Positions 1-64,000 of a stretch of 64,000 nucleotides of DNA are shown here, one piece after another (position 1 is the first letter of the stretch; each line of letters opens with the position of its first letter). This DNA comes from Brumimicrobium salinarum. GTDB taxonomy: Bacteria > Bacteroidota > Bacteroidia > Flavobacteriales_D > Crocinitomicaceae. The stretch covers positions 124,001 through 188,000 of the forward strand of contig NZ_PJNI01000009.1 of NCBI RefSeq assembly GCF_002844555.1, written 5' to 3'. A program made the translations under genes and the position numbers. Below the pieces are notes generated by a model. It did not search any database, was not told the DNA's origin, and worked only from the letters and a program-made list of their open reading frames with translations.

Positions 1-1
1 C

Positions 2-310
2 ATTGTAAACATAATTGATAGAGAAGGAGAAACACATAAATTAGAGGCTCCAACAGATATGAACATGAATATTATGGAGCTGTGTAAATCCTATGACTTA
101 CCTGTAGAAGGAACATGTGGTGGAATGGCTATGTGTGCTTCTTGTCAATGTTATTTAGAATCTGATCATGAATTGGAAGAACAAAGTGATGCAGAGTTAG
201 ATATGCTAGATCAGGCTTTTTTTGTTGAGGACAATAGCCGTTTAGGCTGTCAAATTGAAATCACTGAGGCAATAAACGACATTACACTCAGGTTAGCACC
301 CGAGGCATAA
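2..310 (+). CDS. [2Fe-2S] ferredoxin, C-terminal part (5' end outside window)
   Basis: Electron-transfer protein of the adrenodoxin/ISC-ferredoxin type. The frame is open back to the first bases of the window, so the true start lies upstream and the internal ATGs at 59 and 65 are not starts. The visible part has the cluster loop TCGGMAMCASC (C-x5-C-x2-C) and a fourth Cys in LGCQIEI, the spacing expected for a plant/adrenodoxin-type [2Fe-2S] centre. It ends 2 bases before the convergent nadE stop. The family assignment is firm; the redox partner cannot be told from the sequence. Confidence 0.9.
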   Translation: MVNIIDREGETHKLEAPTDMNMNIMELCKSYDLPVEGTCGGMAMCASCQCYLESDHELEEQSDAELDMLDQAFFVEDNSRLGCQIEITEAINDITLRLAPEA

Positions 311-312
311 AC

Positions 313-1095
313 CTAAGATTTAACCTCACTCAAATCACAATAAGGTATTGGTTTCATTTTATGTTGATTCATGGTATTGTAACGTTTATAAATATCATAA
401 ATCTCTTTTTGACGACCAGATAAATCATCATAAGCTCCTTTATAATTCATAGCGAATTCAAGTTCGTCATAAGAGGCACCAATCTGATCTTCATCATTAC
501 GATTGTCACCCCATAGTCCGTCTGTTGGTTTAGCTTCAATGATTGATTTACATACGTTCAAATGACGAGCTAACTTGTACACTTCAGATTTTAACAAGTC
601 TGCAATTGGATTTATATCCACTCCCCCATCTCCATATTTGGTAAAAAAACCTATTCCAAAATCCTCAACTTTATTACCTGTTCCAACAACGAGACAGTAA
701 TGCTCTTGACCAATAGCATATAAAGTGGTCATTCTAATACGGGCTCTAGCATTTGCCATAGAAAGATCGTTAGATCCAACAGATTCAGGTAATGCGTTTT
801 TAAAAGTTATAAATGTCGACGTTAAATCAATTTCCAAAGAAGAGACGTTTTCATAAGATACTTCTAAATGATGAATTTGCTCTTTAGCTCTTTCATACTC
901 TGCTGAAGACTGAAGGATAGGCATATTCAATAGAAGAACCTTTTTTCTAGTTTGTGCACATAGCGTAGCGACTACAGCCGAATCAACGCCTCCAGAAACA
1001 CCAACGATAAAGCCATCCAATGGTGCTTCTTCCAAATAATCAACAAGCCAGTTAACGATGTAACTGGCTATTTTTTCACTATTAAATTGAGTCAT
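313..1095 (-). CDS. nadE: NH3-dependent NAD+ synthetase
   Basis: Makes NAD+ from nicotinic acid adenine dinucleotide, ATP and ammonia in the cytoplasm. The 260-residue protein has the P-loop pyrophosphatase motif SGGVDS at residues 34-39 and the GTGNKVEDFGIGFFTKYGDGG region typical of NadE. There is no glutaminase domain, so it is the short ammonia-dependent form. It lies next to gldB-gldC, a neighbourhood known from Flavobacterium johnsoniae, although here a beta-barrel gene sits between them and nadE is divergent from gldB. The stop of the next upstream gene is 3 bases from its start, so the two are probably co-transcribed. Confidence 0.95.
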   Translation of the reverse strand: MTQFNSEKIASYIVNWLVDYLEEAPLDGFIVGVSGGVDSAVVATLCAQTRKKVLLLNMPILQSSAEYERAKEQIHHLEVSYENVSSLEIDLTSTFITFKNALPESVGSNDLSMANARARIRMTTLYAIGQEHYCLVVGTGNKVEDFGIGFFTKYGDGGVDINPIADLLKSEVYKLARHLNVCKSIIEAKPTDGLWGDNRNDEDQIGASYDELEFAMNYKGAYDDLSGRQKEIYDIYKRYNTMNQHKMKPIPYCDLSEVKS

Positions 1096-1098
1096 TTC

Positions 1099-1914
1099 TT
1101 AAAATAAAACTGCTACTTTGAGCAATAGTTGACTTTGTTTTAGGCTTGGTGAGTAATATGCTCCACGCGTACCATCTTCTTCTCTTTGAAATAAAGACAA
1201 AGATTTATCATCGTCCCCGAATAAAGCACCTTCTTGTTGAAAAACTTCCGAAAAGCCATAATAAAAACCAAGTTCTGCCACTAAAACTGTACTTCCTGTA
1301 ATATTATACTCGGCTCCGCCTGATAAACCAATAGATCCTTTATAAAAAGACATCACACCCGGTGAGATCATATCATCTAATTGTGTAATCTCTTTATCGA
1401 TTGCACCTAATTCATTAAATCCTTGACCTTCGTTATTGGTTCTTGTTGTCAATAAAAAACTATTTCTAACACCAAACTTTCCATAATAACGCATATATCC
1501 CATAAAATTAGTTTGAAATTTAAGCATTACAGGGATAGTTAAATATATGCTTTTGTGCTTTCTCTCGTTCAGCATAAAGCTTGTTTCCGCGTTATTCGGT
1601 TCATCTTTTGCTTGAATCACATTCTTATCTCTGTAGTCAAAGAAAATATCTTTGTTGTAAGTTGTTCTGAAACGGTTAAAATCAAACTCTAAACCTGTTG
1701 CAAGACCAATATTATTTGAGAAATTCCAATCAAGTGCCATTCCTGCAACAAAATCACCTCCTACATTGGCATCAATGGTATTTGTTTGTGGTTTATTAAA
1801 GTTTAAAGCACCTCCAAAAGTTAAACCAGCCATAACTTTTTTATCTGCTGCATCTTGTGCATTTGCACTGAAGAACATTGTTGATGCTAAGGCTAAAGTC
1901 AATATTTTTTTCAT
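1099..1914 (-). CDS. Outer-membrane beta-barrel protein (PorT-like)
   Basis: A 271-residue protein with a clean signal peptide (MKKILTLALASTMFFSANAQ) when the ATG at 1914 is used; the longer frame back to 1953 would put 13 odd residues before it. The rest is rich in alternating hydrophobic residues, aromatic girdle positions and glycines (GLTFGGALNF, ISPGVMSFYKGSIGLSGGAEY) and ends in a C-terminal strand with F. This fits the Bacteroidota 'porin family / outer membrane beta-barrel' class, which includes PorT of the T9SS. The exact role is unknown. It is transcribed with nadE. Confidence 0.75.
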   Translation of the reverse strand: MKKILTLALASTMFFSANAQDAADKKVMAGLTFGGALNFNKPQTNTIDANVGGDFVAGMALDWNFSNNIGLATGLEFDFNRFRTTYNKDIFFDYRDKNVIQAKDEPNNAETSFMLNERKHKSIYLTIPVMLKFQTNFMGYMRYYGKFGVRNSFLLTTRTNNEGQGFNELGAIDKEITQLDDMISPGVMSFYKGSIGLSGGAEYNITGSTVLVAELGFYYGFSEVFQQEGALFGDDDKSLSLFQREEDGTRGAYYSPSLKQSQLLLKVAVLF

Positions 1915-2005
1915 ATTTTTGGTAATCATAATTTCAATATGTGTTAGATACATCTTTTTAATGAGTAGTCTATCTACTTATATCTCACAAAAATAATCAT
2001 AATTC

Positions 2006-3013
2006 ATGAACTTTAAGAAAGCAATATGGTCAATTCTTATTATCTCCCTCTTTTTTTCATCATGCAAAAGCAATCGTTTGGATGTTGACATTAAAAAAAC
2101 AGATAATGTAAAGATAAATTTTATAAATGCAGACCAATTATTAAACTCAACTGATATAATAAAAACCAAGAAAAATCTAGATAAGTTAAAGCAGGAACTT
2201 GGTAGTTTATTTGAATATGAACTGAGTCAAAATATTCGTCAAAATCTTAATGATTCAGTTTATCAAGCAGTTTTCAACTTTTATAATACGGCATATATAT
2301 CTGATCTAGAAAAAGAGAAGTCTAAACTCTATCCAGACTTAGAAGATCGTAAAGATAAGATTATATCTGCTTTTAATTATTTAGCATATCATTTTGGAGA
2401 TTCAATTATTCCTGAAAGAATTATTTACCTCAATAAGTTATTTAGTCAGGTTTCATGTTCGCAAACAGAAATTGCTGTAGGTTTAGAAAACTATATTTCT
2501 CCAAAGAGTGAAGTTATTCAATCCATTCCTAACAGCCAACTTTATCAATGGCAACGAGATCGCATGGATATTCAATATCTAGAGAGAGACATATTACTCA
2601 ATTGGATTCAGGTACAATTATTTAATGAAATGGATGGTAAATTTGCAGAACATCTTATACAAGCTGGAAAAATTCTTTACATTTTAAATGCAGCATTTCC
2701 GAAAGCATCAGAGCGATATGTTTTGCGTTATAAAAAAGAACAAATGGAATGGGCCAATCAAAATGAAGCCATTGTCTGGAATTATTTAATAAAACAAGAG
2801 GTGCTCTTCAAGAATGATTTAAGAATGCGAACTAACTTTTTAAATGAAGGTCCTAAAACAGTTGGTTTAGCTGATGACGCTCCCGATCGTATTGGACAGT
2901 TTCTTGGTTATCGTATCGTAAAAGGTTTCATGGATAAAAACAAAGCATTATCTTTGTCAGAATTGCTAAAAGTAAGGTATAATACCATACTTCAAACATA
3001 CGAAATCAAGTAA
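2006..3013 (+). CDS. gldB: Gliding-motility lipoprotein GldB
   Basis: A 335-residue lipoprotein whose signal sequence ends in the lipobox FFSSC, so Cys at about residue 20 is expected to be lipidated. Length, position directly before gldC and the body sequence (Tyr/Trp-rich, predicted alpha-helical, DUF2268-like in overall look) match GldB of Flavobacteriia. GldB is required for gliding and for chitin use in Flavobacterium johnsoniae, where gliding and T9SS share components. It is followed after 10 bases by gldC. Recognition rests on sequence memory and context, not on a search. Confidence 0.88.
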   Translation: MNFKKAIWSILIISLFFSSCKSNRLDVDIKKTDNVKINFINADQLLNSTDIIKTKKNLDKLKQELGSLFEYELSQNIRQNLNDSVYQAVFNFYNTAYISDLEKEKSKLYPDLEDRKDKIISAFNYLAYHFGDSIIPERIIYLNKLFSQVSCSQTEIAVGLENYISPKSEVIQSIPNSQLYQWQRDRMDIQYLERDILLNWIQVQLFNEMDGKFAEHLIQAGKILYILNAAFPKASERYVLRYKKEQMEWANQNEAIVWNYLIKQEVLFKNDLRMRTNFLNEGPKTVGLADDAPDRIGQFLGYRIVKGFMDKNKALSLSELLKVRYNTILQTYEIK

Positions 3014-3023
3014 TTAAATTAAG

Positions 3024-3377
3024 ATGGAAAAAGAAGATAAAATAACCAAGACCTCAGAGATATCAATAAAAGTTGGAACAAATGAGAACAATGTACCTGT
3101 GCGAATGAAGTGGAGTGCACAAGACGGTAATATTGAAAATGCTGAAGCAAGCTCAATGTTTTTGTCAGTTTGGGATCCAAAAGAAAAAAATACCATGAAA
3201 ATTGATCTTTGGACAAAAGAATTATCCATTGAAGAAATGAAACAATTCTTTCATCAAACCTTGGTCACAATGGCAGATACCTTTGAACGAGCGACTGGAG
3301 AAAAGAACATTTCTGAGGACTTAAGAGATTATTGTTATCATTTCGCAGAAAAAATGGATATTCTTCCAGAAGATTAA
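3024..3377 (+). CDS. gldC: Gliding-motility protein GldC
   Basis: Small soluble protein (117 residues) without signal peptide, starting with a charged segment and the motif SEISIKVGTNENNVPVRMKWSA. It has the family's typical length and follows gldB by 10 bases, as in Flavobacterium. In the literature GldC enhances but is not absolutely essential for gliding; its biochemical role is not known. It ends 24 bases before the convergent end of lnt. Confidence 0.92.
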   Translation: MEKEDKITKTSEISIKVGTNENNVPVRMKWSAQDGNIENAEASSMFLSVWDPKEKNTMKIDLWTKELSIEEMKQFFHQTLVTMADTFERATGEKNISEDLRDYCYHFAEKMDILPED

Positions 3378-3400
3378 CACGTAGAATTAATAGCGCTTAC

Positions 3401-5011
3401 TTAAACAGAAGTTCCAAAAGTTTTCAGATACTTGACGATAGTTAATATAATCAATAAAAAGAAAACAAAAGAGAAAGAACGACCAATAACGTCTCCGTAG
3501 GTGATGTAAAATGTTGGCCTATTATTGAGATGAACAACTGATTTAAAAGCATCTCTAACCCAATAATCCGTAGCTTTTAAGACATCTCCTCTTTGATTAA
3601 TCACACAAGAAGTACCCGTATTAGCAGAGCGTACAACGTAACGACCTGTCTCTACAGCTCTTAATCTAGCAATACTTGCATGTTGCTTATGACCCGCAGA
3701 ATTTCCCCACCAACCATCGTTGGTTATTACAAATATCACTTCAGCCCCTTTTCTGCACTGTTCTGCAATCATACCCCCATAAATGGATTCATAACAAATA
3801 ATAGGTGCAAAGGTGAACCCGTGACTATTGAGAACACGAGGCTCTTCTTCTACTCCTAATGTTCCAGAAGTGCCTCCATTTTGAACAGATAATTCCTCTA
3901 AAAAAGGAAACCATTCAGAAAAGGGAATTTTTTCAACACCCAAAACCAATTCAGATTTATGCACAAAAGAAGGAGGTTTTATTTTTGAAATTAATGCTGA
4001 AGTATTATAAGATTCATAAAACATGTCAGAACCTGCAATAGGTTTTGCTGCCGCACTCACCTTTTTATCAAATGTTTTATAGGTAGATGCACCAGTAAAC
4101 AAACTAGTACCTCCCCAATTATTTACACGTTCTTGTAAGTAATTAAAAGCAGCCGATGTTTGATATTGATCTTCATTAAAAGGTTGTGAAATTGCTGTTT
4201 CGGGTGCTAATACGACACTTGTTTTTGGTGTGATTAAAGCTTCTGCATCCAATACAAACTTATCTAATTGCGTTTTTACATCTGTTGAAAACTTCTCATT
4301 ATAAGGATCAACATTGGGTTGGGTAACCACAACTTCAATAGGATTTTCTTTTTCCTGATAACTAGCATAACTCCAATAGGATAAAAGAGCTGGAATAATT
4401 AATAGGAATATCGAAAGATAAATTAATGGCGTTTGAATTTTAAAGCTTTCCTTTTTAAAAATTAGATTAGATGAAATCTTAAAAACAAGCATATTTATTA
4501 ACAAAATCCATAACGCACCACCTAAGATTCCCGTATATGAATACCATTGCACTATTTCAGGCACAGTTGCAAAAGTATTTCCAATATTAATCCATGGCCA
4601 GCTTAATTCCCAATGAAAGTGTAAATATTCAAATCCTATCCAAAAAAACAATAATCCTATATACCCCTCTTTTTGTCCAACATATTTTTTGGTCCAATGA
4701 AAAAGCATAAAGACCAAAGCCATTAAAAAACCGTTTAAGAAATAAGCCAATATTGCACCGGCCTCTCCTCCTATTGAATAATATATCCAATAGGTTGTTC
4801 CTAAATTATAAATGAAAAAAGTAATATAAGCGTGCAATAAAACCTTTCCTGACTTATATTTTTCTCGATATATATTATGCTCTACAAGAAGCAAAGGGAC
4901 CCAAGCTATAAAAACCAATGGAAAAATACTTCCCGTATGGGGAAAAGAAACAACCATAAGTATACCACTCAAAATACTGAGTAAATACCTTTGTAAACGT
5001 GTCAACTTCAT
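3401..5011 (-). CDS. lnt: Apolipoprotein N-acyltransferase
   Basis: Adds the third acyl chain to the N-terminal Cys of lipoproteins at the periplasmic face of the inner membrane. The 536-residue protein has about seven N-terminal membrane segments followed by a nitrilase domain. The catalytic triad is visible as Glu in VLAPETA (about 271), Lys in LGVEKIPF (about 361) and Cys in PIICYES (about 406). The start at 5011 (MKLTRLQRYLL) is chosen over the upstream ATG at 5065 because a TATCTTTG -7 promoter element lies at 5034-5041, between them. Confidence 0.93.
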   Translation of the reverse strand: MKLTRLQRYLLSILSGILMVVSFPHTGSIFPLVFIAWVPLLLVEHNIYREKYKSGKVLLHAYITFFIYNLGTTYWIYYSIGGEAGAILAYFLNGFLMALVFMLFHWTKKYVGQKEGYIGLLFFWIGFEYLHFHWELSWPWINIGNTFATVPEIVQWYSYTGILGGALWILLINMLVFKISSNLIFKKESFKIQTPLIYLSIFLLIIPALLSYWSYASYQEKENPIEVVVTQPNVDPYNEKFSTDVKTQLDKFVLDAEALITPKTSVVLAPETAISQPFNEDQYQTSAAFNYLQERVNNWGGTSLFTGASTYKTFDKKVSAAAKPIAGSDMFYESYNTSALISKIKPPSFVHKSELVLGVEKIPFSEWFPFLEELSVQNGGTSGTLGVEEEPRVLNSHGFTFAPIICYESIYGGMIAEQCRKGAEVIFVITNDGWWGNSAGHKQHASIARLRAVETGRYVVRSANTGTSCVINQRGDVLKATDYWVRDAFKSVVHLNNRPTFYITYGDVIGRSFSFVFFLLIILTIVKYLKTFGTSV

Positions 5012-5033
5012 ATCAAGAATTTTCGAATCATTA

Positions 5034-5041
5034 CAAAGATA
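5034..5041 (-). promoter_or_regulatory. -7 promoter element of lnt
   Basis: TATCTTTG on the minus strand matches the Bacteroidota -7 consensus TAnnTTTG and lies 22 bases before the chosen ATG. No clear -33 TTG was found. Confidence 0.6.
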
Positions 5042-5226
5042 ATATTGCCTACCTATTGAAAGCAAAAATCAGGTAAAAGTATTCTACTAACTATGTGTTT
5101 TGTTTTATTGAACTATCAAAGATTATGTGACTTCTAAATAAATGATTCCATTACCTTCACATCTGAATTCTAATAAAATAAATGTGGAAAGTGGCAAACA
5201 TCACCAAGCAAATCATTTTAGACAAA

Positions 5227-7598
5227 TTACCTTAAGACATTAATATGTCCTGTCTTTAACCTGGTTGCCTCATCATGTATAGTTCTATATTCGATTTTCC
5301 ACACGTATGTACCATCGCGTACAACTTTATTTCTATACCTTCCATCCCATTCAAAATCGACATCATGGGATTCATAAATTTTCTCACCCCACCTATTAAA
5401 TATCTTAATATGTAGCTCTACAATTCCAATTGCTTCGACTGTAAACACGTTATTTGCGCGATTCCCATCTGGAGTAAAAGTATTTGGAATATACAAGTAA
5501 ACCTCATCTAAAATCACAATAGGTTTTGTAATTGTATCTTTACAACCATACTGATCTGTTGCTATTAAATTAATGTTATAATTACCAGGCACTTCATAGA
5601 TATTATTAGGATGTGTCATTGTTGAAGTCGATCCATTTCCTAAATCCCATGTATAACTATCACCATTATTGGTTAAATTCTGAAAAGTTATCGGTAAACC
5701 AATAAACTTCGGTTCTGTAATCGCTTCAAAATTTGCCTTGGGTTTTACAACTTCTACAAAAGTTTCTGCTACTACTTGAAATGTTTGGCAATCATCTTTT
5801 ACAATAACTGAATAACCGGTACTTTTTTTAGGATTAACCCAAACACTCTGTGTGGTTTCTCCTGAATGTGGCCAATTGTAATAATAATTTCCAAAACCTC
5901 CTGTTGGATTAACGGTAAGTAATACAGAATCGCTGGGGCAAACTTTTTGTTCTGGCGTAATATCCAATAATAAAGGTGGACTTAGGACAGTAATCGTAAC
6001 TTCTGTTGTGTCTGATTCGCCGCAATCATCTGTAACAACCACAGTATAAGTAGAAGTTTCTCTTGGTGCAGCTTCGGCTTCCGAAAAAATACTAATCATC
6101 TGACCTTGAGGATTAAACCATTGATACGAATATTCCCCCGAACCACCTATTGCTTCTACAAATAAGGATTGTGGTACATAAGGACATTGTTCCACAATAT
6201 CTGGTGTAGCATCAATAACCAATGGATCAAATACAGGTACAGTTACCTCAATAGTTGTGGTAGCGGTTTCATTTAAACAATCATCAGTAACACTAACGGT
6301 ATAACTTTGTGTTGTATTGGGATTAACAAAAATAGTTGGTGTTGTTTCTCCTGTACTCCAACTATATGTGTATCCTCCGCCTCCACCTGTAGCCACAGGA
6401 ATTAATTCAATTTCTTCACCAGGACAATTTAGAGTTTGATCATCTAATGTAATTTCAACAGGGTCTACAGGTTTTATGAAAAGTTCTATTTCTTGAGTTT
6501 CTATATTACCACATGCATCTTCAATTTCAAATGTCATAATTAAATTAACAACACCCGTAATTGCGGTATTATTTAAAGCATCAATTGTAAAACTCACTGT
6601 TCTTTGTCCAGGTGAAAAAGTTACTGAAGACGGAACAGAAGAGTAATCCAATCCTTCAACAGCTGAACCCGAAAGATCAATAGGTATGGTTAACGCTTGA
6701 TTCAAATTCCCTCCAGATCTTGAGACCGTCACCTCTGCCCCTGTACAGTTTTGAGCCATCGTTTGACCATCACCTGTTGGGTCGCTAGTTAGTGTATATT
6801 CTACTTTCACTGGCTGTTCACTATTCAAACTGTTTTTTTCTAGAAATATACCCGAATCATAAATTGCATCTTGGACGTCTGCAAGAGCTATTACCAAATG
6901 ATACGTTTCACCACATTCAACTTTAGAAACCGCCTCTAATGGAGTTGTAAACCCATCATATTGTACATAATAAGGGTTAGAATTATATGGACCATCATTC
7001 CCTGTACCATTATATTGATAGTAGGAAGAATTTAGTCCTGCATTCACATTATTAATGGTTACGGGTGAAGTCGTTCCTGGAATAATTGCCATGTTTTGCG
7101 TACCACCCGAAATACCTGGTCCTGATATAAAGAAAGCAAATACATCGTTAAACTCTGAGTTTACATATTCAGGATATTCCTCAGAGGCAAAAACATATTT
7201 AAACCGAACGGTATCGGATAAAGGAATGAAATCAAATTCTAATAATGTAGCATTATACGTTTGGGTATTCACTAAAGCTGAAAGCTGATTGTATCCACCA
7301 TACCCGTTATCTATTCCCGCATTTTCTTTGGTATTTGGCCCGTGTGGACCATTTGGACCTGCCAGGACAGTTCCTGTGGTTAAAATAATTCCTTCATCAA
7401 TACCTATACTAGCATTAGTAGCATCAAAAGTTCCAATAGCATTATTTGCACCAGAGTACGTCACATTTGAGACTTGAACTCCAGAACCTAGAAGTACATC
7501 TTCAACCAATTGGGTTGGGGTCATACCAGTATTTGTTTGCAACTGTCCATAAAGTACAGAGGAAGATAACAACATAAAATATAAAAAAATAGTCTCAT
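5227..7598 (-). CDS. Large T9SS-secreted protein (choice-of-anchor L, PKD, type B sorting domain); start broken by a T7 run
   Basis: About 790 residues if the frame is repaired. N-terminal region: choice-of-anchor-L-like (TFDATNASIG..ILTTG, RFKYVFASEEYPEYV). Middle: several Ig-like repeats, each with a YSWSTGET/YQWFNP-like strand and a CGE/DDC pair. Then a PKD domain (YTWDLGNGSTSTMTHPN) and a C-terminal gliding-associated type B sorting domain (YIPNTFTPDGNRANNVF ... IFNRWGEKIYES ... WDGRYRNK). This predicts export by the T9SS and surface attachment or adhesion. The best ATG (7598) is followed by a run of seven T and is out of frame; eight T would give MRLFFLYFMLLSSSVLYGQ, a proper signal peptide. 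As sequenced, only an internal Met (7575) is in frame. Confidence 0.85.
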
Positions 7599-7739
7599 TT
7601 GGTTATATGACGTTTAAAAGTACATAAAGTTGTTCTTTATCATACAATTAATAAGCCAAATTTAAAGTTCATATTTATCAAACTAAAATAATATTCAATA
7701 ATTTAACTTAAAATAGCTTTTAAAGCTACTACATTAATA

Positions 7740-7747
7740 TAATTTTG
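7740..7747 (+). promoter_or_regulatory. -7 promoter element of the M23 peptidase gene
   Basis: TAATTTTG fits TAnnTTTG and ends 10 bases before the ATG at 7758, implying a very short 5' leader. Confidence 0.6.
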
Positions 7748-7757
7748 CAGCATCAAA

Positions 7758-8615
7758 ATGAAAAAAAGAAGAAAAGAAAAAAATTGGTTCAAACGTTCTA
7801 CACGAATTGTAGGAATGGATCCCGTTACGTTTGAGGAATGGTGGAGGATTAGAATAAATAGAATACAACTAATAAGCGTAATTTCTTTAATAATTATGTT
7901 CATATTCTTTTTAAGTTATTTCATTTTTTCATACACTCCTGTGGGTTATTTATTACCTGAAAATATTAAGAACAGGAACAAACAAAAAATTGAAAAAGCT
8001 GCTATAAGAGTTGATGAATTAGAGAAGAAAATCAATAAACAAAGCCATTACATTCAAAATCTTCAAAAAGTTATTTTAGGCGAAACTTCTATCGATTCTA
8101 TTTATGAAATTAATAAAAACTTTTATGACAACAATATAGAAATTGATGTGGACACTTCAATTTCACAAGCCGAACAGCTATTAGATAAAAATATAAAACA
8201 ATCAGCGGTAAACAAAGAAGCCGATCAGCGGAGGTATTTTGACCAATTGTTTTTGTTTGATCCTGTAGTTGGTGAAATCAGTCAGAAATTTAGAATTCCT
8301 AATCATGCGGGAGTAGATGTAGTTACAAAAAAAGACGCTCCTATAAAATCATGTTTAAGCGGTGTGGTGCTACATTCTTCATATAATTCAGAAGATGGAC
8401 ATACCATAATTATTAGTCATGAAAACGAAATTATTTCTGTTTACAAACATGCAAAAACAACTAATGTAGAAGTTGGAGATCGGGTAAAAATAGGAGAAAC
8501 GATAGGAATAGTTGGAAATACTGGAGATAGAACTTCTGGTCCGCATCTGCATTTCGAATTATGGTCAGACATTGGTCCTCTTGACCCATTAGATTATTTT
8601 TCTTTTGGTCAATAA
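7758..8615 (+). CDS. Membrane-anchored M23-family (LytM-type) metallopeptidase
   Basis: Peptidoglycan-hydrolase-type protein of 285 residues. It has a basic N-terminus (MKKRRKEKNWFKRS), one membrane segment at about residues 38-58, a coiled-coil-prone stretch (about 75-110) and a C-terminal LytM domain. The zinc motifs are visible: NHAGVDV (HxxxD) and, near the end, GPHLHFELW (HxH). This layout (cytoplasmic basic tail, one TM, coiled coil, LytM) is common in Bacteroidota homologues that act on, or sense, the cell wall in the periplasm. It has its own promoter element. Confidence 0.9.
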   Translation: MKKRRKEKNWFKRSTRIVGMDPVTFEEWWRIRINRIQLISVISLIIMFIFFLSYFIFSYTPVGYLLPENIKNRNKQKIEKAAIRVDELEKKINKQSHYIQNLQKVILGETSIDSIYEINKNFYDNNIEIDVDTSISQAEQLLDKNIKQSAVNKEADQRRYFDQLFLFDPVVGEISQKFRIPNHAGVDVVTKKDAPIKSCLSGVVLHSSYNSEDGHTIIISHENEIISVYKHAKTTNVEVGDRVKIGETIGIVGNTGDRTSGPHLHFELWSDIGPLDPLDYFSFGQ

Positions 8616-8678
8616 CAGTCATTAATCTTACTAAACACCCGTTTATGTAACTCACTTTTTTCATTTCAAATTTTTCAG

Positions 8679-8686
8679 TACTTTTG
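8679..8686 (+). promoter_or_regulatory. -7 promoter element of ppa
   Basis: TACTTTTG matches TAnnTTTG; it lies 37 bases before the ppa ATG. Confidence 0.6.
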
Positions 8687-8723
8687 CCTTCCTTAAAAAT
8701 GAATATTTATTGAATTTATATAT

Positions 8724-9419
8724 ATGAACGAAGAATTAACAAAATTAAACCAAGCGTTGAAACAAAGATTTGTTGCTCATCCTTGGCACGGAATCAAAAT
8801 TGGAGCTCAACAACCTGACTTAATCAATGCTTTTATAGAAATTATCCCTTCTGATACAATTAAATATGAAGTAGATAAAGAAAGCGGATATATTATGGTG
8901 GATCGTCCACAAAAGTTTTCAAACAACATGCCTTGTCTTTACGGATTTGTTCCACAAACATACTGTGACAAAGAGGTTGCAGCTTATTGTAATGAAAAAA
9001 CAGGAAGAACTGAAATTGTTGGTGATCAAGATCCTTTAGACATTTGCGTCCTTTCAGAAAGAGAAGTAAACAGAGGTAATATTATTGCTGAATGTGTACC
9101 AATTGGTGGTTTTCGCATGATAGATGGTGGTGAAGCTGACGATAAAATCATCGCTGTACTCAAAGATGATCAAGTTTATGGCGATATGCAATCCATTGAT
9201 GATGTTCCTGAAAAAGTTTTGGATAGAGTTAAGCATTTCTTCTTAACATATAAGGATTTGGATGGCGTATCTAAAAAAGTAGAAATAACGCATACATACG
9301 GTGTAGAAGAAGCCAAAGAGGTTATTAAACGTAGTTATAAAGATTATAGTGACAACTTTGGTGATGCAGACAATTTGCTTGCAGAAGCACTAAGTAATTT
9401 TGTTAAAGAAAAGATTTAA
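8724..9419 (+). CDS. ppa: Inorganic pyrophosphatase (soluble, family I)
   Basis: Hydrolyses pyrophosphate to drive biosynthetic reactions. The 231-residue protein contains the family I landmarks: KYEVDKESG, the strand YGFVPQTYC and the metal-binding signature as DQDPLD (DGDPLD in most bacteria). The glutamine at the second position departs from the usual small residue there and, with the insert-rich C-terminus, places it in a longer family I variant. It has its own promoter element and a strong terminator immediately downstream, so it is probably monocistronic. Confidence 0.93.
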   Translation: MNEELTKLNQALKQRFVAHPWHGIKIGAQQPDLINAFIEIIPSDTIKYEVDKESGYIMVDRPQKFSNNMPCLYGFVPQTYCDKEVAAYCNEKTGRTEIVGDQDPLDICVLSEREVNRGNIIAECVPIGGFRMIDGGEADDKIIAVLKDDQVYGDMQSIDDVPEKVLDRVKHFFLTYKDLDGVSKKVEITHTYGVEEAKEVIKRSYKDYSDNFGDADNLLAEALSNFVKEKI

Positions 9420-9438
9420 ATTTCAAACAAAGATCATA

Positions 9439-9475
9439 AAAAAGGGGAGCAAGGGCTTCCCTTTTTGCTTTTTAT
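9439..9475 (+). terminator. Rho-independent terminator after ppa
   Basis: A 12-bp stem AAAAAGGGGAGC / GCTTCCCTTTTT with one G-T wobble and the loop AAGG, followed by a T-rich tail, 20 bases after the ppa stop. Confidence 0.9.
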
Positions 9476-9501
9476 GGCACAATTTTTCCTATTTTTAAAC
9501 C

Positions 9502-10938
9502 ATGAAATATTTGTTAATTCTCTCCTCTTTACTTTTTATTAGTCTCGCTCAAGCACAAGTTGTGTTTGATAAAACAGAATATGATTTTGGTGAACTAAAT
9601 GGAAATGACAGTCGGTTTGTAGACATTTATCTTAAAAACAACACCAATAAAGATGCATTTATTTTAAGTGTAAAAAAACCAATTGAGGTAGTCTATATTC
9701 AAAAATCAGCATTGATTGTCCCAGATAGCTCGAGTATAATTCGTTTTCAAATTAATAAAAAAACAAAAGGCAAATTCTCTTATTCTATTCCTGTCTATAC
9801 AAGTGACAAAAATGAACCCACAAACATTATACTTAAAGGAAAAATAGCTTCTTTACCAAATCGTTCTTCCAATTTTACTGCTTGTCCTGATTTTAGACAA
9901 TCTCCAGGAAGCGGAAATCCTCTAGACTTTGTACTTACCGTAAGAACCATTGATAAGATAACCGGAGCGTCTTTAGGAAAATCAAAAGTAGCGATTCTAC
10001 AAAACGGTGAAGCATTAGGAAAATGGAATACTTCCAAAAATGGAAATTTAAAGCTTAAGCTTCCTTTAGGCATTACTTATTTTTATGCTACGCACCCTGG
10101 ATATTATGCGGCTGAAAAAGGAATGTATGTTAATTTTAAGAGAAACTTTATTGAATTAGCCTTAATACCAAAAGAAGAACAGCAAAAACAAGAGGTTGAG
10201 AAAGAGCAAGAAGAATCTGAAAAAGAAGAGGAAATAATTGCACAAATAGACAATAAACAATCTTCTATTGATATAAGTGAACTTATTGAAGAGGAAGAGG
10301 AAGAAGAAACAAATAGTAAAGACTCAGCGTTTGCACCTCCACAATTTAAAGATTTAGATAAAGATAATTTCGATGCTTCGCATTTTAACCCGATCAATGT
10401 CGTGTTTGTAATTGATGTTTCATCTTCAATGAGACAGGCAGATAGAATAGAGCTTTTGAAATATTCTTTAGACCAATTGGTACAAATGCTAAGACCCCAA
10501 GATAAAATTGGCTTGGTTTCATATTCTAATGACGCAAGGGTTTTATTAAAACCTATAAGTGGTAATAGAAAGAATGAGATTTCCGAAGAAGTAAAAAACT
10601 TAAAAGCAGCAGGACTAACCGCCGGAGGAGCAGGAATAAAACTGGGTTACAAACAAGTGCGCAGAAACAGAATAAAAGAAGGTCAAAATCATCTAATCAT
10701 TATAACCGATGGGGCTTTCAACAAAAACTCTGGCGATTACAAGAAGTACATTAAAAAGAATTTACGTAGAAAAAATATTACGATGAGTGTTGTTGGAATA
10801 AAAAGTAATGAAAAATCTGAGGAAAATATGCGTGAAGCCGCCCAGTTAGGAAATGGAAGATTCATATTAATTGAAAAACTCGCTGATGCACAATCCAAAT
10901 TAAAACAAGAAATTCGGTTAACCTCTTTTAAATACTAA
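9502..10938 (+). CDS. Secreted VWA-domain protein with DUF1573-like N-terminus
   Basis: A 478-residue exported protein. The signal peptide is MKYLLILSSLLFISLAQAQ. Residues about 20-110 look like a DUF1573/Ig-like domain (VFDKTEYDFGELNGNDSRF). A second beta-rich domain follows, then an acidic low-complexity linker (about 212-275). The C-terminus is a von Willebrand A domain with a MIDAS motif DVSSSM at about residue 308 and a later TDGAF. VWA domains bind partners through a metal ion; the partner here is unknown. It is flanked by the ppa terminator and the convergent folE. Confidence 0.85.
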   Translation: MKYLLILSSLLFISLAQAQVVFDKTEYDFGELNGNDSRFVDIYLKNNTNKDAFILSVKKPIEVVYIQKSALIVPDSSSIIRFQINKKTKGKFSYSIPVYTSDKNEPTNIILKGKIASLPNRSSNFTACPDFRQSPGSGNPLDFVLTVRTIDKITGASLGKSKVAILQNGEALGKWNTSKNGNLKLKLPLGITYFYATHPGYYAAEKGMYVNFKRNFIELALIPKEEQQKQEVEKEQEESEKEEEIIAQIDNKQSSIDISELIEEEEEEETNSKDSAFAPPQFKDLDKDNFDASHFNPINVVFVIDVSSSMRQADRIELLKYSLDQLVQMLRPQDKIGLVSYSNDARVLLKPISGNRKNEISEEVKNLKAAGLTAGGAGIKLGYKQVRRNRIKEGQNHLIIITDGAFNKNSGDYKKYIKKNLRRKNITMSVVGIKSNEKSEENMREAAQLGNGRFILIEKLADAQSKLKQEIRLTSFKY

Positions 10939-11020
10939 AACATACCTCAAATTGGAAACAACTACTAATTGTATAAAAAAATATGGATCAATTATTTACT
11001 TCATCAAAAGAAAGAAAGAA

Positions 11021-11614
11021 CTAATGTAAATTAGCTTGAATTAAATTAATAAATTCTTTTCTCGTGCTATCATTTTGCATGAATAAACCCTTAAAAGCAG
11101 AAGTTGTTGTGGACGAATTCTGTTTTTCTACACCCCGCATCTGCATACACATGTGACTACATTCTAATACAACCGCAACTCCTTTTGGATTTAAAGTTCT
11201 TTGAATACAATCACGAATTTCTAAAGTAAGTCGTTCTTGAACTTGTAACCTCCTAGCATAAGCATCCACAATGCGTGGCAACTTACTCAACCCAACTATT
11301 TTACCATCAGGAATATAAGCAATGTGCGCTTTGCCAAAAAATGGCAACATATGATGTTCACATTGTGAATATACTTCAATATCCTTAACGATAACCATTT
11401 CAGAATAGTCTTCATCGAATAAAGCACTTTTGAGTATCTCGTCTGGATCTTGTTTATAACCTTGCGTTAAGAACTGAACAGATTTAGCAACTCTTTCAGG
11501 AGTTTTTAGTAAACCTTCTCTTTGAGGATCCTCTCCTAAGTCTTTCAATACCTCCTTATAAACCTCGGTCAATTTAAGGGTAATATTTTCGTCGTAATCA
11601 AATTTATTTTCCAT
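11021..11614 (-). CDS. folE: GTP cyclohydrolase I
   Basis: Converts GTP to 7,8-dihydroneopterin triphosphate, the first step of folate and queuosine/pterin synthesis. The 197-residue protein has the zinc and active-site motif [17 protein letters not shown] and the downstream [22 protein letters not shown] block. It is transcribed after the 6-pyruvoyl-tetrahydropterin-synthase-like gene with a 21-base gap, so both likely form one pterin operon. Confidence 0.97.
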
Positions 11615-11635
11615 TCAAATTCATTTTTCACACTG

Positions 11636-12067
11636 TTAATATGGTGTATTTTCACCAAAGTACTCTACATAATTATTTTCTGTTTCTTCGAGCCTAATTT
11701 TCGCAAGCTCTCCTCCTGCCTCTTGAATAGGTTTTTCTATTTCCTCCCAAATTTTAATCACTAAGTTTTCAGTTGAAGCCAAAACTCCATTCATAAAAGG
11801 AACATCTAAGTTTAAATTCTTATGATCTAAAGCTTCCACAACATGATCTTTCATTATTTTGCTCAAATCTTTTAAGTTAATAACAAATCCTGTTTCTTCA
11901 TGCGGAACTCCTTTAACTGTAACAAAAATATTAAAGTTATGTCCGTGCCAATTTTTATTGCTGCATTTTCCAAAAACGGACTCATTTTTCTCATCGCTCC
12001 ATTCTTCATTCCATAACTTGTGTGCAGCATTAAAATGTTCTCTGCGGGTAATGTAAACTGTTTTCAA
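11636..12067 (-). CDS. 6-pyruvoyl-tetrahydropterin synthase / 6-carboxytetrahydropterin synthase family
   Basis: Small pterin enzyme (143 residues) of the T-fold superfamily. Zinc-binding His residues are in FNAAHKLW (about residues 13-20) and NWHGHNFN (about 39-46), with the catalytic Cys in GKCSNKN just before. The product could be 6-carboxytetrahydropterin (QueD role, queuosine) or 6-pyruvoyltetrahydropterin; the sequence does not decide. It is immediately upstream of folE, which supplies its substrate. Confidence 0.9.
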   Translation of the reverse strand: MKTVYITRREHFNAAHKLWNEEWSDEKNESVFGKCSNKNWHGHNFNIFVTVKGVPHEETGFVINLKDLSKIMKDHVVEALDHKNLNLDVPFMNGVLASTENLVIKIWEEIEKPIQEAGGELAKIRLEETENNYVEYFGENTPY

Positions 12068-12085
12068 TTCTAAAAAATTTAGCTA

Positions 12086-12093
12086 CAAAGATA
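12086..12093 (-). promoter_or_regulatory. -7 promoter element of the pterin operon
   Basis: TATCTTTG on the minus strand, 18 bases before the start at 12067. Confidence 0.6.
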
Positions 12094-12129
12094 CAAACGT
12101 TCAAGAAACTATATTGTTTATTAGTAAGT

Positions 12130-12156
12130 AAAAAAAAACGCTCTGAAGAAAGCGTT
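12130..12156 (-). terminator. Terminator, minus strand
   Basis: AACGCT-loop-AGCGTT stem; read on the minus strand it is followed by a run of nine T. It would end transcripts coming from the small secreted-protein gene at 12850. Confidence 0.65.
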
Positions 12157-12499
12157 GTATAAATTTTGATAAATAATGTTCTTAAAGGTTAGGTAAAATC
12201 CAATGAAATAGGAGTTTCGGAGTATTAATAACTACGTAATGATCCATTTAGGTTGTTTAAAATGATAAAATGAACTCTCTCAATCATTGCAGCGCATCTC
12301 TTATTTTACACAACTTAAAGATTGTTTTTTAAACAATGAAAACCTGCTTGACTCATAATGATCATTTTATTGACTTTAGCATCTATTGGTTTTATATACC
12401 AATTGTGACTTACAAATTCAGAGTATCCTTATCACTAAATCAAATACTATTCTAAAGTAAAAACAACCTCTACAGAGCTTACGAAGCTAAAAAAGTGGA
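12157..12499. other. Gene-free stretch
   Basis: No open frame with coding character, tRNA or clear repeat was seen in these 343 bases. If the terminator at 12130 serves the gene at 12500-12850, this is that gene's long 3' untranslated region. Confidence 0.5.
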
Positions 12500-12850
12500 T
12501 TACCTTATAAAAATTGATTTCATCCTAATTTCATTGTCCATGTGAAGTTTAACGAAATACTTTCCTGGCTTTAAATTATCCAATTCGAATTCATACTTCT
12601 TGTTTTCCGAATCAACGTATTTATAAATAAGTGTTTTTCCTCGTTGATTGATAATTGCAATACTAGAAAGATCATTTTCTACGCCCCAAACGTTTACTTC
12701 AATCAGATTGTTTTCCAATTGATGGACTTCAAAAGAAACCGTATTAAAATGGTACTCCTGTTGTTGTAACTCAATATTTCTGACATTATCTTGCGAAGAT
12801 GCGTTAAGAGCTGAAATAAAAGCAGCAACTAAAATCATTTTTTTCATCAT
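12500..12850 (-). CDS. Small secreted protein resembling an isolated T9SS-type C-terminal domain
   Basis: A 116-residue protein with a signal peptide (MMKKMILVAAFISALNASSQ) followed by about 95 residues that read like a single beta-sandwich: SFEVHQLENNLIEVNVWGVE, IAIINQRGKTLIYKYV, FELDNLKPGKYFVKLHMDNE, ending KSIFIR. The pattern (strand, NQRGKTL turn, LKPGKYFVKL, final basic strand) resembles T9SS type A sorting domains or DUF3244, but here it is the whole mature protein. Function is unknown; it may be a free-standing domain or a diverged relic. Confidence 0.65.
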   Translation of the reverse strand: MMKKMILVAAFISALNASSQDNVRNIELQQQEYHFNTVSFEVHQLENNLIEVNVWGVENDLSSIAIINQRGKTLIYKYVDSENKKYEFELDNLKPGKYFVKLHMDNEIRMKSIFIR

Positions 12851-12976
12851 AATTATATTATATATTTTTATGCAAATATATATTACAAAAAGTGATGTTT
12901 CAGCAGTAAAAGCAAAGCTTAATACAAGATTAAAACAGTTAATTTAAGCTTAATATAGCAACTGTTTTTTAATGCT

Positions 12977-13723
12977 TTACCACACAAAAATATCATCAAA
13001 AATTCGACCGCCAGCTCCCCTTCCAGAGAAGAGTTCAATTACAAATTCTTTTAGTGAATCTTTGTTATAATAATCTTTTTCTTTTCCTTTTGGCATTTGC
13101 TTATAAATGTCATCCTCCGAAAGCGTTTTTACTTCTCTGGCAAAGTACACCACTCCTCCATCTTCAAGCGCTAGCCCAAGGATGGTTCCAGGTAAGCCTC
13201 CAAAAGATTCTGGACCTGTTGAAGGCGTCAATCTCTCAGCGTACCAAGCGTAAATACGTGTAGAATCGTTGGCTATCCACAAAGCCTGTTTGGTTTCAAA
13301 TCCTGCAATCTCCCTACGATTTTCTGTAATGATCCAATCTCTTTCCTTTAAGGAATCGCGTAAATATAATTCAGAACCGTAATATGAAAATTGGCGTTCC
13401 ATCTTATTTTCTTTGTAGTTCCTGTAAGTTGAATTCTTCATGGTAGACCATTCACGGTCTTCATCTCCAACATCTGGGGGAATAGGAACAAAAACCGATG
13501 CGGATTCATTAAAATAAAGAACGTATTTATCAATTTTAGGCTCTTTTATCCATTTATTTGAATTTCCACCAAATCGTTGTGTTCCTTCATACCTCTTCTC
13601 AAGATTTGTACGTTTTTCATAAATAATCTCACCTGAACTAATAACTTGTCCAAATGACCAAAATGAAATAAAGAAAACGGAAATTACCGCTATTAACTTA
13701 GAACCAATGACCTCCTCCTTCAT
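12977..13723 (-). CDS. GLPGLI family protein
   Basis: A 248-residue exported protein with a signal segment (KLIAVISVFFISFWSFGQ) and the family hallmark GGLPGTILGL near residue 180. GLPGLI proteins are usually coded next to a TonB-dependent receptor-like beta-barrel, as here. Its start overlaps the 3' end of the receptor gene by 26 bases, so translation is probably coupled. The biochemical role of the family is not established; a periplasmic or surface partner of the receptor is the common guess. Confidence 0.9.
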   Translation of the reverse strand: MKEEVIGSKLIAVISVFFISFWSFGQVISSGEIIYEKRTNLEKRYEGTQRFGGNSNKWIKEPKIDKYVLYFNESASVFVPIPPDVGDEDREWSTMKNSTYRNYKENKMERQFSYYGSELYLRDSLKERDWIITENRREIAGFETKQALWIANDSTRIYAWYAERLTPSTGPESFGGLPGTILGLALEDGGVVYFAREVKTLSEDDIYKQMPKGKEKDYYNKDSLKEFVIELFSGRGAGGRIFDDIFVW

Positions 13724-16454
13724 CTACTTTTGTTTTATTGTTATTAAATCTTAATGTTGCACCAATCATAAAGTACCGTGCTATTATCCTACTTCTCGTA
13801 TCCGTAATGATATTCGTTCCAACATTTCTAGAAATGCCTATGTTTTGATTAAAAATATCATACACTGATGCATGCACAACTAAATTTCCTGTTTTCAAAA
13901 AGCGTTTGTTTAATTTTGCATTCCAAATGAATGGTTTTTCGTTAAATCCAGCTGCTCTTCGTGAATTTATTTCGTAAACCGCATCACTTTCTACAAAGAA
14001 GCGGAAAGGTAATTCAAAGAAAACAGAAGCTCTATATCTTTGCACATAATAAGGTTCGTTTAATCCGTTAGAAAGTGTACTTCTTGGATCATTATAACTC
14101 AATCCTGCACTTATGCTAATTTCAATAGTGTCATTTCTCAAATCTAAACCAAGCTCACCATCAATATTATAGTTTTCAGTAGTATTCATTTGGTTATTAA
14201 TCTCTGTATTGAAACGTGTATAACCTCCGTTTGCTTGTGGTCTTAAACTAAGTAATTTCTTAAACAAGGGAATTCCTCCCCCAGCATAAAAACCACTGTA
14301 TAAATTGCCATCCACATTTATAGAACGAGCGATAGACTGTCCATTAGGCATGTAAACAACGGAATTAGAAAATGCGTTATCGGTATAATTAAAATAAGCA
14401 CCTCCATATATATAACTTTGTTTTAACGCATTCCATTTATTGTAGTTTATATTGGCATTGTGCGAATAATTGGGTTTCAAATTTGGATTTCCAATTACAA
14501 TACTATTCGGATTGGTATTATCTAATACAGGTTGTAATTGATCTAAACTAGGTTGATCTGAACTTGTGGAGTAACTAAATCTAAATCGATGCGCATTAGA
14601 AAATTTATAACTATACTCCAAATAAGGAAGGACATCATTCACATTTTGATTGATATTTTCATTTGAAACATTATTAAAATTGTCTATCTGTACATTTCTA
14701 AATCTTGAACCCACTTCTAAAGAATGTTTTCTATCTGTGTAATAAATTCCTGCAGCTCCTCTATTCTCTAGTCGGGTATTATTAAAATCATTACTGTATA
14801 AATTAGCTAAATTATCATACCCAGTAGGTGTTCTATTAAATGTTGAGGTTGACTGCTCTCCATAAAAGTAGTCTAATCGATATTGAAATTTCAACCTAAA
14901 CCTTCGTGTAATAGGTTCCATATAATCAACCAATAGTCGGTGTCCAGTTGTATTATTTAATCGGTTTCGTTTCTGGTCATAAATTGAATCAGGTGTAATA
15001 AATTGTCCAAAATACAACTCTGAATTCAATGTATTATCTCTATCTGATTCTGTATACCCTAATTGATACAACACATCTAGTTCACGAAAACGTTTTTCAA
15101 ATTTCTTGTTTAACTCCAACTCTACATTTCCTTCTAAGCCTTCTGCTTCAGTTTCATTTCGAACTGTTGAAGCGCTAAACCTCTTGTTATTTGAGTTATA
15201 AAAATCAATCGTATTATCATCCAGTATATTTTCGTTTCGAAGGGTTAAGTTCGATTTCATTTTCAGCTTTGTTTTGTCATTAATGTCATATTCAAAGTTT
15301 AAGTTTACGGTATGCGATTGTTGCATTTGTTCACTAAAAGATGAATCTCTTTTCACATAAGTTGTGTCAGCAAAAAAATGCTCTGATTCCCGTACTTGCT
15401 CTCTAGTTAATCGACTATCGTTGTAGGTATAGTTCAATCCAATCTTTATTTTTTCTCCAATTTTATTGGAGTAATAAAACCCTCCTTTATAATTCTCTGG
15501 TAATCCATTCAAATTACTTGTGTTCATCGAAGATCTCCAACCTCCTTTCATTTCGTTAGTCAAACCAAATCGAGAGGCATCTCGATAACTAAAGCCTGTA
15601 TTTGGTGTATTTGAACCAAGCGCAAAAACCGATATTTTTAAATCTTTATCGAAATAATTTGCCAATAATTCGCCTTCGTAAAAGCCACTTCCGTTTGGTT
15701 GGTCTCTAAAATACTCAGAGTTTGCCCCACCACTACCGGCAATTTTACCAAAGTAACCTTGTTTAGCGTCGTCTTTTAAACGCACATCTAGCACTTGAAT
15801 TTTTTCCTCTGTATTTCCTCCTGATGTTTCGTCTTCCGTTTCATATACCTCAACTTTATCTACACCGTCAGCTGCAAGATTTCGGGTGGCGATTGTAGGA
15901 TCTGATCCAAAAAACTCATCCCCATCGACTAATACTTTTGTTACCTTTCTTCCTTGTGAACTTACATTTCCATCGTCATCGACCTCCAATCCGGGTAGGT
16001 TTTTAATCAAATCTTCAACCATTGCATTTTCCTTTGTCGCAAAAGAATCGGCAACGTAAACAAGTGTATCACCTCGAAAGTAAATGGGTTCTTTGTTAGC
16101 ATAAACCACTACCTCATCTAGCTGGGTGGCTTGTTCGGGAAGTACCACATTTGGAATATGAATCTCATTATTATCCGCTGAACCAATAATATAATATCGT
16201 TTTTCGTCGAACGCATGATGTGAGATAACAAGTTCCATTGTATCGATAGGAACGCCACGAAGGTTATAAGAACCATCACTTTCAGAACGTGTATATCCCA
16301 ACAACATTCCGTCTGACAAACGAACCGCCATAATGATTGCATTTTCCAAAGGTTGGTCGTTCAAAGTATCATTTACGAATCCTGTAAACTTCATTTCTTG
16401 ACTTAAAGAAACAAAAGAGAACAAGAAAAAGCTTAAGGCCAGCAGTTTTTTCAT
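13698..16454 (-). CDS. TonB-dependent-receptor-like outer-membrane protein (partner of GLPGLI)
   Basis: A 918-residue outer-membrane protein. Signal peptide MKKLLALSFFLFSFVSLSQ, a carboxypeptidase-regulatory-like beta-sandwich (about 22-110), a plug-like domain (VEDLIKNLPGLEVDDDGNVSS, VLVDGDEFFGSDPTIATRNL at about 143-185) and a long C-terminal beta-barrel ending in FMIGATLRFN. It belongs to the 'outer membrane beta-barrel family' class that pairs with GLPGLI. The transported substrate cannot be inferred. First gene of a two-gene operon. Confidence 0.9.
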   Translation of the reverse strand: MKKLLALSFFLFSFVSLSQEMKFTGFVNDTLNDQPLENAIIMAVRLSDGMLLGYTRSESDGSYNLRGVPIDTMELVISHHAFDEKRYYIIGSADNNEIHIPNVVLPEQATQLDEVVVYANKEPIYFRGDTLVYVADSFATKENAMVEDLIKNLPGLEVDDDGNVSSQGRKVTKVLVDGDEFFGSDPTIATRNLAADGVDKVEVYETEDETSGGNTEEKIQVLDVRLKDDAKQGYFGKIAGSGGANSEYFRDQPNGSGFYEGELLANYFDKDLKISVFALGSNTPNTGFSYRDASRFGLTNEMKGGWRSSMNTSNLNGLPENYKGGFYYSNKIGEKIKIGLNYTYNDSRLTREQVRESEHFFADTTYVKRDSSFSEQMQQSHTVNLNFEYDINDKTKLKMKSNLTLRNENILDDNTIDFYNSNNKRFSASTVRNETEAEGLEGNVELELNKKFEKRFRELDVLYQLGYTESDRDNTLNSELYFGQFITPDSIYDQKRNRLNNTTGHRLLVDYMEPITRRFRLKFQYRLDYFYGEQSTSTFNRTPTGYDNLANLYSNDFNNTRLENRGAAGIYYTDRKHSLEVGSRFRNVQIDNFNNVSNENINQNVNDVLPYLEYSYKFSNAHRFRFSYSTSSDQPSLDQLQPVLDNTNPNSIVIGNPNLKPNYSHNANINYNKWNALKQSYIYGGAYFNYTDNAFSNSVVYMPNGQSIARSINVDGNLYSGFYAGGGIPLFKKLLSLRPQANGGYTRFNTEINNQMNTTENYNIDGELGLDLRNDTIEISISAGLSYNDPRSTLSNGLNEPYYVQRYRASVFFELPFRFFVESDAVYEINSRRAAGFNEKPFIWNAKLNKRFLKTGNLVVHASVYDIFNQNIGISRNVGTNIITDTRSRIIARYFMIGATLRFNNNKTKVDEGGGHWF

Positions 16455-16608
16455 CTCAATTCAAATTTTAGACGATTCAAAAGTACAAAAATGATTAGTT
16501 ATAAAGCACAGATGTAACTTATTAACGAAAAAATACGAGATTTTCATCCTAATTGTACTTGAATTCAATTAATCTTAAAAATGAATTATCACCTTTAGAA
16601 TATTTAAT

Positions 16609-16616
16609 TAAATTTG
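16609..16616 (+). promoter_or_regulatory. -7 promoter element of the rsgA operon
   Basis: TAAATTTG, 21 bases before the TTG start of rsgA; this supports transcription beginning just upstream of that start. Confidence 0.6.
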
Positions 16617-16637
16617 AGAAAAAGCTAAAAGGAAAAG

Positions 16638-17564
16638 TTGGGAAAAGGAAAAGTTATCAAATCAACAGGAAAATGGTACATCGTTGAACTAGAAGATGAA
16701 TCCATTATTCAGGCTGGATTACGTGGAAAAATCCGTCTTAAAGGAATTAAATCCACTAATCCTGTGGCCGCTGGAGACGAGGTCATGATAAGCAAAAATG
16801 ATGACGGAACAGGTGTGATTACCGAAATATTACCCCGTAAAAATTACATTGTCAGGAAATCTATAAACCTTTCCAAACAATCACATATTTTAGCAGCAAA
16901 CGTTGATCGTGCTTATTTGCTTATCACATTAGCTGCTCCAGAAACTCATTTGGCTTTTATTGACAGATTCTTGGTGGCAGCAGAAGCTTATCGCATTCCT
17001 GTAACTTTATTGTTCAACAAGATGGATATCTATATGGAAGAACATTTACCAATTATTGATGATATTATTGAAATTTATGAATCAATTGGATATTCATGCG
17101 AAAAGATATCTGCACTAAACAAAACAAATGTTGACTTTCTAAGGCGTGAAATCAACAAGCAGCAAGTAATGATTGCAGGACACAGCGGTACCGGAAAAAG
17201 CACATTAATCAATGCTTTAGATCCGAGTTTAGACATCAAAACGGCTGAAATTTCTGTTCATCATTTGCAAGGTCAACATACCACAACATTTGCTGAAATG
17301 CACAAGCTTAAATCAGGCGGATATATTATTGACACACCTGGCATTAAAGCCTTTGGAGTAGTTGATTTAGACAAAAAAGTAATGAGTCACTATTTTCCAG
17401 AAATGCGTGCATTAATGCATCAATGTAAGTTTAATAATTGTATGCACCTCAACGAACCACAATGCGCCATTAAATCGGCCTTAGAGGAAGGAGAAATACA
17501 TCTCTCTCGGTACAATACTTATGTTGATTTAATTACTGAAGATCAAACAGAAACATACAGATAA
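16638..17564 (+). CDS. rsgA: Ribosome small-subunit-dependent GTPase A
   Basis: Late 30S assembly GTPase. The 308-residue protein has an N-terminal OB fold (about 1-70) and a circularly permuted GTPase domain (G4 NKMD, G1 GHSGTGKST, G3 DTPG). A C-terminal zinc domain has Cys/His in CKFNNCMHLNEPQC. The start is a TTG: an in-frame stop lies 12 bases upstream and the next Met is deep in the OB fold. A purine-rich AAAAGGAAAAG precedes it. First gene of an rsgA-dtd-MazG-like operon with touching ends. Confidence 0.95.
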   Translation: MGKGKVIKSTGKWYIVELEDESIIQAGLRGKIRLKGIKSTNPVAAGDEVMISKNDDGTGVITEILPRKNYIVRKSINLSKQSHILAANVDRAYLLITLAAPETHLAFIDRFLVAAEAYRIPVTLLFNKMDIYMEEHLPIIDDIIEIYESIGYSCEKISALNKTNVDFLRREINKQQVMIAGHSGTGKSTLINALDPSLDIKTAEISVHHLQGQHTTTFAEMHKLKSGGYIIDTPGIKAFGVVDLDKKVMSHYFPEMRALMHQCKFNNCMHLNEPQCAIKSALEEGEIHLSRYNTYVDLITEDQTETYR

Positions 17565-18017
17565 ATGAGAGCAGTTATTCAAAGAACAACAGAAGCAAGC
17601 GTAAGTATAAATCAAAGTATTTCAGGTAAAATAGAGAAAGGACTTGTTATTTTCCTGGGTATTGAAGCAAATGATAATGATGATGACATTGAATGGCTTT
17701 GTAAGAAAATGAGTGCATTGCGTATTTTTTCAGACGATGAAGGAAAAATGAATTTAAGTATTCAAGATGTGGAAGGTTCTTTTTTAGTTGTTTCTCAATT
17801 TACATTACATGCCAAAACAAAAAAAGGAAATCGACCGAGTTTTATCCATGCAGCAAAACCGGAAATTGCGGTTCCCATCTATGAAAAGTTTAAAAAAATG
17901 CTGGCTGTTCTTAGTGGTTGTACTGTTGAAAGTGGGGAATTTGGAGCTGATATGCAAGTTCAACTAATAAATGACGGACCGGTTACGATAATCATTGATA
18001 CAAAAAATAAAGAATAA
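17565..18017 (+). CDS. dtd: D-aminoacyl-tRNA deacylase
   Basis: Removes D-amino acids (and glycine) wrongly attached to tRNA. The 150-residue protein has the family start MRAVIQRTTEASVSI, the SQFTLHAKTKKGNRPSF active-site block (SQxT) and the cross-subunit Gly-cisPro motif as NDGPVT near the C-terminus. It begins directly after the rsgA stop codon and ends with a 1-base overlap (TAATG) with the next gene, so translation is likely coupled. Confidence 0.97.
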   Translation: MRAVIQRTTEASVSINQSISGKIEKGLVIFLGIEANDNDDDIEWLCKKMSALRIFSDDEGKMNLSIQDVEGSFLVVSQFTLHAKTKKGNRPSFIHAAKPEIAVPIYEKFKKMLAVLSGCTVESGEFGADMQVQLINDGPVTIIIDTKNKE

Positions 18018-18355
18018 TGACGGTTTCCGAACTACAAAAAACTGTTGACCAATGGATTAAAGAACATGGTGTTCGCTATTTTGATGAACTTACGAATACA
18101 GCAGTTCTCATGGAGGAAGTAGGAGAAGTGGCGCGCATTATGTCAAGAAGATATGGAGAACAAAGCGAAAAAGAATCCGATAAAAATAAAGACCTTGGAG
18201 ACGAATTAGCAGATGTACTTTTCGTGTTAACTTGTATTGCGAATCAAACAGGAGTTGATTTGTCAGCAGCAATAAGTAAAAATTTAGACAAAAAAACCAA
18301 AAGAGATCACCAAAGGCATAAAAACAATCAGAAATTGAAATCTGATTCAACTTAA
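18017..18355 (+). CDS. MazG-like nucleotide pyrophosphohydrolase
   Basis: A 112-residue all-alpha NTP pyrophosphohydrolase of the MazG-like type. The metal-binding Glu/Asp residues are visible in LMEEVGEVARI (ExxE) and in GDELADVLFVL (ExxD). Such proteins hydrolyse non-canonical NTPs or dNTPs to monophosphates. Last gene of the rsgA operon. Confidence 0.9.
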   Translation: MTVSELQKTVDQWIKEHGVRYFDELTNTAVLMEEVGEVARIMSRRYGEQSEKESDKNKDLGDELADVLFVLTCIANQTGVDLSAAISKNLDKKTKRDHQRHKNNQKLKSDST

Positions 18356-18497
18356 AATTATTTCTAATCTCAATCTAGAAACTTTGAGCTTAGTTTTACT
18401 ATGATTTATTGAAGATTTCCTCGACCAACAAAAGAAAACCTCCTCGATGCTGCGTATTATCAAAATGGACTAAAGCGATTGAGGAATATCTTTTTGA

Positions 18498-18998
18498 TTA
18501 TCACTTAATATCATTTCAATTATTAAAGATGTAAATTTAATTTCTGACCAATGTGATGATATTGCACCTACTACACTCGTTAACGTGTCTCCAGGATGGA
18601 AAATAAATGACTTTATTGCCAATTTTAACGATCAAGACAATTCAGGAGGAAGCGGAATTGCAAAAAGCTTTTATCAAGTTTTATTTTTCGATGGTAATTT
18701 CTGGAAAGCCAATCCAAACAATGGATTTTATACAGACAACTTCGACGGAAATTCAATTGATGCCTTATGGACTGTTGAACACGGTAACTGGCTTTTAACT
18801 GCAAATAACAAATTGGAACAAATCGATAAAAGTGAATATAATTCCAACATTTATGATGCACAAGGCCGTTTAGTTTTAAAATCAAACATAGATCAATCCA
18901 ATACAACCTTGGATGTTAGTGAACTTTCAGATGCTACTTATCGCATTTTAATTCAAGTGGACCAACAATTTATTGTCAAAGAGTTTATAAAGCACTAA
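18498..18998 (+). pseudogene. Remnant of a T9SS-secreted protein
   Basis: An open frame without a credible start that reads like the inside of a large secreted protein: DDIAPTTLVNVSPGW, GGSGIAKSFYQVLFFDG, TDNFDGNSIDALWTVEHGNW. It then jumps, after EQIDKSEYNSN, straight into a type A sorting domain (IYDAQGRLVLKSN ... VDQQFIVKEFIKH). Both the missing 5' part and the abrupt join point to a deletion derivative. A second relic may precede it in another frame (18412-18497, RPTKENLLDAAYYQNGLKRL). Confidence 0.7.
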
Positions 18999-19057
18999 AA
19001 GAATTTATGCTGATGAGAAGAGATAATTGAAGAAGATAGAAATATCTAAAATTCCAA

Positions 19058-19065
19058 TATCTTTG
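19058..19065 (+). promoter_or_regulatory. -7 promoter element of rluF
   Basis: TATCTTTG ends only 5 bases before the rluF ATG, so the transcript would be leaderless or nearly so. Confidence 0.55.
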
Positions 19066-19070
19066 CAGGT

Positions 19071-19793
19071 ATGAAAGAAACGCGCATCAATAAATATTTA
19101 AGTGAAGCTGGATATTGTTCAAGACGAGCAGCTGATAAGTTAATTGAGCAAAATCGAGTTACGATAAACGGAGTTGTCCCAGAAATGGGAACAAAAGTAA
19201 AACCTGGCGATGTTGTAGCAGTGGACGGAAAGGACGTTTATAACGACAATAAAAACAATATTTATATTGCTTTAAACAAACCCATAGGTATTGTATGTAC
19301 TACAGATACACGTGTTGAGAAAGACAACATAATTGACTTTATGAATTATCCAGAACGAATCTTTCCCATAGGAAGACTTGACAAACCCAGTGAAGGACTC
19401 ATATTGTTAACAAATGATGGCGATATTGTAAACAAAATTCTACGTGCAAGTAACAACCATGAAAAGGAATATATTGTTACAGTAGACAAGCCGATTACGC
19501 AAGATTTTATAGATAAAATGGGAAATGGTGTGCCGATTTTGGATACAATAACCAACAAATGTATTGTTGAGCAGTTAAATAAAAGAACATTTAAAATTAT
19601 TTTAACACAAGGACTCAACCGACAGATTAGAAGAATGTGTGAATACTTTGATTATGAAGTTACAGCTCTTAAACGGGTACGCATCATGAATATACTTTTA
19701 GACACTCCTGTTGGTGAATGGCGTTATCTTACGGAACAAGAATTATCTCGCCTAAGTGAACTTATTGGTTATTCTAAAAAAACACCTTCATAA
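19071..19793 (+). CDS. rluF: 23S rRNA pseudouridine(2604) synthase RluF-type
   Basis: RNA-modifying enzyme of 240 residues: an N-terminal S4 RNA-binding domain ([21 protein letters not shown]) and a pseudouridine synthase domain with the catalytic Asp in [18 protein letters not shown]. The combination [10 protein letters not shown] plus [16 protein letters not shown] is characteristic of the RluF branch, which modifies U2604 of 23S rRNA, rather than RluB/RluE. Nothing is co-transcribed; repeats follow. Confidence 0.9.
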
Positions 19794-19810
19794 AATTTTG
19801 ACCTTCTTCT

Positions 19811-20080
19811 TAGCCCGGATTATTAACTCCTTTAGTCGTTGAGCTCGCAGGCTCGGTTCATGCATTTAATTTTAAATCTATTCTAGGCACAAGACCTAAA
19901 GTAATATATGTATATTTCGCGGGGCTTGTAACGACGAATAGATCAAAATTAAATCAAAATCTTACAAATACACAAATACCCAAAAATGGGTTTCTCAAAT
20001 TTTACAGGAGATACAGTTAAAACACTGACTTACAGGTGTTAATATTCTTAAACTTTAAGATTGGTGAATAATTCGGGTTA
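19811..20080. repeat. MITE-like element A, copy 1
   Basis: Bounded by near-complementary ends TAGCCCGGATTATT and AATAATTCGGGTTA. Its inner about 225 bp match copy 2 (50369-50604) in reverse orientation with only a few substitutions. This copy has about 32-34 extra bases just inside the left end (19825-19856). The element carries several small hairpins (for example TAGGCACAAGACCTA and ACCCAAAAATGGGT) and no open frame. Confidence 0.8.
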
Positions 20081-20098
20081 GCATACGCGTAAACGATT

Positions 20099-21178
20099 TC
20101 ACCACAATGCTAATTGCTTAAGTTCTTGTTGCTCAGTATCGCTTTCAAAACTACTAATCGACACACCAATTAATCGCAATGCAACTCCAGGCGATATTGA
20201 TTCATACAGTAATTGATCGAGATGTTTCCTGACATTCCTTTTATCAACCACATATTTCGTATCTGTAAAAGATCGAGTAATGGTTTCAAATTCGTGATTT
20301 CGAATTTTTAAAGTGACCGTTCTACCCTTTCGACCATGCGCCTCATAACGTTCCCACCATTTTTCAAAAACTTGTGTAAACCTCTCATTAATTTCAACGG
20401 GAGTACTTACATTCTGCGAAAATGTCATTTCTGCTCCTACACTTTTACGAACACGCTCAGATTGAACCTTCCTATGGTCTTCTCCACGTGCAATATCGTA
20501 AAGAAAGCCACCAGTTTTTCCAAAAATTTGCTGTAATTCCCATTTCGAATAAGGCAGTAAATCACTGCCTTTAAAAATATTATTGGCCTTCATTTTTTCA
20601 GCGGTTACTTTTCCCACCCCAAAGAAATCTTCTATGGGCAATGCTTTTATAAACTCAGCCCCATCTTCTGGTGTTATCACAAACAATCCATCTGGTTTGT
20701 CTTGGTCTGAGGCGATTTTAGCTAAAAACTTATTGTAGGAAACTCCAGCCGAAGCAATAAGACCTAACTCATTACGAATATCATTTTTAATTTGCTGTGC
20801 AATATAGGTAGCCGATGGCATTTCATACTTCGAAAAAGTAACATCCAAAAATGCTTCATCAAGCGAGAGCGGCTCGATAATTGGCGTATATCGCGAAAAA
20901 ATAGCATTGATTTCTTTAGAAACTTGTTTGTATTTCTCAAAAGTCGGACGAACAAACAATAATGTAGGACATTTTCGTAAAGCTAAACGTGAAGGCATTG
21001 CAGAACGCACTCCAAATGCGCGCGCTTCATAACTTGCCGCAGCAATAACTCCACGTCCACTTGATCCTCCCACAGCTACAGGTTTTCCACGCAGTTCAGG
21101 ATGATCTCGTTGTTCAACAGAAGCATAAAATGCATCCATATCAATGTGAATTATTTTACGAACTTCTGCTTTACTCAT
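20099..21178 (-). CDS. dinB: DNA polymerase IV (Y family)
   Basis: Translesion polymerase of 359 residues. Catalytic motifs are IDMDAFYASVEQRDHPEL at the N-terminus and SLDEAFLDVT (about 103-112), followed by helix-hairpin-helix (FFGVGKVTAEKM) and a little-finger domain. No canonical C-terminal clamp motif is obvious; the tail ends QELKQLALW. The start overlaps xseB by 8 bases, so dinB is the last gene of an xseA-xseB-dinB operon of DNA-repair genes. Confidence 0.95.
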   Translation of the reverse strand: MSKAEVRKIIHIDMDAFYASVEQRDHPELRGKPVAVGGSSGRGVIAAASYEARAFGVRSAMPSRLALRKCPTLLFVRPTFEKYKQVSKEINAIFSRYTPIIEPLSLDEAFLDVTFSKYEMPSATYIAQQIKNDIRNELGLIASAGVSYNKFLAKIASDQDKPDGLFVITPEDGAEFIKALPIEDFFGVGKVTAEKMKANNIFKGSDLLPYSKWELQQIFGKTGGFLYDIARGEDHRKVQSERVRKSVGAEMTFSQNVSTPVEINERFTQVFEKWWERYEAHGRKGRTVTLKIRNHEFETITRSFTDTKYVVDKRNVRKHLDQLLYESISPGVALRLIGVSISSFESDTEQQELKQLALW

Positions 21179-21380
21179 TCTCGTTTTCAGGTGTAATAAT
21201 GCGTTTTATATCTTCCTCTGTCTTATCGAGTTTTTCACGACAAAAATCTACCAATTCTTTAGCTTCAATAACTGTTTCTGACAAATTATCAATTTTTATT
21301 TCTTTAGACTCCAATGCACCTACGATTTCTTTTAATCTTTGTAATGCTTTTTCGTAGGTTGTTTTATCTGTTATTTTCAT
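21171..21380 (-). CDS. xseB: Exodeoxyribonuclease VII small subunit
   Basis: A 69-residue helical protein with the family pattern YEKALQRLKEIVGALESKEI and ELVDFCREKLDKTEEDI. It forms the complex with XseA that degrades single-stranded DNA to oligonucleotides. It overlaps xseA by 17 bases and dinB by 8 bases, a tight coupling. Confidence 0.95.
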   Translation of the reverse strand: MKITDKTTYEKALQRLKEIVGALESKEIKIDNLSETVIEAKELVDFCREKLDKTEEDIKRIITPENENE

Positions 21381-22827
21381 GTTTTATTTCTTTCCTTTTG
21401 ATGACCTCACTCTCTATTAGTTGATTGGACGACAATGTTTTCATTATATCTCCAACTTGGATTGGTATCTCTTTTATATCTTTATCATTTACTGTTGAAA
21501 TGGTATAACCTGAAGCTAATATTTTCAAGGGATTTAATAACTCTAAAAGTTCAACCTGATTTTCATATATTATTCGCTCACGATCTACAAGTTGTTGCCC
21601 ATATAATCCAATAGAAGCTAAAGCCTGATTGAGTTTCATTTCTTTTTCCCGGTCTACCTGCTGCAAACATAAGTCAGAAATACGCGTAAACAATCGATCT
21701 ACTTGACTATTTTCTTGTTGCACTAAATGCTGTAAACGAGATGAAGTTTGATGACTTAAACCAGCCAACACATCTTTTTCTGCAAAAAGTAAAGTTCGAC
21801 TTTTTTGTAAAATTTCATGTTTTTTATCCTGAAATAAATTACGCCAGTGATGAATTAACTCTCTACTATAATGAGACAAGTAATTATTATAGTGCATAAA
21901 ATCCTCTCTACTCTCCCCCAACCTTTGCAATGCAATTTGAAGGGTTTTATCGCTTAATTCACGCATAATTTCTTTAAAAGAACTAATGGCATAATGAATA
22001 TGTCGAGCAACAGCTGTTGGAGTAATAAACTTTACCCGCGCAACTAAATCTGCGACCACCTCATCATTCTCATGTCCAATTCCAGTCATTACGGGTAAAC
22101 GCGAATGACAAATAGATTCAGCAATTGAATAATCATCAAACAAAGCCAAATCCATTTTACTTCCTCCACCACGCAAAATAACAATTACATCTGCATCATA
22201 ACAATTCGCTTCTTTAATGGCAGCTACAATATCTTTTTTAGCTGCCTCTCCTTGAACTCTCACAGGAAAAGACTTAATTGTAAACTTGTTAAAATCATGA
22301 TTTACGAGCAGTTCATTTTCAAAATCTCGATATCCTGAAGTGTTTGGAGAACCAATAAGAGCAATGCGTTTAATTATGGTTGGCAATCGAATCTCTCTTT
22401 GCAAATCAAAAATTTTCTCTTTTTTTAATCTTTTTATAACCTCTTGTCGCTTGCGTTCAATTTCCCCGTAGGAATAGGAAGGATCAATTCCTCGAATTTT
22501 TAATTTTAAACCGTATAAGGCATGGAATTCAATTTTTACATTTATGAGAATCTTATTACCAGGTTGTAAAATACCGTGTAATTCTTTTGCTCCAACCTGA
22601 TCAACAATAGTCCGATAAGTAGACGCCCATATTGTTGCAAAACTTCTTGCCGTAGTTATATCATTAGCACTATCTGCCAACTCCACGTAACGGTGTCCGC
22701 TTTTCACATTGATTTTAATTAATTCAGCAGTAATCCAAAAATCACGCTTTGAGAATTGCTCCCAAATGTGCTTTTCAAAAGACTGATTTAATTGCGTTAA
22801 TGAATATATTTTTCTTTCCGTTGGCAT
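21364..22827 (-). CDS. xseA: Exodeoxyribonuclease VII large subunit
   Basis: A 487-residue nuclease subunit. It has an N-terminal OB domain (about 10-110), the catalytic domain with RIALIGSPNTSGYRDFENEL, the VILRGGGSKMDLALFDDY motif and GIGHENDEVVADLVA, then a long coiled coil with XseB-binding segments and a C-terminal GYTIS strand. First gene of the operon with xseB and dinB. Confidence 0.96.
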   Translation of the reverse strand: MPTERKIYSLTQLNQSFEKHIWEQFSKRDFWITAELIKINVKSGHRYVELADSANDITTARSFATIWASTYRTIVDQVGAKELHGILQPGNKILINVKIEFHALYGLKLKIRGIDPSYSYGEIERKRQEVIKRLKKEKIFDLQREIRLPTIIKRIALIGSPNTSGYRDFENELLVNHDFNKFTIKSFPVRVQGEAAKKDIVAAIKEANCYDADVIVILRGGGSKMDLALFDDYSIAESICHSRLPVMTGIGHENDEVVADLVARVKFITPTAVARHIHYAISSFKEIMRELSDKTLQIALQRLGESREDFMHYNNYLSHYSRELIHHWRNLFQDKKHEILQKSRTLLFAEKDVLAGLSHQTSSRLQHLVQQENSQVDRLFTRISDLCLQQVDREKEMKLNQALASIGLYGQQLVDRERIIYENQVELLELLNPLKILASGYTISTVNDKDIKEIPIQVGDIMKTLSSNQLIESEVIKRKEIKHENNR

Positions 22828-22940
22828 AGGAAAATAAAGATAATGAAAAATATTTGTTAAAACACCAAGTCATGTAACTGAGAAATTTAATATACAGATT
22901 AAAAACGCCATCCATGGTTTCGTCAAATTGCAATGAGAAG

Positions 22941-23036
22941 TATTCCTCTTAATTTTGTAAAACCCAGACCACCCCGCGAACGAGATGGAATCTCGCACGA
23001 GCGGGGGGTATTCTTCTTAATTTTGTAAACCCCAGA
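22941..23036. repeat. Direct repeat pair flanking a REP-like hairpin
   Basis: Two copies of a 28-base sequence beginning TATTCYTCTTAATTTTG (22941-22968 and 23009-23036) flank the hairpin at 22972-23006. The rest of the 22828-23350 gap holds no recognisable gene. Confidence 0.8.
22972..23006. repeat. REP-like hairpin, copy 1
   Basis: A 35-base palindrome: CCCCGC ... GCGGGG outer stem and CGAGAT GGA ATCTCG inner stem. It is much more GC-rich than its surroundings and identical to the copy at 25752-25786. Confidence 0.85.
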
Positions 23037-23350
23037 TACCGCGAGATTAGTAGGTAAGCTTTTCGAACCCCATCTTAAGGTGGACTGAATCTTAACTAAT
23101 ATCAACTAAAAGTACAACTATTTTACGGTCCAACCACCACGACACAAATCAATCCAAAGCAGCAATATACAACATGTTAATTGTCAATCTGATAATTATC
23201 TCATTTACTTTTTGTGAATTAAACATTAATCTTTAAATTTACACTGAATACGGTTTTTTCAAAATAAATTAACCATCAATGCATTTTAGTTTTTTTAAAT
23301 GAAACACTTCAGTGTTCAATCACTGACCAATAATTGAAACCTTTACTCAA

Positions 23351-24028
23351 ATGAAAAGATACCTACTGCTCCTTTTCTTATTTTTTACTCCTCTAACATA
23401 CGCTCAACGTGATAACGGTATAATTATAGGCATATATAAGAATAAAATAAATTATAATGACGGAGTGTCTCCATTTAGCATTTTAGAAACGATATTTGGA
23501 AATGAAAATTATTTCAATAATTATGGATTAAACATAGGTTATCAATTCAATGAAAATCTTGACTTATTGCTAGATGCTAGTTTTATGAATTTAGGTGGAG
23601 GAATTCCGTATGGCGAGAATGAAAACGACCAAAATATGAAGACGATTAAAATGGGAATTGATTTTAATTATCGTATTATTAAAAGTTCCAAAATAAGTCC
23701 CAAACTAGGCTTAAAATGCGGATTTTTTCCTTTTTCGGATTTAGAGGGGAAAATAACAGAAAATACATTTGTAAAAAGTAATTCTTCAGGCTTATACTAC
23801 GATACGCGATTTATGTCATGGGATTTCTATAGTACGTTAGATCTTCTAGCATCATTTAAGTTTAATCACTTAACGCTTGACATTGGAGCAAACCTAGACT
23901 ATTTAAGATTCAGCGCCTACAAGTTTTATAGTGATGCTCACAAAGAGAATAGATTGAATTTAGGAATTACTTTTGGATTGAGTTATTTTTTACCATTCAA
24001 TACGTCCCCAAAAACCGAAACACCATGA
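23351..24028 (+). CDS. Outer-membrane beta-barrel protein of unknown function
   Basis: A 225-residue exported protein: signal peptide MKRYLLLLFLFFTPLTYAQ, then alternating hydrophobic strands with aromatic and glycine turns (NYGLNIGYQFNENLDLLLDA, LGLKCGFFPFS, LNLGITFGLSYFLPFN). This is the look of a Bacteroidota PorT/OprF-like barrel. First of three overlapping envelope genes (4-base overlap with the next), which suggests a shared role. Function not recognised. Confidence 0.75.
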   Translation: MKRYLLLLFLFFTPLTYAQRDNGIIIGIYKNKINYNDGVSPFSILETIFGNENYFNNYGLNIGYQFNENLDLLLDASFMNLGGGIPYGENENDQNMKTIKMGIDFNYRIIKSSKISPKLGLKCGFFPFSDLEGKITENTFVKSNSSGLYYDTRFMSWDFYSTLDLLASFKFNHLTLDIGANLDYLRFSAYKFYSDAHKENRLNLGITFGLSYFLPFNTSPKTETP

Positions 24029-24777
24029 AACAAATACTAAAATCAAGATGTCTATTATATTTGATGTTGTTTTCTCTACTCTACAATAATTCAAGCTTAG
24101 GACAAAATTCTTTTTCTCCATTTGTTGGAATATCTGAGGAAGTAACATTTCGTTCTTTTTTAAGCTCTAATCTACAACTAGGAGTCCAATTCGGTGCCGA
24201 TAAAGGAGTTTTTAGAACGTATGGTATCTATCAATTATACGGCAACGTAAGACATAAAGAATTTGACAATTTTATGTTCTCAAGTCAACTTTTAGGGCTA
24301 GGTTTAGAATACCAAGTCAATACAAATAAAACAATCTCATTTATCACTGGTATTTCATTTTTAACAGAAGTAGCAACAAATTTTAAAAATGGGTATATGC
24401 TAAATGGAGAAGTATCGTACCCAAATCCCCAACAGCCATATAATAATTACAATGGATCTTATAATACCTATACCAAATATTCAAATGATTTTTATCAAAA
24501 AACACCTTTTTCGGGAAGTATTTGGGTGGGCTGTAACTTTTATATTTTCAAGCAAATAAATCTCAACATTTCTTTATCGAATACGATAAGAATCATAAAA
24601 ACGAAGCATTTAGAATGGGATTTAGATGATTTTAAAAATGAAAATATCATTGATGCAATTCAAAGACAACCTGAGAAGACACTTATTTATGACCGTGTTC
24701 ATCTTCGGCTTGGAATAAGCTATGCTTTTTCTTTAAATAAAAACAACTCAGGAGTAAACAACAAATCAAAAATCTAA
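24025..24777 (+). CDS. Outer-membrane beta-barrel protein, second gene of the operon
   Basis: A 250-residue exported protein with signal peptide (LLYLMLFSLLYNNSSLGQ) and barrel-like strands (LQLGVQFGADKGVF, LLGLGLEYQVNTNKTISFITGISFL, LRLGISYAFSLN). It is not an obvious duplicate of the preceding gene. It overlaps that gene by the 4 bases ATGA and is followed after 2 bases by the lipoprotein gene. Function unknown. Confidence 0.75.
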   Translation: MKQILKSRCLLYLMLFSLLYNNSSLGQNSFSPFVGISEEVTFRSFLSSNLQLGVQFGADKGVFRTYGIYQLYGNVRHKEFDNFMFSSQLLGLGLEYQVNTNKTISFITGISFLTEVATNFKNGYMLNGEVSYPNPQQPYNNYNGSYNTYTKYSNDFYQKTPFSGSIWVGCNFYIFKQINLNISLSNTIRIIKTKHLEWDLDDFKNENIIDAIQRQPEKTLIYDRVHLRLGISYAFSLNKNNSGVNNKSKI

Positions 24778-24779
24778 AA

Positions 24780-25615
24780 ATGACAGCTAAACGTGCAAGA
24801 AAAACGGGATTCATTTTATTATGTATTGGCACATTATTAGTGGGCTGTAAAAAAACAGGATGCATGGATGAATTTGCGGTAAATTATGATCCTCAATCCG
24901 ATATATCCAACAATCAATTCTGTTTTTACAACACACCATCAACACAAAATTACGCTCCTAATTTTGGTCCAAATACAGCTATGCTTTTAACAAGAAATGG
25001 TCAAAAAGTCTACCATGATTCAAAAATAGGAAGCTATTCAACATGGAGTTATTACTGTTCGGCTCAATTTATAGGGAGTGATGGAAACCGTTTGGATGCT
25101 GGAGTTGTAGAAATGCATGGATATGTAGATCCACCTGCATTCGATAGTGCAACTTTTTCACCTTTACCCCAACATGGAGATAATTTTTATTCCATGAAAA
25201 CAAACATTCAACCAGGGCAATTCCCTCAATATTTTCCAGGTGAAATAAAATGGCGAGCTTCTGGAGCTCAATGGCCAGCTTTTAATTATACGAATACAGT
25301 CGGATTTCCAAATAGAAGTGTTCCCCAATCAGGTGACCCTTCCATATCCACAGACTACATTTTTCAAGCCTCTCCTGTAGCAAATGCAGACTCTTTAGTA
25401 CTTCAAATTTTTGGACAACGCCATACGATAACCAAAACTATTTCTGCTGACAAATCTTCAAAGAGGTTCACTTCTCAAGAATTAAAAAAATAGGTATGGG
25501 AAATGCTATTTTAATTGTAATTGCTGTTCGTTATGATGTAAAAATAGACGGAAATCGAACCTATTATTTACTTAAAACAAAAAGATCCTCTAAATCTGTT
25601 AGAATAATAGACTGA
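24780..25615 (+). CDS. Lipoprotein, third gene of the operon; C-terminus broken by an A7 run
   Basis: Lipobox LLVGC gives a lipidated Cys at about residue 23; it is followed by CMDEFAVNYDPQSD, a motif seen in many Bacteroidota surface proteins (C-x-D-x-x-A-x-N-Y). As sequenced it ends with SQELKK at a TAG (25491-25493) after a run of seven A. With eight A the frame continues: SQELKK, IGMGNAILIVIAVRY, DVKIDGNRTYYLLKTK, to a TGA at 25613, making about 277 residues. The tail is so protein-like that a one-base deletion, or slippage, is the best reading. Function unknown. Confidence 0.75.
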
Positions 25616-25671
25616 CCCCAGGGTTATGAGAAGCTGCGCTAAATTTTGGGGCATCTTGGGGGAGTTGCCTG

Positions 25672-25716
25672 CCCAAAGTTACGAGAAGCTATGCTTGTTC
25701 TCGCTGTAGCTTTGGG
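25672..25716. repeat. Imperfect hairpin repeat
   Basis: CCCAAAG ... CTTTGGG outer arms with CGAGAA ... TTCTCG inside; a similar degenerate half (GAGAAGCTGCGCTAAATTTTG) lies just upstream at 25628. It sits in the decayed stretch between the lipoprotein and the RHS locus. Confidence 0.6.
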
Positions 25717-25751
25717 ATAAAAAAGCAAAAGTAAATTAGCCGTTATCAATT

Positions 25752-25786
25752 CCCCGCGAACGAGATGGAATCTCGCACGAGCGGGG
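25752..25786. repeat. REP-like hairpin, copy 2
   Basis: Identical over 35 bases to 22972-23006, extending three more bases (GGG) and T on the right. It abuts the truncated end of a ParE-like gene fragment. Confidence 0.85.
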
Positions 25787-25792
25787 GGTGTG

Positions 25793-25876
25793 CATTTTAA
25801 TGTTTTCGAGAATGAAATTATTATTGTTGCTGTTTTTCATACGAGCCAAAGTCCGAAGAAGTGGGATAAAAGATAA
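25793..25876 (+). pseudogene. C-terminal fragment of a RelE/ParE-type toxin
   Basis: Reads HFNVFENEIIIVAVFHT then SQSPKKWDKR and a stop. The pattern (strand with E-N-E-I-I-I-V-A-V-F-H-T, then NPKKW-like end) is the C-terminal end of RelE/ParE superfamily toxins. Only about 27 of an expected 95-100 residues remain and the REP-like hairpin begins 7 bases upstream, so the gene was cut there. No antitoxin remains nearby. Confidence 0.75.
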
Positions 25877-25907
25877 AAGCGCAGCAGTACAACTGCAGCG
25901 AAGCTGG

Positions 25908-26447
25908 TTACAATGATAGTGTGTCTATTTTAAATTTTAATATTTTTTGCCTGAGCTTTTGTTTATGAACAAAATAAACTTGGTTTTGTCTATCTTTTAC
26001 TTTAAAGCATATATCATCTGATTCGATAAATACATCAAATACTGAATGGACTTCATTTTCATTCGTATGATTATTTACATCTTTATCGTTTATTGTAGCC
26101 AAAAAGACGTTTTCTGATAACGATTTAATTAAAACAAATCCTTTAGAGATAGGTTTTATACTAAATCTATAATTTTTATTGTTCAATGCTTGAGGTCTGT
26201 ATTCTATCTTAATCCTAAATGTATCATTTAAGCTAAAAGATGTTTTTTCCTTTCCATATTTATTTAAAAAATCAACAGGTAAAATTTCAGTATTCTCAAT
26301 TTTTATTAAACCATCAAACGAAATCGTATCACATCTTTCAAGTTTTTCCCGATTGGTATTTTGGAGAAGGTCTTCCTCCTTTTGATTATTACAAGAGCAA
26401 GCTATTGAAATAACTAATAATAGAAAATAATATTTTATAAGTGTCAT
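25908..26447 (-). CDS. Lipoprotein downstream of the RHS tip (possible immunity protein)
   Basis: A 179-residue lipoprotein: YYFLLLVISIACSCNNQKEED with lipobox. The body is beta-rich (FDGLIKIENTEILPVDF, FRIKIEYRPQALN, YRFSIKPISKGFVLIK). It overlaps the end of the orphan RHS gene by 4 bases, the position where immunity genes of RHS toxins lie. No known immunity family was recognised, so that role is inference from context. Confidence 0.55.
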   Translation of the reverse strand: MTLIKYYFLLLVISIACSCNNQKEEDLLQNTNREKLERCDTISFDGLIKIENTEILPVDFLNKYGKEKTSFSLNDTFRIKIEYRPQALNNKNYRFSIKPISKGFVLIKSLSENVFLATINDKDVNNHTNENEVHSVFDVFIESDDICFKVKDRQNQVYFVHKQKLRQKILKFKIDTLSL

Positions 26448-27376
26448 TTTTCTGGATAAATGTTTTTATCTGGATTTCCTCCAACCGTATCCCCTTTTTC
26501 CATTTGTTCAGGAGTTGCCTGAGGTCGATCGCCAGCATTATAATAATTATCTTTGGGATATTTCCAGATAATTATATTTGCATCTGGTATTGGTTTACCT
26601 CCTCCAGCTGTTTTATCTGATCCTTCTCCCCCGCTTCCATCAATTGGCACAAGTTCATTCATGTCTTGAACCATATCTACGAGATCTTTTATTCTATCCG
26701 CATCGTCACTCCCTAAACTTCCGTTCTTTAGCCCACCTAATGCATCAAGTAACGCTCCTATATCTCGACTCTCAACATCATTTTCTGATATAGTTTTCGT
26801 GCTAGAAGCTCCACCATCTTCGCTAGTTAGTCTAAACCCACCTCTTTGGGTTTCTCCATCTCCAAATATTGAAAACGGAGCAAAATCTACAATGGCTCCT
26901 TTATCATATGGGAAAATATATTCTTCAGAAAATTTAACCTCGCCTTCAGCCACGCTTGTCGTAGTTTTAGTAAACTCACCATTTTCACCCTGTGTATAAG
27001 TTACAGTAGTTCGAATATCACGAAAATCTTGAACAGCAAATAGATTCATGGTACCCCATGCTGCATCTGCCATGAATTTCTGAGAAATTCTTTTGTCATT
27101 TTCTATAATATGCGTACTGCCATCCTTTAACTTTATAATTGTTGTTAAAAATTCATCATTCCCGTCAGGGTCAATAAAAATAACAGGATTGTTTTTAAAG
27201 CCTTGGTAGGGTGTTAAATATGGTTTTTTACCTTCCAGCTTATCTCGACTTAACCAACGCCCAACACGAGGATCATAGATTCTAGCACCGAAGTCAAGGC
27301 TATTTGATTCCCCTTTCACTTCATCATCTTTTTCCATTCCATTGAAGCCATAACGGCACCCTACCAATCCAACCAT
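26444..27376 (-). CDS. Orphan RHS core plus C-terminal tip
   Basis: A 310-residue protein that starts directly in the RHS-associated core: RYGFNGMEKDDEVKG, YDPRVGRWLSRD, PYLTPYQGFKNNPVIFIDPDGNDE. It then runs into a variable tip (about 75-310) with no recognised toxin fold; it contains a DSGGEGS-like acidic/glycine segment and ends with WKYPKDNYYNAGDRPQATPE. The thousands of residues of a normal RHS shell and any signal peptide are missing; the frame starts inside the 3' end of the upstream gene. Most likely a displaced tip left after recombination, or a silent cassette. Confidence 0.75.
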   Translation of the reverse strand: MVGLVGCRYGFNGMEKDDEVKGESNSLDFGARIYDPRVGRWLSRDKLEGKKPYLTPYQGFKNNPVIFIDPDGNDEFLTTIIKLKDGSTHIIENDKRISQKFMADAAWGTMNLFAVQDFRDIRTTVTYTQGENGEFTKTTTSVAEGEVKFSEEYIFPYDKGAIVDFAPFSIFGDGETQRGGFRLTSEDGGASSTKTISENDVESRDIGALLDALGGLKNGSLGSDDADRIKDLVDMVQDMNELVPIDGSGGEGSDKTAGGGKPIPDANIIIWKYPKDNYYNAGDRPQATPEQMEKGDTVGGNPDKNIYPEK

Positions 27377-28137
27377 GATTTCAGATTTGCATCAAAAGGC
27401 TTTCCGTAAAATTCGTTGAGGTAGCCTTTAATTTGTTGGTATTGTTTTTCTTTGGAGAAAGATTGGTACTCATCTAAAATGACTTGAATTTCTTTCTTTA
27501 GTAATTGTTGATTAGGAAAAACAGCATAAAAAGAAGCTAAAGATTGGTTTTCTTTTGTCTCTGCGTTTCTGTAATATAAATTTATCTTTGTATTGAAGGG
27601 TGTAATGGGCTGTCCATCAATCATAAAAATATGGTCCCGATGCAAAATTAACTTTCCGTCTCCTACTGGTAGTTGCTTCATAATTTTTTCGTCTTCGTAT
27701 GTATAACTCACAAAAAAGAAATTATCTTGATTTTGTGGAAATTTTTGAGGACTCACAGGTACAGCAACTCTATTTAAAATAAGATAGTCGCCTTCAAAAT
27801 GCTTAGCAAAATCTAATGCATTTACAATTGCTCCAGAGCGGGAGGAAATGCTATTTACAGCGGGAACTAAATTAGTTGTTTTCTTTTTCGAAGGTGGCGC
27901 CAATACAAATCGACCCTTTGCGCTTGAAATTACAGCTGCCCGAGAATTTCCTGTTACGAAATTAAGCTTGGTTCCAGTAGCAAAGACATCTCCTGTTGCC
28001 ATTTTCTTACCAGAATTTTGATACAAAATCTCACCAATTACTTTTATGACCTTAAACTCTTCTTTGGCTGGTTTTGCAGAACTAAATAAAAATCCTACTG
28101 CAAACAGAACTATAAAGGTAAACAACTTCGTTTTCAT
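27361..28137 (-). CDS. Exported protein with FecR/SH3-like N-terminus
   Basis: A 258-residue protein with signal peptide MKTKLFTFIVLFAVGFLFSSA. Residues about 28-90 (IKVIGEILYQNSGKKMATGD, TKLNFVTGNSRAAVISSAKG) resemble the FecR-like/SH3 fold; the rest is not recognised. The start at 28137 gives the signal peptide; the longer frame to 28179 does not. Its 3' end overlaps the orphan RHS gene by 16 bases, which may be a recombination join. Confidence 0.65.
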   Translation of the reverse strand: MKTKLFTFIVLFAVGFLFSSAKPAKEEFKVIKVIGEILYQNSGKKMATGDVFATGTKLNFVTGNSRAAVISSAKGRFVLAPPSKKKTTNLVPAVNSISSRSGAIVNALDFAKHFEGDYLILNRVAVPVSPQKFPQNQDNFFFVSYTYEDEKIMKQLPVGDGKLILHRDHIFMIDGQPITPFNTKINLYYRNAETKENQSLASFYAVFPNQQLLKKEIQVILDEYQSFSKEKQYQQIKGYLNEFYGKPFDANLKSWLDW

Positions 28138-28212
28138 GATATTAAAAATTATAGTGTATTCAAAAATAGCGATTTGCAAACATAATTCATACCATAAAAA
28201 GAAAAAAGTACA

Positions 28213-29166
28213 TTAAACTAGGGTTTTCCCTTGCAACGATTTTCGTGTATTACTTTCAATACGCGTTTCAATATTCGTCGTGTCTGCTCTTTTAAAAGAT
28301 TGCCCTGTTATTTTTTCGTAAAGTTCAATGTAACGCTGTGTGACTAAAGCAATAAAGTCTTCGGGAATTACAGGCATTTCCTGCCCTTCTAACCCTTGAA
28401 AGTCATGCTCTATTAACCATTGACGAACAAACTCTTTGCTCAATTGCCGTTGGGGCTGTTTATTGTCTTGGCGTTCTTGATATCCATCAAGATAAAAATA
28501 ACGTGAAGAATCAGGCGTGTGAATTTCATCCATTAACATCACTTGTCCATCCTTCATCCCAAATTCATACTTCGTATCAACGAGAATTAACCCTCGTTCT
28601 TTTGCCATTTCAACTCCTCTTTGATACAGTTGATGCGTATATTTTTCTAATTGTTCGTAAACCTCTTTACTTACAATACCTTGATTTAAAATTTCTACTT
28701 TAGAAATATCCTCATCATGCCCCTCAACAGCTTTAGTAGAAGGCGTAATAATGGGCTCGGGAAAAGGATCATTCTCATTCATTCCTTCAGGCATTTCAAC
28801 ACCACATAATGTTCTTTTTCCAGCTTTATATTCTCGCCATGCATGTCCAGTAAGATAACCTCGAATAACCATTTCGATTCGAATAGGCTCACATTTATGT
28901 CCAACTGCTACATTTGGATCTGGAACATCTATCAACCAATTGGGAAGAATATCTTCCGTTGCTTTTAAAAAATATGTTGCCACTTGATTAAGCACCTGGC
29001 CTTTGAAAGGAATACCTGCTGGCAAAATATGATCAAAAGCGGAGATTCTATCTGAAGCAATCATCACTATATATTCCTCACCTATAAAATAAACATCTCT
29101 TACCTTTCCTTTGTAAACTTCCGTTTGGTTGGGGAAGTTAAAATCTGTTGTCGTTAAACTTTTCAT
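28213..29166 (-). CDS. purC: Phosphoribosylaminoimidazole-succinocarboxamide synthase
   Basis: Purine biosynthesis step 7: joins aspartate to CAIR with ATP. The 317-residue protein contains [28 protein letters not shown], the [16 protein letters not shown] motif and [27 protein letters not shown]. The start at 29166 gives the usual length and leaves a 4-base gap to the upstream phoH-like gene; the longer frame would overlap it by 20 bases. Confidence 0.96.
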
Positions 29167-29170
29167 CATT

Positions 29171-30106
29171 TTATTTTTCTTCGAAAGCATTAATAATTTT
29201 CTTCACCAAATTATGGCGAATCACATCGTTTTTGTTCAAACGTACTAAACCTATCCCGTCTATATTTTTCAAACGATCAAGTGCAAATATAAGACCCGAC
29301 TTCTGTTTTGACGGTAAATCAATTTGAGAAGCATCTCCCGTGATAACGAAGTTGGCATTGGTTCCCATTCGTGTTAAAAACATCTTCATTTGATTGACTG
29401 TTGCATTTTGAGCTTCATCTAAAATGACAAAAGCTTTATCAAGTGTTCTTCCACGCATAAAAGCAAGGGGAGCAATTTCGATGACCCCTAACTCTATGTA
29501 ATCCATTAATTTTTCTGCTGGAATCATATCTCTTAAAGCGTCATACAAGGGCATCATATAAGGATCTAATTTATCTTTCATGTCGCCGGGTAAAAAACCG
29601 AGACTTTCTCCTGCTTCTACCGCTGGACGCGTAAGGATTATGCGTCGAACTTGCTTATTTTTCAATGCACGCACAGCACAAGCTACAGCCGTATATGTCT
29701 TACCCGTTCCTGCTGGTCCAACAGCAAAAACCATATCTTTGGTATTGACCGCCTCAACTAATTTTCGCTGATTAAAAGTACGGGCTTTTATTTTGTTGCC
29801 ACCTACACCATGTAAAATAATTTCTGACCCGTCGCCCGATAACATTTCAACAGGATCTTCAACCATTACATTATCAATATTGTTTTCGGTTAAACCTCCA
29901 TATTTTTTGATGTGTGCAATAAGCTGTGTCAACTTCTCTTCAAAGACCTCCGCAGCAGATTCATCACCTGAAACTGAAAGCACATTTCCACGTGCGGTGA
30001 TTTTTAAATCTGAAAAATATTTCCGAATCAATTTTAACTTGCTGTTATTAATCCCCAGTAATTCTAAAGGATTAATATCATCAATTTCAATCTTTTTTTC
30101 TATCAA
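29171..30106 (-). CDS. PhoH-like ATPase
   Basis: A 311-residue P-loop ATPase of the PhoH family: a KH-like N-terminal part (about 1-110), Walker A GPAGTGKT at about residue 134, Walker [10 protein letters not shown] and the sensor-like [10 protein letters not shown]. PhoH-like proteins are linked to RNA metabolism and ribosome maturation; the exact substrate is not known. It is first in an operon with purC. Confidence 0.92.
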
Positions 30107-30132
30107 TATGATTTTTTTATGTTATTCGGTCT

Positions 30133-30140
30133 CAAATTTA
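30133..30140 (-). promoter_or_regulatory. -7 promoter element of phoH-like/purC
   Basis: TAAATTTG on the minus strand, 26 bases before the start codon. Confidence 0.55.
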
Positions 30141-30326
30141 AGGTATTTTTTGTTTGTTCAAAGTAATTTTAAAAAACAAGTTGATGTTAGTTTAACTAAA
30201 AAAACAGAAATATTATAAATCAATGAATCAAGTAACTAGAATGATCATTTTTCAAATTACTTCAATAAATTCAATTCATTTCTAAAAAAGCTTAATCTAA
30301 ACATATTCTATATCTAATACATTAAT

Positions 30327-30334
30327 TATGTTTG
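30327..30334 (+). promoter_or_regulatory. -7 promoter element of the YbaB-type gene
   Basis: TATGTTTG, 13 bases before the ATG at 30348. Confidence 0.55.
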
Positions 30335-30347
30335 TATAAAAAAAGAT

Positions 30348-30647
30348 ATGTTTGGAAAAGATATGATGGAGAAACTGCAAAAAATGCAAGCGCAAGCAGA
30401 AGTCTCTAAGCAAAAACTAGACGAAATTTTAGTTACAGGAGAAGCAGGTGGAAATCTTGTTGTAGTAGAAATGAACGGAAACCGGAAGTTAACGAATCTT
30501 TCCATTAATACAGCCTTAGACCAAATGGACAAAGAAGATTTAGAAGATCTACTTACCGTAGCTTTAAACCGAGCTATGGACGCTGCGAATGAAGCAAATG
30601 AAAAAGAAATGGCAAACTCCGCAAAAGGAATTATTCCAGGATTATAA
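30348..30647 (+). CDS. YbaB/EbfC nucleoid-associated protein
   Basis: Small DNA-binding protein of 99 residues with the family outline: MFGKDMMEKLQKMQAQAEVSKQKLDE helix, VTGEAGGNLVVVEMNGNRKL strands, then two helices ending in KGIIPGL. Dimers bind DNA without strict sequence specificity. Its stop overlaps the start of the next gene by 1 base. Confidence 0.95.
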   Translation: MFGKDMMEKLQKMQAQAEVSKQKLDEILVTGEAGGNLVVVEMNGNRKLTNLSINTALDQMDKEDLEDLLTVALNRAMDAANEANEKEMANSAKGIIPGL

Positions 30648-31219
30648 TGACAAAAGACGAAATAAGAAACCATTACAGAGCATTGAGAAAGGAACTTTCA
30701 CCAGAACAGTGTATTTATTATTCTCAACAGATTACAAATAATTTTTTAAGGGCTTGGAACTTTAACAATCAATTAATTCATTGCTTCCTTCCCATCCACC
30801 GATTAAAAGAGGTTGACACCGTTCCACTTATCAAAAGACTAAAAAGAAATAACAAAATATGTATTCCTGTTTCTAATTTTGATAAAAATAACATGACGCA
30901 TAAGTTACTGAATGAGCATACGCAGTTTCAAGACAATGCTTATGGAATCCCTGAACCTGTCTCAGGTGAAGATGTAAATGTGGAAGATATTCAAGTGGTT
31001 ATTATCCCATTATTAGCTGCTGATCAGCATGGAAATCGTTTAGGATATGGTAAAGGATTTTACGATCGTTTTCTAACACAATGTTCACCCGACACAGTAT
31101 TAATTGGACTTACCATGTTTGATATTCACGAAGACTTAGAAGATATGGGAGCACATGATGTACCACTGCATTACGTAGTAACGCCAAAAGGAATTATTAA
31201 AACAGAACATGCCCAGTAA
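30647..31219 (+). CDS. 5-formyltetrahydrofolate cyclo-ligase
   Basis: Converts 5-formyl-THF to 5,10-methenyl-THF with ATP. The 190-residue protein shows the N-terminal RNHYRALRKELSPEQ helix, the substrate loop PLLAADQHGNRLGYGKGFYDRFL (GYGKGFYDR is the nucleotide/Mg site) and the expected length. Co-transcribed with the YbaB-type gene (1-base overlap). A conserved repeat starts 5 bases after its stop. Confidence 0.95.
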   Translation: MTKDEIRNHYRALRKELSPEQCIYYSQQITNNFLRAWNFNNQLIHCFLPIHRLKEVDTVPLIKRLKRNNKICIPVSNFDKNNMTHKLLNEHTQFQDNAYGIPEPVSGEDVNVEDIQVVIIPLLAADQHGNRLGYGKGFYDRFLTQCSPDTVLIGLTMFDIHEDLEDMGAHDVPLHYVVTPKGIIKTEHAQ

Positions 31220-31223
31220 AAGG

Positions 31224-31320
31224 CTTCTCGGAAGCTTTACCAATAGTTGAATAAACTACTATAAAAAGCACTTTTTAACTTGACAAGACCCTTCCATATT
31301 TGAAAATCTTGATTTTTGAA
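31224..31320 (+). repeat. 3'-flank repeat, copy R1
   Basis: Starts 5 bases after the cyclo-ligase stop. It shares blocks GGAAGCTTTACCAATAGTT.AATAAAC and TTGACAAGAyCC..CCATATTTGAAAATCTTG with R3 (39640-39738) and more weakly with R2 (32043-32140). CAAGA ... TCTTG can form a hairpin. Confidence 0.6.
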
Positions 31321-31338
31321 TTTGATAAGGATGAAAGT

Positions 31339-31362
31339 TGTGTGTGTGTGTGTGTGTGTGTG
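31339..31362. repeat. (TG)12 microsatellite
   Basis: Twelve uninterrupted TG units in a non-coding stretch. Nothing else is recognisable between the R1 repeat and the terminator at 31571. Confidence 0.95.
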
Positions 31363-31570
31363 CTGGAAAGCAAGAGAGAGAAGAATAGTATCGGATAGGC
31401 ATTTAAAACAGTTCACAAACCGCTCGAATAGTGTCTTGATTTTTAACATTTAGAAAAATCTGTTTACTTTTTTAACAAATTAAAAAACAGCAGATTGTTC
31501 ACTTTCATGATATTTGCCACAAGATGCATAAGCAATTATGTGTCCTAATAAGTAGTTTTAGCAAACATTG

Positions 31571-31601
31571 AAGCCTCTCTTTTGAGAGGTTTCTTTTTTT
31601 T
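31571..31601 (+). terminator. Rho-independent terminator without an adjacent gene
   Basis: Stem AAGCCTCTC / GAGAGGTTT with loop TTTT, then eight T. The nearest plus-strand gene ends 350 bases upstream, so it ends either a long 3' tail or a separate small RNA. Confidence 0.85.
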
Positions 31602-31711
31602 ACCTAGTTTCACTTAATCTATAAAAACCAAATTAAGGTTCAAAAACAATTGTTGCAGTCTGGTTTAGACATTAGTTAACCGGCTTATACCTAGGAAGAA
31701 TATAAAGTTAA

Positions 31712-32026
31712 TGGGTTACCAAGATTTGTCGGTAATTAATCACTATTTGCTAAAAGATTTCTCCATCCCAAAAATCTTTGATTTTTGGGATGATCGAAAT
31801 GACATTCACTTTAGGGTTGGTATAGGAGAAAAAGAGGAAAAGCTACGCTTTTCCTCTTTTTCTCCATCTATCTTTTCATTCCTGTCATTTCGACAGAGTC
31901 CCGAGAACTCGGGGCGACAAGAAATCTTTACAAATCATTTTAATACATGCGTTAACAATGAAAAAATTGTAATTTATCGATTACAATTCGCAACATAAAG
32001 AGTTAACTACCTATCTTGGTAACCCA
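31712..32026. repeat. MITE-like element B, copy 1
   Basis: A 315-bp element with 14-bp perfect terminal inverted repeats (TGGGTTACCAAGAT / ATCTTGGTAACCCA) and a 10-bp flanking direct repeat ATAAAGTTAA (31702-31711 and 32027-32036), as left by transposition. Inside are nested hairpins: TCCCAAAAATC/GATTTTTGGGA, GAGGAAAAGC/GCTTTTCCTC, CCCGAG/CTCGGG and AATTGTAA/TTACAATT. An open frame runs through it but is a by-product (see the rejected list). Confidence 0.9.
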
Positions 32027-32042
32027 ATAAAGTTAATTAAAA

Positions 32043-32140
32043 TGCTTAACAGGAACTTTACCAAAAGTTTAATTAACTACAATAAAAGTACACTTTCCAA
32101 CTGATTGGAAAGTGAAATTTGCAAGGGATCTTGCTAGTTA
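32043..32140 (+). repeat. 3'-flank repeat, copy R2 (diverged)
   Basis: GGAACTTTACCAAAAGTTTAATTAAC aligns with the first half of R1/R3 and ...CAAGGGATCTTG with the second half; it follows MITE-like copy B1. A separate hairpin ACTTTCCAA/TTGGAAAGT lies inside. Confidence 0.45.
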
Positions 32141-32238
32141 ACCATTTATTCACATGATTGACGGCTTAGATTTTTTATTTTCACATCAGGACGACAGACC
32201 TATTAGTGTTAGAAGCAAAAAACAAACATTATCCGACG

Positions 32239-32886
32239 CTACACGTCATCCTTCCACTCTTCATAAAACTGATTTAAAAACGTCTTCATAAAATCTGTCC
32301 TTTTTCTGGCGATTTCTTTTCCAGTTGACGTATGCATGCGACCTTCTAATAGGAGTAATTTTTCATAAAAATGATTAATCGTATGCGTTCTTTCGTTTAT
32401 ATACTGTTCGACATCTTGATTTTTTTGCGGCAATATTTCAGGATCATATATCATTTGACCTATTGAACCGCCATAAGCAAAAGTTCGAGCAATACCAATT
32501 GCGCCCAAAGCATCGATTCTGTCAGCATCCTGAACAATCTTACCTTCCAAACTTTTCATCTCATCTTTTTCTCCGCTCCCCTTAAAAGAAACCTTGTTTA
32601 CGATATCAACTATCTGTTGCTTAAACTCTTCATTTATATCTATATTTTCTAATATTAATTTTGCAACCTCACCACCTTTCAAAAAGTCCCCTCCATTGAA
32701 TTTATGATCTGATACATCATGCAACAAAGCCGCAGCTTCTACAATCAATGCGTTTCCACCTTCATTCTTTTGAATAGTTAACGCCAATTTCCGAACACGA
32801 TCAATATGATACCAATCATGTCCAGTGGATTCACCTTCAAATTGTTTCTTAATTTTACTTGCAAGATCTACTAATTCAGAATGCAT
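32239..32886 (-). CDS. HD-domain phosphohydrolase
   Basis: Metal-dependent phosphohydrolase of 215 residues. The HD signature is H in GHDWYHIDRV, HD in AALLHDVSDHKF and a later D in VQDADRIDALGAIGIART, the arrangement of the YedJ/PF01966 group often annotated as a nucleotide phosphohydrolase. The substrate cannot be told. It is divergent from acs. Confidence 0.88.
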   Translation of the reverse strand: MHSELVDLASKIKKQFEGESTGHDWYHIDRVRKLALTIQKNEGGNALIVEAAALLHDVSDHKFNGGDFLKGGEVAKLILENIDINEEFKQQIVDIVNKVSFKGSGEKDEMKSLEGKIVQDADRIDALGAIGIARTFAYGGSIGQMIYDPEILPQKNQDVEQYINERTHTINHFYEKLLLLEGRMHTSTGKEIARKRTDFMKTFLNQFYEEWKDDV

Positions 32887-32957
32887 ATTTATTTCAAATT
32901 TAGAAGTAATTTTAAAACAATATTAGTAAATTTAGGAGTTATCAAAATAAAAAAACC

Positions 32958-34862
32958 ATGAAATACATCGTAAAAAATCTTCCAGAGTACTTTAAATTTC
33001 AAGACAAGGCTTTAAATTCTCCTGAAGAATTTTGGGGAGATATTGCATCAACATTTGTTTGGAAAAAAAAATGGGATAATGTTCTCAATGCAGACATGGT
33101 AAATGCAGACATCAAATGGTTTGAAGGCGGACAATTAAACATTACCGAAAATTGCATCGATAGGCATTTAAAAGATCGCGGAGAAGAAACCGCTATTATT
33201 TTTGAACCCAATTCTCCAACTGAAAAAGCGCAGCACATAAGTTATAATCAATTATCTGTTGAGGTTAATAAAATTGCAAATGTATTGCGATCACAAGGAA
33301 TTGAAAAAGGAGATCGGATTTGCATATACCTTCCAATGATACCTGAATTAGCTTACACGATGTTAGCCTGTGCTAGAATTGGAGCGATTCATTCTGTTAT
33401 CTTCGCTGGGTACTCTTCAACAGCCATCGCCTCTCGTGTTAATGATGCCGCATGTAAAATGGTGATTTGTGCAGATGGTTCCTACAGAGGTACTAAAGAA
33501 ATAAATTTAAAATCACTCGTTGACAAAGCTTTAGAAAATTGCCCTTCCGTTGAAAGTGTGCTGGTTATTAAGCGAACGAACGGTGAAGTATCCATGCAAA
33601 GTAACCGCGACTTTTATCTTGAAGAGTTGATGCAGGAAACACAAACAATATGTAAACCAGCTGTTATGGACGCAGAAGATCCTTTATTTATTCTCTACAC
33701 TTCTGGTTCAACAGGTACACCGAAAGGAATGGTGCATACAACAGGCGGATACATGGTTTATACCGCGCACACCTTCGCAAATGTATTTCAATACAAAGAA
33801 AAGGACATTTATTGGTGCACAGCTGATATTGGATGGATTACCGGACATTCCTATATACTATATGGTCCACTGTTAAATGGAGCAACAACGATAATTTATG
33901 AAGGAGTACCTTCTTATCCAGACCACAATCGTTTTTGGGAAATCGTAGAAAAACACAAAGTAAATCAGTTTTATACAGCCCCCACAGCGATTAGATCATT
34001 AGCAAAACAAGACATTAAACACGTAGAAAAACATGATTTATCTTCATTAAAAGTATTAGGATCCGTTGGCGAACCTATCAATGTTGAAGCATGGAATTGG
34101 TATTATCATCATATTGGAAAAGAACGTTGTCCTATTGTGGATACATGGTGGCAAACAGAAACGGGAGGAATATTAATATCTCCAATCCCTTTTACAACAC
34201 CTACAAAAGCTACTTTTGCTACTTTTCCTTTATTAGGAATTCAACCAGTATTAATGGATGATGAAGGCGTTGAACAAGAAGGTAATTTAACAAGTGGCAA
34301 CCTTTGTATAAAAAAACCATGGCCTGGCATAGCCAGAACAGTTTGGAATAACCACCAACGATATAAAGACACTTATTTTTCAGCCTATCCTGGGTATTAT
34401 TTCTCTGGAGACGCAGCATTGCGAGATCCTGCAGGATATTATAGAATAACTGGACGTGTGGATGATGTCGTTATCGTTTCAGGTCATAACCTAGGAACCG
34501 CTCCTATTGAAAACACCATTAATGAACAAACCATTGTAGCTGAATCTGCAATTGTTGGCTATCCACATGAAGTAAAAGGGAATGCACTTTTTGGATTCAT
34601 CACTTTAAAACATGAAATCTCTTCAGAAGAGCAGGAGAATTTAAAAACAGCTATTAATGAAGCGATTGCCGATCAAATTGGACCAATTGCCAAGTTATCT
34701 AAAATTCAATTTACAGTTAGTTTACCCAAAACGCGTTCAGGAAAAATAATGAGGCGTATTCTACGAAAAATAGCGGCCAATGAATTGGATAATTTAGGAG
34801 ATACTTCAACTTTATTAAATCCAGAAGCTGTTCAAGCAATCATTGATAATAGAACTGATTAA
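32958..34862 (+). CDS. acs: Acetyl-CoA synthetase
   Basis: Activates acetate to acetyl-CoA through acetyl-AMP. The 634-residue protein carries the ANL-superfamily motifs: P-loop YTSGSTGTPKGM (about 245-256), the acs-specific HTTGGYM, DTWWQTETGG (acetyl pocket Trp) and the C-terminal PKTRSGKIMRR whose Lys is the usual acetylation site. A small membrane-protein gene follows after 1 base. Confidence 0.95.
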   Translation: MKYIVKNLPEYFKFQDKALNSPEEFWGDIASTFVWKKKWDNVLNADMVNADIKWFEGGQLNITENCIDRHLKDRGEETAIIFEPNSPTEKAQHISYNQLSVEVNKIANVLRSQGIEKGDRICIYLPMIPELAYTMLACARIGAIHSVIFAGYSSTAIASRVNDAACKMVICADGSYRGTKEINLKSLVDKALENCPSVESVLVIKRTNGEVSMQSNRDFYLEELMQETQTICKPAVMDAEDPLFILYTSGSTGTPKGMVHTTGGYMVYTAHTFANVFQYKEKDIYWCTADIGWITGHSYILYGPLLNGATTIIYEGVPSYPDHNRFWEIVEKHKVNQFYTAPTAIRSLAKQDIKHVEKHDLSSLKVLGSVGEPINVEAWNWYYHHIGKERCPIVDTWWQTETGGILISPIPFTTPTKATFATFPLLGIQPVLMDDEGVEQEGNLTSGNLCIKKPWPGIARTVWNNHQRYKDTYFSAYPGYYFSGDAALRDPAGYYRITGRVDDVVIVSGHNLGTAPIENTINEQTIVAESAIVGYPHEVKGNALFGFITLKHEISSEEQENLKTAINEAIADQIGPIAKLSKIQFTVSLPKTRSGKIMRRILRKIAANELDNLGDTSTLLNPEAVQAIIDNRTD

Positions 34863-34863
34863 A

Positions 34864-35112
34864 ATGAAAAAGAATAAATTTCTGCAAGGACTTTTGGTAA
34901 TTGCAATTATAATTGGACTTTTTGCATGGGGCATATTCCTATCGAATTCGAACACACAATTAAAAAAAGTAATTAAAGAGGAAAAAGAGAAGTTTCATTA
35001 TTTAGATGCATACAATAAAGTAATTGAATACGATTTGACAACTGCCCGCGACAGTGTACGTATTTTAAGAGAAAAAATTGAGCAATTTAAAAATACAGAT
35101 ACCCTACGCTAA
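34864..35112 (+). CDS. Small membrane protein with coiled-coil tail
   Basis: An 82-residue protein: MKKNKFLQG, one membrane segment (LLVIAIIIGLFAWGIFL) and a heptad-like tail (LKKVIKEEKEKFHYLDAYNK, ARDSVRILREKIEQFKN). The ATG at 34864, immediately behind the acs stop, is preferred to the frame start at 34843 inside acs. Function is unknown. Confidence 0.7.
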   Translation: MKKNKFLQGLLVIAIIIGLFAWGIFLSNSNTQLKKVIKEEKEKFHYLDAYNKVIEYDLTTARDSVRILREKIEQFKNTDTLR

Positions 35113-35226
35113 GTATAAATTATTCTTGTACTTCGACTTATTTTTAATTATGATATACTAGAAAAATCAGGAGTTTAGTATTATCATCGACTTCTAAACA
35201 AAATATATTTTACCTGATCTGATGAA

Positions 35227-35958
35227 TTAATACTTCACCTCTCCATTTTTAAATAAATGATGATGCCCATTAATGTCTACCAACAACTCTCCTTCGATAG
35301 TTGAGGTAACAATTTTTCCCTTCTTCATTTGATTATCGAATTGGAATACATGATTTACATTGCGTTTCCACAAATGTTCATTATAAAGCGAATGCAAATA
35401 TTCTGAGCCCTTATGTTGGTACAGCGCTACATATCCATCAAGTATATCTACCAAGCTATATATCATGTTTCTTGGCGAATATGATTGCCCTGTAGCGATT
35501 TTTAAAGATGTTGCACGCGGCAAATCAAACTCTTGTTGATTGATATTTATACCGATTCCAATTATTGACTTCACTTGTTGTGAGGAGTATTGATTCTCAA
35601 TCAAAATACCTGCAGATTTTTCATCTTCAATCATAACATCGTTTGGCCATTTTATTTTTACATTTTCAGTGTGGGCGGATAAGAAATCATGAATAGACAA
35701 CGCAACGATGTGATTTAAAGAAATTATATTTTTTATTTTCCATAATTTGAGATCAGCGGCAACACTAAACAATAAATTAGAAAACGCGTCAGAATGCCAT
35801 TCATTTTGGCGTTGTCCTCTGCCACTTGTCTGTTTATCTGTCATAATTACAGTACCCGAATCAATAGCACCTGATTTAAACAGATTGGCAGTATAGTTGT
35901 TAGTAGAGTCGACGCACTCAAGAAATATAATATTTGTGCCAACGAATGTATTTTTCAT
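35227..35958 (-). CDS. birA: Biotin-[acetyl-CoA-carboxylase] ligase
   Basis: Attaches biotin to acetyl-CoA carboxylase. The 243-residue protein has DSTNNYT at the start, the biotinyl-AMP loop SGRGQRQNEWHS, KWPNDVMI and GIGININQQEF. It has no N-terminal helix-turn-helix, so it is the monofunctional (non-repressor) type. It is divergent from rsfS over 71 bases that hold a -7 element for each direction. Confidence 0.95.
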   Translation of the reverse strand: MKNTFVGTNIIFLECVDSTNNYTANLFKSGAIDSGTVIMTDKQTSGRGQRQNEWHSDAFSNLLFSVAADLKLWKIKNIISLNHIVALSIHDFLSAHTENVKIKWPNDVMIEDEKSAGILIENQYSSQQVKSIIGIGININQQEFDLPRATSLKIATGQSYSPRNMIYSLVDILDGYVALYQHKGSEYLHSLYNEHLWKRNVNHVFQFDNQMKKGKIVTSTIEGELLVDINGHHHLFKNGEVKY

Positions 35959-35987
35959 AATAGGGAAACTCCTTAAAAGTGAAGGCT

Positions 35988-35995
35988 CAAAATTA
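35988..35995 (-). promoter_or_regulatory. -7 promoter element of birA
   Basis: TAATTTTG on the minus strand, 29 bases before the ATG; an AAGGAG ribosome-binding-like site lies at 35969-35974. Confidence 0.55.
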
Positions 35996-36004
35996 AAATT
36001 TAAT

Positions 36005-36012
36005 TAGCTTTG
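36005..36012 (+). promoter_or_regulatory. -7 promoter element of the rsfS operon
   Basis: TAGCTTTG ends at 36012; transcription should begin a few bases later, so the GTG at 36012 cannot be the rsfS start and the ATG at 36030 is used. Confidence 0.6.
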
Positions 36013-36029
36013 TGCGCAAGAAAATAAGA

Positions 36030-36404
36030 ATGATAAATATAGTCAAAGAAATAAACTCAGAAAAACTATGCGAAGTTATCGTTGAAGGAATGAGAGATAA
36101 CAAAGCAGAGGACATTGTAGTTATAGATTTAAGAGAGGTAGAAAACGCCGTCACTGATTTTTTTGTAATTGGTAGTGGAGAATCTTCTACGCAAATAGAT
36201 GGTATAGCAGATTCTATCGTCCGATCTACACGTAAACATTTAAAGGAAAAACCTTGGCATCAAGAAGGTAAAAACGGTTCACAGTGGGTCTTGTTAGATT
36301 ATGTAAATGTAGTTGCACATATATTCCATAAAGATGTGCGCGATTATTATGAATTAGAAGATTTGTGGGCTGATGGTAAAAAGCGTCAGATTGAAAATCA
36401 ATAA
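36030..36404 (+). CDS. rsfS: Ribosomal silencing factor RsfS
   Basis: A 124-residue member of the RsfS/Iojap family, which binds uL14 and keeps ribosomal subunits apart under starvation. Family motifs are DIVVIDLREVENAVTDFFVI, STRKHLKEKPWHQEGKNGSQWVLLDY and HIFHKDVRDYYELEDLWAD. It is first in the rsfS-ftsH-DUF2007-cdsA run, a common order in Flavobacteriia. Confidence 0.95.
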   Translation: MINIVKEINSEKLCEVIVEGMRDNKAEDIVVIDLREVENAVTDFFVIGSGESSTQIDGIADSIVRSTRKHLKEKPWHQEGKNGSQWVLLDYVNVVAHIFHKDVRDYYELEDLWADGKKRQIENQ

Positions 36405-36413
36405 ACTTTAGAA

Positions 36414-38573
36414 ATGGCAAAAGAAAATAAAAATAAACCAAATAATAAAAAACCTAATAAAAAGAATCCCTATTCAATTTATTGGATTTATGCAGCCATA
36501 GGGCTTGCAATTATTGGAATTCAACTTTTTATGAGTTCCTCAACAACTAAACAACTACAGTCGAAACAAACTTTTTTAACCTTAATGGAAGAAGGTTTTG
36601 TAGAAAACACCATTCTATGGAGAAATGTGGGGCGTGTTGATTTTAAAATTTCAGAATCTGGTAGAACAGCTATCAAACAAAATGACTTTTCAGGTTCAGA
36701 TTTTGAACTAATAAAACGTTCATTAAATAATAACAACAACACACTTGGTTCTGCATCACCACAATTTTCTTTCGACATTGCCTCAACAGAAGCTTTCATC
36801 AAAGAATTTGAAAGTATCAACGAAAAACGAAAGGCAGAAGGTTTTGATGTCATCTCGTATAAAGTAGACGAAGAGCATAATTACATTGGACAAATATTTA
36901 GTTTCCTACTTCCCATCATTATTATCATTGCCATTTGGATGTTCATCATGAGAAGAATGTCAGGCGGTGTTGGCGGCGGTGGCGCTGGTGGCCAAATTTT
37001 CAACATTGGAAAATCGAAAGCAAAAGTTTTTGAAAAAGGTAAAGGAACTGATGTTACGTTTAAAGATGTTGCAGGATTAGAAGGCGCAAAAGAGGAAGTT
37101 CAGGAGATTGTTGCTTTCTTAAAAAATCCACAGAAGTATACAGATTTAGGTGCTAAAATCCCGAAGGGAGCTATATTGGTTGGACCTCCAGGTACAGGAA
37201 AAACATTATTAGCAAAAGCAGTAGCTGGAGAGGCAGACGTTCCTTTCTTTTCATTATCTGGTTCTGATTTCGTTGAAATGTTTGTAGGTGTTGGAGCATC
37301 TCGTGTACGTGATTTATTCAAACAAGCCAAAGAAAAGTCTCCGTCGATCATATTTATTGATGAGATTGATGCTATTGGTAGAGCTCGTGGAAAAAACAAC
37401 AACATGGGATCTAACGATGAACGTGAAAACACGTTGAATCAACTATTAACAGAAATGGATGGTTTTGGTACCAATTCAGGAGTTATCATTTTGGCAGCTA
37501 CAAACCGGGCTGATGTTTTAGATAAAGCTTTAATGCGTGCTGGTCGATTTGATAGACAAATATATGTTGATATGCCAGATCTTAATGAAAGAAAGCAAAT
37601 ATTTGAGGTTCATTTAAAACCCATTAAGCTTTCTAAAGAAATGGATGTCGATTTCTTGGCGAAACAAACACCTGGCTTTTCAGGAGCAGACATTGCCAAT
37701 TTATGTAACGAAGCAGCATTAATCGCTGCCCGAAAAGACAAAAAAGCAGTCGAAAAACAAGACTTCTTAGATGCTGTTGATCGAATTATTGGTGGTTTAG
37801 AGAAGAAAAATAAAATCATTACCAAGACAGAAAAACGTGCTATTGCATTCCACGAGGCAGGTCATGCCGCAGTTTCATGGTTAGCAGAACATGCACATCC
37901 TTTGGTAAAAGTAACCATTGTTCCTAGAGGTCAATCACTAGGTGCAGCTTGGTACTTGCCAGAAGAGAGAAGTATTACTACTACAGAGCAGTTACTTGAC
38001 GAAATGTGTGCGGCACTTGGAGGTAGAGCAGCAGAAGAAATTACGTTTGGAAAGATTTCAACTGGAGCTTTATCAGATCTTGAAAAGGTAACCAAACAAG
38101 CGTATGCTATGGTATCTATTTATGGATTAAACAAAGTCGTTGGAAATGTTTCTTTCTATGACTCACAAGGACAAAGTCAATTTACAAAACCTTATTCGGA
38201 AGAAACGAATCGGATAATTGACAAGGAGGTTAGCAAATTAATCGAAGAGCAGTATCAACGCGCTAAAAACATTTTGCTTGAAAACCAAGATAAATTAACT
38301 GAGTTGGCAGAAAAATTACTTGAAAAAGAAGTTATTTTTAAGGAAGACTTAATTGCAATCTTTGGTGAACGTCCTTGGGACAAGCTTTCAGCTGCAGAAA
38401 AAATTCAAGTAGCTAGCGAGCAAAATGAAAATGTCGAGCCTAAAGACAAAACAGCTCCATCTGCACAAGAAAAAAGTGGTGAGCATACTGGGTCAGATAT
38501 TTCAAACGAAAACAAAGACACAAAAGATGTGGAAGAAAATAAAAGATTGGATTCAGAAAATTCTTCCGAATAA
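36414..38573 (+). CDS. ftsH: ATP-dependent zinc metalloprotease FtsH
   Basis: Membrane-anchored AAA+ protease of 719 residues. It has two membrane segments (about 21-38 and 160-178) around a periplasmic domain, AAA domain Walker A GPPGTGKT, Walker [11 protein letters not shown], an arginine-finger region GRFDRQI and the zinc motif HEAGH (about residue 482). The last 75 residues are an acidic, Ser/Lys-rich tail beyond the usual end. The tail coding region overlaps the start of the next gene by 47 bases in another frame. Confidence 0.96.
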
Positions 38574-38784
38574 TACCGAGTTTGAGAAAAATAGATTGGT
38601 TTATAGGACCAGTCAGTCTCACTTGGCTTCAATTATGAAATTAAAACTTGAAGAAGAAGGAATTCAGGTTATTTTAATCAATAAAATGGATTCCTCTTAC
38701 AATAATTTTGGGCAAATAGAACTTTATGTCCATCAAAATGACGTTATTCGTGCTAAGTATATCATAGAAAAACCACATGAGTAA
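38527..38784 (+). CDS. DUF2007-like small protein
   Basis: An 85-residue soluble protein: LVYRTSQSHLASIMKLKLEEEGIQVILINKMDS, GQIELYVHQNDVIRAKYII. This is the DUF2007 (putative signal-transducing ferredoxin-like fold) pattern. The ATG at 38527 (MWKKIKDW) lies inside the 3' end of ftsH; the frame extends further upstream but that part is a shadow of ftsH. It overlaps cdsA by 8 bases. Confidence 0.8.
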   Translation: MWKKIKDWIQKILPNNTEFEKNRLVYRTSQSHLASIMKLKLEEEGIQVILINKMDSSYNNFGQIELYVHQNDVIRAKYIIEKPHE

Positions 38785-39592
38785 TCTTGTTACACGCGCA
38801 GTTTGGGGTGCATTATTTGTCGTAGTTGTCATTAGTTCCTTTTTAGTAGGACAAAATGCCACTGCAATTATACTTGGCTTTTTTATGACCATTGGAATCT
38901 ACGAATTCTATCGTTTTTTCAAGTATTCAAAACTCGTAAAACCATTGATACCCATTGGAATTCTAGGTGGACTAGGATTGTACATTACATTAATCCTTAA
39001 AGACTTAAGTCTATTTAATTTTGACATATATCTTTTTCTCATTCCATTGCTGTTTTTACCATTTATCTCAATCGTAGTAAGAAAAACAGCGCATCCCTTA
39101 TTCGATTTAGCAATTACGTTTTTTCCATGGATTTATATCGTATTTCCATTTTTCTTGATGTTTCAAATCTTTAATCATGCTATACCAGAACAGCCGCAAT
39201 GGGTTCTAATTCTAGGACTTTTTATTATGATTTGGTCCAACGATTCTTTCGCGTATCTAACAGGAAGAACTTTTGGTAAAACAAAGCTCATAGAACGCAT
39301 ATCACCAAAAAAATCTTGGGAAGGTGCTGTAGGTGGATTTATATTTACAATATTGGCAGGAATTACTTACTGTTTTTTTATAGGCGGTGACTTCTTATTC
39401 TGGATAGTTGCGGCTGGCTTTGTCTCACCAGCTGGGATAATTGGCGACCTCATAGAATCTAAGTTTAAACGGCTTGTTGATGTGAAAGACTCGGGTACAA
39501 TCCTTCCTGGTCATGGCGGAATTCTTGACCGTTTTGATGCTGTCATTTACGCTGCTCCCCTATTCTATTTCCTAATACTTTTATTTTACTGA
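38777..39592 (+). CDS. cdsA: Phosphatidate cytidylyltransferase
   Basis: Integral membrane enzyme of 271 residues that makes CDP-diacylglycerol. It has about seven membrane segments and the C-terminal signature SPKKSWEGAVGGF followed by GDLIESKFKRLVDVKDSGTILPGHGGILDRFDA (quoted in parts: SxxKRxxxxKDxxxxxPGHGGxxDRxD). The next gene but one, psd, is in the same phospholipid pathway. Confidence 0.95.
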   Translation: MSNLVTRAVWGALFVVVVISSFLVGQNATAIILGFFMTIGIYEFYRFFKYSKLVKPLIPIGILGGLGLYITLILKDLSLFNFDIYLFLIPLLFLPFISIVVRKTAHPLFDLAITFFPWIYIVFPFFLMFQIFNHAIPEQPQWVLILGLFIMIWSNDSFAYLTGRTFGKTKLIERISPKKSWEGAVGGFIFTILAGITYCFFIGGDFLFWIVAAGFVSPAGIIGDLIESKFKRLVDVKDSGTILPGHGGILDRFDAVIYAAPLFYFLILLFY

Positions 39593-39639
39593 TTTAATGA
39601 AACTAGACTATTACTGCGCTAATTTTATTGTTAAATGCT

Positions 39640-39738
39640 CATCGGGAGCCTTACCAGTAGTTTAATAAACGTCAATAACAAGTGTTTTCTTTAATTTGAC
39701 AAGATCCGCCATATTTGAAAATCTTGTTTTTTAAAATA
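39640..39738 (+). repeat. 3'-flank repeat, copy R3
   Basis: Lies 48 bases after cdsA and matches R1: GGGAGCCTTACCAGTAGTTT and TTGACAAGATCC plus CCATATTTGAAAATCTTG. Confidence 0.6.
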
Positions 39739-39875
39739 TGACCAGCTAATCAAAAAAGGTGTTTCTAACACTTTATTGATTTAACTGTGTTTTCCGATAA
39801 GAATATGATGACGGATAATTGTGAAATAACTGAATTAGTTTATTTTTACGGTTTGATATAATTTTAGCAACAACC

Positions 39876-40541
39876 ATGAAATTACACAGAGAGGGATATT
39901 TGATTATCACAATAGGATTACTGATACTTATCGGTATTCAGGGCTTGAACTACTACTTATGGACACTCCATGATTTGTGGTGGATATATGCTATTTTAAC
40001 CATCGGCGTTTTGGTTATGGCTTACCTAATTATTCAGTTTTTCAGGGTGCCTAAAATAACATACATTGAAAAAACAAATGAAATTATTTGCCCCGCTGAC
40101 GGAAAAATTGTTGTGATAGAAGAGGTAGAAGAAAACGAGTACTTTAAAGACAAACGAATTCAAATTTCTATTTTCATGTCACCTTTAAATGTACATGCCA
40201 ATTTCAACCCTATTTCAGGTATAATCAAATATGCAAAATACCACGCTGGATTATTTTTAGTAGCCTGGCATCCTAAAAGCTCAACAGATAATGAAAGAAC
40301 AACCTTTGTTATTGAACATGAAAACGGCAAAGAAGTACTTTTTCGTCAAATAGCAGGCGCTTTAGCTCGTCGTATTTGTTATTATGTTGAGCCAGGAGAT
40401 CAAGTCAAAGCTGCAGAGGAATTTGGGTTTATCAAGTTTGGCTCTCGTATAGATTTACTACTTCCGCTTGACACTAAGATTGATGTGAAGATTGGTGATA
40501 AAGTGAAAGGTAGAAAAACACGAATTGGGGAATTAAAATAA
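39876..40541 (+). CDS. psd: Phosphatidylserine decarboxylase proenzyme
   Basis: Makes phosphatidylethanolamine. The 221-residue short form has two N-terminal membrane segments, the VHANFNPISG and FRQIAGALARRI blocks and the self-cleavage site FGSRID, where Ser becomes the pyruvoyl group of the small subunit. It sits two genes after cdsA with a repeat-bearing gap between. Confidence 0.95.
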   Translation: MKLHREGYLIITIGLLILIGIQGLNYYLWTLHDLWWIYAILTIGVLVMAYLIIQFFRVPKITYIEKTNEIICPADGKIVVIEEVEENEYFKDKRIQISIFMSPLNVHANFNPISGIIKYAKYHAGLFLVAWHPKSSTDNERTTFVIEHENGKEVLFRQIAGALARRICYYVEPGDQVKAAEEFGFIKFGSRIDLLLPLDTKIDVKIGDKVKGRKTRIGELK

Positions 40542-40577
40542 TTATCTTATTTTTGGAACAACATAATACCAAACACA

Positions 40578-40814
40578 ATGAAAAAAACAGTAATGATTTT
40601 AACCCTAGGATTGTTTTTCGGAACAATGGGATACTCTACTACAGCAACTGCTGGAACACTAACGCAAATTGAAAAAACAGATTGCAAAGACAAAGATAAT
40701 TGCACAAAAGATAATTGTTGCAAGAAAAAGTCTGAGAAAAAATCTTCAGAAGCTAAAAAAGCATGTGGCAGCAAAAAAGGAAAAAAAGCATGTTGTAGCA
40801 AGAAAAAAAGTTAA
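40578..40814 (+). CDS. Small exported Lys/Cys-rich protein
   Basis: A 78-residue protein with a signal peptide (MKKTVMILTLGLFFGTMGYS) and a mature part made almost only of Lys, Cys, Asp, Ser and Asn, with Cys pairs: TDCKDKDNCTKDNCCKKK, KKACGSKKGKKACCSKKKS. Seven Cys in about 50 residues suggest metal binding or disulfides; the strong positive charge suggests contact with DNA, lipid A or polyanions. No family recognised. A terminator follows, so it is expressed as its own unit or the end of psd's. Confidence 0.7.
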   Translation: MKKTVMILTLGLFFGTMGYSTTATAGTLTQIEKTDCKDKDNCTKDNCCKKKSEKKSSEAKKACGSKKGKKACCSKKKS

Positions 40815-40840
40815 TAGTAGACTTAAATTGATACAAAAAA

Positions 40841-40867
40841 CGGAGCTCTAAGGCTCCGCTTTTTTTT
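40841..40867 (+). terminator. Rho-independent terminator
   Basis: CGGAGC / GCTCCG stem with loop TCTAAG, followed by eight T; the A-run on the left makes it usable from the minus strand for the acyltransferase gene too. Confidence 0.9.
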
Positions 40868-40923
40868 ATGTACACTTTTTTATCTCTCTCTATATATAAA
40901 GATATTTAGCCATTTCAATAGAC

Positions 40924-41478
40924 TTATTCATCTTCAACAGCACGAATTCCATTCTCTGGAAACTTGCCCCTAAACTGACTGAGTTCTTTTTTAATAAAAG
41001 CAATGTCTTTATCTATATCACCTGTTGGTTCAAATAATTCCAAAAACCCACCCGTTTTTGTTGGATAATCCATATACCCTATGTAAATCGGCACCTTAGC
41101 TTTTAAGGCTATGTAATAAAAGCCTTTTTTCCAATTTGGGCTATAACTACGTGTTCCTTCGGGAGTAAAAACCATGTACATAGATTCGTTATTTTCAAAG
41201 TATTCAACCGCTTGATCTGTAAAATTGTTGTTCTTTTTTCTATCGACTGGAATACCTCCTAGTTTTTTCAAAAACCAACCCATCGGCCAGAAGAAAAGTT
41301 CCTTTTTAATCAAATATCTACCTTTTACGCCGTAATGCATAAAAGCCAATTTCCCGATGATAAAATCCCAATTACTGGTATGCGGTCCCATTACTATAAT
41401 CGCCTTATCAACACCTTCTGGATTGTCTTTTATCGTCCAACCCATTCTTTTTAAAATCCAAATTGCAACCTTGCTCAT
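40924..41478 (-). CDS. 1-acyl-glycerol-3-phosphate acyltransferase-like protein
   Basis: PlsC-superfamily acyltransferase of 184 residues. It has the catalytic HTSNWD (HX4D), GIPVDRKKN and FTPEGTRS (the glycerophosphate-binding PEGTRS block). It lacks a clear N-terminal membrane segment and is shorter than PlsC, so the acceptor lipid is uncertain. Confidence 0.85.
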   Translation of the reverse strand: MSKVAIWILKRMGWTIKDNPEGVDKAIIVMGPHTSNWDFIIGKLAFMHYGVKGRYLIKKELFFWPMGWFLKKLGGIPVDRKKNNNFTDQAVEYFENNESMYMVFTPEGTRSYSPNWKKGFYYIALKAKVPIYIGYMDYPTKTGGFLELFEPTGDIDKDIAFIKKELSQFRGKFPENGIRAVEDE

Positions 41479-41603
41479 AATTGTATAGTTTAAGCTGTTT
41501 TTAGAAAAAAGTAGTTTACTTCCTTAAAATGTATATGGTTTTCATTACTTTTATACAAAACACATTACAAAGTTAGTTTTAAAAACCATAATTAATAAAT
41601 CCA

Positions 41604-42941
41604 GTGCATAATTATCATCGAGTTTTTAAGGTCTTAGCGGTATTTATTTTTTTAATTTTTTTATGGTTAATAATTACTGTTTCTACCTTCTCATTTTCAG
41701 CTAAAAACATTGAATTGGGAAAATTCCTCGATGAGGATATAAATTTTGTAGTGAGTTTAAATACAGAAAAGGCAATAAAAACAACATTAATTGATCTTTT
41801 ATACAAATCAGAACTTTCTGAAAACGAATTAGCCTACTTTGATACAGATAAAAAACAAACAAGCATTCAAAATAAGGGAATTGCCATTAATAAAGAATTA
41901 ATCTATTTCTATGATGTTGAAAACAATGCAACGATACAAGGGTTTATTTGTCATATAAATGATGAAAAAGCTTTTAATCGAATAAAAATTGATGATAAAA
42001 AGTTGATTAAAAATACAAATGGCAAGCAAGGAATACTCATTATTTTAAATAAAAATGCGGATAGCGCAAATGTAAAGCATGCCGAATCTGTGGTTAGAAA
42101 AGCCATGCAGACAACTCCAAATCAATTTTCTTACAACAATGAAAAACCAGTATTAAATGTTCGCTTTAAAGGAAATGAACATACTTATGCCAATAACGTT
42201 TCCGTAAATTTAGAGGTTAAGGACGATAAAATCATTATAAATGGTTCAGGGACAAAAAACCATAACCTTTTAAACCTCATCAATGAACATCATGTTTTTT
42301 CCCATGAAAACGAAAGAAAACATCTACATATCCAAGCAGGGAAAATCCCAAATAGTTTATATAAATATTTTACAATTATTCTTGAAGATCTGAATTTAGA
42401 TTTACCTCAGATAATAGCGCAACAATTAGATCTCTATGGCTTTTCTATTGAAAACATTAGTGGATCAACCACTTTTCTACCAAAGATAGATTGGTTATTA
42501 AAGTTTGAAACGCCATTGAATTTAAAAGAAAGAATGAAGGCAATAGAGTCGCAAAATGATCGGATTGAGATTATTGATAGTAGCAGTTTTAAAATAGGTA
42601 GTATTCAATATTATTGTCAACAAATTTCTGAAGATGAAATCTATATAGGTGTAACAAAAAATCCAAAACTTGAAAAACATATCAGCACTTCACTACCGTT
42701 TATAAAAGGAGACCCTGCTGTAACCTTAAACATTGAAGGTGAGGGATTAATTGCGCAAATCGTGAATGTAATGCCGCCCGTAAAAAATTCAAAAGACTTC
42801 CTTGAAAAAATAGAGCATTTTGAAATAAAGATCGTTGATCAAGGAGAGGATAAATTAGGTATTGAAGGTGAAATTAAGTTATACGAAGATCAATTAATAA
42901 GCACTGAGCTACTATTGTTAGCATTGAAATTCGCAGGTTAG
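41604..42941 (+). CDS. Membrane-anchored protein of unknown function
   Basis: A 445-residue protein with one N-terminal membrane segment (VLAVFIFLIFLWLIITV) and a large soluble, presumably periplasmic domain. The start is a GTG at 41604; no ATG is near and the frame is closed upstream. The body has repeated patterns such as LNTEKAIKTTLIDLLY, VNLEVKDDKIIINGSG, VTLNIEGEGLIAQI and LGIEGEIKLYEDQLI. These recall DUF4836/DUF3352-type proteins, but no family is assigned with confidence. Confidence 0.65.
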   Translation: MHNYHRVFKVLAVFIFLIFLWLIITVSTFSFSAKNIELGKFLDEDINFVVSLNTEKAIKTTLIDLLYKSELSENELAYFDTDKKQTSIQNKGIAINKELIYFYDVENNATIQGFICHINDEKAFNRIKIDDKKLIKNTNGKQGILIILNKNADSANVKHAESVVRKAMQTTPNQFSYNNEKPVLNVRFKGNEHTYANNVSVNLEVKDDKIIINGSGTKNHNLLNLINEHHVFSHENERKHLHIQAGKIPNSLYKYFTIILEDLNLDLPQIIAQQLDLYGFSIENISGSTTFLPKIDWLLKFETPLNLKERMKAIESQNDRIEIIDSSSFKIGSIQYYCQQISEDEIYIGVTKNPKLEKHISTSLPFIKGDPAVTLNIEGEGLIAQIVNVMPPVKNSKDFLEKIEHFEIKIVDQGEDKLGIEGEIKLYEDQLISTELLLLALKFAG

Positions 42942-43124
42942 ACTTTAAGACATTTCGGAAGCTTTACATCACTATCCCTGTAAAATGGTTTTGTGTTTTA
43001 ATATAATGTGCCAAGTGTTTAGCATCAATTCGTAAGCATTGAAAGTAATACATGCAAAAGAGACTAAACCTCTGAACTTATATCATTTTGAATATTAAAG
43101 CGTAGTAAATGGTAGTAAACACAT

Positions 43125-43916
43125 TTAATAAGTTCCCAAAGCTCTCAATTGATTCAATAATGATTCAAAATATTTGGGTGCATGCGCTAAACGAGATCCA
43201 TACCAGGAAAAATACTCACCATCTACCAACATTATTTTGGCATGAGGAAAATGTTCCTGCACAGTTTGAAAATGCTTTTGTTTAAAAGGATAAGGTTCCG
43301 TACTTAAAAATACAAAGTCAGTTTCAGGTAATTGATCTAAATCAAGACTTGGATAGCGCTCTTGATTTCCCAAAACATTTACCATTCCTAAATGTTGAGT
43401 TAAAACTACATCAATAAAAGTGTTAGAACCAACTCCCATGTATGGATCTTTCCAAATTAAATAAGCAACTTTTGGTTGACTTCGCAATGGTTTTAGTTGT
43501 TCAAAGCTATTTTTTATACGATGAATTAGGTCTTGAGCAGTATTTTCAACTTGGCAAATACGTCCTACTTGAGCGATCATTTCCAAACTATCTGTTAGGT
43601 TATAAATGTCACTTACATAAACAGGTGCTATCTCCATTAAGGCAGAAATATCACTTTTTGTATTCTCTTCTTTATTGCCAATAATTAAGTCAGGATTTAA
43701 GTCTGCAACCTTAGAGATATCAACATCTTTTGTTCCTCCAATTCGTGTTTTCGAACGAAACCATTCCTCGGGATGAATACAGAATTTAGTGATCCCAACA
43801 ACCTGTTCACCTAGGCCGAGATCATAAAGCAATTCAGTTTGAGAAGGAACCAATGAGACTATGCGCATTGGCTCCTTTTCAATATTAATGGTATTACCTA
43901 ATTGATCTATTAACAT
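43125..43916 (-). CDS. Helical-backbone metal receptor (BtuF-like) without signal peptide
   Basis: A 263-residue protein of the ABC-transporter substrate-binding class with the BtuF outline: RIVSLVPSQTELLYDLGLGEQVVGITKFC, RIGGTKDVDISKVADLNPDLIIGN, then a long helix and a second lobe (LIWKDPYMGVGSNTFIDVVL). There is no signal peptide or lipobox at the N-terminus, so it is probably cytoplasmic; no permease or ATPase gene is adjacent. It follows the CBS-domain synthase by 6 bases. Confidence 0.82.
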   Translation of the reverse strand: MLIDQLGNTINIEKEPMRIVSLVPSQTELLYDLGLGEQVVGITKFCIHPEEWFRSKTRIGGTKDVDISKVADLNPDLIIGNKEENTKSDISALMEIAPVYVSDIYNLTDSLEMIAQVGRICQVENTAQDLIHRIKNSFEQLKPLRSQPKVAYLIWKDPYMGVGSNTFIDVVLTQHLGMVNVLGNQERYPSLDLDQLPETDFVFLSTEPYPFKQKHFQTVQEHFPHAKIMLVDGEYFSWYGSRLAHAPKYFESLLNQLRALGTY

Positions 43917-43922
43917 TCAATT

Positions 43923-45284
43923 TTAAGACATTGCACTAATTAAATCGTGGCGAGTTATGATGTTAAATTTATCATCACCTAAATCGACCAATACAGCAGG
44001 AACTTCTTTATTTATTAATTTTGAGAGTTCTTTTATACTCGCTGATGGCTTAACTATAGGAAGTTTTGGTCCCATAATCTTTCCTATCGGTTCATCAACC
44101 AATTGTTGATCACCTACAATTTGATTTATCAGCGTTGTTTCATCAATTAAACCTACAAACTCGCCGTCTTTTTTAACAGGAATTTGGGATATTTTAAAAG
44201 CACGCATTTTGGCAACAGCATGAGAAGCTAATTCTTCTACCCCAACAGTAACTAAAGGTTGGTCTTTGTGACTTTCTATTAAATCATTAGCAGATTGGTA
44301 TTCTTCCTCTAAAAACCCTCTTTCTCTCATCCAATCATCATTGAACATTTTACCAACATATCGACTTCCATGGTCATGGAATAACACCACAACAACGTCA
44401 TCTTTTTTAAACATGTCTTTCATTTGGAGTACGCCTTTGATTGCAGATCCAGCAGAGTTACCAACAAAAATACCTTCTTCACGTGCTAATTTCCGTGTAT
44501 AAATTGCAGCATCTTTATCCGTTACTTTTTCAAAATGATCGATTACATCAAAATCAACGTTTTTAGGTAAAATATCCTCTCCAATACCTTCGGTGATATA
44601 AGAATAAATCTCATTTTCATCAAAAATTCCTGTTTCGTGATATTTTTTAAATACAGAACCGAAAGTATCAATACCCAAGATTTGAATATCTGGATTTTTT
44701 TCTTTCAAATATTTCCCTACACCAGAAATAGTTCCACCTGTACCTACTCCGACAACGAAATGTGTTATTTTACCATCTGTTTGCTCCCAAATTTCTGGTC
44801 CTGTTTGCTCATAATGAGCAACACGATTTGCTAAATTATCATATTGATTCACATACCAAGAATTCGGCGTTTCTTCAGCTAAACGCTTAGAAACAGAATA
44901 ATAAGAACGTGGATCTTCAGGCTCCACATCGTTTGGACAAACCACTACCTCTGCGCCAACGGCACGTAAGATATCCATTTTCTCCTTACTTTGTTTATCA
45001 CTCAATACACAAACAAGTTTGTAGCCTTTAATAATTGCGGCCAATGCCAATCCCATTCCTGTATTCCCTGAGGTTCCTTCAATAATGGTTCCTCCTGGTT
45101 TTATCCAGCCTTTTTCTTCGGCATCTTCAACCATTTTCACAGCCATTCTATCCTTAACGGAGTTTCCTGGGTTAGTTGTTTCTACCTTTGCCAAAACAGT
45201 TGCGTCAATTCCTTCAGTCAATTTATTCAACTTCACCATTGGCGTATCTCCAATCGTTTCAAGTATGTTGTTGTAAATTTTCAT
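43923..45284 (-). CDS. Cysteine synthase / cystathionine beta-synthase family with CBS pair
   Basis: PLP enzyme of 453 residues. The catalytic Lys is in NPGNSVKDRMAVKM, the phosphate loop is EGTSGNTGMGLAL and GTGGTISGVGKYL follows; the C-terminal third (about 335-453) is a CBS-domain pair (FKISQIPVKKDGEFVGLIDE, VPAVLVDLGDDKFNIITRHD). The activity may be O-acetylserine sulfhydrylase or cystathionine beta-synthase. The start at 45284 is used because a -7 element (45300-45307) covers the alternative ATG at 45302. Confidence 0.92.
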   Translation of the reverse strand: MKIYNNILETIGDTPMVKLNKLTEGIDATVLAKVETTNPGNSVKDRMAVKMVEDAEEKGWIKPGGTIIEGTSGNTGMGLALAAIIKGYKLVCVLSDKQSKEKMDILRAVGAEVVVCPNDVEPEDPRSYYSVSKRLAEETPNSWYVNQYDNLANRVAHYEQTGPEIWEQTDGKITHFVVGVGTGGTISGVGKYLKEKNPDIQILGIDTFGSVFKKYHETGIFDENEIYSYITEGIGEDILPKNVDFDVIDHFEKVTDKDAAIYTRKLAREEGIFVGNSAGSAIKGVLQMKDMFKKDDVVVVLFHDHGSRYVGKMFNDDWMRERGFLEEEYQSANDLIESHKDQPLVTVGVEELASHAVAKMRAFKISQIPVKKDGEFVGLIDETTLINQIVGDQQLVDEPIGKIMGPKLPIVKPSASIKELSKLINKEVPAVLVDLGDDKFNIITRHDLISAMS

Positions 45285-45299
45285 CGTTAGTATTTTCGA

Positions 45300-45307
45300 C
45301 AAAGATA
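45300..45307 (-). promoter_or_regulatory. -7 promoter element of the CBS-domain synthase
   Basis: TATCTTTG on the minus strand, 15 bases before the ATG at 45284. Confidence 0.6.
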
Positions 45308-45460
45308 CAAAGACTTAGCGCATGAGAAATAAATCCTTAAGAAATATCTTTTTCAGATTAGTAAACTGACTTACATATCTTTTGATCTATGAAATTATTA
45401 AGGTTAATAAGGGTGAAACAACACATCCATTAAATAAGACAGTAAAGCTTTAATTAATTT

Positions 45461-45525
45461 GTTAAATTTGAGTTGAAATATACAGGCGATATATGCGCAA
45501 TTGCGTATATCCAGTTGTTGTGCAT
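45461..45525 (+). promoter_or_regulatory. Cassette leader A: -7 element, palindrome and core
   Basis: GTTAAATTTG (contains TAAATTTG, -7 consensus) is followed by ATACAGG, a palindrome GATATATGCGCAATTGCGTA continuing TATC (45488-45511) and the core GTTGTTGTGCAT (45514-45525). The core is complementary, 11 of 12, to 46033-46044 behind the gene. Confidence 0.65.
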
Positions 45526-45545
45526 AATTTGATAAAAATCACGAA

Positions 45546-46025
45546 ATGAATAAAATAGTTGGAATTTTATTGACAATTTTACTTCTGATTTCCTGTAAGA
45601 ATTCACAAAAAATGGAAACGGAAAATAAGTCTGAATCTAAAAACGAACTCACTCAAACGGAATTAATAAAATCGGAATCAAATCAAACCGAATTGATTGT
45701 TCAAAAAATACTTGACTTACCCAAACTTCAATGGATTTTTCATCCTGAATTGAAAGAAAGACTACCAGTAAAAGTTTTGGAAACAGAAATGATTGAAAAA
45801 AACTTTAATCTTAAAAAATTCGGACAAAAAGTAAGAATATTATCAAAGTCGGAATTAGAAAACGAAGGAATTAAAGACTTTGTGATAATAGACAAAATAA
45901 AAATAGAGAAAGACACGGCGGAATTTGGGCTGTCTTATAAAATAGAAGGTGCTGGTTGTAGTGGAAAGTTTTTTAAACAAAATGGAGAATGGAAAATTCG
46001 AGATTATTCTGTATGGGAAAATTAA
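45546..46025 (+). CDS. Small lipoprotein, cassette 1
   Basis: A 159-residue lipoprotein: IVGILLTILLLISCKNSQKMET with lipobox LLISC, a charged linker and a globular C-terminal half (LEKEIKIDKIKIEKDTAEFGLSYK in parts; AGCSGKFFKQNGEWKIRDY). The end resembles small surface lipoproteins with an NTF2-like strand pattern, but no family is named. The gene is flanked by complementary core sequences and lies in the cassette-like block. Confidence 0.65.
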   Translation: MNKIVGILLTILLLISCKNSQKMETENKSESKNELTQTELIKSESNQTELIVQKILDLPKLQWIFHPELKERLPVKVLETEMIEKNFNLKKFGQKVRILSKSELENEGIKDFVIIDKIKIEKDTAEFGLSYKIEGAGCSGKFFKQNGEWKIRDYSVWEN

Positions 46026-46032
46026 AAAAACT

Positions 46033-46138
46033 ATGCACAATAACTAAGTATTCGGCGTGCCGATTACGCCCTACGGTTGTGAGATCGCTTCGCTAAGTTG
46101 GTCAACGCTGAACTACGAAGTACTCATGAATACCTTAA
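46033..46138. other. attC-like site behind cassette 1
   Basis: Begins with ATGCACAATAAC (complement of the core at 45514-45525), then TAAGTATTC, which can pair with GAATACCTTA at 46129-46138, enclosing GC-rich hairpin arms (TCGGCGTGCCGA, CTTCGTAGTTCAG-type). Recognition as an attC site is inference. Confidence 0.4.
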
Positions 46139-46415
46139 AAAACAAACAAGAATGAATAATACCATGTTGACGGATCCGGATTTACTTTCACCGTACTGAG
46201 CCTGCCGAACGTATGGGGAAAACGTTTTAATACATTATTTTTGAAAGATGATTTAGTGGTTTGCAGACTCGAAAGTGTACGTGCATTTCTCATTTAAGTT
46301 GGTTGATAACTATTCATTTTCACAAAACCCGCGTAGTTATTAAGCTTTCGCTGTTTATATTTCTATTTCACTATTTCTAAGCCATAACTTCTCCATTACG
46401 TCAATATCGTTGCAT

Positions 46416-46610
46416 TTATACTGTTGATTTATTGACACTTAAAGTTTCTCTCCAGTTTTCTGGTGGACCTCTTCCATCAAAAAGTAAAACTGTGATTAAT
46501 TTTCCTTTTTTACACCTTGGACATCGCCTGTGATGTGTTGGATTTTCCTTAATAATTTCGGACGTTTTCTTTTCATTCAATAACTTTTGAAGTTCGGGTA
46601 GCTCCTCAAA
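46416..46610 (-). pseudogene. C-terminal fragment of an IS91-like transposase
   Basis: Reads FEELPELQKLLNEKKTSEI, then RRCPRCKKGKLITVLLFDGR, GPPENW, and a stop. The CP.C..G....LLFDGRGPP pattern is the C-terminal zinc-ribbon end of IS91-family (HUH) transposases. Upstream in the same frame a TAG follows FYGYKPKPEAS...LLDTS. No catalytic part is left. It lies between cassette 1 and leader B. Confidence 0.65.
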
Positions 46611-46810
46611 CTAGCTTGTATCCAACAAAACCAACTTCATAAAGCTGCCGGTTGCCGTCGGGGTGGGAATTGAAGCTTCGGGTTTTGGTTTGTAGCCGTA
46701 GAATTACACGTCTAATTATACGCTTACAAACGCTTATTACTTTTTGATGTAAATTGTTTTTTTTTGAGTAAAAACATAGCGTTTTAAAGCTATTAATATG
46801 TTATAATTGT

Positions 46811-46864
46811 TAAATTTGAATAAAAGTTGGCTAAACGTAATACGATTAGCCAATTGTTGGCAAA
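46811..46864 (+). promoter_or_regulatory. Cassette leader B: -7 element, hairpin and core
   Basis: TAAATTTG (46811-46818), then the hairpin TTGGCTAA ... TTAGCCAA (46827-46853) and the core GTTGGCAAA (46856-46864), which is complementary (8 of 9) to TTTGCTAAC at 47656-47664. The hairpin shares 22 identical bases with the leader at 60480-60501 on the other strand. Confidence 0.7.
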
Positions 46865-46946
46865 CATGAGAAGTACACACTTCACTACAGACAATAATAT
46901 CAATCGAAAAACAGTTTGTATAAGTTACCAAAAAATTAATTATTCG

Positions 46947-47642
46947 ATGTTGAAGAAATCATTATTTATACTTTTAGTTGGTCTTCTAGCTTCAACTATA
47001 ACTATTGCCCAAAAAAACCGAATATCAATATATTCAGGGTTATTTCATAATTACTTTGACGGTTCTCCAATGCTTAACGTCAATTACCATTCTGATGAGT
47101 GGGGCTTTTTTAAGAATAGATTTTTTAGTTCATTTGGGATTGCATATCAAAGAAAGTTGAATTCTAAATCAAGTATTTATATTGATGTTGATTATAGGAC
47201 GAATGAATGGAAACATATATTTCCTAATTTAGAGACAAATGCAGTTCAAGCGAGGGAGAATGTTACGGCAAATCTCGGCTATAAAAGAAACTTTATGCTG
47301 TCTAAAAAATTTAACTTCATATATGGAGGAGGTATTAACTTTAGAAGGGGTCATGAATCAATCCTCGTTTCTTATGGTAAATTCATCGGTACAGATTTCT
47401 ATCATTCAAACAGTGTGTCAAGAAATGTAAATGATTTTGGTTTAAATATTAGAACCGGAATTGAGTATACTCCAGTAAAATGGTTAACATTATATTCAAA
47501 GTTTAATCTTATTGGATTTTTCTTTCTTGATGATCGAGAAACAATAGATCTTTTACAAAGAGATTACGAAGGTTACGGTTACTCTGAGTACCCCCATAGG
47601 TTTGATTTGTCTTGGCGATTTGGAGTTGGCTTTAACTTCTAA
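46947..47642 (+). CDS. Outer-membrane beta-barrel protein, cassette 2
   Basis: A 231-residue exported protein: signal peptide MLKKSLFILLVGLLASTITIAQ from the ATG at 46947, then barrel-like strands (FGIAYQRKLNSKSSIYIDVDY, NFIYGGGINFRRGHE, FDLSWRFGVGFNF, with the terminal F of outer-membrane barrels). The frame is open back to a TTG at 46827, but that part is the leader hairpin. Function unknown. Confidence 0.75.
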   Translation: MLKKSLFILLVGLLASTITIAQKNRISIYSGLFHNYFDGSPMLNVNYHSDEWGFFKNRFFSSFGIAYQRKLNSKSSIYIDVDYRTNEWKHIFPNLETNAVQARENVTANLGYKRNFMLSKKFNFIYGGGINFRRGHESILVSYGKFIGTDFYHSNSVSRNVNDFGLNIRTGIEYTPVKWLTLYSKFNLIGFFFLDDRETIDLLQRDYEGYGYSEYPHRFDLSWRFGVGFNF

Positions 47643-47655
47643 AATAAATGCACGA

Positions 47656-47732
47656 TTTGCTAACAGCAAATAAGCACAATCCCGAATCGTACCTCTCGGG
47701 ACTGTGCCTATTTGCGAGACGTTAGCTGTAAC
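47656..47732. other. attC-like site between cassettes 2 and 3
   Basis: TTTGCTAAC (47656-47664), a 20-bp stem with arms 47666-47685 and 47696-47715, an asymmetric bulge GAGAC and then GTTAGCTG (from 47721). The two imperfect stem positions are A-C on the top strand but G-T wobbles on the bottom strand, so the bottom strand folds better, as in integron attC sites. Confidence 0.55.
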
Positions 47733-47781
47733 CCCTAAACCAAAGAATACGTATTCATAAACTTAATACAACAAATTATTA

Positions 47782-48411
47782 ATGAAAAAAATAGATTTAA
47801 CTAAATGGAAAAGAAAAGAGCATTTTGATTTTTTTTCAAAAATGGCAAGTCCAACTTTCGGGATAGTTACAGAAGTTGATTGTGATGAATGCTATAAAAA
47901 TTCTAAAGAAAACGGTATATCTTTCTTTGCAAATTACCTTCATAAATCAATGATTGCAGTTAATTCTGTAGATGAACTAAAATATAGAATCGTTGATAAT
48001 GAAATAATAGAATTCGAAAAAGTTCATGCTGGAATAACTGTTGGAAGAGAAGACGAAACTTTCGGCTTTGGATTTGTTAATTTTACTTTAGATTTTGAGA
48101 CTTTTAACGCAGAATTAAAAAATGAAATTTTAGCAGTAAAAAACTGTTCAGGATTAAGACTAAATAACGATGATATTAAAAAGGATTTAATTCGTCATTC
48201 AACTATTCCATGGAATTCATTTAGCGGATTATTACATCCTACAAATTTTGACCAAAAAGAATCTGTTCCTAAAATAACATTTGGAAAGTTTACTATCCGA
48301 GAAGGAAAAAGGATGTTACCGATTTCTATAGAAGCTCATCATGGATTAGTTGATGGTTTCCACATAGCAAAATATTTAACTGAATTTCAAAATCAACTCA
48401 ATACAAAATAA
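47782..48411 (+). CDS. Chloramphenicol O-acetyltransferase-like protein (type A), cassette 3
   Basis: A 209-residue protein of the CATase family. It has the active-site motif HHGLVDGFH (HHxxxDG) near the C-terminus, N-terminal WKRKEHFDFF and the SIPWNSFSG-like STIPWNSFSGLLHP block. Trimeric CATs acetylate chloramphenicol, but many chromosomal homologues have unknown acceptors, so resistance is possible, not shown. It lies between attC-like sites, a typical place for such a gene. Confidence 0.85.
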   Translation: MKKIDLTKWKRKEHFDFFSKMASPTFGIVTEVDCDECYKNSKENGISFFANYLHKSMIAVNSVDELKYRIVDNEIIEFEKVHAGITVGREDETFGFGFVNFTLDFETFNAELKNEILAVKNCSGLRLNNDDIKKDLIRHSTIPWNSFSGLLHPTNFDQKESVPKITFGKFTIREGKRMLPISIEAHHGLVDGFHIAKYLTEFQNQLNTK

Positions 48412-48497
48412 CAATTTGCTTTTAAATATTGAATATATTTATGATTGTGTAAGCAAATTGCCTCAATGCCAGAATATGCAAATCGTTAGCGGCAACC
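48411..48497. other. attC-like site between cassettes 3 and 4
   Basis: CAATTTGC (48412-48419) can pair exactly with GCAAATTG (48453-48460) or, with one wobble on the bottom strand, with GCAAATCG (48478-48485). It is followed by the core GTTAGCGGCAACC (48485-48497). Confidence 0.5.
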
Positions 48498-48527
48498 TTA
48501 TCTGAACAACCATCAAAACAAAAAAAA

Positions 48528-48983
48528 ATGGACATAATCATTAGAAAAGCAACAGAAAAAGACAGTCATAAAATTTGGGTTTTAATGAAAGAATTAGCTG
48601 TTTTTGAAAAATATATTGACAGTTTTGCAATTACGCCAGAAGTTGTAAAGAACAGTGGTTTTCGGAAAAGCCCACCTGACTTTCATTGTATTGTAGCCGA
48701 AGACAACGATAAAATTGTGGGAATATTGGTCTATTATTTTTTACCTTACACTGCCCAAAACAAACCTGCAATTTATATGAAAGAACTTTATGTGGACGAA
48801 AATTATCGTGGTCGGAAAATTGGCGAACGACTGATGAACGCTTTGTGGGATGAAGCGTTGGTGCATAATTGCGAACAAATAAAATGGACGGTTGCACCTT
48901 GGAACAAAGCAGGTCAAAAATTTTATGAAAGGTTGGGTGCTAATCAAAATAATGAATGGCTAAATTACGAATGGAATTTATGA
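48528..48983 (+). CDS. GNAT family N-acetyltransferase, cassette 4 first gene
   Basis: A 151-residue acetyltransferase with the acetyl-CoA loop in YMKELYVDENYRGRKIGERLM (RxxxIG-type) and WTVAPWNKAGQKFYERLGA. The layout resembles diamine/spermidine acetyltransferases (thialysine acetyltransferase group). It overlaps the next GNAT gene by 4 bases (ATGA). Confidence 0.88.
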   Translation: MDIIIRKATEKDSHKIWVLMKELAVFEKYIDSFAITPEVVKNSGFRKSPPDFHCIVAEDNDKIVGILVYYFLPYTAQNKPAIYMKELYVDENYRGRKIGERLMNALWDEALVHNCEQIKWTVAPWNKAGQKFYERLGANQNNEWLNYEWNL

Positions 48984-49495
48984 AAATAACACGAATAACG
49001 ACCAATGAAATAGACCAATTGCAAAAAATTGGAAGACAGACTTTTTACGAAACATTTTCGACAGGTAACACCCAAGAAAACATGCAGAAATATTTAGACG
49101 AACGATTTTCCATTGAAAAGCTGACGGCTGAATTGAACGACAAAAACGCCATATTTTATTTTGTCCAACTTGAAAATAAAATTGTTGGTTATCTGAAAAT
49201 AAATTTTGGCGATTCTCAAACGGAATTAAAAGACGACAAGTCTCTTGAAATCGAAAGAATTTACGTACTTAAAGAGTTTCAAGGAAAAAAAATCGGACAA
49301 ATTCTTTATGATAAAGCAATTGAAATAGCCAAGCAGAAAGATGCAGATTATATTTGGTTAGGCGTTTGGGAAGAAAATCCAAGAGCAATCAAATTTTACA
49401 AAAAAAATGGTTTTGTAGAATTTGATAAGCACATTTTTAAACTTGGCAACGATGAGCAAACAGACATTATGATGAAACTAAAATTAACAAACTAA
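48980..49495 (+). CDS. GNAT family N-acetyltransferase, cassette 4 second gene
   Basis: A 171-residue acetyltransferase with IERIYVLKEFQGKKIGQILY (acetyl-CoA binding, QGKKIG) and LGVWEENPRAIKFYKKNGF, similar to the PaiA-type GNATs. The ATG at 48980 overlaps the previous stop by 4 bases; the upstream in-frame start at 48956 would lie inside the first GNAT. The substrate is unknown. Confidence 0.88.
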   Translation: MKITRITTNEIDQLQKIGRQTFYETFSTGNTQENMQKYLDERFSIEKLTAELNDKNAIFYFVQLENKIVGYLKINFGDSQTELKDDKSLEIERIYVLKEFQGKKIGQILYDKAIEIAKQKDADYIWLGVWEENPRAIKFYKKNGFVEFDKHIFKLGNDEQTDIMMKLKLTN

Positions 49496-49518
49496 CAAAC
49501 TAAAACGGAAGAAAAGAA

Positions 49519-49584
49519 GGCAGCCGCTAAAACAATTAAGCATCAATGAGGTCAAGTAAGGCTTGAGTTCATTGTCTTGGTGTT
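49519..49584. other. attC-like site behind cassette 4
   Basis: GCCGCTAA (49523-49530) is the exact complement of TTAGCGGC at 48486-48493 in front of the cassette. It is followed by a long imperfect hairpin: CAATGA, TCAAG (49544-49556) pairing with CTTGA, TCATTG (49562-49574), and AAG with CTT outside. Confidence 0.55.
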
Positions 49585-49627
49585 GAACTCTGCCTTTGGT
49601 GGCGGGTTCGAAGCCTAAAAAAAACTT

Positions 49628-49849
49628 TAGCATAAATACGCGCTGCTTTAACTGCGAGTATCTGTCGTAAATGGTATACAAGGGATTACGGTTGTCTGGA
49701 ATAAATGAACTTATTCTTTTTAACAAGCCATGTTTTCTCTCTAATTGCTCCAAATAAATCAAGGCTCCATCAGAACTTATCTCTTGAGCTGAAAAATCTA
49801 CTAAAACCTCCTTTTTACCTCGATAAAATACTGTATTTTTGATACTCAT
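49628..49849 (-). pseudogene. N-terminal fragment of an IS1380-like transposase
   Basis: Begins MSIKNTVFYRGKKEVLVDF, SAQEISSDGALIYLEQLERK, and follows the N-terminus of IS1380-family transposases to YDRYSQLKQRVFML. It then switches at a run of eight T (minus strand) to unrelated sequence (KFFLGFEPATKG). About 74 of 400-plus residues remain. It marks the right edge of the cassette-like block. Confidence 0.8.
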
Positions 49850-50368
49850 AATTGGGTGTGCTAAAAGTGTATGTTTTTTATGTTTAAGGACTTTAAAAAT
49901 AACACTTTGCACCCTTTTATCCTATCTTTCTATGAATTTTTCGGGTTATTTTTGTATCGTATAAAACTACCCCAAATTTGGGTATCAGTCCTTAATGTTT
50001 GAATTCTTTTGATTTTATATTTCAATTGTAATTTGTTGATATAGAATACTATTATCATCAAATCACGAATCTCATCTAAAATACAAAATAATCTCATGAA
50101 CCGAGCTTGCGAGTTCAACGAAGTTAATAATTCTATCTAACAAATTGACTAAGTTACTAAAATCAGCTATTTTATATCACAAAAGCCCCGCTACTTTAGA
50201 ATACAGGTAATATTTTGATTCACGATTTTTTTTGTCATCATTTTTGTATTGCTACGCGACAAAAATGCCGCCAAAAAGAATTATACCGATATTTATAGCC
50301 CCGCGTTGCGCTTTGCTTACACGGGGCTATAATTACTTGACACCTTCAGCGTCAGGTGTAATTCAATC
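49850..50368. repeat. Gene-free, repeat-rich stretch
   Basis: Holds a copy of the CCGAGC..GCGAG.TCAACGA...AGTTAATAAT block (50101-50129), also found as the insertion in MITE-like copy A1. It also holds the TTTTATATCACAAAAG repeat (50170-50204), a hairpin TATAGCCCCG / CGGGGCTATA (50295-50332) and a second hairpin ACACCT / AGGTGT (50341-50358). No gene seen. Confidence 0.6.
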
Positions 50369-50604
50369 TAACCCGAATTATTCACCAATCTTAAAGTTTA
50401 AGAATATTAACATTTGTAAGTCAGTATTTTAACTGTATTTCCTGTAAAATTTGAGAAACCCATTTTTGGGTATTTGTGTATTTGTAAGATTTTGATTTAA
50501 TTTTGATCTATTCGTCGTTACAAGCCCCGCGAAATATACATATATTACTTTAGGTCTTGTGCCTAGAATAGATTTAAAATTAAATGCATGAATAATCCGG
50601 GCTA
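50369..50604. repeat. MITE-like element A, copy 2
   Basis: A 236-bp element with 16-bp terminal inverted repeats (TAACCCGAATTATTCA / TGAATAATCCGGGCTA, two mismatches); nearly identical to copy A1 in the opposite orientation. No clear target duplication was seen. Confidence 0.85.
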
Positions 50605-50947
50605 AAAAATTCGACGTAGTCGATGAAGTTTGCTATTTTATGTTACAAAAGACCCTGTCTTGGAATCCGGGTTATGCTGAACATTATTTTTTGTAATCGG
50701 CTCAACTATTGATAATAATCCTTAGTATAGTTTTTATTGCACAGCTGAAAACAAAGTATTTTTTATTTCGCAAAAAGTAAGGGGAATAAGTTTGTTGCCC
50801 TGCCCCGGCGGTGGCGAAAAGCTTGGTGCACTTGATGTGCTATTACTCACGTTTTTGAAGAGCGACCTTGGAAGCTCCTTAAAAAGCGATGAAGTAATGC
50901 GCATTCAAGAAGGCAACTTGGAGATAAAGACGGAAAAAGGCCTTAAT
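50605..50947. other. Gene-free stretch with a GC-richer patch
   Basis: Contains the TTTTATGTTACAAAAGAC repeat (50636-50670) and, from about 50800, a GC-richer patch with a short open frame (50792-50989, from a TTG) reading GALDVLLLTFLKSDLGSSLK, SDEVMRIQEGNLEIK. It has no start context and runs into the DUF2147 gene's 3' end; probably a gene relic of unknown origin. Confidence 0.45.
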
Positions 50948-51370
50948 TTACTTTCTTTTCCAGTACTGTGTCCTGTAGAACCAACCTAAATATCCACGCA
51001 CAGCGAGCTTATTATCTTCCATAAGCCATATTTTAGCATCGTAAACCTTACCGTTATTAGGATCTAGAAGCACGTCATCTGCTGTCCAATACTTTCCATC
51101 TTTTGTTAATCCAGACATGATTTCCATTCCAATTACGGGCTGATCTTTTCTGTAATCAGTACAGTCATAACATTTTGCTTTTGAAATAGGGATATTTAAA
51201 TTGTGCAATTCGACGATTTTTCCGTATAGTTTTCCATCTTTCAAGTAAATTTTAACTTCAGATTTTAACTGCCCACTTTCATCATCATAAGTTTCCCATA
51301 TCCCTTCTATAGATTGGGCATTCGTGTGAAGGAAAATAATTCCAAATAAGAGCGCTAAAATATATCTCAT
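50948..51370 (-). CDS. DUF2147 domain protein, copy 2 of a tandem pair
   Basis: A 140-residue exported protein (MRYILALLFGIIFLHTNAQ) with the DUF2147 outline: EGIWETYDDESGQLKSEVKI, YLKDGKLYGKIV, CYDC, VLLDPNNGKVYDAKIWL and RGYLGWFYRTQYWKR. This lipocalin-like family is found in the periplasm or outer membrane; its role is unknown. It is clearly related to the neighbour at 51415-51840 (same Cys pair and same C-terminal block), so the two arose by duplication. Confidence 0.9.
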   Translation of the reverse strand: MRYILALLFGIIFLHTNAQSIEGIWETYDDESGQLKSEVKIYLKDGKLYGKIVELHNLNIPISKAKCYDCTDYRKDQPVIGMEIMSGLTKDGKYWTADDVLLDPNNGKVYDAKIWLMEDNKLAVRGYLGWFYRTQYWKRK

Positions 51371-51414
51371 TGCGTTTTTTTATAAAGCTATTAAAAATTT
51401 CTGAGTATTAAATG

Positions 51415-51840
51415 TTATTGTTTCCTTTTCCAATATTGGGTTTCATATAGCCATCCCAGATATCCACGCATAGCTAATTTGTTTTCGTTGATTAACCATA
51501 TTTTTCCGTCGTATTCCTTGCCGTTTTCGGGATCTAGTAAAACTTCGTCTCCCTCCCATTCATCTCCCGACTTTGAAAGACCATTCATAAAAGTTAAACC
51601 TACTAATGGTTGATTTTTTCTTTCCCCTTTGCATTTCAAACATTTTTTATCATTTTGATTGGCTTTGGAGTTATAAAACTTGAGCATTTTGCCATATAAC
51701 TTTCCATTTTTTACGTAAAGTTTTACATCTGATTGTAATTCACCTGATTCACTAAATGTTTGCCAAATCCCTTCAACAGTTTGCGTATGTGAAACAAAAG
51801 AGAAAAAAGACAACATGAGTATGAGTAAAGCGTTATTCAT
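51415..51840 (-). CDS. DUF2147 domain protein, copy 1 of a tandem pair
   Basis: A 141-residue exported protein with signal peptide (LLILMLSFFSFVSHTQ), EGIWQTFSESGELQSDVKL, KCLKC (the Cys pair), VLLDPENGKEYDGKIWL and RGYLGWLYETQYWKRK. Upstream gene of the pair; a 44-base gap separates it from copy 2. Function is unknown. Confidence 0.9.
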   Translation of the reverse strand: MNNALLILMLSFFSFVSHTQTVEGIWQTFSESGELQSDVKLYVKNGKLYGKMLKFYNSKANQNDKKCLKCKGERKNQPLVGLTFMNGLSKSGDEWEGDEVLLDPENGKEYDGKIWLINENKLAMRGYLGWLYETQYWKRKQ

Positions 51841-52007
51841 AATTAATTTATTTTCTGATTAACAATATTAAGTGTATTAAGTTTTTTGTAGAATACTCAT
51901 AAATGTCTAATAAATTAATTTTCTTTCGTTAAGAAATCCTAAAAAAGCAGTCGACCATGTGATTAATAGTTCATGCGAGAAAGCACAAAAAATCTCGTTT
52001 TAATCCT

Positions 52008-52015
52008 TACTTTTG
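52008..52015 (+). promoter_or_regulatory. -7 promoter element of rarA
   Basis: TACTTTTG, 15 bases before the ATG at 52031. Confidence 0.6.
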
Positions 52016-52030
52016 TATTAAAAATCAAAT

Positions 52031-53313
52031 ATGTTGAACGCACCCACTACCCCATTAGCAGAACGTATGCGACCAAAAAGTTTGGACGAATATGTGGGAC
52101 AAGAACATTTATTGCAAAAAGGTGCCAGTTTAAGAAAATCTTTGGATGCTGGTGTTCTTCCTTCTTTAATTTTATGGGGACCGCCTGGTGTTGGAAAAAC
52201 AACTTTGGCTACCCTACTTGCTAAACAATTAAAACGGCCTTTTTATACGCTCTCAGCGATTTCATCGGGTGTGAAAGATGTACGAGAGGTCATTAAAAAA
52301 GCTGAAAACCAAGGAATGTTTGAACGGGCTGGCGCAATTCTGTTCATAGATGAGATTCACCGATTCTCTAAAGCACAGCAAGATTCTTTACTTGGAGCGG
52401 TTGAAAAAGGCGTGGTAACTTTAATTGGTGCGACGACAGAAAATCCGTCTTTTGAGGTAATTTCCGCATTGCTTTCTCGATGTCAGGTTTATACTTTAAA
52501 ATCTTTGGATAAAAGTCAGCTTGAATTGTTGCTTAATAACGCTTTGCAAAGGGATGAGTATTTGTCACAGCTCGACATTAAACTTAAGGAAACCAATGCC
52601 CTTATTCGCATTTCGGGAGGTGATGCTAGAAAACTGCTTACATTGCTAGAAATTGTGGTGAATACTTTTCCAAAGGATGCCAAAATAGACGTGAAAGATG
52701 ATGATGTTTTTTCTATCGCTCAGCAAAACATTGCACGATATGACAAAGATGGAGAGCAACATTACGACATTATTTCGGCATTTATAAAATCTATTCGAGG
52801 AAGCGATCCCAATGCTGCGGTTTATTGGTTAGCCAGAATGATTGAAGGAGGTGAAGACGCTAAATTTATTGCTCGAAGATTAATTATTTCTGCCAGTGAA
52901 GACATTGGTTTGGCTAACCCTACAGCGCTCATCATGGCGAACAATACTTTTCAGGCGGTGAACACAATTGGTTTTCCTGAAGCAAGAATTATATTGTCGC
53001 AATGCACGGTTTATTTAGCAACTTCGCCAAAAGGTAATGCAAGTTATATGGCTATAAATCAAGCTCAGGAATTGGTAAAAAAACGGGGAACCTGCCCGTA
53101 CCACTGCCTTTAAGAAATGCACCTACAAGATTAATGAAGGAGCTAGACTATGGGAAAGGTTATAAATATTCGCATGATCATCCGGGCAATTTTGTTACTC
53201 AAGAATTTATGCCTGATGAAGTTAAAGGAGCGACGTTTTTTAAAGCTGGAAGTTCAAAAAGAGAACAAGATATAGAGAAGGAGATCAAAATGCGATGGGA
53301 AGGAAAATACTAA
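52031..53313 (+). CDS. rarA: Replication-associated recombination protein RarA (MgsA), frame broken by an A7 run
   Basis: AAA+ ATPase acting at stalled replication forks. Walker A GPPGVGKTTL (about residue 46-55), Walker B LFIDEIHRF, then the clamp-loader-like and tetramerisation domains (GSDPNAAVYWLARMIEGGED, ASEDIGLANP). As sequenced, the frame ends at 53113 with RGTCPYHCL after a run of seven A (53057-53063). With eight A it continues TGNLPVPLPLRNAPTRLMKE ... MRWEGKY to the TAA at 53311, about 427 residues, the normal RarA length. Either a sequencing error or a truncated allele. Confidence 0.9.
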
Positions 53314-53348
53314 TCAATTATTAATATTTTCACCTTCCCATTACAATG

Positions 53349-54863
53349 TTACGCATTGAGAAGCACCTTAAATGCATTTCCTATTTCTTCAATTATCGTT
53401 TCTGCTGTCATGGCGTATTCCGTTAAGCGTTCTGCAGCAAGCTCACCTGCAACACCGTGCAACACCAATCCAACCTTTGCTGTTTCCTCTGGTGTATATC
53501 CTTGAGCTAACAATCCAGTTAGAATACCTGTCAATACATCTCCAGTACCTCCTGTTGCCATACCTGGTGTTCCATTAAGACTAAATAAACACTTTCCTTC
53601 AGGTGTACAAACAATGGTTCTTGCATCTTTTAAAACAATATAAACCTTGTGTTTCATTGAGAAGCTGGTCAACAACTCAAGTTGTTTTAGACTATCTGTG
53701 GTGTCACCTGCTAATCCTCTAAATTCTTTCACATGAGGTGTAAGAATACTGTTTTCAGGCACTTTATTTAATAGTTCTGGATTTTCAGCAATACAATTAA
53801 TAGCGTCCGCATCTATTACCACGGGACGATCGATTTTATCAAGAAAATTAGATAAAAACTGAACGGATGCCGCTGAAGTCCCCATTCCAGGACCAATTCC
53901 GTATGTATATTTTTCATCTATTTCGATTTCACCTTCTAATTGATGTTCTCCATATCGTGTTTCACACATTGCAACAGGCACGCGTTGTTGAAGTATTTCT
54001 AAACCAACCGATGGAACTGTTGAGGTTATTAGTCCTACGCCTGAAAAGCTTGCTGCCTTAGTCATTAAAACTGCTGCTCCAATCATTCCCTTGCGGCCTC
54101 CTATTAGGTTGGCGTGTCCATAATTTCCTTTATGCGTAAAAATAGTTCGCTTCTTTAAAGATGTTCCAACTAGTTCAGTTGTCAAATAAAAATATTTACT
54201 ATCTATATCATTTGCATAAGCGTAGTCTAAACGGATATCTAAAACGATAATTTTCCCGACTGAATTTCCACCTTCTAAAAAGAAAAATGAAGGTTTAGGA
54301 ACGTGAAATGTTAATGTGGTATCGGCAAGAACAATCGTATCATCAGGACTATTTAATTGATCGCAATACAAACCTGATGGCAAGTCAATAGCAATAACAC
54401 TTTGTGTTAAGGAGGTATTTATTTTTTCTATAAAACTTGCTACCATATTTGCAGCAGGACGTGACAAACCGATACCAAATATTGCATCTATTACAATTCT
54501 TCCTGTAAGGTTAACCTCTTCGAAATCTGCTTCTGTTTTTACAGATTTTATCTTACAGTCAGATCGTTTTAACTTTTCTAATTCATAGGTATATTCTGGC
54601 GTATATGTATCACTAACTTCAAGCAATACACATTCTACGTCGTAGTCATTTCGTGTTAAAAACTGCGCCAAAACTAGACCGTCTCCGCCGTTATTTCCTG
54701 GCCCTACAACTACTGTATACGCATATTTTAATCCTAGGTTATGTTTGATCCAAAAATATGTTTTACTTGCAGTTCGCTGCATAAGATCTGCACTTGTTAT
54801 GTTTTGTCGCTCCATCGTAATGGATTCTAACTCTCTTATTTGCTGTGCATTTAGTAATTTCAT
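53349..54863 (-). CDS. nnr: Bifunctional NAD(P)H-hydrate repair enzyme
   Basis: Repairs hydrated NAD(P)H. The 504-residue fusion has an N-terminal YjeF epimerase domain (VVGPGNNGGDGLVLAQ, GLYCD) and a C-terminal ADP/ATP-dependent dehydratase of the ribokinase fold (HKGNYGHANLIGG, ILTPHVKEF, GTPGMATGGTGDVLTG with the catalytic Asp). It overlaps nothing; a lipoprotein gene lies 4 bases upstream in the same direction. Confidence 0.95.
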   Translation of the reverse strand: MKLLNAQQIRELESITMERQNITSADLMQRTASKTYFWIKHNLGLKYAYTVVVGPGNNGGDGLVLAQFLTRNDYDVECVLLEVSDTYTPEYTYELEKLKRSDCKIKSVKTEADFEEVNLTGRIVIDAIFGIGLSRPAANMVASFIEKINTSLTQSVIAIDLPSGLYCDQLNSPDDTIVLADTTLTFHVPKPSFFFLEGGNSVGKIIVLDIRLDYAYANDIDSKYFYLTTELVGTSLKKRTIFTHKGNYGHANLIGGRKGMIGAAVLMTKAASFSGVGLITSTVPSVGLEILQQRVPVAMCETRYGEHQLEGEIEIDEKYTYGIGPGMGTSAASVQFLSNFLDKIDRPVVIDADAINCIAENPELLNKVPENSILTPHVKEFRGLAGDTTDSLKQLELLTSFSMKHKVYIVLKDARTIVCTPEGKCLFSLNGTPGMATGGTGDVLTGILTGLLAQGYTPEETAKVGLVLHGVAGELAAERLTEYAMTAETIIEEIGNAFKVLLNA

Positions 54864-54867
54864 ATAT

Positions 54868-55269
54868 CTATTTTTGTTTTTGGAATGTTAACTTATTTGG
54901 TCCTATAGGGTAAATGATATTGAGCACTAGCTCCTCTTCATTCAATTCTTCTATCAACAAAAGTTCTGTACCATTTGTTTCAAGAAACTTTGACTCATAT
55001 TTATAATCAATTAATTTTAAGGTGTCTGATGCTATGTAAAACATGCGTTCATGCAAAGGAACAACAATTCTTCCTTGAGAATCGACGTTAAAAACTTGAC
55101 CATCTTGGGAAAATTTTAATCCTGAATGAAATCGCTTGAATGGCTGTTCACTCTCCACTAATCGCCAAGATCCATCCATTAATTGTTCTTTGACATTATC
55201 TATATTTGATTTTTCATTTGTACATGAAATTAATAATACGAAGAACAATAGAATAAAATGAAAACGCAT
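54868..55269 (-). CDS. Small lipoprotein (lipocalin-like)
   Basis: A 133-residue lipoprotein: MRFHFILLFFVLLISCTNEK with lipobox LLISC, then a beta-rich domain (LMDGSWRLVESEQPFKRF, GLKFSQDGQVFNVDSQG) of the lipocalin-like 'W-R-L' type common in Bacteroidota. The start at 55269 gives the signal peptide; the longer frame adds MGFHKKLD. Function unknown; 4 bases upstream of nnr. Confidence 0.75.
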   Translation of the reverse strand: MRFHFILLFFVLLISCTNEKSNIDNVKEQLMDGSWRLVESEQPFKRFHSGLKFSQDGQVFNVDSQGRIVVPLHERMFYIASDTLKLIDYKYESKFLETNGTELLLIEELNEEELVLNIIYPIGPNKLTFQKQK

Positions 55270-55616
55270 ATCAAGTTTTTTATGAAACCCCAAAGATAAT
55301 GAAAACTACTCACATTTTATGCTACAAAAGACCTCTGTCTTAGAATATGAGAAAAGTGACTTTTTATTTGTCATATTTATTATTCGTCACTTATGGTTTG
55401 AATCTAGGTTTCTATACAGAATCTCAGTAGGTCAAGTGTTTGAATTCTCATGTAATTAAAACACAATTCAAGTCATAACTATCTGATAATTTAGTGTAGC
55501 GCAAAACTTTCTCTTTTAATAAAAAGTGAAGATCGAAATGTTAAAATGAGGTATAAAAATTAAAATCCATTACTATTTATATATTTTTTAATCTACTTTT
55601 ATCCCGATTAAATTAA
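55270..55616. other. Gene-free stretch
   Basis: Contains one copy of the TTTTATGCTACAAAAGAC repeat (55316-55351) shared with 50170 and 50636. Nothing else recognised. Confidence 0.5.
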
Positions 55617-56243
55617 ATGAAAAGAAACCTTAAGTTTTGGGATGAACAAATGGATTTGTTGGCCCAGCAGGATTATGTAATTATCGACCAATTTCTAAAC
55701 CCCGAACAATTAAAAAACATCCACTCATTTTTTGAGCAGAAACAGTACGAAGGTGCTTTTGATAAAGCTGCAATTGGTCAATCGGGTAGCGAGAAAGTCA
55801 TCAAAGAAATACGAGGAGATTACACCTATTGGTTAAATCGAGATGTAGACACACAAATCACTCCTTTATTCTCTGTTTTTGAAGAAGTAAAAAACATAAT
55901 AAACCAGCTCATGTATTTGAGTTTAGCCGATTATGAATTTCATTTGGCTCATTATCCAAAAGGTTCTTATTACAAGAAACACCTCGATCAATTTGATGGC
56001 AGAAGAAACAGAATGGTCAGCATGATTATTTATTTGAACAAAGATTGGCAAAAAGGCGATGGCGGCGAACTCAGGGTCTATCCTGAAAACAACGTTCCTA
56101 TTGATGTTGAACCACTAGAAAATAGATGTGTTCTTTTTAGGAGCGATGTGCTTTTTCATGAAGTTTTACAGGCAAATACTTCGAGGAAAAGCATAACGGG
56201 TTGGATGTTGTATCAGTCTACTGAATTACCACATTTGATGTAA
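55617..56243 (+). CDS. 2OG-Fe(II) oxygenase (prolyl-4-hydroxylase-like)
   Basis: A 208-residue double-stranded beta-helix dioxygenase. Iron ligands are His and Asp in KKHLDQFD (HxD) and His in DVLFHEVLQANTSRKSITGW, where Arg binds 2-oxoglutarate. The spacing and the GGELRVYP strand match the P4Hc family. Its substrate may be a protein prolyl or another residue; unknown. It stands alone. Confidence 0.9.
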   Translation: MKRNLKFWDEQMDLLAQQDYVIIDQFLNPEQLKNIHSFFEQKQYEGAFDKAAIGQSGSEKVIKEIRGDYTYWLNRDVDTQITPLFSVFEEVKNIINQLMYLSLADYEFHLAHYPKGSYYKKHLDQFDGRRNRMVSMIIYLNKDWQKGDGGELRVYPENNVPIDVEPLENRCVLFRSDVLFHEVLQANTSRKSITGWMLYQSTELPHLM

Positions 56244-56574
56244 AAAAATAGTGCAACTGTTGAACCAAGGTATTGTAAAGAAAAATGTAAGTTTATTCGG
56301 ACGCGCTTTATTTTTTTTAGAAGTTGTAGCGCGCTGAAAATCGCTAATAATGGCGGAAGCTCTGGAGCTTGCGGATGAGATCACCGACATTATCGACTTT
56401 TAGAAGTGAAGACAAGAAAAAATATCAGGCGCTAGATTTTTTTGTTTCTTTTTGGAGCAATGCGAAAAAGAAAAGAAGCTAATTCTAGCTGCAAGCCTTG
56501 TATAAAAGCTGTCTTGGATGATTGAGTGGAGAAATTTTTGAATGCGATTTAAATGGATAACCCTAATGAAAATT
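56244..56574. other. Gene-free stretch
   Basis: Has a GC-richer patch with a small hairpin (GGAAGCTCTGGAGCTTGCGG, about 56354-56373), but no convincing gene. Confidence 0.45.
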
Positions 56575-56610
56575 AAAAAAGGTGATAAAAAATCAAGATT
56601 TTTCATCACC
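56575..56610 (-). terminator. Terminator, minus strand
   Basis: Stem GGTGATAAAAAATC / GATTTTTCATCACC with one mismatch; on the minus strand it is followed by TTTTTTAATTTT. It would serve ychF, from which it is now separated by the MITE-like element. Confidence 0.8.
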
Positions 56611-56627
56611 TCTTATTAAAATTTAAT

Positions 56628-56942
56628 TGGGCTAACAAGATAGGTCGTTAACTCTTTATGTTGCAAATTGTAATCGATAAATTACAATTTTTTCATTATT
56701 AACACACGTAATAAATTGATTTGTAAAGATTTCTCGTCGCCCCGAATTCTCGGGACTCTGTCGAAATGACAAGGTTGTAAAGATAGATGGAAAAAACGAG
56801 GAAAAGCTACGCTTTTCCTCGTTTTTTCCTTTACCAACTCTAAAGTGAATGTCATTTCGATCATCCCTAAAATCTTTGGTTTTTGGGATGGAGAAATCTT
56901 TTAGCAAATAGTGATTAATTACCGACTAATTTTGGTCACCCA
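56628..56942. repeat. MITE-like element B, copy 2
   Basis: Exactly 315 bp, opposite orientation to copy B1, with decayed ends (TGGGCTAACAAGAT / ...GGTCACCCA) and a decayed 10-bp flanking repeat (8 of 10). The same nested hairpins are present. Confidence 0.88.
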
Positions 56943-57013
56943 AATATTTTATTTAAGCGAAAGCAGGAAAAGTGCTGAGTCCTATTCCCTCTCCTTAAAA
57001 TGTCAACGCATTT

Positions 57014-58111
57014 TTAGACATTAAATCTAAAATGCATTATATCTCCATCTTGAACGATGTATTCTTTTCCTTCAATTCCGAATTTCCCTGCTTCTTTGCA
57101 GGCAGCTTCAGAACCGTATTTTACAAAATCTTCGTATTTCATTACTTCGGCACGAATAAATCCTTTTTCGAAGTCGGAGTGTATTACTCCAGCAGCTTGT
57201 GGTGCAGTTGATCCTTTGAGGACTGTCCATGCGCGCACTTCTTTTACTCCTGCCGTAAAGTAAGTGTCTAAGTCCAATAACTTGTATGCCGAACGAATCA
57301 AACGGTTTACACCTGGTTCAGTTAAACCAAGTTCTTCCATAAACATTTGACGTTCTTCGAAAGTATCTAATTCGATAATATCGGCTTCAATTTGAGCTCC
57401 AATGACCAAAACTTCAGCTTCTTCGTCTTTTACCGCTTCTTTTACTTGGTCAACAAATTTATTTCCGTCTTTTACAGAAGATTCATCAACATTACATAAA
57501 TAAAGAACAGGTTTTACGGTAATGAGTTGTAATTCATTTACGTGTGGCCATTCGTTTTCATCGAATTCCATTGAACGCACAGATTCCCCCGACTCTAAAT
57601 GATTCTTGATTTTTTCTGCTAATTCAAAAGCTCTTTTTGCTTCTTTATCGCCAGATTTAGCTGCTCTGGCCAAACCGTTTAATCTTTTCTCAACTGTTTC
57701 AAGGTCTTTCAATTGCAATTCATAGTCAATCACCTCTTTGTCGCGAATTGGATCTACAGAACCGTCCACATGAACAATGTTATCGTTCTCAAAACAACGT
57801 AAAACATGAATAATAGCATCAGTTTCACGGATATTTGCCAAGAATTGATTTCCTAGTCCTTCTCCTTTCGAAGCCCCTTTTACTAACCCAGCAATATCAA
57901 CGATTTCCATTGTTGTAGGTACAACGCGCTCTGGTTTCACCAGTTCTTCCAATTTCTCTAAACGAGGATCTGGAACAGAAATCGTTCCTACGTTAGGCTC
58001 GATAGTACAAAACGGATAGTTTGCCGATTGCGCTTTTGCATTCGATAAACAATTAAATAAAGTAGATTTACCTACATTCGGCAATCCAACAATTCCACAC
58101 TTTAATGCCAT
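57014..58111 (-). CDS. ychF: Redox-regulated ATPase/GTPase YchF
   Basis: Obg-family P-loop NTPase of 365 residues. G1 GLPNVGKST, G3 DIAGLVKGAS, an NVDE (ATP-type) G4 motif and a C-terminal TGS domain with HSDFEKGFIRAEVMKYEDF. It binds ribosomes. The start at 58111 (MALKCGIVGLPNV) is used since a -7 element at 58130-58137 overlaps the alternative ATG at 58132. Confidence 0.96.
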   Translation of the reverse strand: MALKCGIVGLPNVGKSTLFNCLSNAKAQSANYPFCTIEPNVGTISVPDPRLEKLEELVKPERVVPTTMEIVDIAGLVKGASKGEGLGNQFLANIRETDAIIHVLRCFENDNIVHVDGSVDPIRDKEVIDYELQLKDLETVEKRLNGLARAAKSGDKEAKRAFELAEKIKNHLESGESVRSMEFDENEWPHVNELQLITVKPVLYLCNVDESSVKDGNKFVDQVKEAVKDEEAEVLVIGAQIEADIIELDTFEERQMFMEELGLTEPGVNRLIRSAYKLLDLDTYFTAGVKEVRAWTVLKGSTAPQAAGVIHSDFEKGFIRAEVMKYEDFVKYGSEAACKEAGKFGIEGKEYIVQDGDIMHFRFNV

Positions 58112-58129
58112 TTCAAAAATATTTTGACG

Positions 58130-58137
58130 CAAAGATA
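58130..58137 (-). promoter_or_regulatory. -7 promoter element of ychF
   Basis: TATCTTTG on the minus strand, 18 bases before the ATG at 58111. Confidence 0.6.
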
Positions 58138-58442
58138 ATGCTTGGGATTGATTAAAAGTAGAAAAGAGATTGGAATTTAGAATTAGTTCTTGACGCTGTG
58201 CGAATGCAAGCGTTTTGAACTGAATAATTTAACAATTCAAGGAGAACTAAACCATTATATGAACCAAAAGAGTCATAGATTTATGATTAGAATAAAATTC
58301 TCTAAATGGCTAACATCTGATAAGGTTTTTAGAAGCAAAAGCTAGATGTACTAATCTGGGCAGTTTATTGAGAGCATAGTTTCAAATCCATCTGAAACCT
58401 ATAAAAGGTAAGTTGAAAGAATACCTATACAAATCCTCACTT
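58138..58442. other. Gene-free stretch
   Basis: No gene, repeat or convincing hairpin was recognised. Confidence 0.5.
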
Positions 58443-59009
58443 CTAATATTTCACAAAAAAGATAAGGTATTTTTCAGCTGGAACACTAGAACTAAGTTCT
58501 TCATTGTAAGAATATAGAACCTGTCTTGAGATACCAATTTTGGAATCGGGTGATACGTTTCGGTACTCCTTAACAATTTGTAATCTTGAAACTTTTGTCC
58601 AAAGTTGCTCAATATCTGTATTCAGTTTTGAAGAGATAATTTGAAATTGAGTTGAGTCATAAGGCAATGGAGCATACTCAAAGAGAAGGTCATTAATATT
58701 AATCTCATCTTCTACAAAGTATGAGGAGCTTTCGTACGTCCAAAACAAAGTGTCATCGTTTGGTTGCATTTTCCAAATTCTATACTCTTGCATTCCTGTT
58801 CCATCAGTTTGCGACTCAAAGAGAATTGGCAAAGTATCATTGTTAACTTGAATCGTTGATAAATTATATTCATACGCAGCTTCAAGCGTGTCCCCAACTA
58901 CAAAAAGTAAAAAATTCCCCTCCGATTGATAATGATTTTGCTCTGCAGGTGGGACTTGTTCTTTTTTACACCCAAAAAGAAAAAAACCAAGCAAAATAAA
59001 TATATACAA
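58443..59009 (-). CDS. Lipoprotein of unknown function
   Basis: A 188-residue protein with a short lipoprotein signal (IFILLGFFLFGCKKEQ, lipobox LFGC). The only possible in-frame start is TTG at 59009, because a stop lies 6 bases before it. It gives a signal without the usual N-terminal Lys/Arg. An ATG 19 bases upstream (59028) is in another frame, so a small deletion may have removed the true start. The body is not recognised. It follows the lipoprotein gene at 59444. Confidence 0.65.
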   Translation of the reverse strand: MYIFILLGFFLFGCKKEQVPPAEQNHYQSEGNFLLFVVGDTLEAAYEYNLSTIQVNNDTLPILFESQTDGTGMQEYRIWKMQPNDDTLFWTYESSSYFVEDEININDLLFEYAPLPYDSTQFQIISSKLNTDIEQLWTKVSRLQIVKEYRNVSPDSKIGISRQVLYSYNEELSSSVPAEKYLIFFVKY

Positions 59010-59027
59010 CTGTCACATATATGTTCA

Positions 59028-59444
59028 TTAATTCTTAACAAAAAGATATCTATAATCATCACCGCACGAATTTCGTCCTACCTTTAATGTATCCGTATTG
59101 AAGGAATAAATCAGATGGTTATTTAACCATTTATTCCCTTCACTTCTGAGCCCACCTATTCCTTCTTCAAATTTCAATATGTCTTGTGATTTTACGAGTC
59201 TTCCCGATTCAACTTTATTACCACCTCGATATGCCTTATACTTACCTTGCCTGCATAATTCGAGTCTTAAATCTGGATTTATAGGAGTATCAACGACATT
59301 TCCACATCCACCGACTTGAAAAGAATGTATAGAAATCCAAGTTCCAACCAAGTTTTTATACTCTCCTTTTAACTTTTGTTTTTTACAACTTATAGTCAAT
59401 GCAAATACGACGAAAATAAAAATAAAATGTTTTGATATTTTCAT
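59028..59444 (-). CDS. Small lipoprotein (lipocalin-like)
   Basis: A 138-residue lipoprotein: HFIFIFVVFALTISCKKQKLK with lipobox TISC, then a beta-rich domain (LVGTWISIHSFQVGGCGN, LRLELCRQGKYKAYRGG, LIYSFNTDTLKVGRNSCGD) of lipocalin-like character with three or four further Cys. It lies in line behind the mazEF-like module but 41 bases from the PIN fragment. Function unknown. Confidence 0.75.
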   Translation of the reverse strand: MKISKHFIFIFVVFALTISCKKQKLKGEYKNLVGTWISIHSFQVGGCGNVVDTPINPDLRLELCRQGKYKAYRGGNKVESGRLVKSQDILKFEEGIGGLRSEGNKWLNNHLIYSFNTDTLKVGRNSCGDDYRYLFVKN

Positions 59445-59485
59445 ATTTTTTTGAACTAAAAATTATTTAATAAATCTTTACATCA

Positions 59486-59815
59486 CTAAATTAGACTTTT
59501 TATAAATTCATCAGGTGTCATAATGGGAAGTAATGACTTTTTAAAGTCCTTACCATTTCTGGTTAATATTATATCGCATTCTGCTTCGGTTGCATTAAAA
59601 TATTGCAAAGCATCTTCAAAATCAGCAAATGATGAATTTAATCCCTTCTCAATAGTTTGTTCATTTAATGAGCAAATTTCACTTATGATTTTAAACTTTT
59701 GCGGCGGCCTGTTTTTAAATCTTTTATCGAAGATACAAACTTTTACATATACATTAGTGTAAAAATCGAAGGGTTGCACAGGCTGACCATCAAAGGATAT
59801 GTTACCTGCTGCCAT
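59486..59815 (-). CDS. PIN-domain C-terminal half behind an unrelated N-terminus
   Basis: A 109-residue frame whose second half is the end of a VapC-like PIN domain: SSFADFEDALQYFNA (conserved acidic DFEDA), CDIILTRNGKDFKK (TRN.KDF) and TPDEFIKS. The first half (MAAGNISFDGQPVQPF, FYTNVYVKVCIFDKRF) does not resemble a PIN N-terminus, so the catalytic Asp and Glu of strands 1 and 2 are missing. Probably a chimeric relic, inactive as a nuclease. It begins 4 bases after the mazF-like stop. Confidence 0.55.
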   Translation of the reverse strand: MAAGNISFDGQPVQPFDFYTNVYVKVCIFDKRFKNRPPQKFKIISEICSLNEQTIEKGLNSSFADFEDALQYFNATEAECDIILTRNGKDFKKSLLPIMTPDEFIKSLI

Positions 59816-59819
59816 TTAA

Positions 59820-60143
59820 TTAATCGACAAATGTTTCTCTTATAACTTGCTTACATAATAATATTTCATTGTCCGAAAGAGTGCCTAGGTTTTTAATGAC
59901 CCTGGTTTTATCAATGGTTCGAATCTGATCGACTATCACCCAACCAATTTGTTTGTTGTGTTTAACTTTTACTCGAGTTGGGTACTTCTTGCTTTTCGTA
60001 GTCATTGGTGCAATCGTAATTGTTCGCAAATTATCATTAATCTCATTTGGGGAAATAACTACACACGGTCTTGTTTTCTTTATCTCACTACCTAGCGTTG
60101 GGTCTAGATTGACTAAAACGATGTCGTATTGTTCTAATTCCAT
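59820..60143 (-). CDS. PemK/MazF family toxin
   Basis: A 107-residue endoribonuclease toxin: MELEQYDIVLVNLDPTLGSEI, KKTRPCVVISPNEIND and QIRTIDKTRVIKNLGTLSD, the usual MazF blocks (RPxVVIS with the catalytic Arg/Thr, and DQIRTIDKxR). It cleaves mRNA when not bound by its antitoxin. It overlaps the antitoxin gene by 10 bases. Confidence 0.92.
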   Translation of the reverse strand: MELEQYDIVLVNLDPTLGSEIKKTRPCVVISPNEINDNLRTITIAPMTTKSKKYPTRVKVKHNKQIGWVIVDQIRTIDKTRVIKNLGTLSDNEILLCKQVIRETFVD

Positions 60144-60379
60144 TCGTCGAAATTTTCATCCTCAAAAACATCCTCAAAGAAAAGTTGGTCGTCACCTTCC
60201 TTATTCATTCTTTTGAATGCGTTATCCCAACCTTTTCTAGGCTCACTAATAGGCTTAAGTATAATTTGTCCTTTTTCCATGATCAATTCAACCTTATCTG
60301 AAATATTATATTTCTCTAAGATGATTTTGGGTAGCCGAAAGCCCTTTGAATTACCTATTTTTATAATCGAAATCTCCAT
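60134..60379 (-). CDS. AbrB/MazE-type antitoxin
   Basis: An 81-residue protein with the swapped-hairpin AbrB start MEISIIKIGNSKGFRLPKII, LEKYNISDKVELIMEKGQIILKP, and a flexible acidic C-terminus (FEDVFEDENFDEW) that would bind the toxin. First gene of the module; a palindrome at its promoter suggests autoregulation. Confidence 0.9.
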   Translation of the reverse strand: MEISIIKIGNSKGFRLPKIILEKYNISDKVELIMEKGQIILKPISEPRKGWDNAFKRMNKEGDDQLFFEDVFEDENFDEWN

Positions 60380-60393
60380 AACATAAACTATTG

Positions 60394-60409
60394 TGTATAT
60401 ACAAAGTTA
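60394..60409 (-). promoter_or_regulatory. Promoter and likely operator of the mazEF-like module
   Basis: TAACTTTG (-7, 60402-60409) overlaps the palindrome TGTATATACA (60394-60403) on the minus strand, 15 bases before the ATG. An AbrB-type antitoxin bound there would block transcription. Confidence 0.5.
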
Positions 60410-60471
60410 TTACATCCTAGGCTTTAAAACAAGTTTTATTATACTTTTGTTGTGGACGGTTTGCAGGTAAA

Positions 60472-60524
60472 AGCTAGCCAATCGTATTACGTTTAGCCAA
60501 CCTGTAAGTTTTATTCCAAATTTA
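60472..60524 (-). promoter_or_regulatory. Cassette leader C (second promoter of the module)
   Basis: On the minus strand TAAATTTG (60517-60524), GAATAAAACTTACAG and then the hairpin sequence shared with leader B (22 identical bases, 60480-60501). The further core CCACAACAAAAG lies downstream. Confidence 0.6.
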
Positions 60525-60630
60525 ACAATTAAATCAATAAAACAAGCTACTGGAAGTTATTCATTACAAAGCACTCATCTGAGTTCTATGATGTAACTCC
60601 CCCCATCCTTCCCCACAAATTATTCCCCCA

Positions 60631-60668
60631 AAAAAAAAGCGGCTTTGAATAATCAAAACCGCTTTTAA
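60631..60668 (-). terminator. Terminator of clpX
   Basis: AAAAGCGG ... CCGCTTTT stem extended by TTTGA/TCAAA with loop ATAA; the minus strand continues into a T run. 24 bases after the clpX stop. Confidence 0.9.
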
Positions 60669-60691
60669 AAAATTATCTATCTGAGAATAAG

Positions 60692-61933
60692 TTACGCTGC
60701 TTTCATCTTTGCCATTTTTGACTGAGAAAACTGTTTTTCGGCATATTCTAAAGTAACTCTGTATTCTTTTTCTGGATTTTCTTGTGCTGGAATTTCGTAC
60801 ATCGCTTCTGTAAGGATGGCCTCGCAGATTGAACGTAAACCACGCGCTCCTAATTGGAATTCGATGGCTTTTTCTACGATGAAATCTAAAACTTCACTGT
60901 CAAATTTCAAATCAATTCCGTCAATTTCAAAGAGTTTAACGTATTGCTTGAAAAGTGAGTTTTTCGGCTCCGTTAAAATTCTACGTAACGCTGCTTTGTC
61001 AAGCGGTTCTAAGTAGGTTAACACAGGAAAACGACCAATTAATTCTGGAATCAAACCAAATGTTTTCAAATCTGTTGGATTAACGAATTCCAGTAAATTA
61101 TCTTTGTCGATGCGCTCTTCCTCTTCGTTGGCAAAACCAATGGTTTGACGATTTACACGACGCGCAATGATTTTTTCAATTCCGTCGAAAGCTCCTCCAC
61201 AAACAAACAAAATGTTTTTAGTGTTTACTTTCACCATTTTTTGTTCTGGATGCTTTCTTCCTCCCTGCGGTGGAACGCTAACCTCTGCTCCTTCTAGCAG
61301 TTTAAGCAAAGCTTGCTGTACTCCTTCTCCAGAAACATCTCTTGTAATGGATGGATTGTCGCTTTTTCGTGCAATTTTATCAATCTCATCAATAAAAATG
61401 ATTCCACGTTCTGCGGCTTGTACATTATAATCTGCAGCTTGCAACAAACGCGATAAAATACTTTCTACGTCTTCACCAACATAACCTGCTTCAGTTAAAA
61501 CTGTTGCATCGGCAATACAAAAAGGAACATTTAGCATTTTAGCAATGGTTTTCGCCAATAATGTTTTTCCTGTCCCTGTTCTTCCCACCATTACAACATT
61601 AGACTTATCAATCTCAATATCGTCGTCACCTACTTTTTGGTTCAAACGTTTATAATGATTGTAAACCGCAACAGATAAGGTTTTCTTTGCAGAAAGCTGA
61701 CCAATTACATACTCGTCTAGTTTTGTTTTTATCTCTGTTGGCTTCATTAGATTTAGCGGTGCATTTTCACCACCTTCTATTTCTAAATCACCGTTTGGAA
61801 TTTCCTCCTTTACGATTGATTGTGCCTGAATAATACAGTGATCACAAATGTGTCCTGATATTCCAGCAATCAATAATCTCACCTGACTTTTAGGTCGGCC
61901 ACAGAAAGAACAAATTGTTTCTTTTTTACTCAT
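60692..61933 (-). CDS. clpX: ATP-dependent Clp protease ATP-binding subunit ClpX
   Basis: AAA+ unfoldase of 413 residues that feeds ClpP. It has a zinc-binding N-domain ([17 protein letters not shown]), Walker A GRTGTGKT, Walker B IFIDEID, an IGF loop ([11 protein letters not shown]) for ClpP docking and a sensor-2 GARGLRSI. The start at 61933 ([12 protein letters not shown]) is preferred over the frame start MTQYM. It is transcribed on the same strand as clpP with a 102-base gap holding its own promoter element. Confidence 0.97.
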
Positions 61934-61985
61934 ATATTGTGTCAAAAAAAGGTCAATAATGGTATCGACCTTTTGATTTATTTTG

Positions 61986-61993
61986 CAAAATTA
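61986..61993 (-). promoter_or_regulatory. -7 promoter element of clpX
   Basis: TAATTTTG on the minus strand between clpP and clpX, 52 bases before the clpX ATG. Confidence 0.45.
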
Positions 61994-62047
61994 AGCAATT
62001 CTATAAAGCTACCCAAAAAGCAACCTTTGAACTACTCTAAAATTAAC

Positions 62048-62716
62048 CTATTTTTTCTTACGTAGTAAAACTTCGTCTACCATTCCGTAATCCTTAGCTT
62101 CTTGAGAAGTCATCCAGTAATCACGGTCAGAATCTTTCTCTACTTTTTCGTATGTTTTACCTGTATGTTCCGCAATGATATCATAAAGCTCCTTTTTCAA
62201 CTTCATGATTTCTCGTGCTGTAATTTCAATATCAGAAGCTTGACCTTGAGCTCCACCTAATGGTTGGTGAATCATCACACGTGAATGCTTTAATGCAGTA
62301 CGCTTTCCTTCTGCTCCAGCACACAATAAAACTGCTCCCATTGAAGCGGCTAAACCTGTACAGATTGTAGCAACATCTGGCGAAATGTATTGCATCGTGT
62401 CATAAATTCCAAGTCCAGCATAAACACTTCCTCCAGGAGAGTTCAAATAAATCTGAATGTCTTTTTTAGGATCTACTGATTCCAAAAATAATAACTGTGC
62501 GTTAATAATATTGGCCACTTGATCATCGATTCCTGTTCCTAAAAAGATAATTCTGTCCATCATCAAACGAGAGAATACATCCATTTGAGACATGTTTAAT
62601 TGACGTTCTTCAATAATGTAAGGCGTCATTGAAGACTCAATATATTGACCAACGTGCATACTGTTAATTCCTAAATGCTTTGTAGCGAATTTCTTAAATT
62701 CATCTGTATTATTCAT
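62048..62716 (-). CDS. clpP: ATP-dependent Clp protease proteolytic subunit ClpP
   Basis: Serine protease of 222 residues forming the double-heptamer chamber. The triad is Ser125 in [10 protein letters not shown], His150 in VMIHQPLGG and Asp195 in [17 protein letters not shown] is the oxyanion region. Upstream of clpX, the usual order. Confidence 0.97.
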
Positions 62717-62911
62717 AATTCTTTGTTCTTTTTCGTAATTCTCGATAAATATACAATTCCCAATTAAAATTGTTCCTAATTTGAAAATTGATTTATCAAA
62801 TATCGTGCTTTTATAACTTTACTTTAAAAAATTGATTCTTCTACGTCATTATGGCAGATTTTAAATCAATTAGGATTTGCGAATTAAACCTGACTTTCTG
62901 TACCTTCGATA

Positions 62912-62948
62912 GGCTCAGTCACCGAAAGGATACTGCGTTGACTGAGCC
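62912..62948. repeat. REP/BIME-like hairpin
   Basis: GGCTCAGTC (62912-62920) pairs with GACTGAGCC (62940-62948). The outer arms CTTCGATA and TGCCAAAG extend it imperfectly. One arm (TGAGCCTGCCGAACG) also occurs at about 46198. Confidence 0.75.
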
Positions 62949-63008
62949 TGCCAAAGGCAACATTGTGGTGCATTCAACAATTTGTAATTGAACAATTCAT
63001 AATTTCCT

Positions 63009-63016
63009 TACCTTTG
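63009..63016 (+). promoter_or_regulatory. -7 promoter element of the Nif3-like gene
   Basis: TACCTTTG ends 6 bases before the ATG at 63023, so the transcript should be nearly leaderless. Confidence 0.55.
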
Positions 63017-63022
63017 TCTGCT

Positions 63023-64000
63023 ATGGATTTACAAGTAAAAGACATCACAACAGTATTGGAGAATTTGGCTCCTTTGAGCAGTCAGGAAAGTTATGACAAT
63101 TCTGGGTTAATTGTAGGTGATAACAATATGCAAGTCACCTCAGTTTTGCTTTCTTTAGATTGCATTGAAGCAACGGTTAACGAGGCGATTCAAGTTGGGG
63201 CAAATTTAATCATTGCGCATCATCCCATAGTTTTTGGAGGTTTAAAAAAGTTGAACGGTAAAAATTATGTGGAACGAACGGTCATAAAAGCGATAAAAAA
63301 CGACATTGCTATTTATGCGATTCACACAAATATAGACAATTACAAATTTGGGGTGAATTATGAAATTGCCCAACGTTTAGGAATTACGAATCCAAAGATT
63401 TTGGCGCCTAAAAAGAAGGTGTTAAAGAAACTCGTTTTCTTTTGTCCAACAACAAATGCCGATGAAGTATCACAAGCAATTTTCAAAGCGGGTGGCGGAA
63501 ATATTGGAGAATATTCGGCGTGTAGTTTTGAAAGCTTGGGAACAGGAGCATTCCAGCCTAGTAAAAATGCAAATCCGACAATTGGAAAAGCGGGCAATAG
63601 AGAAAAGGTAGAAGAAAAGCGCATTGAGGTTTTAATTCCAAGTCACAAAGAAGGAAAAATCATCCATGCAATGCAAGCTGCACATCCTTATGAAGAAGTA
63701 GCTTATGATGTTTACCCGATTTCTAATGTCAATCAAGATGAAGGAGCCGGAATGATTGGCGAATTGGAAGAAGCAATGGACACTCAACGGTTTTTAAGTC
63801 ATGTTAAATCGGCGTTTAATTGCGGAACAATACGGCATACGGCATTGATTAAAGACAAAATAAAAACGGTAGCCTTTTGTGGAGGTTCAGGAAGTTTTTT
63901 ATTAGGCAATGCTAAAGCAAAGCAGGCAGACATTTATATAACAGGCGACTTTAAATACCATGAGTTTTTTGATGCCGAAGACAAGATAATTATTGCAGAC
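63023..64000 (+). CDS. Nif3-like dinuclear metal centre hexameric protein (3' end outside window)
   Basis: Start of a NIF3/YbgI-family protein; 326 codons are visible and the frame is open at the window end (family length about 365). It has metal-binding His in IIAHHPIVFGGLKKL and AIHTNID, an inserted middle domain (GGGNIGEYSACSFES, AAHPYEEVAYDVYPI) of the long Nif3 form, and the second half with VAFCGGSGSFLL and YITGDFKYHEFFDAED (metal ligands). The enzymatic role is debated (GTP cyclohydrolase I type 2 name is common). Confidence 0.93.
   Translation, partial: MDLQVKDITTVLENLAPLSSQESYDNSGLIVGDNNMQVTSVLLSLDCIEATVNEAIQVGANLIIAHHPIVFGGLKKLNGKNYVERTVIKAIKNDIAIYAIHTNIDNYKFGVNYEIAQRLGITNPKILAPKKKVLKKLVFFCPTTNADEVSQAIFKAGGGNIGEYSACSFESLGTGAFQPSKNANPTIGKAGNREKVEEKRIEVLIPSHKEGKIIHAMQAAHPYEEVAYDVYPISNVNQDEGAGMIGELEEAMDTQRFLSHVKSAFNCGTIRHTALIKDKIKTVAFCGGSGSFLLGNAKAKQADIYITGDFKYHEFFDAEDKIIIAD

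Follow-up and report, generated by a model that had tools for sequence, protein, structure and literature searches.

Probable orphan attI sites of an integron-like gene-cassette system dispersed in a Brumimicrobium genome

Background

Sedentary chromosomal integrons combine an integrase, an adjacent attI with a promoter, a GTT crossover and complementary R'/R'' ends with folding attC sites, tandem arrays and cassette exchange, and CALINs are clusters of attC that lack an integrase; in integrons, the start of a cassette is complementary to its R'' end. IntI, the integron integrase, contains an additional domain, which Messier and Roy in 2001 reportedly described as necessary for activity. Integrase surveys select for this domain (PMC2426708). 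Hardly any integrons have been reported in Bacteroidetes by surveys, the one complete case named by IntegronFinder 2.0 being that of Salinibacter ruber M1 (PMC9024848). For attC, lengths of 57-142 nt are given in the literature (PMC2727003).

The locus analyzed here lies in a window of 64,000 nt on contig C86 of a 3.41-Mb draft genome (Brumimicrobium, Flavobacteriales). Judged from sequence, it appears to belong to a system with the architecture of sedentary chromosomal integrons, including a promoter motif in attI, attC sites of similar length and, as judged by its outcome, cassette exchange. Compared to IntI integrons, however, the integrase lacks the additional domain and falls under the TIGR02249 cut-off, R' reads GTTRK.. 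rather than GTTRRRY, and attI copies are scattered over the chromosome. Treponema integrons also differ, as their integrases are IntI and each genome contains a single array, in contrast to the many orphan sites described here. By sequence and by fold, the integrase core matches best with simple tyrosine recombinases of the XerA type (NCBIfam NF040815; PDB 5hxy), but many members of the integrase family described here, unlike the XerA type, have an extra N-terminal region of ~70 residues and show linkage to cassette arrays. Some resemblance is also seen to elements of the IS91 family that are accompanied by a tyrosine recombinase, as one of them adjoins the integrase on contig C23 and its recombinase is a relative; these elements, however, leave GTT-bounded cassettes unexplained, and the IS91-linked recombinase forms a separate lineage in the tree. 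Overall, the system follows integron logic with an enzyme outside the definition of IntI, and its scattered attI copies are unusual. In the open-licence literature on Bacteroidetes and Flavobacteriales integrons we found no description of such a system, an absence that in that literature is weak evidence.

Three attI-like sites and their family

A preliminary description of the window reported three sites in which a promoter-like motif, a spacer and a palindrome follow one another, and regarded them as one family placed before incoming genes. All three are present within a few bases of where they had been placed, and the family assignment is borne out by the data below. The motif TTGTTAAATTTG is located at 45459-45470 (+), 46807-46818 (+) and 60528-60517 (-), in each case followed by an inverted repeat. 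The orphan attI-like site A (45459-45519, plus strand) contains an inverted repeat at 45488-45511 and a crossover GTT at 45517-45519; site B (46807-46858, plus strand), also orphan and attI-like, has its inverted repeat at 46827-46853 and its GTT at 46856-46858; and the third such site, C (60472-60528, minus strand), has an inverted repeat at 60500-60473 and a junction that reads TTTACC rather than GTTACC, i.e., the crossover G is absent. As had been described, B and C share a hairpin, with the core GTTGGCTAAACGTAATACGATT, and A shows the same layout with another palindrome.

Genome-wide counts were based on pattern and similarity searches. Exact copies of TTGTTAAATTTG were found 11 times in the 3.41-Mb genome, as compared to 3 for the reversed control pattern; 7 of the 11 were accompanied by hairpin and junction (sites A, B and C, one site each on C10 and C20, and two on C23) and four were not (L001, L002, L003 and L008). 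Sequence-changed copies lie on C7, C1, C15 and C20 of the same genome and further copies in other Brumimicrobium genomes, contrary to the refuting condition of the preliminary description that no more copies would be found; in all, 27 copies from seven genomes were curated. Similarity to the hairpin by itself, to the flanking repeat or to the regions of A and C served to gather these copies, and the promoter motif was itself a search criterion for some of them. TAnnTTTG was present in all 27 curated Brumimicrobium copies, 37-48 nt upstream of the junction, and also in every copy that had been retrieved by the hairpin alone, without use of the promoter (44-47 nt upstream); by comparison, it was found in ~5% of random 92-nt windows and in 11 of 33 integrase-linked sites. 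In Flavobacterium psychrophilum, TAnnTTTG has been mapped as the -7 consensus of sigma-A (PMC9723704), and TAAATTTG, previously proposed to be a -7 promoter element, does match this box.

The junction was GTT in 26 of the 27 copies, site C with its TTT being the remaining one. Past the GTT the genes are unrelated, yet their first bases resemble GTTRKNNNYAAT, with an invariant A at position 11 in 26 copies. Tested against the R' consensus GTTRRRY, these starts showed GTT in 26 of 26 and R at the next position in 25, with mixed bases at later positions.

In the family alignment the inverted repeat covaries, with both sides changed in 7 of 12 pairs (covariation 0.30, as compared to 0.15 for shuffled alignments and at most 0.11 for slid controls). 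Folded as DNA, site B was more stable than its shuffles (z -5.1); A and C by themselves were not more stable than their shuffles (z about -0.7), so that for these two sites it is the family alignment that supports a stem. When 84,980 species were scanned for the hairpin pattern, the site was recovered from Brumimicrobium only; pattern matches elsewhere were without the other parts of the site and are probably fortuitous. An Rfam search of the window yielded 0 matches.

Linkage to integrase genes

The same type of site stands directly behind integrase genes in other Brumimicrobium genomes. In G002, a tyrosine recombinase frame ends in ...IKSPIELLNLS and an A-type site, near-identical to site A, starts in the final codons of this frame (TTAAATTTGAGTTGAAAATACAGGG...GACCTGTT); the same order of integrase and attI was found in G009. 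The hairpin of site B also occurs 3' of integrase genes, as G003 carries two B-type sites after decayed 3' ends of the same integrase gene, for which 72 and 58 C-terminal residues could be aligned. An attI adjoining the integrase gene, with the first cassette at the GTT, was thus observed in G002, in G009 and in other genera. On C65 of the window's genome (L041), two truncated copies of a related integrase gene, of the C23 type, retain the 3' end at ~2800-3170 and at 17440-17800; each is followed by its attI and a different cassette. Given such decayed or truncated 3' ends in G003 and on C65, some orphan sites represent integrons with a truncated integrase gene.

An intact integrase of the G002/G009 type was not found in the window's draft genome, where C23 carries the only intact family member. 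As the attI of this C23 integrase is a different one, A, B and C may be relics in this genome. The C23 locus (L039, C23:268000-278272; 4554-8561) contains the intact integrase, one cassette, a second tyrosine recombinase, a frame-shifted IS91-family transposase and then a cassette with a clear attC. A recombinase near the C15 site, considered as a candidate for the integrase, was rejected, as it is the housekeeping XerD.

Cassettes in the window and their exchange across loci

The genes behind the sites are organized as putative cassettes that start at GTT and end in a complementary ...AAC, with attC-like hairpins between cassettes. Cassette 1 (45517-46040, plus strand), with a putative lipoprotein gene (ORF 45546-46025), has inverted-repeat ends, starting with GTTGTGCATA and ending with TATGCACAA; homology with G004 begins exactly at 45517, and in G004 the cassette is preceded by an attC-like sequence. 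Between cassettes 1 and 2 lies a repeat of 815 nt (46041-46855, plus strand), inserted at a cassette R'' end, which ends in site B and is represented by four long copies in the genome. At four places, the first bases of this repeat (TAACTAAGTATTCGGCG) coincide precisely with a cassette's R'' end, and the cassettes differ. An IS91 remnant suspected within it from a reading frame was unsupported by Pfam or NCBIfam.

Cassette 2 (46856-47664, plus strand) encodes an outer-membrane-like protein (ORF 46947-47642); its ends (GTTGGCAAA and TTTGCTAAC) are complementary with one wobble, and homology with G005 stops at the R'' end (47663). Cassettes 2 and 3 are separated by an attC-like site (47653-47728, plus strand) with AAC at 47662-47664, a 56-nt spacer and GTT at 47721. 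This site is the only attC of the window above a stem score of 11.5, and in its bottom-strand fold (z -7.2) the R boxes are paired. Cassette 3 (47721-48484, plus strand) contains a gene with a chloramphenicol-acetyltransferase fold (ORF 47782-48411; PF00302, 1.7e-29). A copy that is 99% identical is present in G001 between different flanks, and the match starts 13 nt inside the predicted cassette start. A weak second attC-like stretch (48409-48490, plus strand; ATTTGC...GCAAAT), identified by eye and under the stem-score threshold, precedes the GTT at 48485, where cassette 4 (48485-49495, plus strand) begins; this cassette carries two GNAT acetyltransferase genes and its 3' end is cut by a transposase remnant (49484-49912, minus strand). 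The array at 45.5-49.5 kb thus contains one strong attC, one weak stretch and no integrase, where a CALIN is defined by at least two attC sites with no integrase nearby.

Behind site C, a cassette on the minus strand (59801-60471; start TTTACCTGC, end GCAGGTAAC) carries genes classified as mazE (60134-60379) and mazF (59820-60143). The prediction of a type II toxin-antitoxin module is based on matches to PF02452 (MazF/PemK, 6.8e-30) and PF04014 (1.8e-5) in adjacent genes with the MazE-like gene upstream. The suggestion that this mazEF-like module is a further member of the mobile set was borne out, as the same cassette stands first behind the G009 integrase (85.9% identity over 672 bp), with the alignment ending at both crossovers. 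A PIN-domain-like frame (59486-59815, minus strand) begins within the mazEF cassette's R'' end and looks like a fusion to downstream sequence.

Complementary cassette ends were also found elsewhere, e.g., GTTGGGCAA...TTGCCCAAC on C15, GTTAGCAGC...GCTGCTAAC on C23 and GTTATATAT...ATATATAAC on C1. An own-end pairing score of 9 was reached within 1.5 kb downstream by 8 of 24 sites, as compared to 0.95% of 527 cross pairings; a clear cassette end within 1.5 kb was not found at most of the 24 sites. In three species, a total of four different cassettes occupy the first position beside one and the same conserved chromosomal flank. The clpX flank is followed by mazEF in the window's genome; in G005 and G002 it carries attI copies with other genes behind them, and in G003 it is empty, with ychF directly after clpX. 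Homology stops at the crossovers for mazEF as well as for cassettes 1 and 2. At the C20 site, the leading cassette (L028, 5201-6217, minus strand) encodes a TIR-domain protein of the CAP12/Pycsar effector type (PF10137), possibly a defence gene.

The integrase and its relation to IntI and Xer

By the sequence features that define IntI, i.e., the additional domain and the TIGR02249 cut-off, the integrase is not an IntI. It matched TIGR02249 in two stretches with 207.4 bits, below the curated cut-off of 265 bits, and the additional domain (~40 residues) is absent, as 67-68 residues separate the conserved boxes as compared to 109 in IntI1; where the integrase has 18 residues, IntI4 has 60. The C23 integrase scored 185 and 175 bits against the XerC and XerD equivalogs, below their cut-offs of 330 and 335, and separate XerC and XerD genes are present in the window's genome. 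An AlphaFold model of the integrase (pLDDT 83, pTM 0.51) was compared over residues 69-346; this predicted structure matched XerA with Z 23.7 (rmsd 13.4, 255 aligned) and IntI4 with Z 21.5 (rmsd 5.3, 267 aligned). In the tree, IntI, Xer and the integrase family are separate, with a branching order that is unsure owing to long branches.

Occurrence beyond Brumimicrobium

At E<=1e-60, a threshold at which some matches may be other recombinases, the integrase family was found in 145 of 299 relatives, usually with one member per genome. In several genera of Flavobacteriales, the first GTT is located ~100 nt after the integrase gene and is followed by cassettes placed end to end, whose spacers measure 62-64 or 117-120 nt. 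When 13 integrase loci were scanned under strict criteria, 23 cassettes were identified at 9 loci, 10 of them joined end to end, as compared to 0 in 39 shuffles; two of these cassettes, located on a plasmid from Chryseobacterium, are atypical in having a 134-nt spacer. Integrons are recognized by cassettes in tandem whose R' and R'' ends are complementary and whose attC folds, and this arrangement is present here. On the plasmid of Chryseobacterium sp. SNU WT5 (NZ_CP041688.1), a family member annotated as "site-specific tyrosine recombinase/integron integrase" is followed by small genes on the same strand and a group II intron. This intron lies inside the cassette run (L185, 16716-18458); some group II introns target attC sites.

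A canonical IntI above the cut-off was found in 1 of 295 Bacteroidia genomes. This single protein, which does contain the additional domain, is encoded at L184 (G437:C40:3592-4530).

Interpretation and alternative explanations

As the same site stands behind integrase genes in G002 and G009 and behind decayed 3' ends in G003, sites A, B and C very probably represent orphan copies, scattered through the genome, of an attI that belongs to an integron-like system of gene cassettes; in the sequences, this reading is carried by the anatomy of the site, its linkage to integrases, the cassette ends, the varied cassettes at a fixed site and the stops in homology at the crossovers. In the parent arrangement, as observed in relatives, the integrase gene is transcribed towards attI, which contains TAnnTTTG (as the putative equivalent of Pc), the inverted repeat and the crossover GTT, followed by cassettes. 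Most likely, by analogy, the integrase acts at G^TT to join attI with the attC of a cassette in circular form, in which case the attI site would stay put, different gene cassettes would be joined to it at the GTT, and each new gene would be placed just behind the promoter motif. Recombination itself, the use of a folded single-stranded attC by an enzyme without the additional domain, and promoter activity would be expected from this arrangement; the orphan sites may serve an integrase acting in trans or may be relics.

The preliminary description had proposed that incoming genes are given a promoter and a 5' hairpin. A promoter motif does precede the cassettes; a mobile leader, i.e., a 5' untranslated region that accompanies every accessory gene as it moves and regulates that gene, is nevertheless very improbable in our view. 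The promoter motif in every copy, and a covarying stem that would be within the transcript, are what such a leader predicts, but cassette homology begins at the GTT, past the hairpin, the leader is absent before cassette 1 in G004 and differs before mazEF in G009, and the site stands behind integrase genes. The site thus appears to remain in place as the gene changes. Also very improbable is the end of a MITE- or IS-like transposable element with an outward promoter, inserted beside different genes: site B does end an 815-nt repeat with four long copies and an IS91-type element adjoins the C23 integrase, but the same upstream flank carries different genes in two genomes, indicating that the gene side changes rather than the flank, the cassette ends are complementary, and the B repeat has no transposase match.

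Chance association of a common AT-rich -7 box with random palindromes, for which the four hairpin-less occurrences of the motif might speak, has a negligible probability; with 27 copies sharing a covarying stem and a fixed junction, it is excluded by the enrichment of the motif, by near-identical hairpins at unlinked loci before different genes and by the covariation. A further alternative retains the attI reading and concerns the inverted repeat alone, to which the integrase or a regulator could bind in double-stranded form, without any hairpin being formed. We give this an even chance, as attI is described as the canonical double-stranded partner of a folded attC (PMC2727003) and A and C alone fold like shuffles; the stable fold of B and the covariation across the family point to a hairpin but would be expected in either case.

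More broadly, Flavobacteriales could possess their own widespread class of integrons lacking the IntI additional domain, with the attI-promoter site multiplied in Brumimicrobium and a trans-acting integrase that loads and expresses cassettes at ~ten chromosomal sites, as a distributed integron; we propose this tentatively, with somewhat more doubt than confidence. If true, a route of gene capture that has attI, attC and tandem arrays and yet dispenses with the additional domain has been overlooked in a large bacterial order, the need for this domain in IntI becomes directly testable, and the orphan attI sites would represent many expressed entry points per chromosome for captured genes, such as mazEF, acetyltransferases and the TIR-domain protein.

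Other repeats in the window

The window also contains two pairs of repeats in inverted orientation, possibly MITE- or IS-derived, at 31702-32034 and 56620-56952 (333 nt, 89% identity) and at 19857-20081 and 50368-50592 (225 nt, 98% identity). A 53-nt repeat at 22972-23024 and 25752-25804, with copies that are 91% identical, contains a CCCCGC...GCGGGG palindrome.

Follow-up and report, generated by a model that had tools for sequence, protein, structure and literature searches.

The palindrome found at positions 47656-47732 of the window is very probably a recombination site with which a mobile gene cassette ends. The window is the whole stretch of DNA that was analysed, 64,000 nucleotides of a Brumimicrobium salinarum contig (NZ_PJNI01000009.1; G000:C86:124001-188000 in our numbering). 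We consider it highly likely that this hairpin is an attC-type site which ends a cassette in a small, integrase-less cluster, and that it belongs to an integron-like system whose tyrosine recombinase is without the additional domain of IntI. The original prediction had read the palindrome as attC-like. This reading is supported by independent loci, i.e. by arrays, strand bias, changed neighbours and a G|TT junction, with the correction that the A/GAGAC asymmetry represents the unpaired central spacer and not the extrahelical bases of an L box.

The palindrome has a stem of 20 bp, in which two pairs are A·C mismatches, with GCTAAC and GTTAGC ends and a 1-versus-5 spacer. On the forward strand, the R'' box GCTAAC (47659-47664) is followed by the single A of the unpaired central spacer on the R''/L'' side (47665), by the L'' arm and 5' half of the stem seen in the bottom-strand fold (47666-47685), where two positions are A·C mismatches on the top strand, and by the terminal loop (47686-47695). 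The L' arm and 3' half of the stem (47696-47715), the unpaired central spacer GAGAC on the L'/R' side (47716-47720) and the R' box GTTAGC (47721-47726) complete the structure. Among the sites with this spacer (u=1, v=5) the A is present in 50 out of 51, and a C precedes the GTT in 51 out of 51, the consensus of the longer side being RRAMC. The G|TT point at which two plasmids (L255 and L256) diverge, as described below, places the predicted crossover between G 47721 and T 47722. The features of a canonical attC, i.e. R'' ..AAC, R' GTT.., an unpaired central spacer and an L-box stem, are all present; extrahelical L-box bases are not found in the window site, as the stem has two mismatches and no bulge.

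Both strands of 47650-47735 were folded with DNA parameters. The bottom strand folded better (-22.4 kcal/mol, z -7.4) than the top strand (-17.5 kcal/mol, z -4.6), and none of 200 shuffles folded as well on either strand. The bottom-strand fold is a single closed structure, while the top-strand fold leaves the outer boxes open. The bias foreseen by the original prediction was thus reproduced, and its coordinates, stem halves, flanking boxes and spacer asymmetry were correct on re-check, as was the description of both imperfect pairs as A·C on the top and hence G·T on the bottom strand. An equal-scoring site of the same layout occurs once in 30 shuffled windows when both strands are counted, with layout and score set after the site had been seen. 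The palindrome was absent from the list of a generic repeat finder (18 pairs, exact seed of 9); in its outer arm an A·C mismatch breaks the pairing after 7 pairs. An Rfam search of the window gave no matches.

The window site is preceded by an open reading frame (46950-47642, forward strand) for a secreted or outer-membrane-like protein that has no match in Pfam or NCBIfam. The gene of the downstream cassette (47782-48411, forward strand) encodes a CatA-like O-acetyltransferase, with PF00302 above its cut-off and the NCBIfam CatA models below theirs. A second, weak or decayed site (48408-48497, forward strand) was recognized by its sequence and its R' match; it ends in GTTAGCGGCAACC, has GTTAGC at 48485-48490, and folds no better than chance (z -1.1 and -1.25). 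Two overlapping genes for GNAT acetyltransferases (48528-48983 and 48977-49495; open reading frames with Pfam PF00583) then form a possible third cassette at 48528-49495 on the same strand. The cluster has only one strong site besides the weak one and is integrase-less, as no recombinase or integrase was found beside the site in the neighbourhood examined or in the window. Its cargo consists of CatA-like and GNAT enzymes and is not an array of orphan immunity genes. A plasmid search with 891 bp of the window gave no match. We also note that the acetyltransferase genes are followed by part of a transposase of the IS1380 family (49484-49912, reverse strand), and that there are two near-identical, perfect 19-bp inverted repeats at 31825-31865 and 56789-56829. 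A short repeat of the form TTGGCTAA...TTAGCCAA occurs on the 5' side of the first cassette (46737-46860) and at several places of the genome (among them L020 18227-18496 and G000:C10:4783-4819).

Members of the same hairpin family are present elsewhere in the genome. When the element was used as a DNA query, incomplete copies were found on contig C20, with small co-oriented genes on either side. Contig C23 encodes an intact tyrosine recombinase of 348 amino acids, accompanied by a putative attI, and the first gene after it is ended by such a site. Contig C65 has three attC-like sites near recombinase fragments (L019 5262-5387, 7088-7213 and 9687-9813), perhaps a decayed second array. The inner sequences of these sites differ and the ends are common (AAC-A ... 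RRAMC-GTT); such sites were found on only 3 of the 86 contigs. IntI had been the proposed partner of the site. The partner is probably not canonical, since no protein of the genome passes the IntI cut-off, and it is likely an enzyme without the IntI additional domain. There are 12 weaker matches to IntI, with Xer proteins among them, and such matches below the cut-off are also found in 14 out of 14 control genomes.

The recombinase family is present in 118 out of 200 genomes of the window's family (E 1e-40 or better). Named genomes were scanned with an alignment of 16 recombinase sequences, which gave at least 80 loci, chosen by the recombinase alone. The loci listed are mainly from Bacteroidota (Flavobacterium, Pedobacter, Kaistella, Algoriphagus, Winogradskyella), and among the matches listed the nearest recombinase is that of Brumimicrobium aurantiacum (72% identity). 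The first naive detectors missed mismatched sites and gave counts near those of shuffles, and in the first run with scores 54 sites were counted in 27 loci versus 28.5 in shuffles. The counting was therefore redone with fixed settings and with loci picked by recombinase alone.

The loci have a common layout in which the recombinase gene is followed by about 90 nt of attI-like DNA that ends with TATA..RA-GTT, and then by co-oriented genes, each with a hairpin behind it. In the 80 loci listed, the DNA downstream of the recombinase (307,460 bp) contains 101 sites on the recombinase strand and 7 on the opposite strand; the upstream DNA (653,564 bp) contains 10 and 7, respectively, and shuffled downstream DNA 5. 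A detector that accepts only Watson-Crick pairs gave the same general picture at the same loci (61 same-strand and 5 opposite downstream, 5 and 8 upstream, a mean of 3.3 in shuffles). The bottom strand folds better in 52 out of the 61 sites found in this way, so the bottom-strand bias survives the restriction to Watson-Crick pairs. A recombinase beside a cassette array, which is the mark of an integron platform, is seen on C23 and at 28 of the 32 listed loci that have at least 3 kb downstream (20 of them with at least two sites), and not at the window site. It is also conspicuous that the contig ends within 1.5 kb downstream of the recombinase in 40 of the 80 listed loci and within 1.5 kb upstream in only 3, as assembly-breaking repeats would cause. 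Twenty further loci from a class-wide draw gave 31 same-strand and 5 opposite sites downstream and 1 and 0 upstream. Here 12 out of 20 loci had a site; seven of the eight loci in which no site was found have less than 3.4 kb downstream, and one (L211) has 15 kb.

Two Chryseobacterium plasmids (L255 and L256) illustrate how the arrays differ. Their backbone and recombinase are 86-90% identical (89.7% through the recombinase) and different genes stand behind; the identity stops at ATATAAACAAG|TT (AACAAG|TT), approximately 107 nt after the recombinase. A putative attI with a G|TT crossover is placed beside the recombinase by this one plasmid pair and by the attI-like motif TATA..RM-GTT, which occurs in 34 out of 75 loci versus 2.8 in shuffles. 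L256 has one clear site, and no convincing site was found in L255 even though its array differs from that of L256.

Cassettes also change place between genomes, as seen with the catA-like and the upstream cassettes of the window. Another species of the same genus (G027:C7) has the catA-like cassette (47734-48472) with 99.3% identity over 739 nt, behind an upstream gene and a hairpin site that differ from those of the window. Over the first 10-12 nt after GTT the two sequences do not agree, and the 3' end of the G027 cassette is cut by unrelated DNA, so that this example supports an exchange near the site and not its exact point. Homologues of the upstream gene in two other genomes (G006 and G078) keep the CACGATTTGCTAACA end and R'', with a different R' and different DNA after it. 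R'' and R' covary only weakly (e.g. 52 observed versus 39.2 expected for the second outer pair, n=101), as would be the case if R' were part of the following cassette. Among about 115 distant loci compared there were only 5 shared stretches ending near sites. Relatives thus vary in their cassettes and do not carry the palindrome as a conserved terminator in a constant setting. A conserved terminator without cassette variation was what the original prediction had named as evidence against itself, along with equal or better folding of the top strand, and neither is seen.

The distance between two catalytic boxes is 58-63 residues in 85 out of 91 recombinases and 100 in 6 out of 11 IntI proteins, the remaining proteins not matching the search pattern. 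Aligned to VchIntIA (2A3V), 60 residues of IntI stand opposite 18 of the recombinase. The additional domain (I2) that defines an IntI-type integron is absent, and the system is therefore not one. The recombinase scored 207 bits against the NCBI integron integrase model (cut-off 265) and 219.6 bits against recomb_XerA_Arch (cut-off 220), a model named 'site-specific tyrosine recombinase/integron integrase'. The family (E 1e-95 or better) is present in 84 out of 296 genomes of the window's class. In phylogenetic trees the IntI proteins group together on a long branch. In the careful tree, made of 56 out of 105 rows with long branches left out, IntI falls inside the I2-less proteins (support 95/92 and 94/91); the alternative with the I2-less proteins as one group was not rejected (AU p 0.389).

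The N-terminal domain of the recombinase (residues 1-65; L018 10554-10751) has a beta-beta-alpha-beta-beta-alpha order with invariant W39 and W46, and is possibly a reader of the hairpin. It has weak matches to DUF5710 (best E 0.0036, below cut-off). The best Foldseek match is the HARP domain of SMARCAL1 (E 0.77; HARP in a profile search, E 1.4), and VIA-align found nothing above Z 4.5, so that these searches establish no relative. In L072 the recombinase is without this domain. An Rfam Flavo-1 RNA (L018 10350-10421, reverse strand, 48.3 bits) lies directly upstream of the recombinase gene.

The best sequence and fold matches of the recombinase core are archaeal Xer proteins. XerA and the archaeal Xer proteins resolve chromosome dimers at double-stranded dif sites; they differ from the present system in that they are not known to have cassette arrays. 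It is conceivable that the arrays are real and that the recombinase acts on double-stranded DNA like Xer, the hairpin serving for transcription end or protection or being a relic. The solved structures nearest to the enzyme are indeed those of archaeal Xer proteins, and the enzyme is without the I2 helix, which in a passage of PMC7790495 is held to be necessary for cassette capture and to occur in no other protein. Yet the hairpin is kept across sites with little common inner sequence, the bottom strand is favoured in most of them, and R'' and R' are by themselves not long or constant enough to make the usual double-strand core. We therefore regard an Xer-like action as improbable.

Judged from the sequence, the system appears to behave like an integron and the site like an attC. 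The IntI integrons (class 1, Vibrio and other chromosomal ones) have in common with it a tyrosine recombinase, an attI with G|TT, co-oriented cassettes, and attC sites with R and L boxes, an unpaired central spacer, a bottom-strand bias and hybrid R' boxes. At 12 canonical IntI loci, 17 out of 21 sites lie upstream on the opposite strand, as in known integrons, whereas at the I2-less loci the sites are 3' of the recombinase gene and on its own strand. In both kinds of locus the central spacer has a short R'' side and an R' side of 5-6 nt. A more pronounced difference is found in the stems. At IntI loci at least one bulged base is present in 28 out of 28 array-side sites and two in 24, whereas the majority of sites at I2-less loci have no extrahelical bases: bulge-free stems occur in 64 out of 107 sites versus 0 out of 28 (Fisher p 6.6e-10) and, at a higher cut-off, in 42 out of 61 versus 0 out of 10 (Fisher p 4.3e-5). 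The background of this run is high (37 sites elsewhere versus 28 on the array side at IntI loci, and 110 elsewhere versus 107 at I2-less loci), so that part of the counted sites are due to chance. The run replaced a strict search for bulge-free helices, in which IntI loci yielded 2 array-side sites and 6 elsewhere, too few to compare. The I2 helix reads the extrahelical bases in the VchIntIA structure, and a passage of PMC7790495 is consistent with this role. The joint loss of the I2 helix and of the extrahelical bases is the most telling feature of the system.

The comparison also bears on whether the window site could be an ordinary attC of canonical IntI integrons that was acquired elsewhere, the co-occurring recombinase being unrelated. 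R boxes, spacer sizes and site lengths do resemble those at canonical IntI loci, and canonical IntI occurs in 85 out of 296 genomes of a phylum draw. We nevertheless find this quite unlikely, because the genome has no protein above the IntI cut-off and IntI is present in only 1 out of 296 genomes drawn from the class, because it is the other recombinase behind which the sites cluster, and because the window stem is bulge-free, which none of the array-side sites at IntI loci is. That the hairpin is a transcription terminator or a chance palindrome is hardly credible: it does sit between two co-oriented genes, but the stem is followed by GAGACGTTAGCTGTAACCCC and not by a T-run, and a terminator scan of the window did not call it, which together rule out an intrinsic terminator, while equal sites are rare in shuffled windows and the hairpin family recurs with the same asymmetric spacer and with changed neighbours.

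Another system that invites comparison is the recombinase-associated acquired interbacterial defence (rAID) cluster. In the text of PMC12247911 concerned with these clusters of gut Bacteroidales, they are described as having a predicted tyrosine recombinase, co-oriented short or immunity genes and conserved intergenic motifs, and the way in which they gain genes is called an 'area of active research'. On a Parabacteroides distasonis plasmid (NZ_OY725747.1; L257 9704-18157) we observed a rAID-like cluster of immunity-like genes parted by TAACAA...CCATTA hairpins. Its recombinase is 43.5% identical and has a 61-residue segment between the catalytic boxes, hence no additional domain. Three hairpins were folded; one clearly favours the bottom strand and two do not. 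Unlike the sites described above, those of L257 are about 50 nt long, end in ATTA instead of GTTA and were missed by the detector used, and rAID cargo consists mostly of immunity genes. The comparison suggests a common system, of which rAID clusters would be a gut branch. As to the enzymes, Smyshlyaev et al. (2021; PMC8138268) describe an 'integron-like' subgroup of tyrosine recombinases in which the insertion is not fully conserved; in the passages on this subgroup, the members without it are not tied to cassette arrays or attC sites. In the open-access literature, with subscription papers and most preprints outside, we found no paper that joins integrases without the additional domain to cassette arrays.

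For the I2-less system we suggest a recombination of single strands with a G|TT crossover, in which the bottom strand of the site would fold when single-stranded and protomers of the recombinase would sit on the R and L boxes in their paired form. A cut of one strand at G|TT may then be followed by its joining to attI or to another attC, and by analogy with known integrons replication would resolve the product. The choice of strand would probably come from the A/RRAMC spacer and from those mismatches which on the bottom strand turn into wobble pairs, because the enzyme has no bulge-reading helix and most sites have no bulges. The window site may be used in trans by the C23 recombinase, or may have been left by earlier events.

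It seems that a common bacterial group runs a version of the integron that standard searches miss. Surveys in which the IntI domain is a requirement (passages of PMC9024848, PMC9668308, PMC2426708) would miss the loci or call them integrase-less; with IntegronFinder 2.0, one complete integron is reported for Bacteroidetes proper. A wider reading, which we put forward tentatively and hold to be rather less probable than its opposite, is that true integrons have a second lineage, which is common in Bacteroidia, takes in the gut rAID clusters, and recombines a folded single-stranded attC without I2 helix or extrahelical bases. If so, hairpin cassettes would be older than IntI, and the latter would have descended from this lineage, with I2 being added while the sites gained bulges. 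Missing intermediates are given in a passage of PMC7790495 as one reason why the origin of the integron integrase could not be traced; a recombinase that is without I2 and yet has cassettes, an attI and mostly bulge-free attC sites of its own would either be an intermediate of this kind or represent a solution reached independently. The system would also give a mechanism for the gain of immunity genes by gut rAID clusters, and would add plasmid-borne cassette platforms in Chryseobacterium.

Other mobile elements were observed at some of the loci. A Flagellimonas marinaquae plasmid (NZ_CP092416.1) has, on the minus strand, an attC-like site of 123 nt that comes right after a gene of the dihydrofolate reductase family (L258 7914-8589), and erm(F) beside a xerA-type recombinase; no array was seen on it. 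An IS91-family transposase with a tyrosine recombinase of its own is repeatedly present among the cassettes (L018 12549-14561; L255 15966-17908). At three loci (L248 8670-8760, L018 16210-16273 and L256 20700-22580) the TAA of an R'' box is followed by DNA that carries one and the same group II intron end, as if introns targeted these sites. In Rfam, the intron of L256 was supported, that of L248 reached 39.8 bits (cut-off 40) and that of L018 was not supported. Targeting of attC sites is known from group IIC introns.
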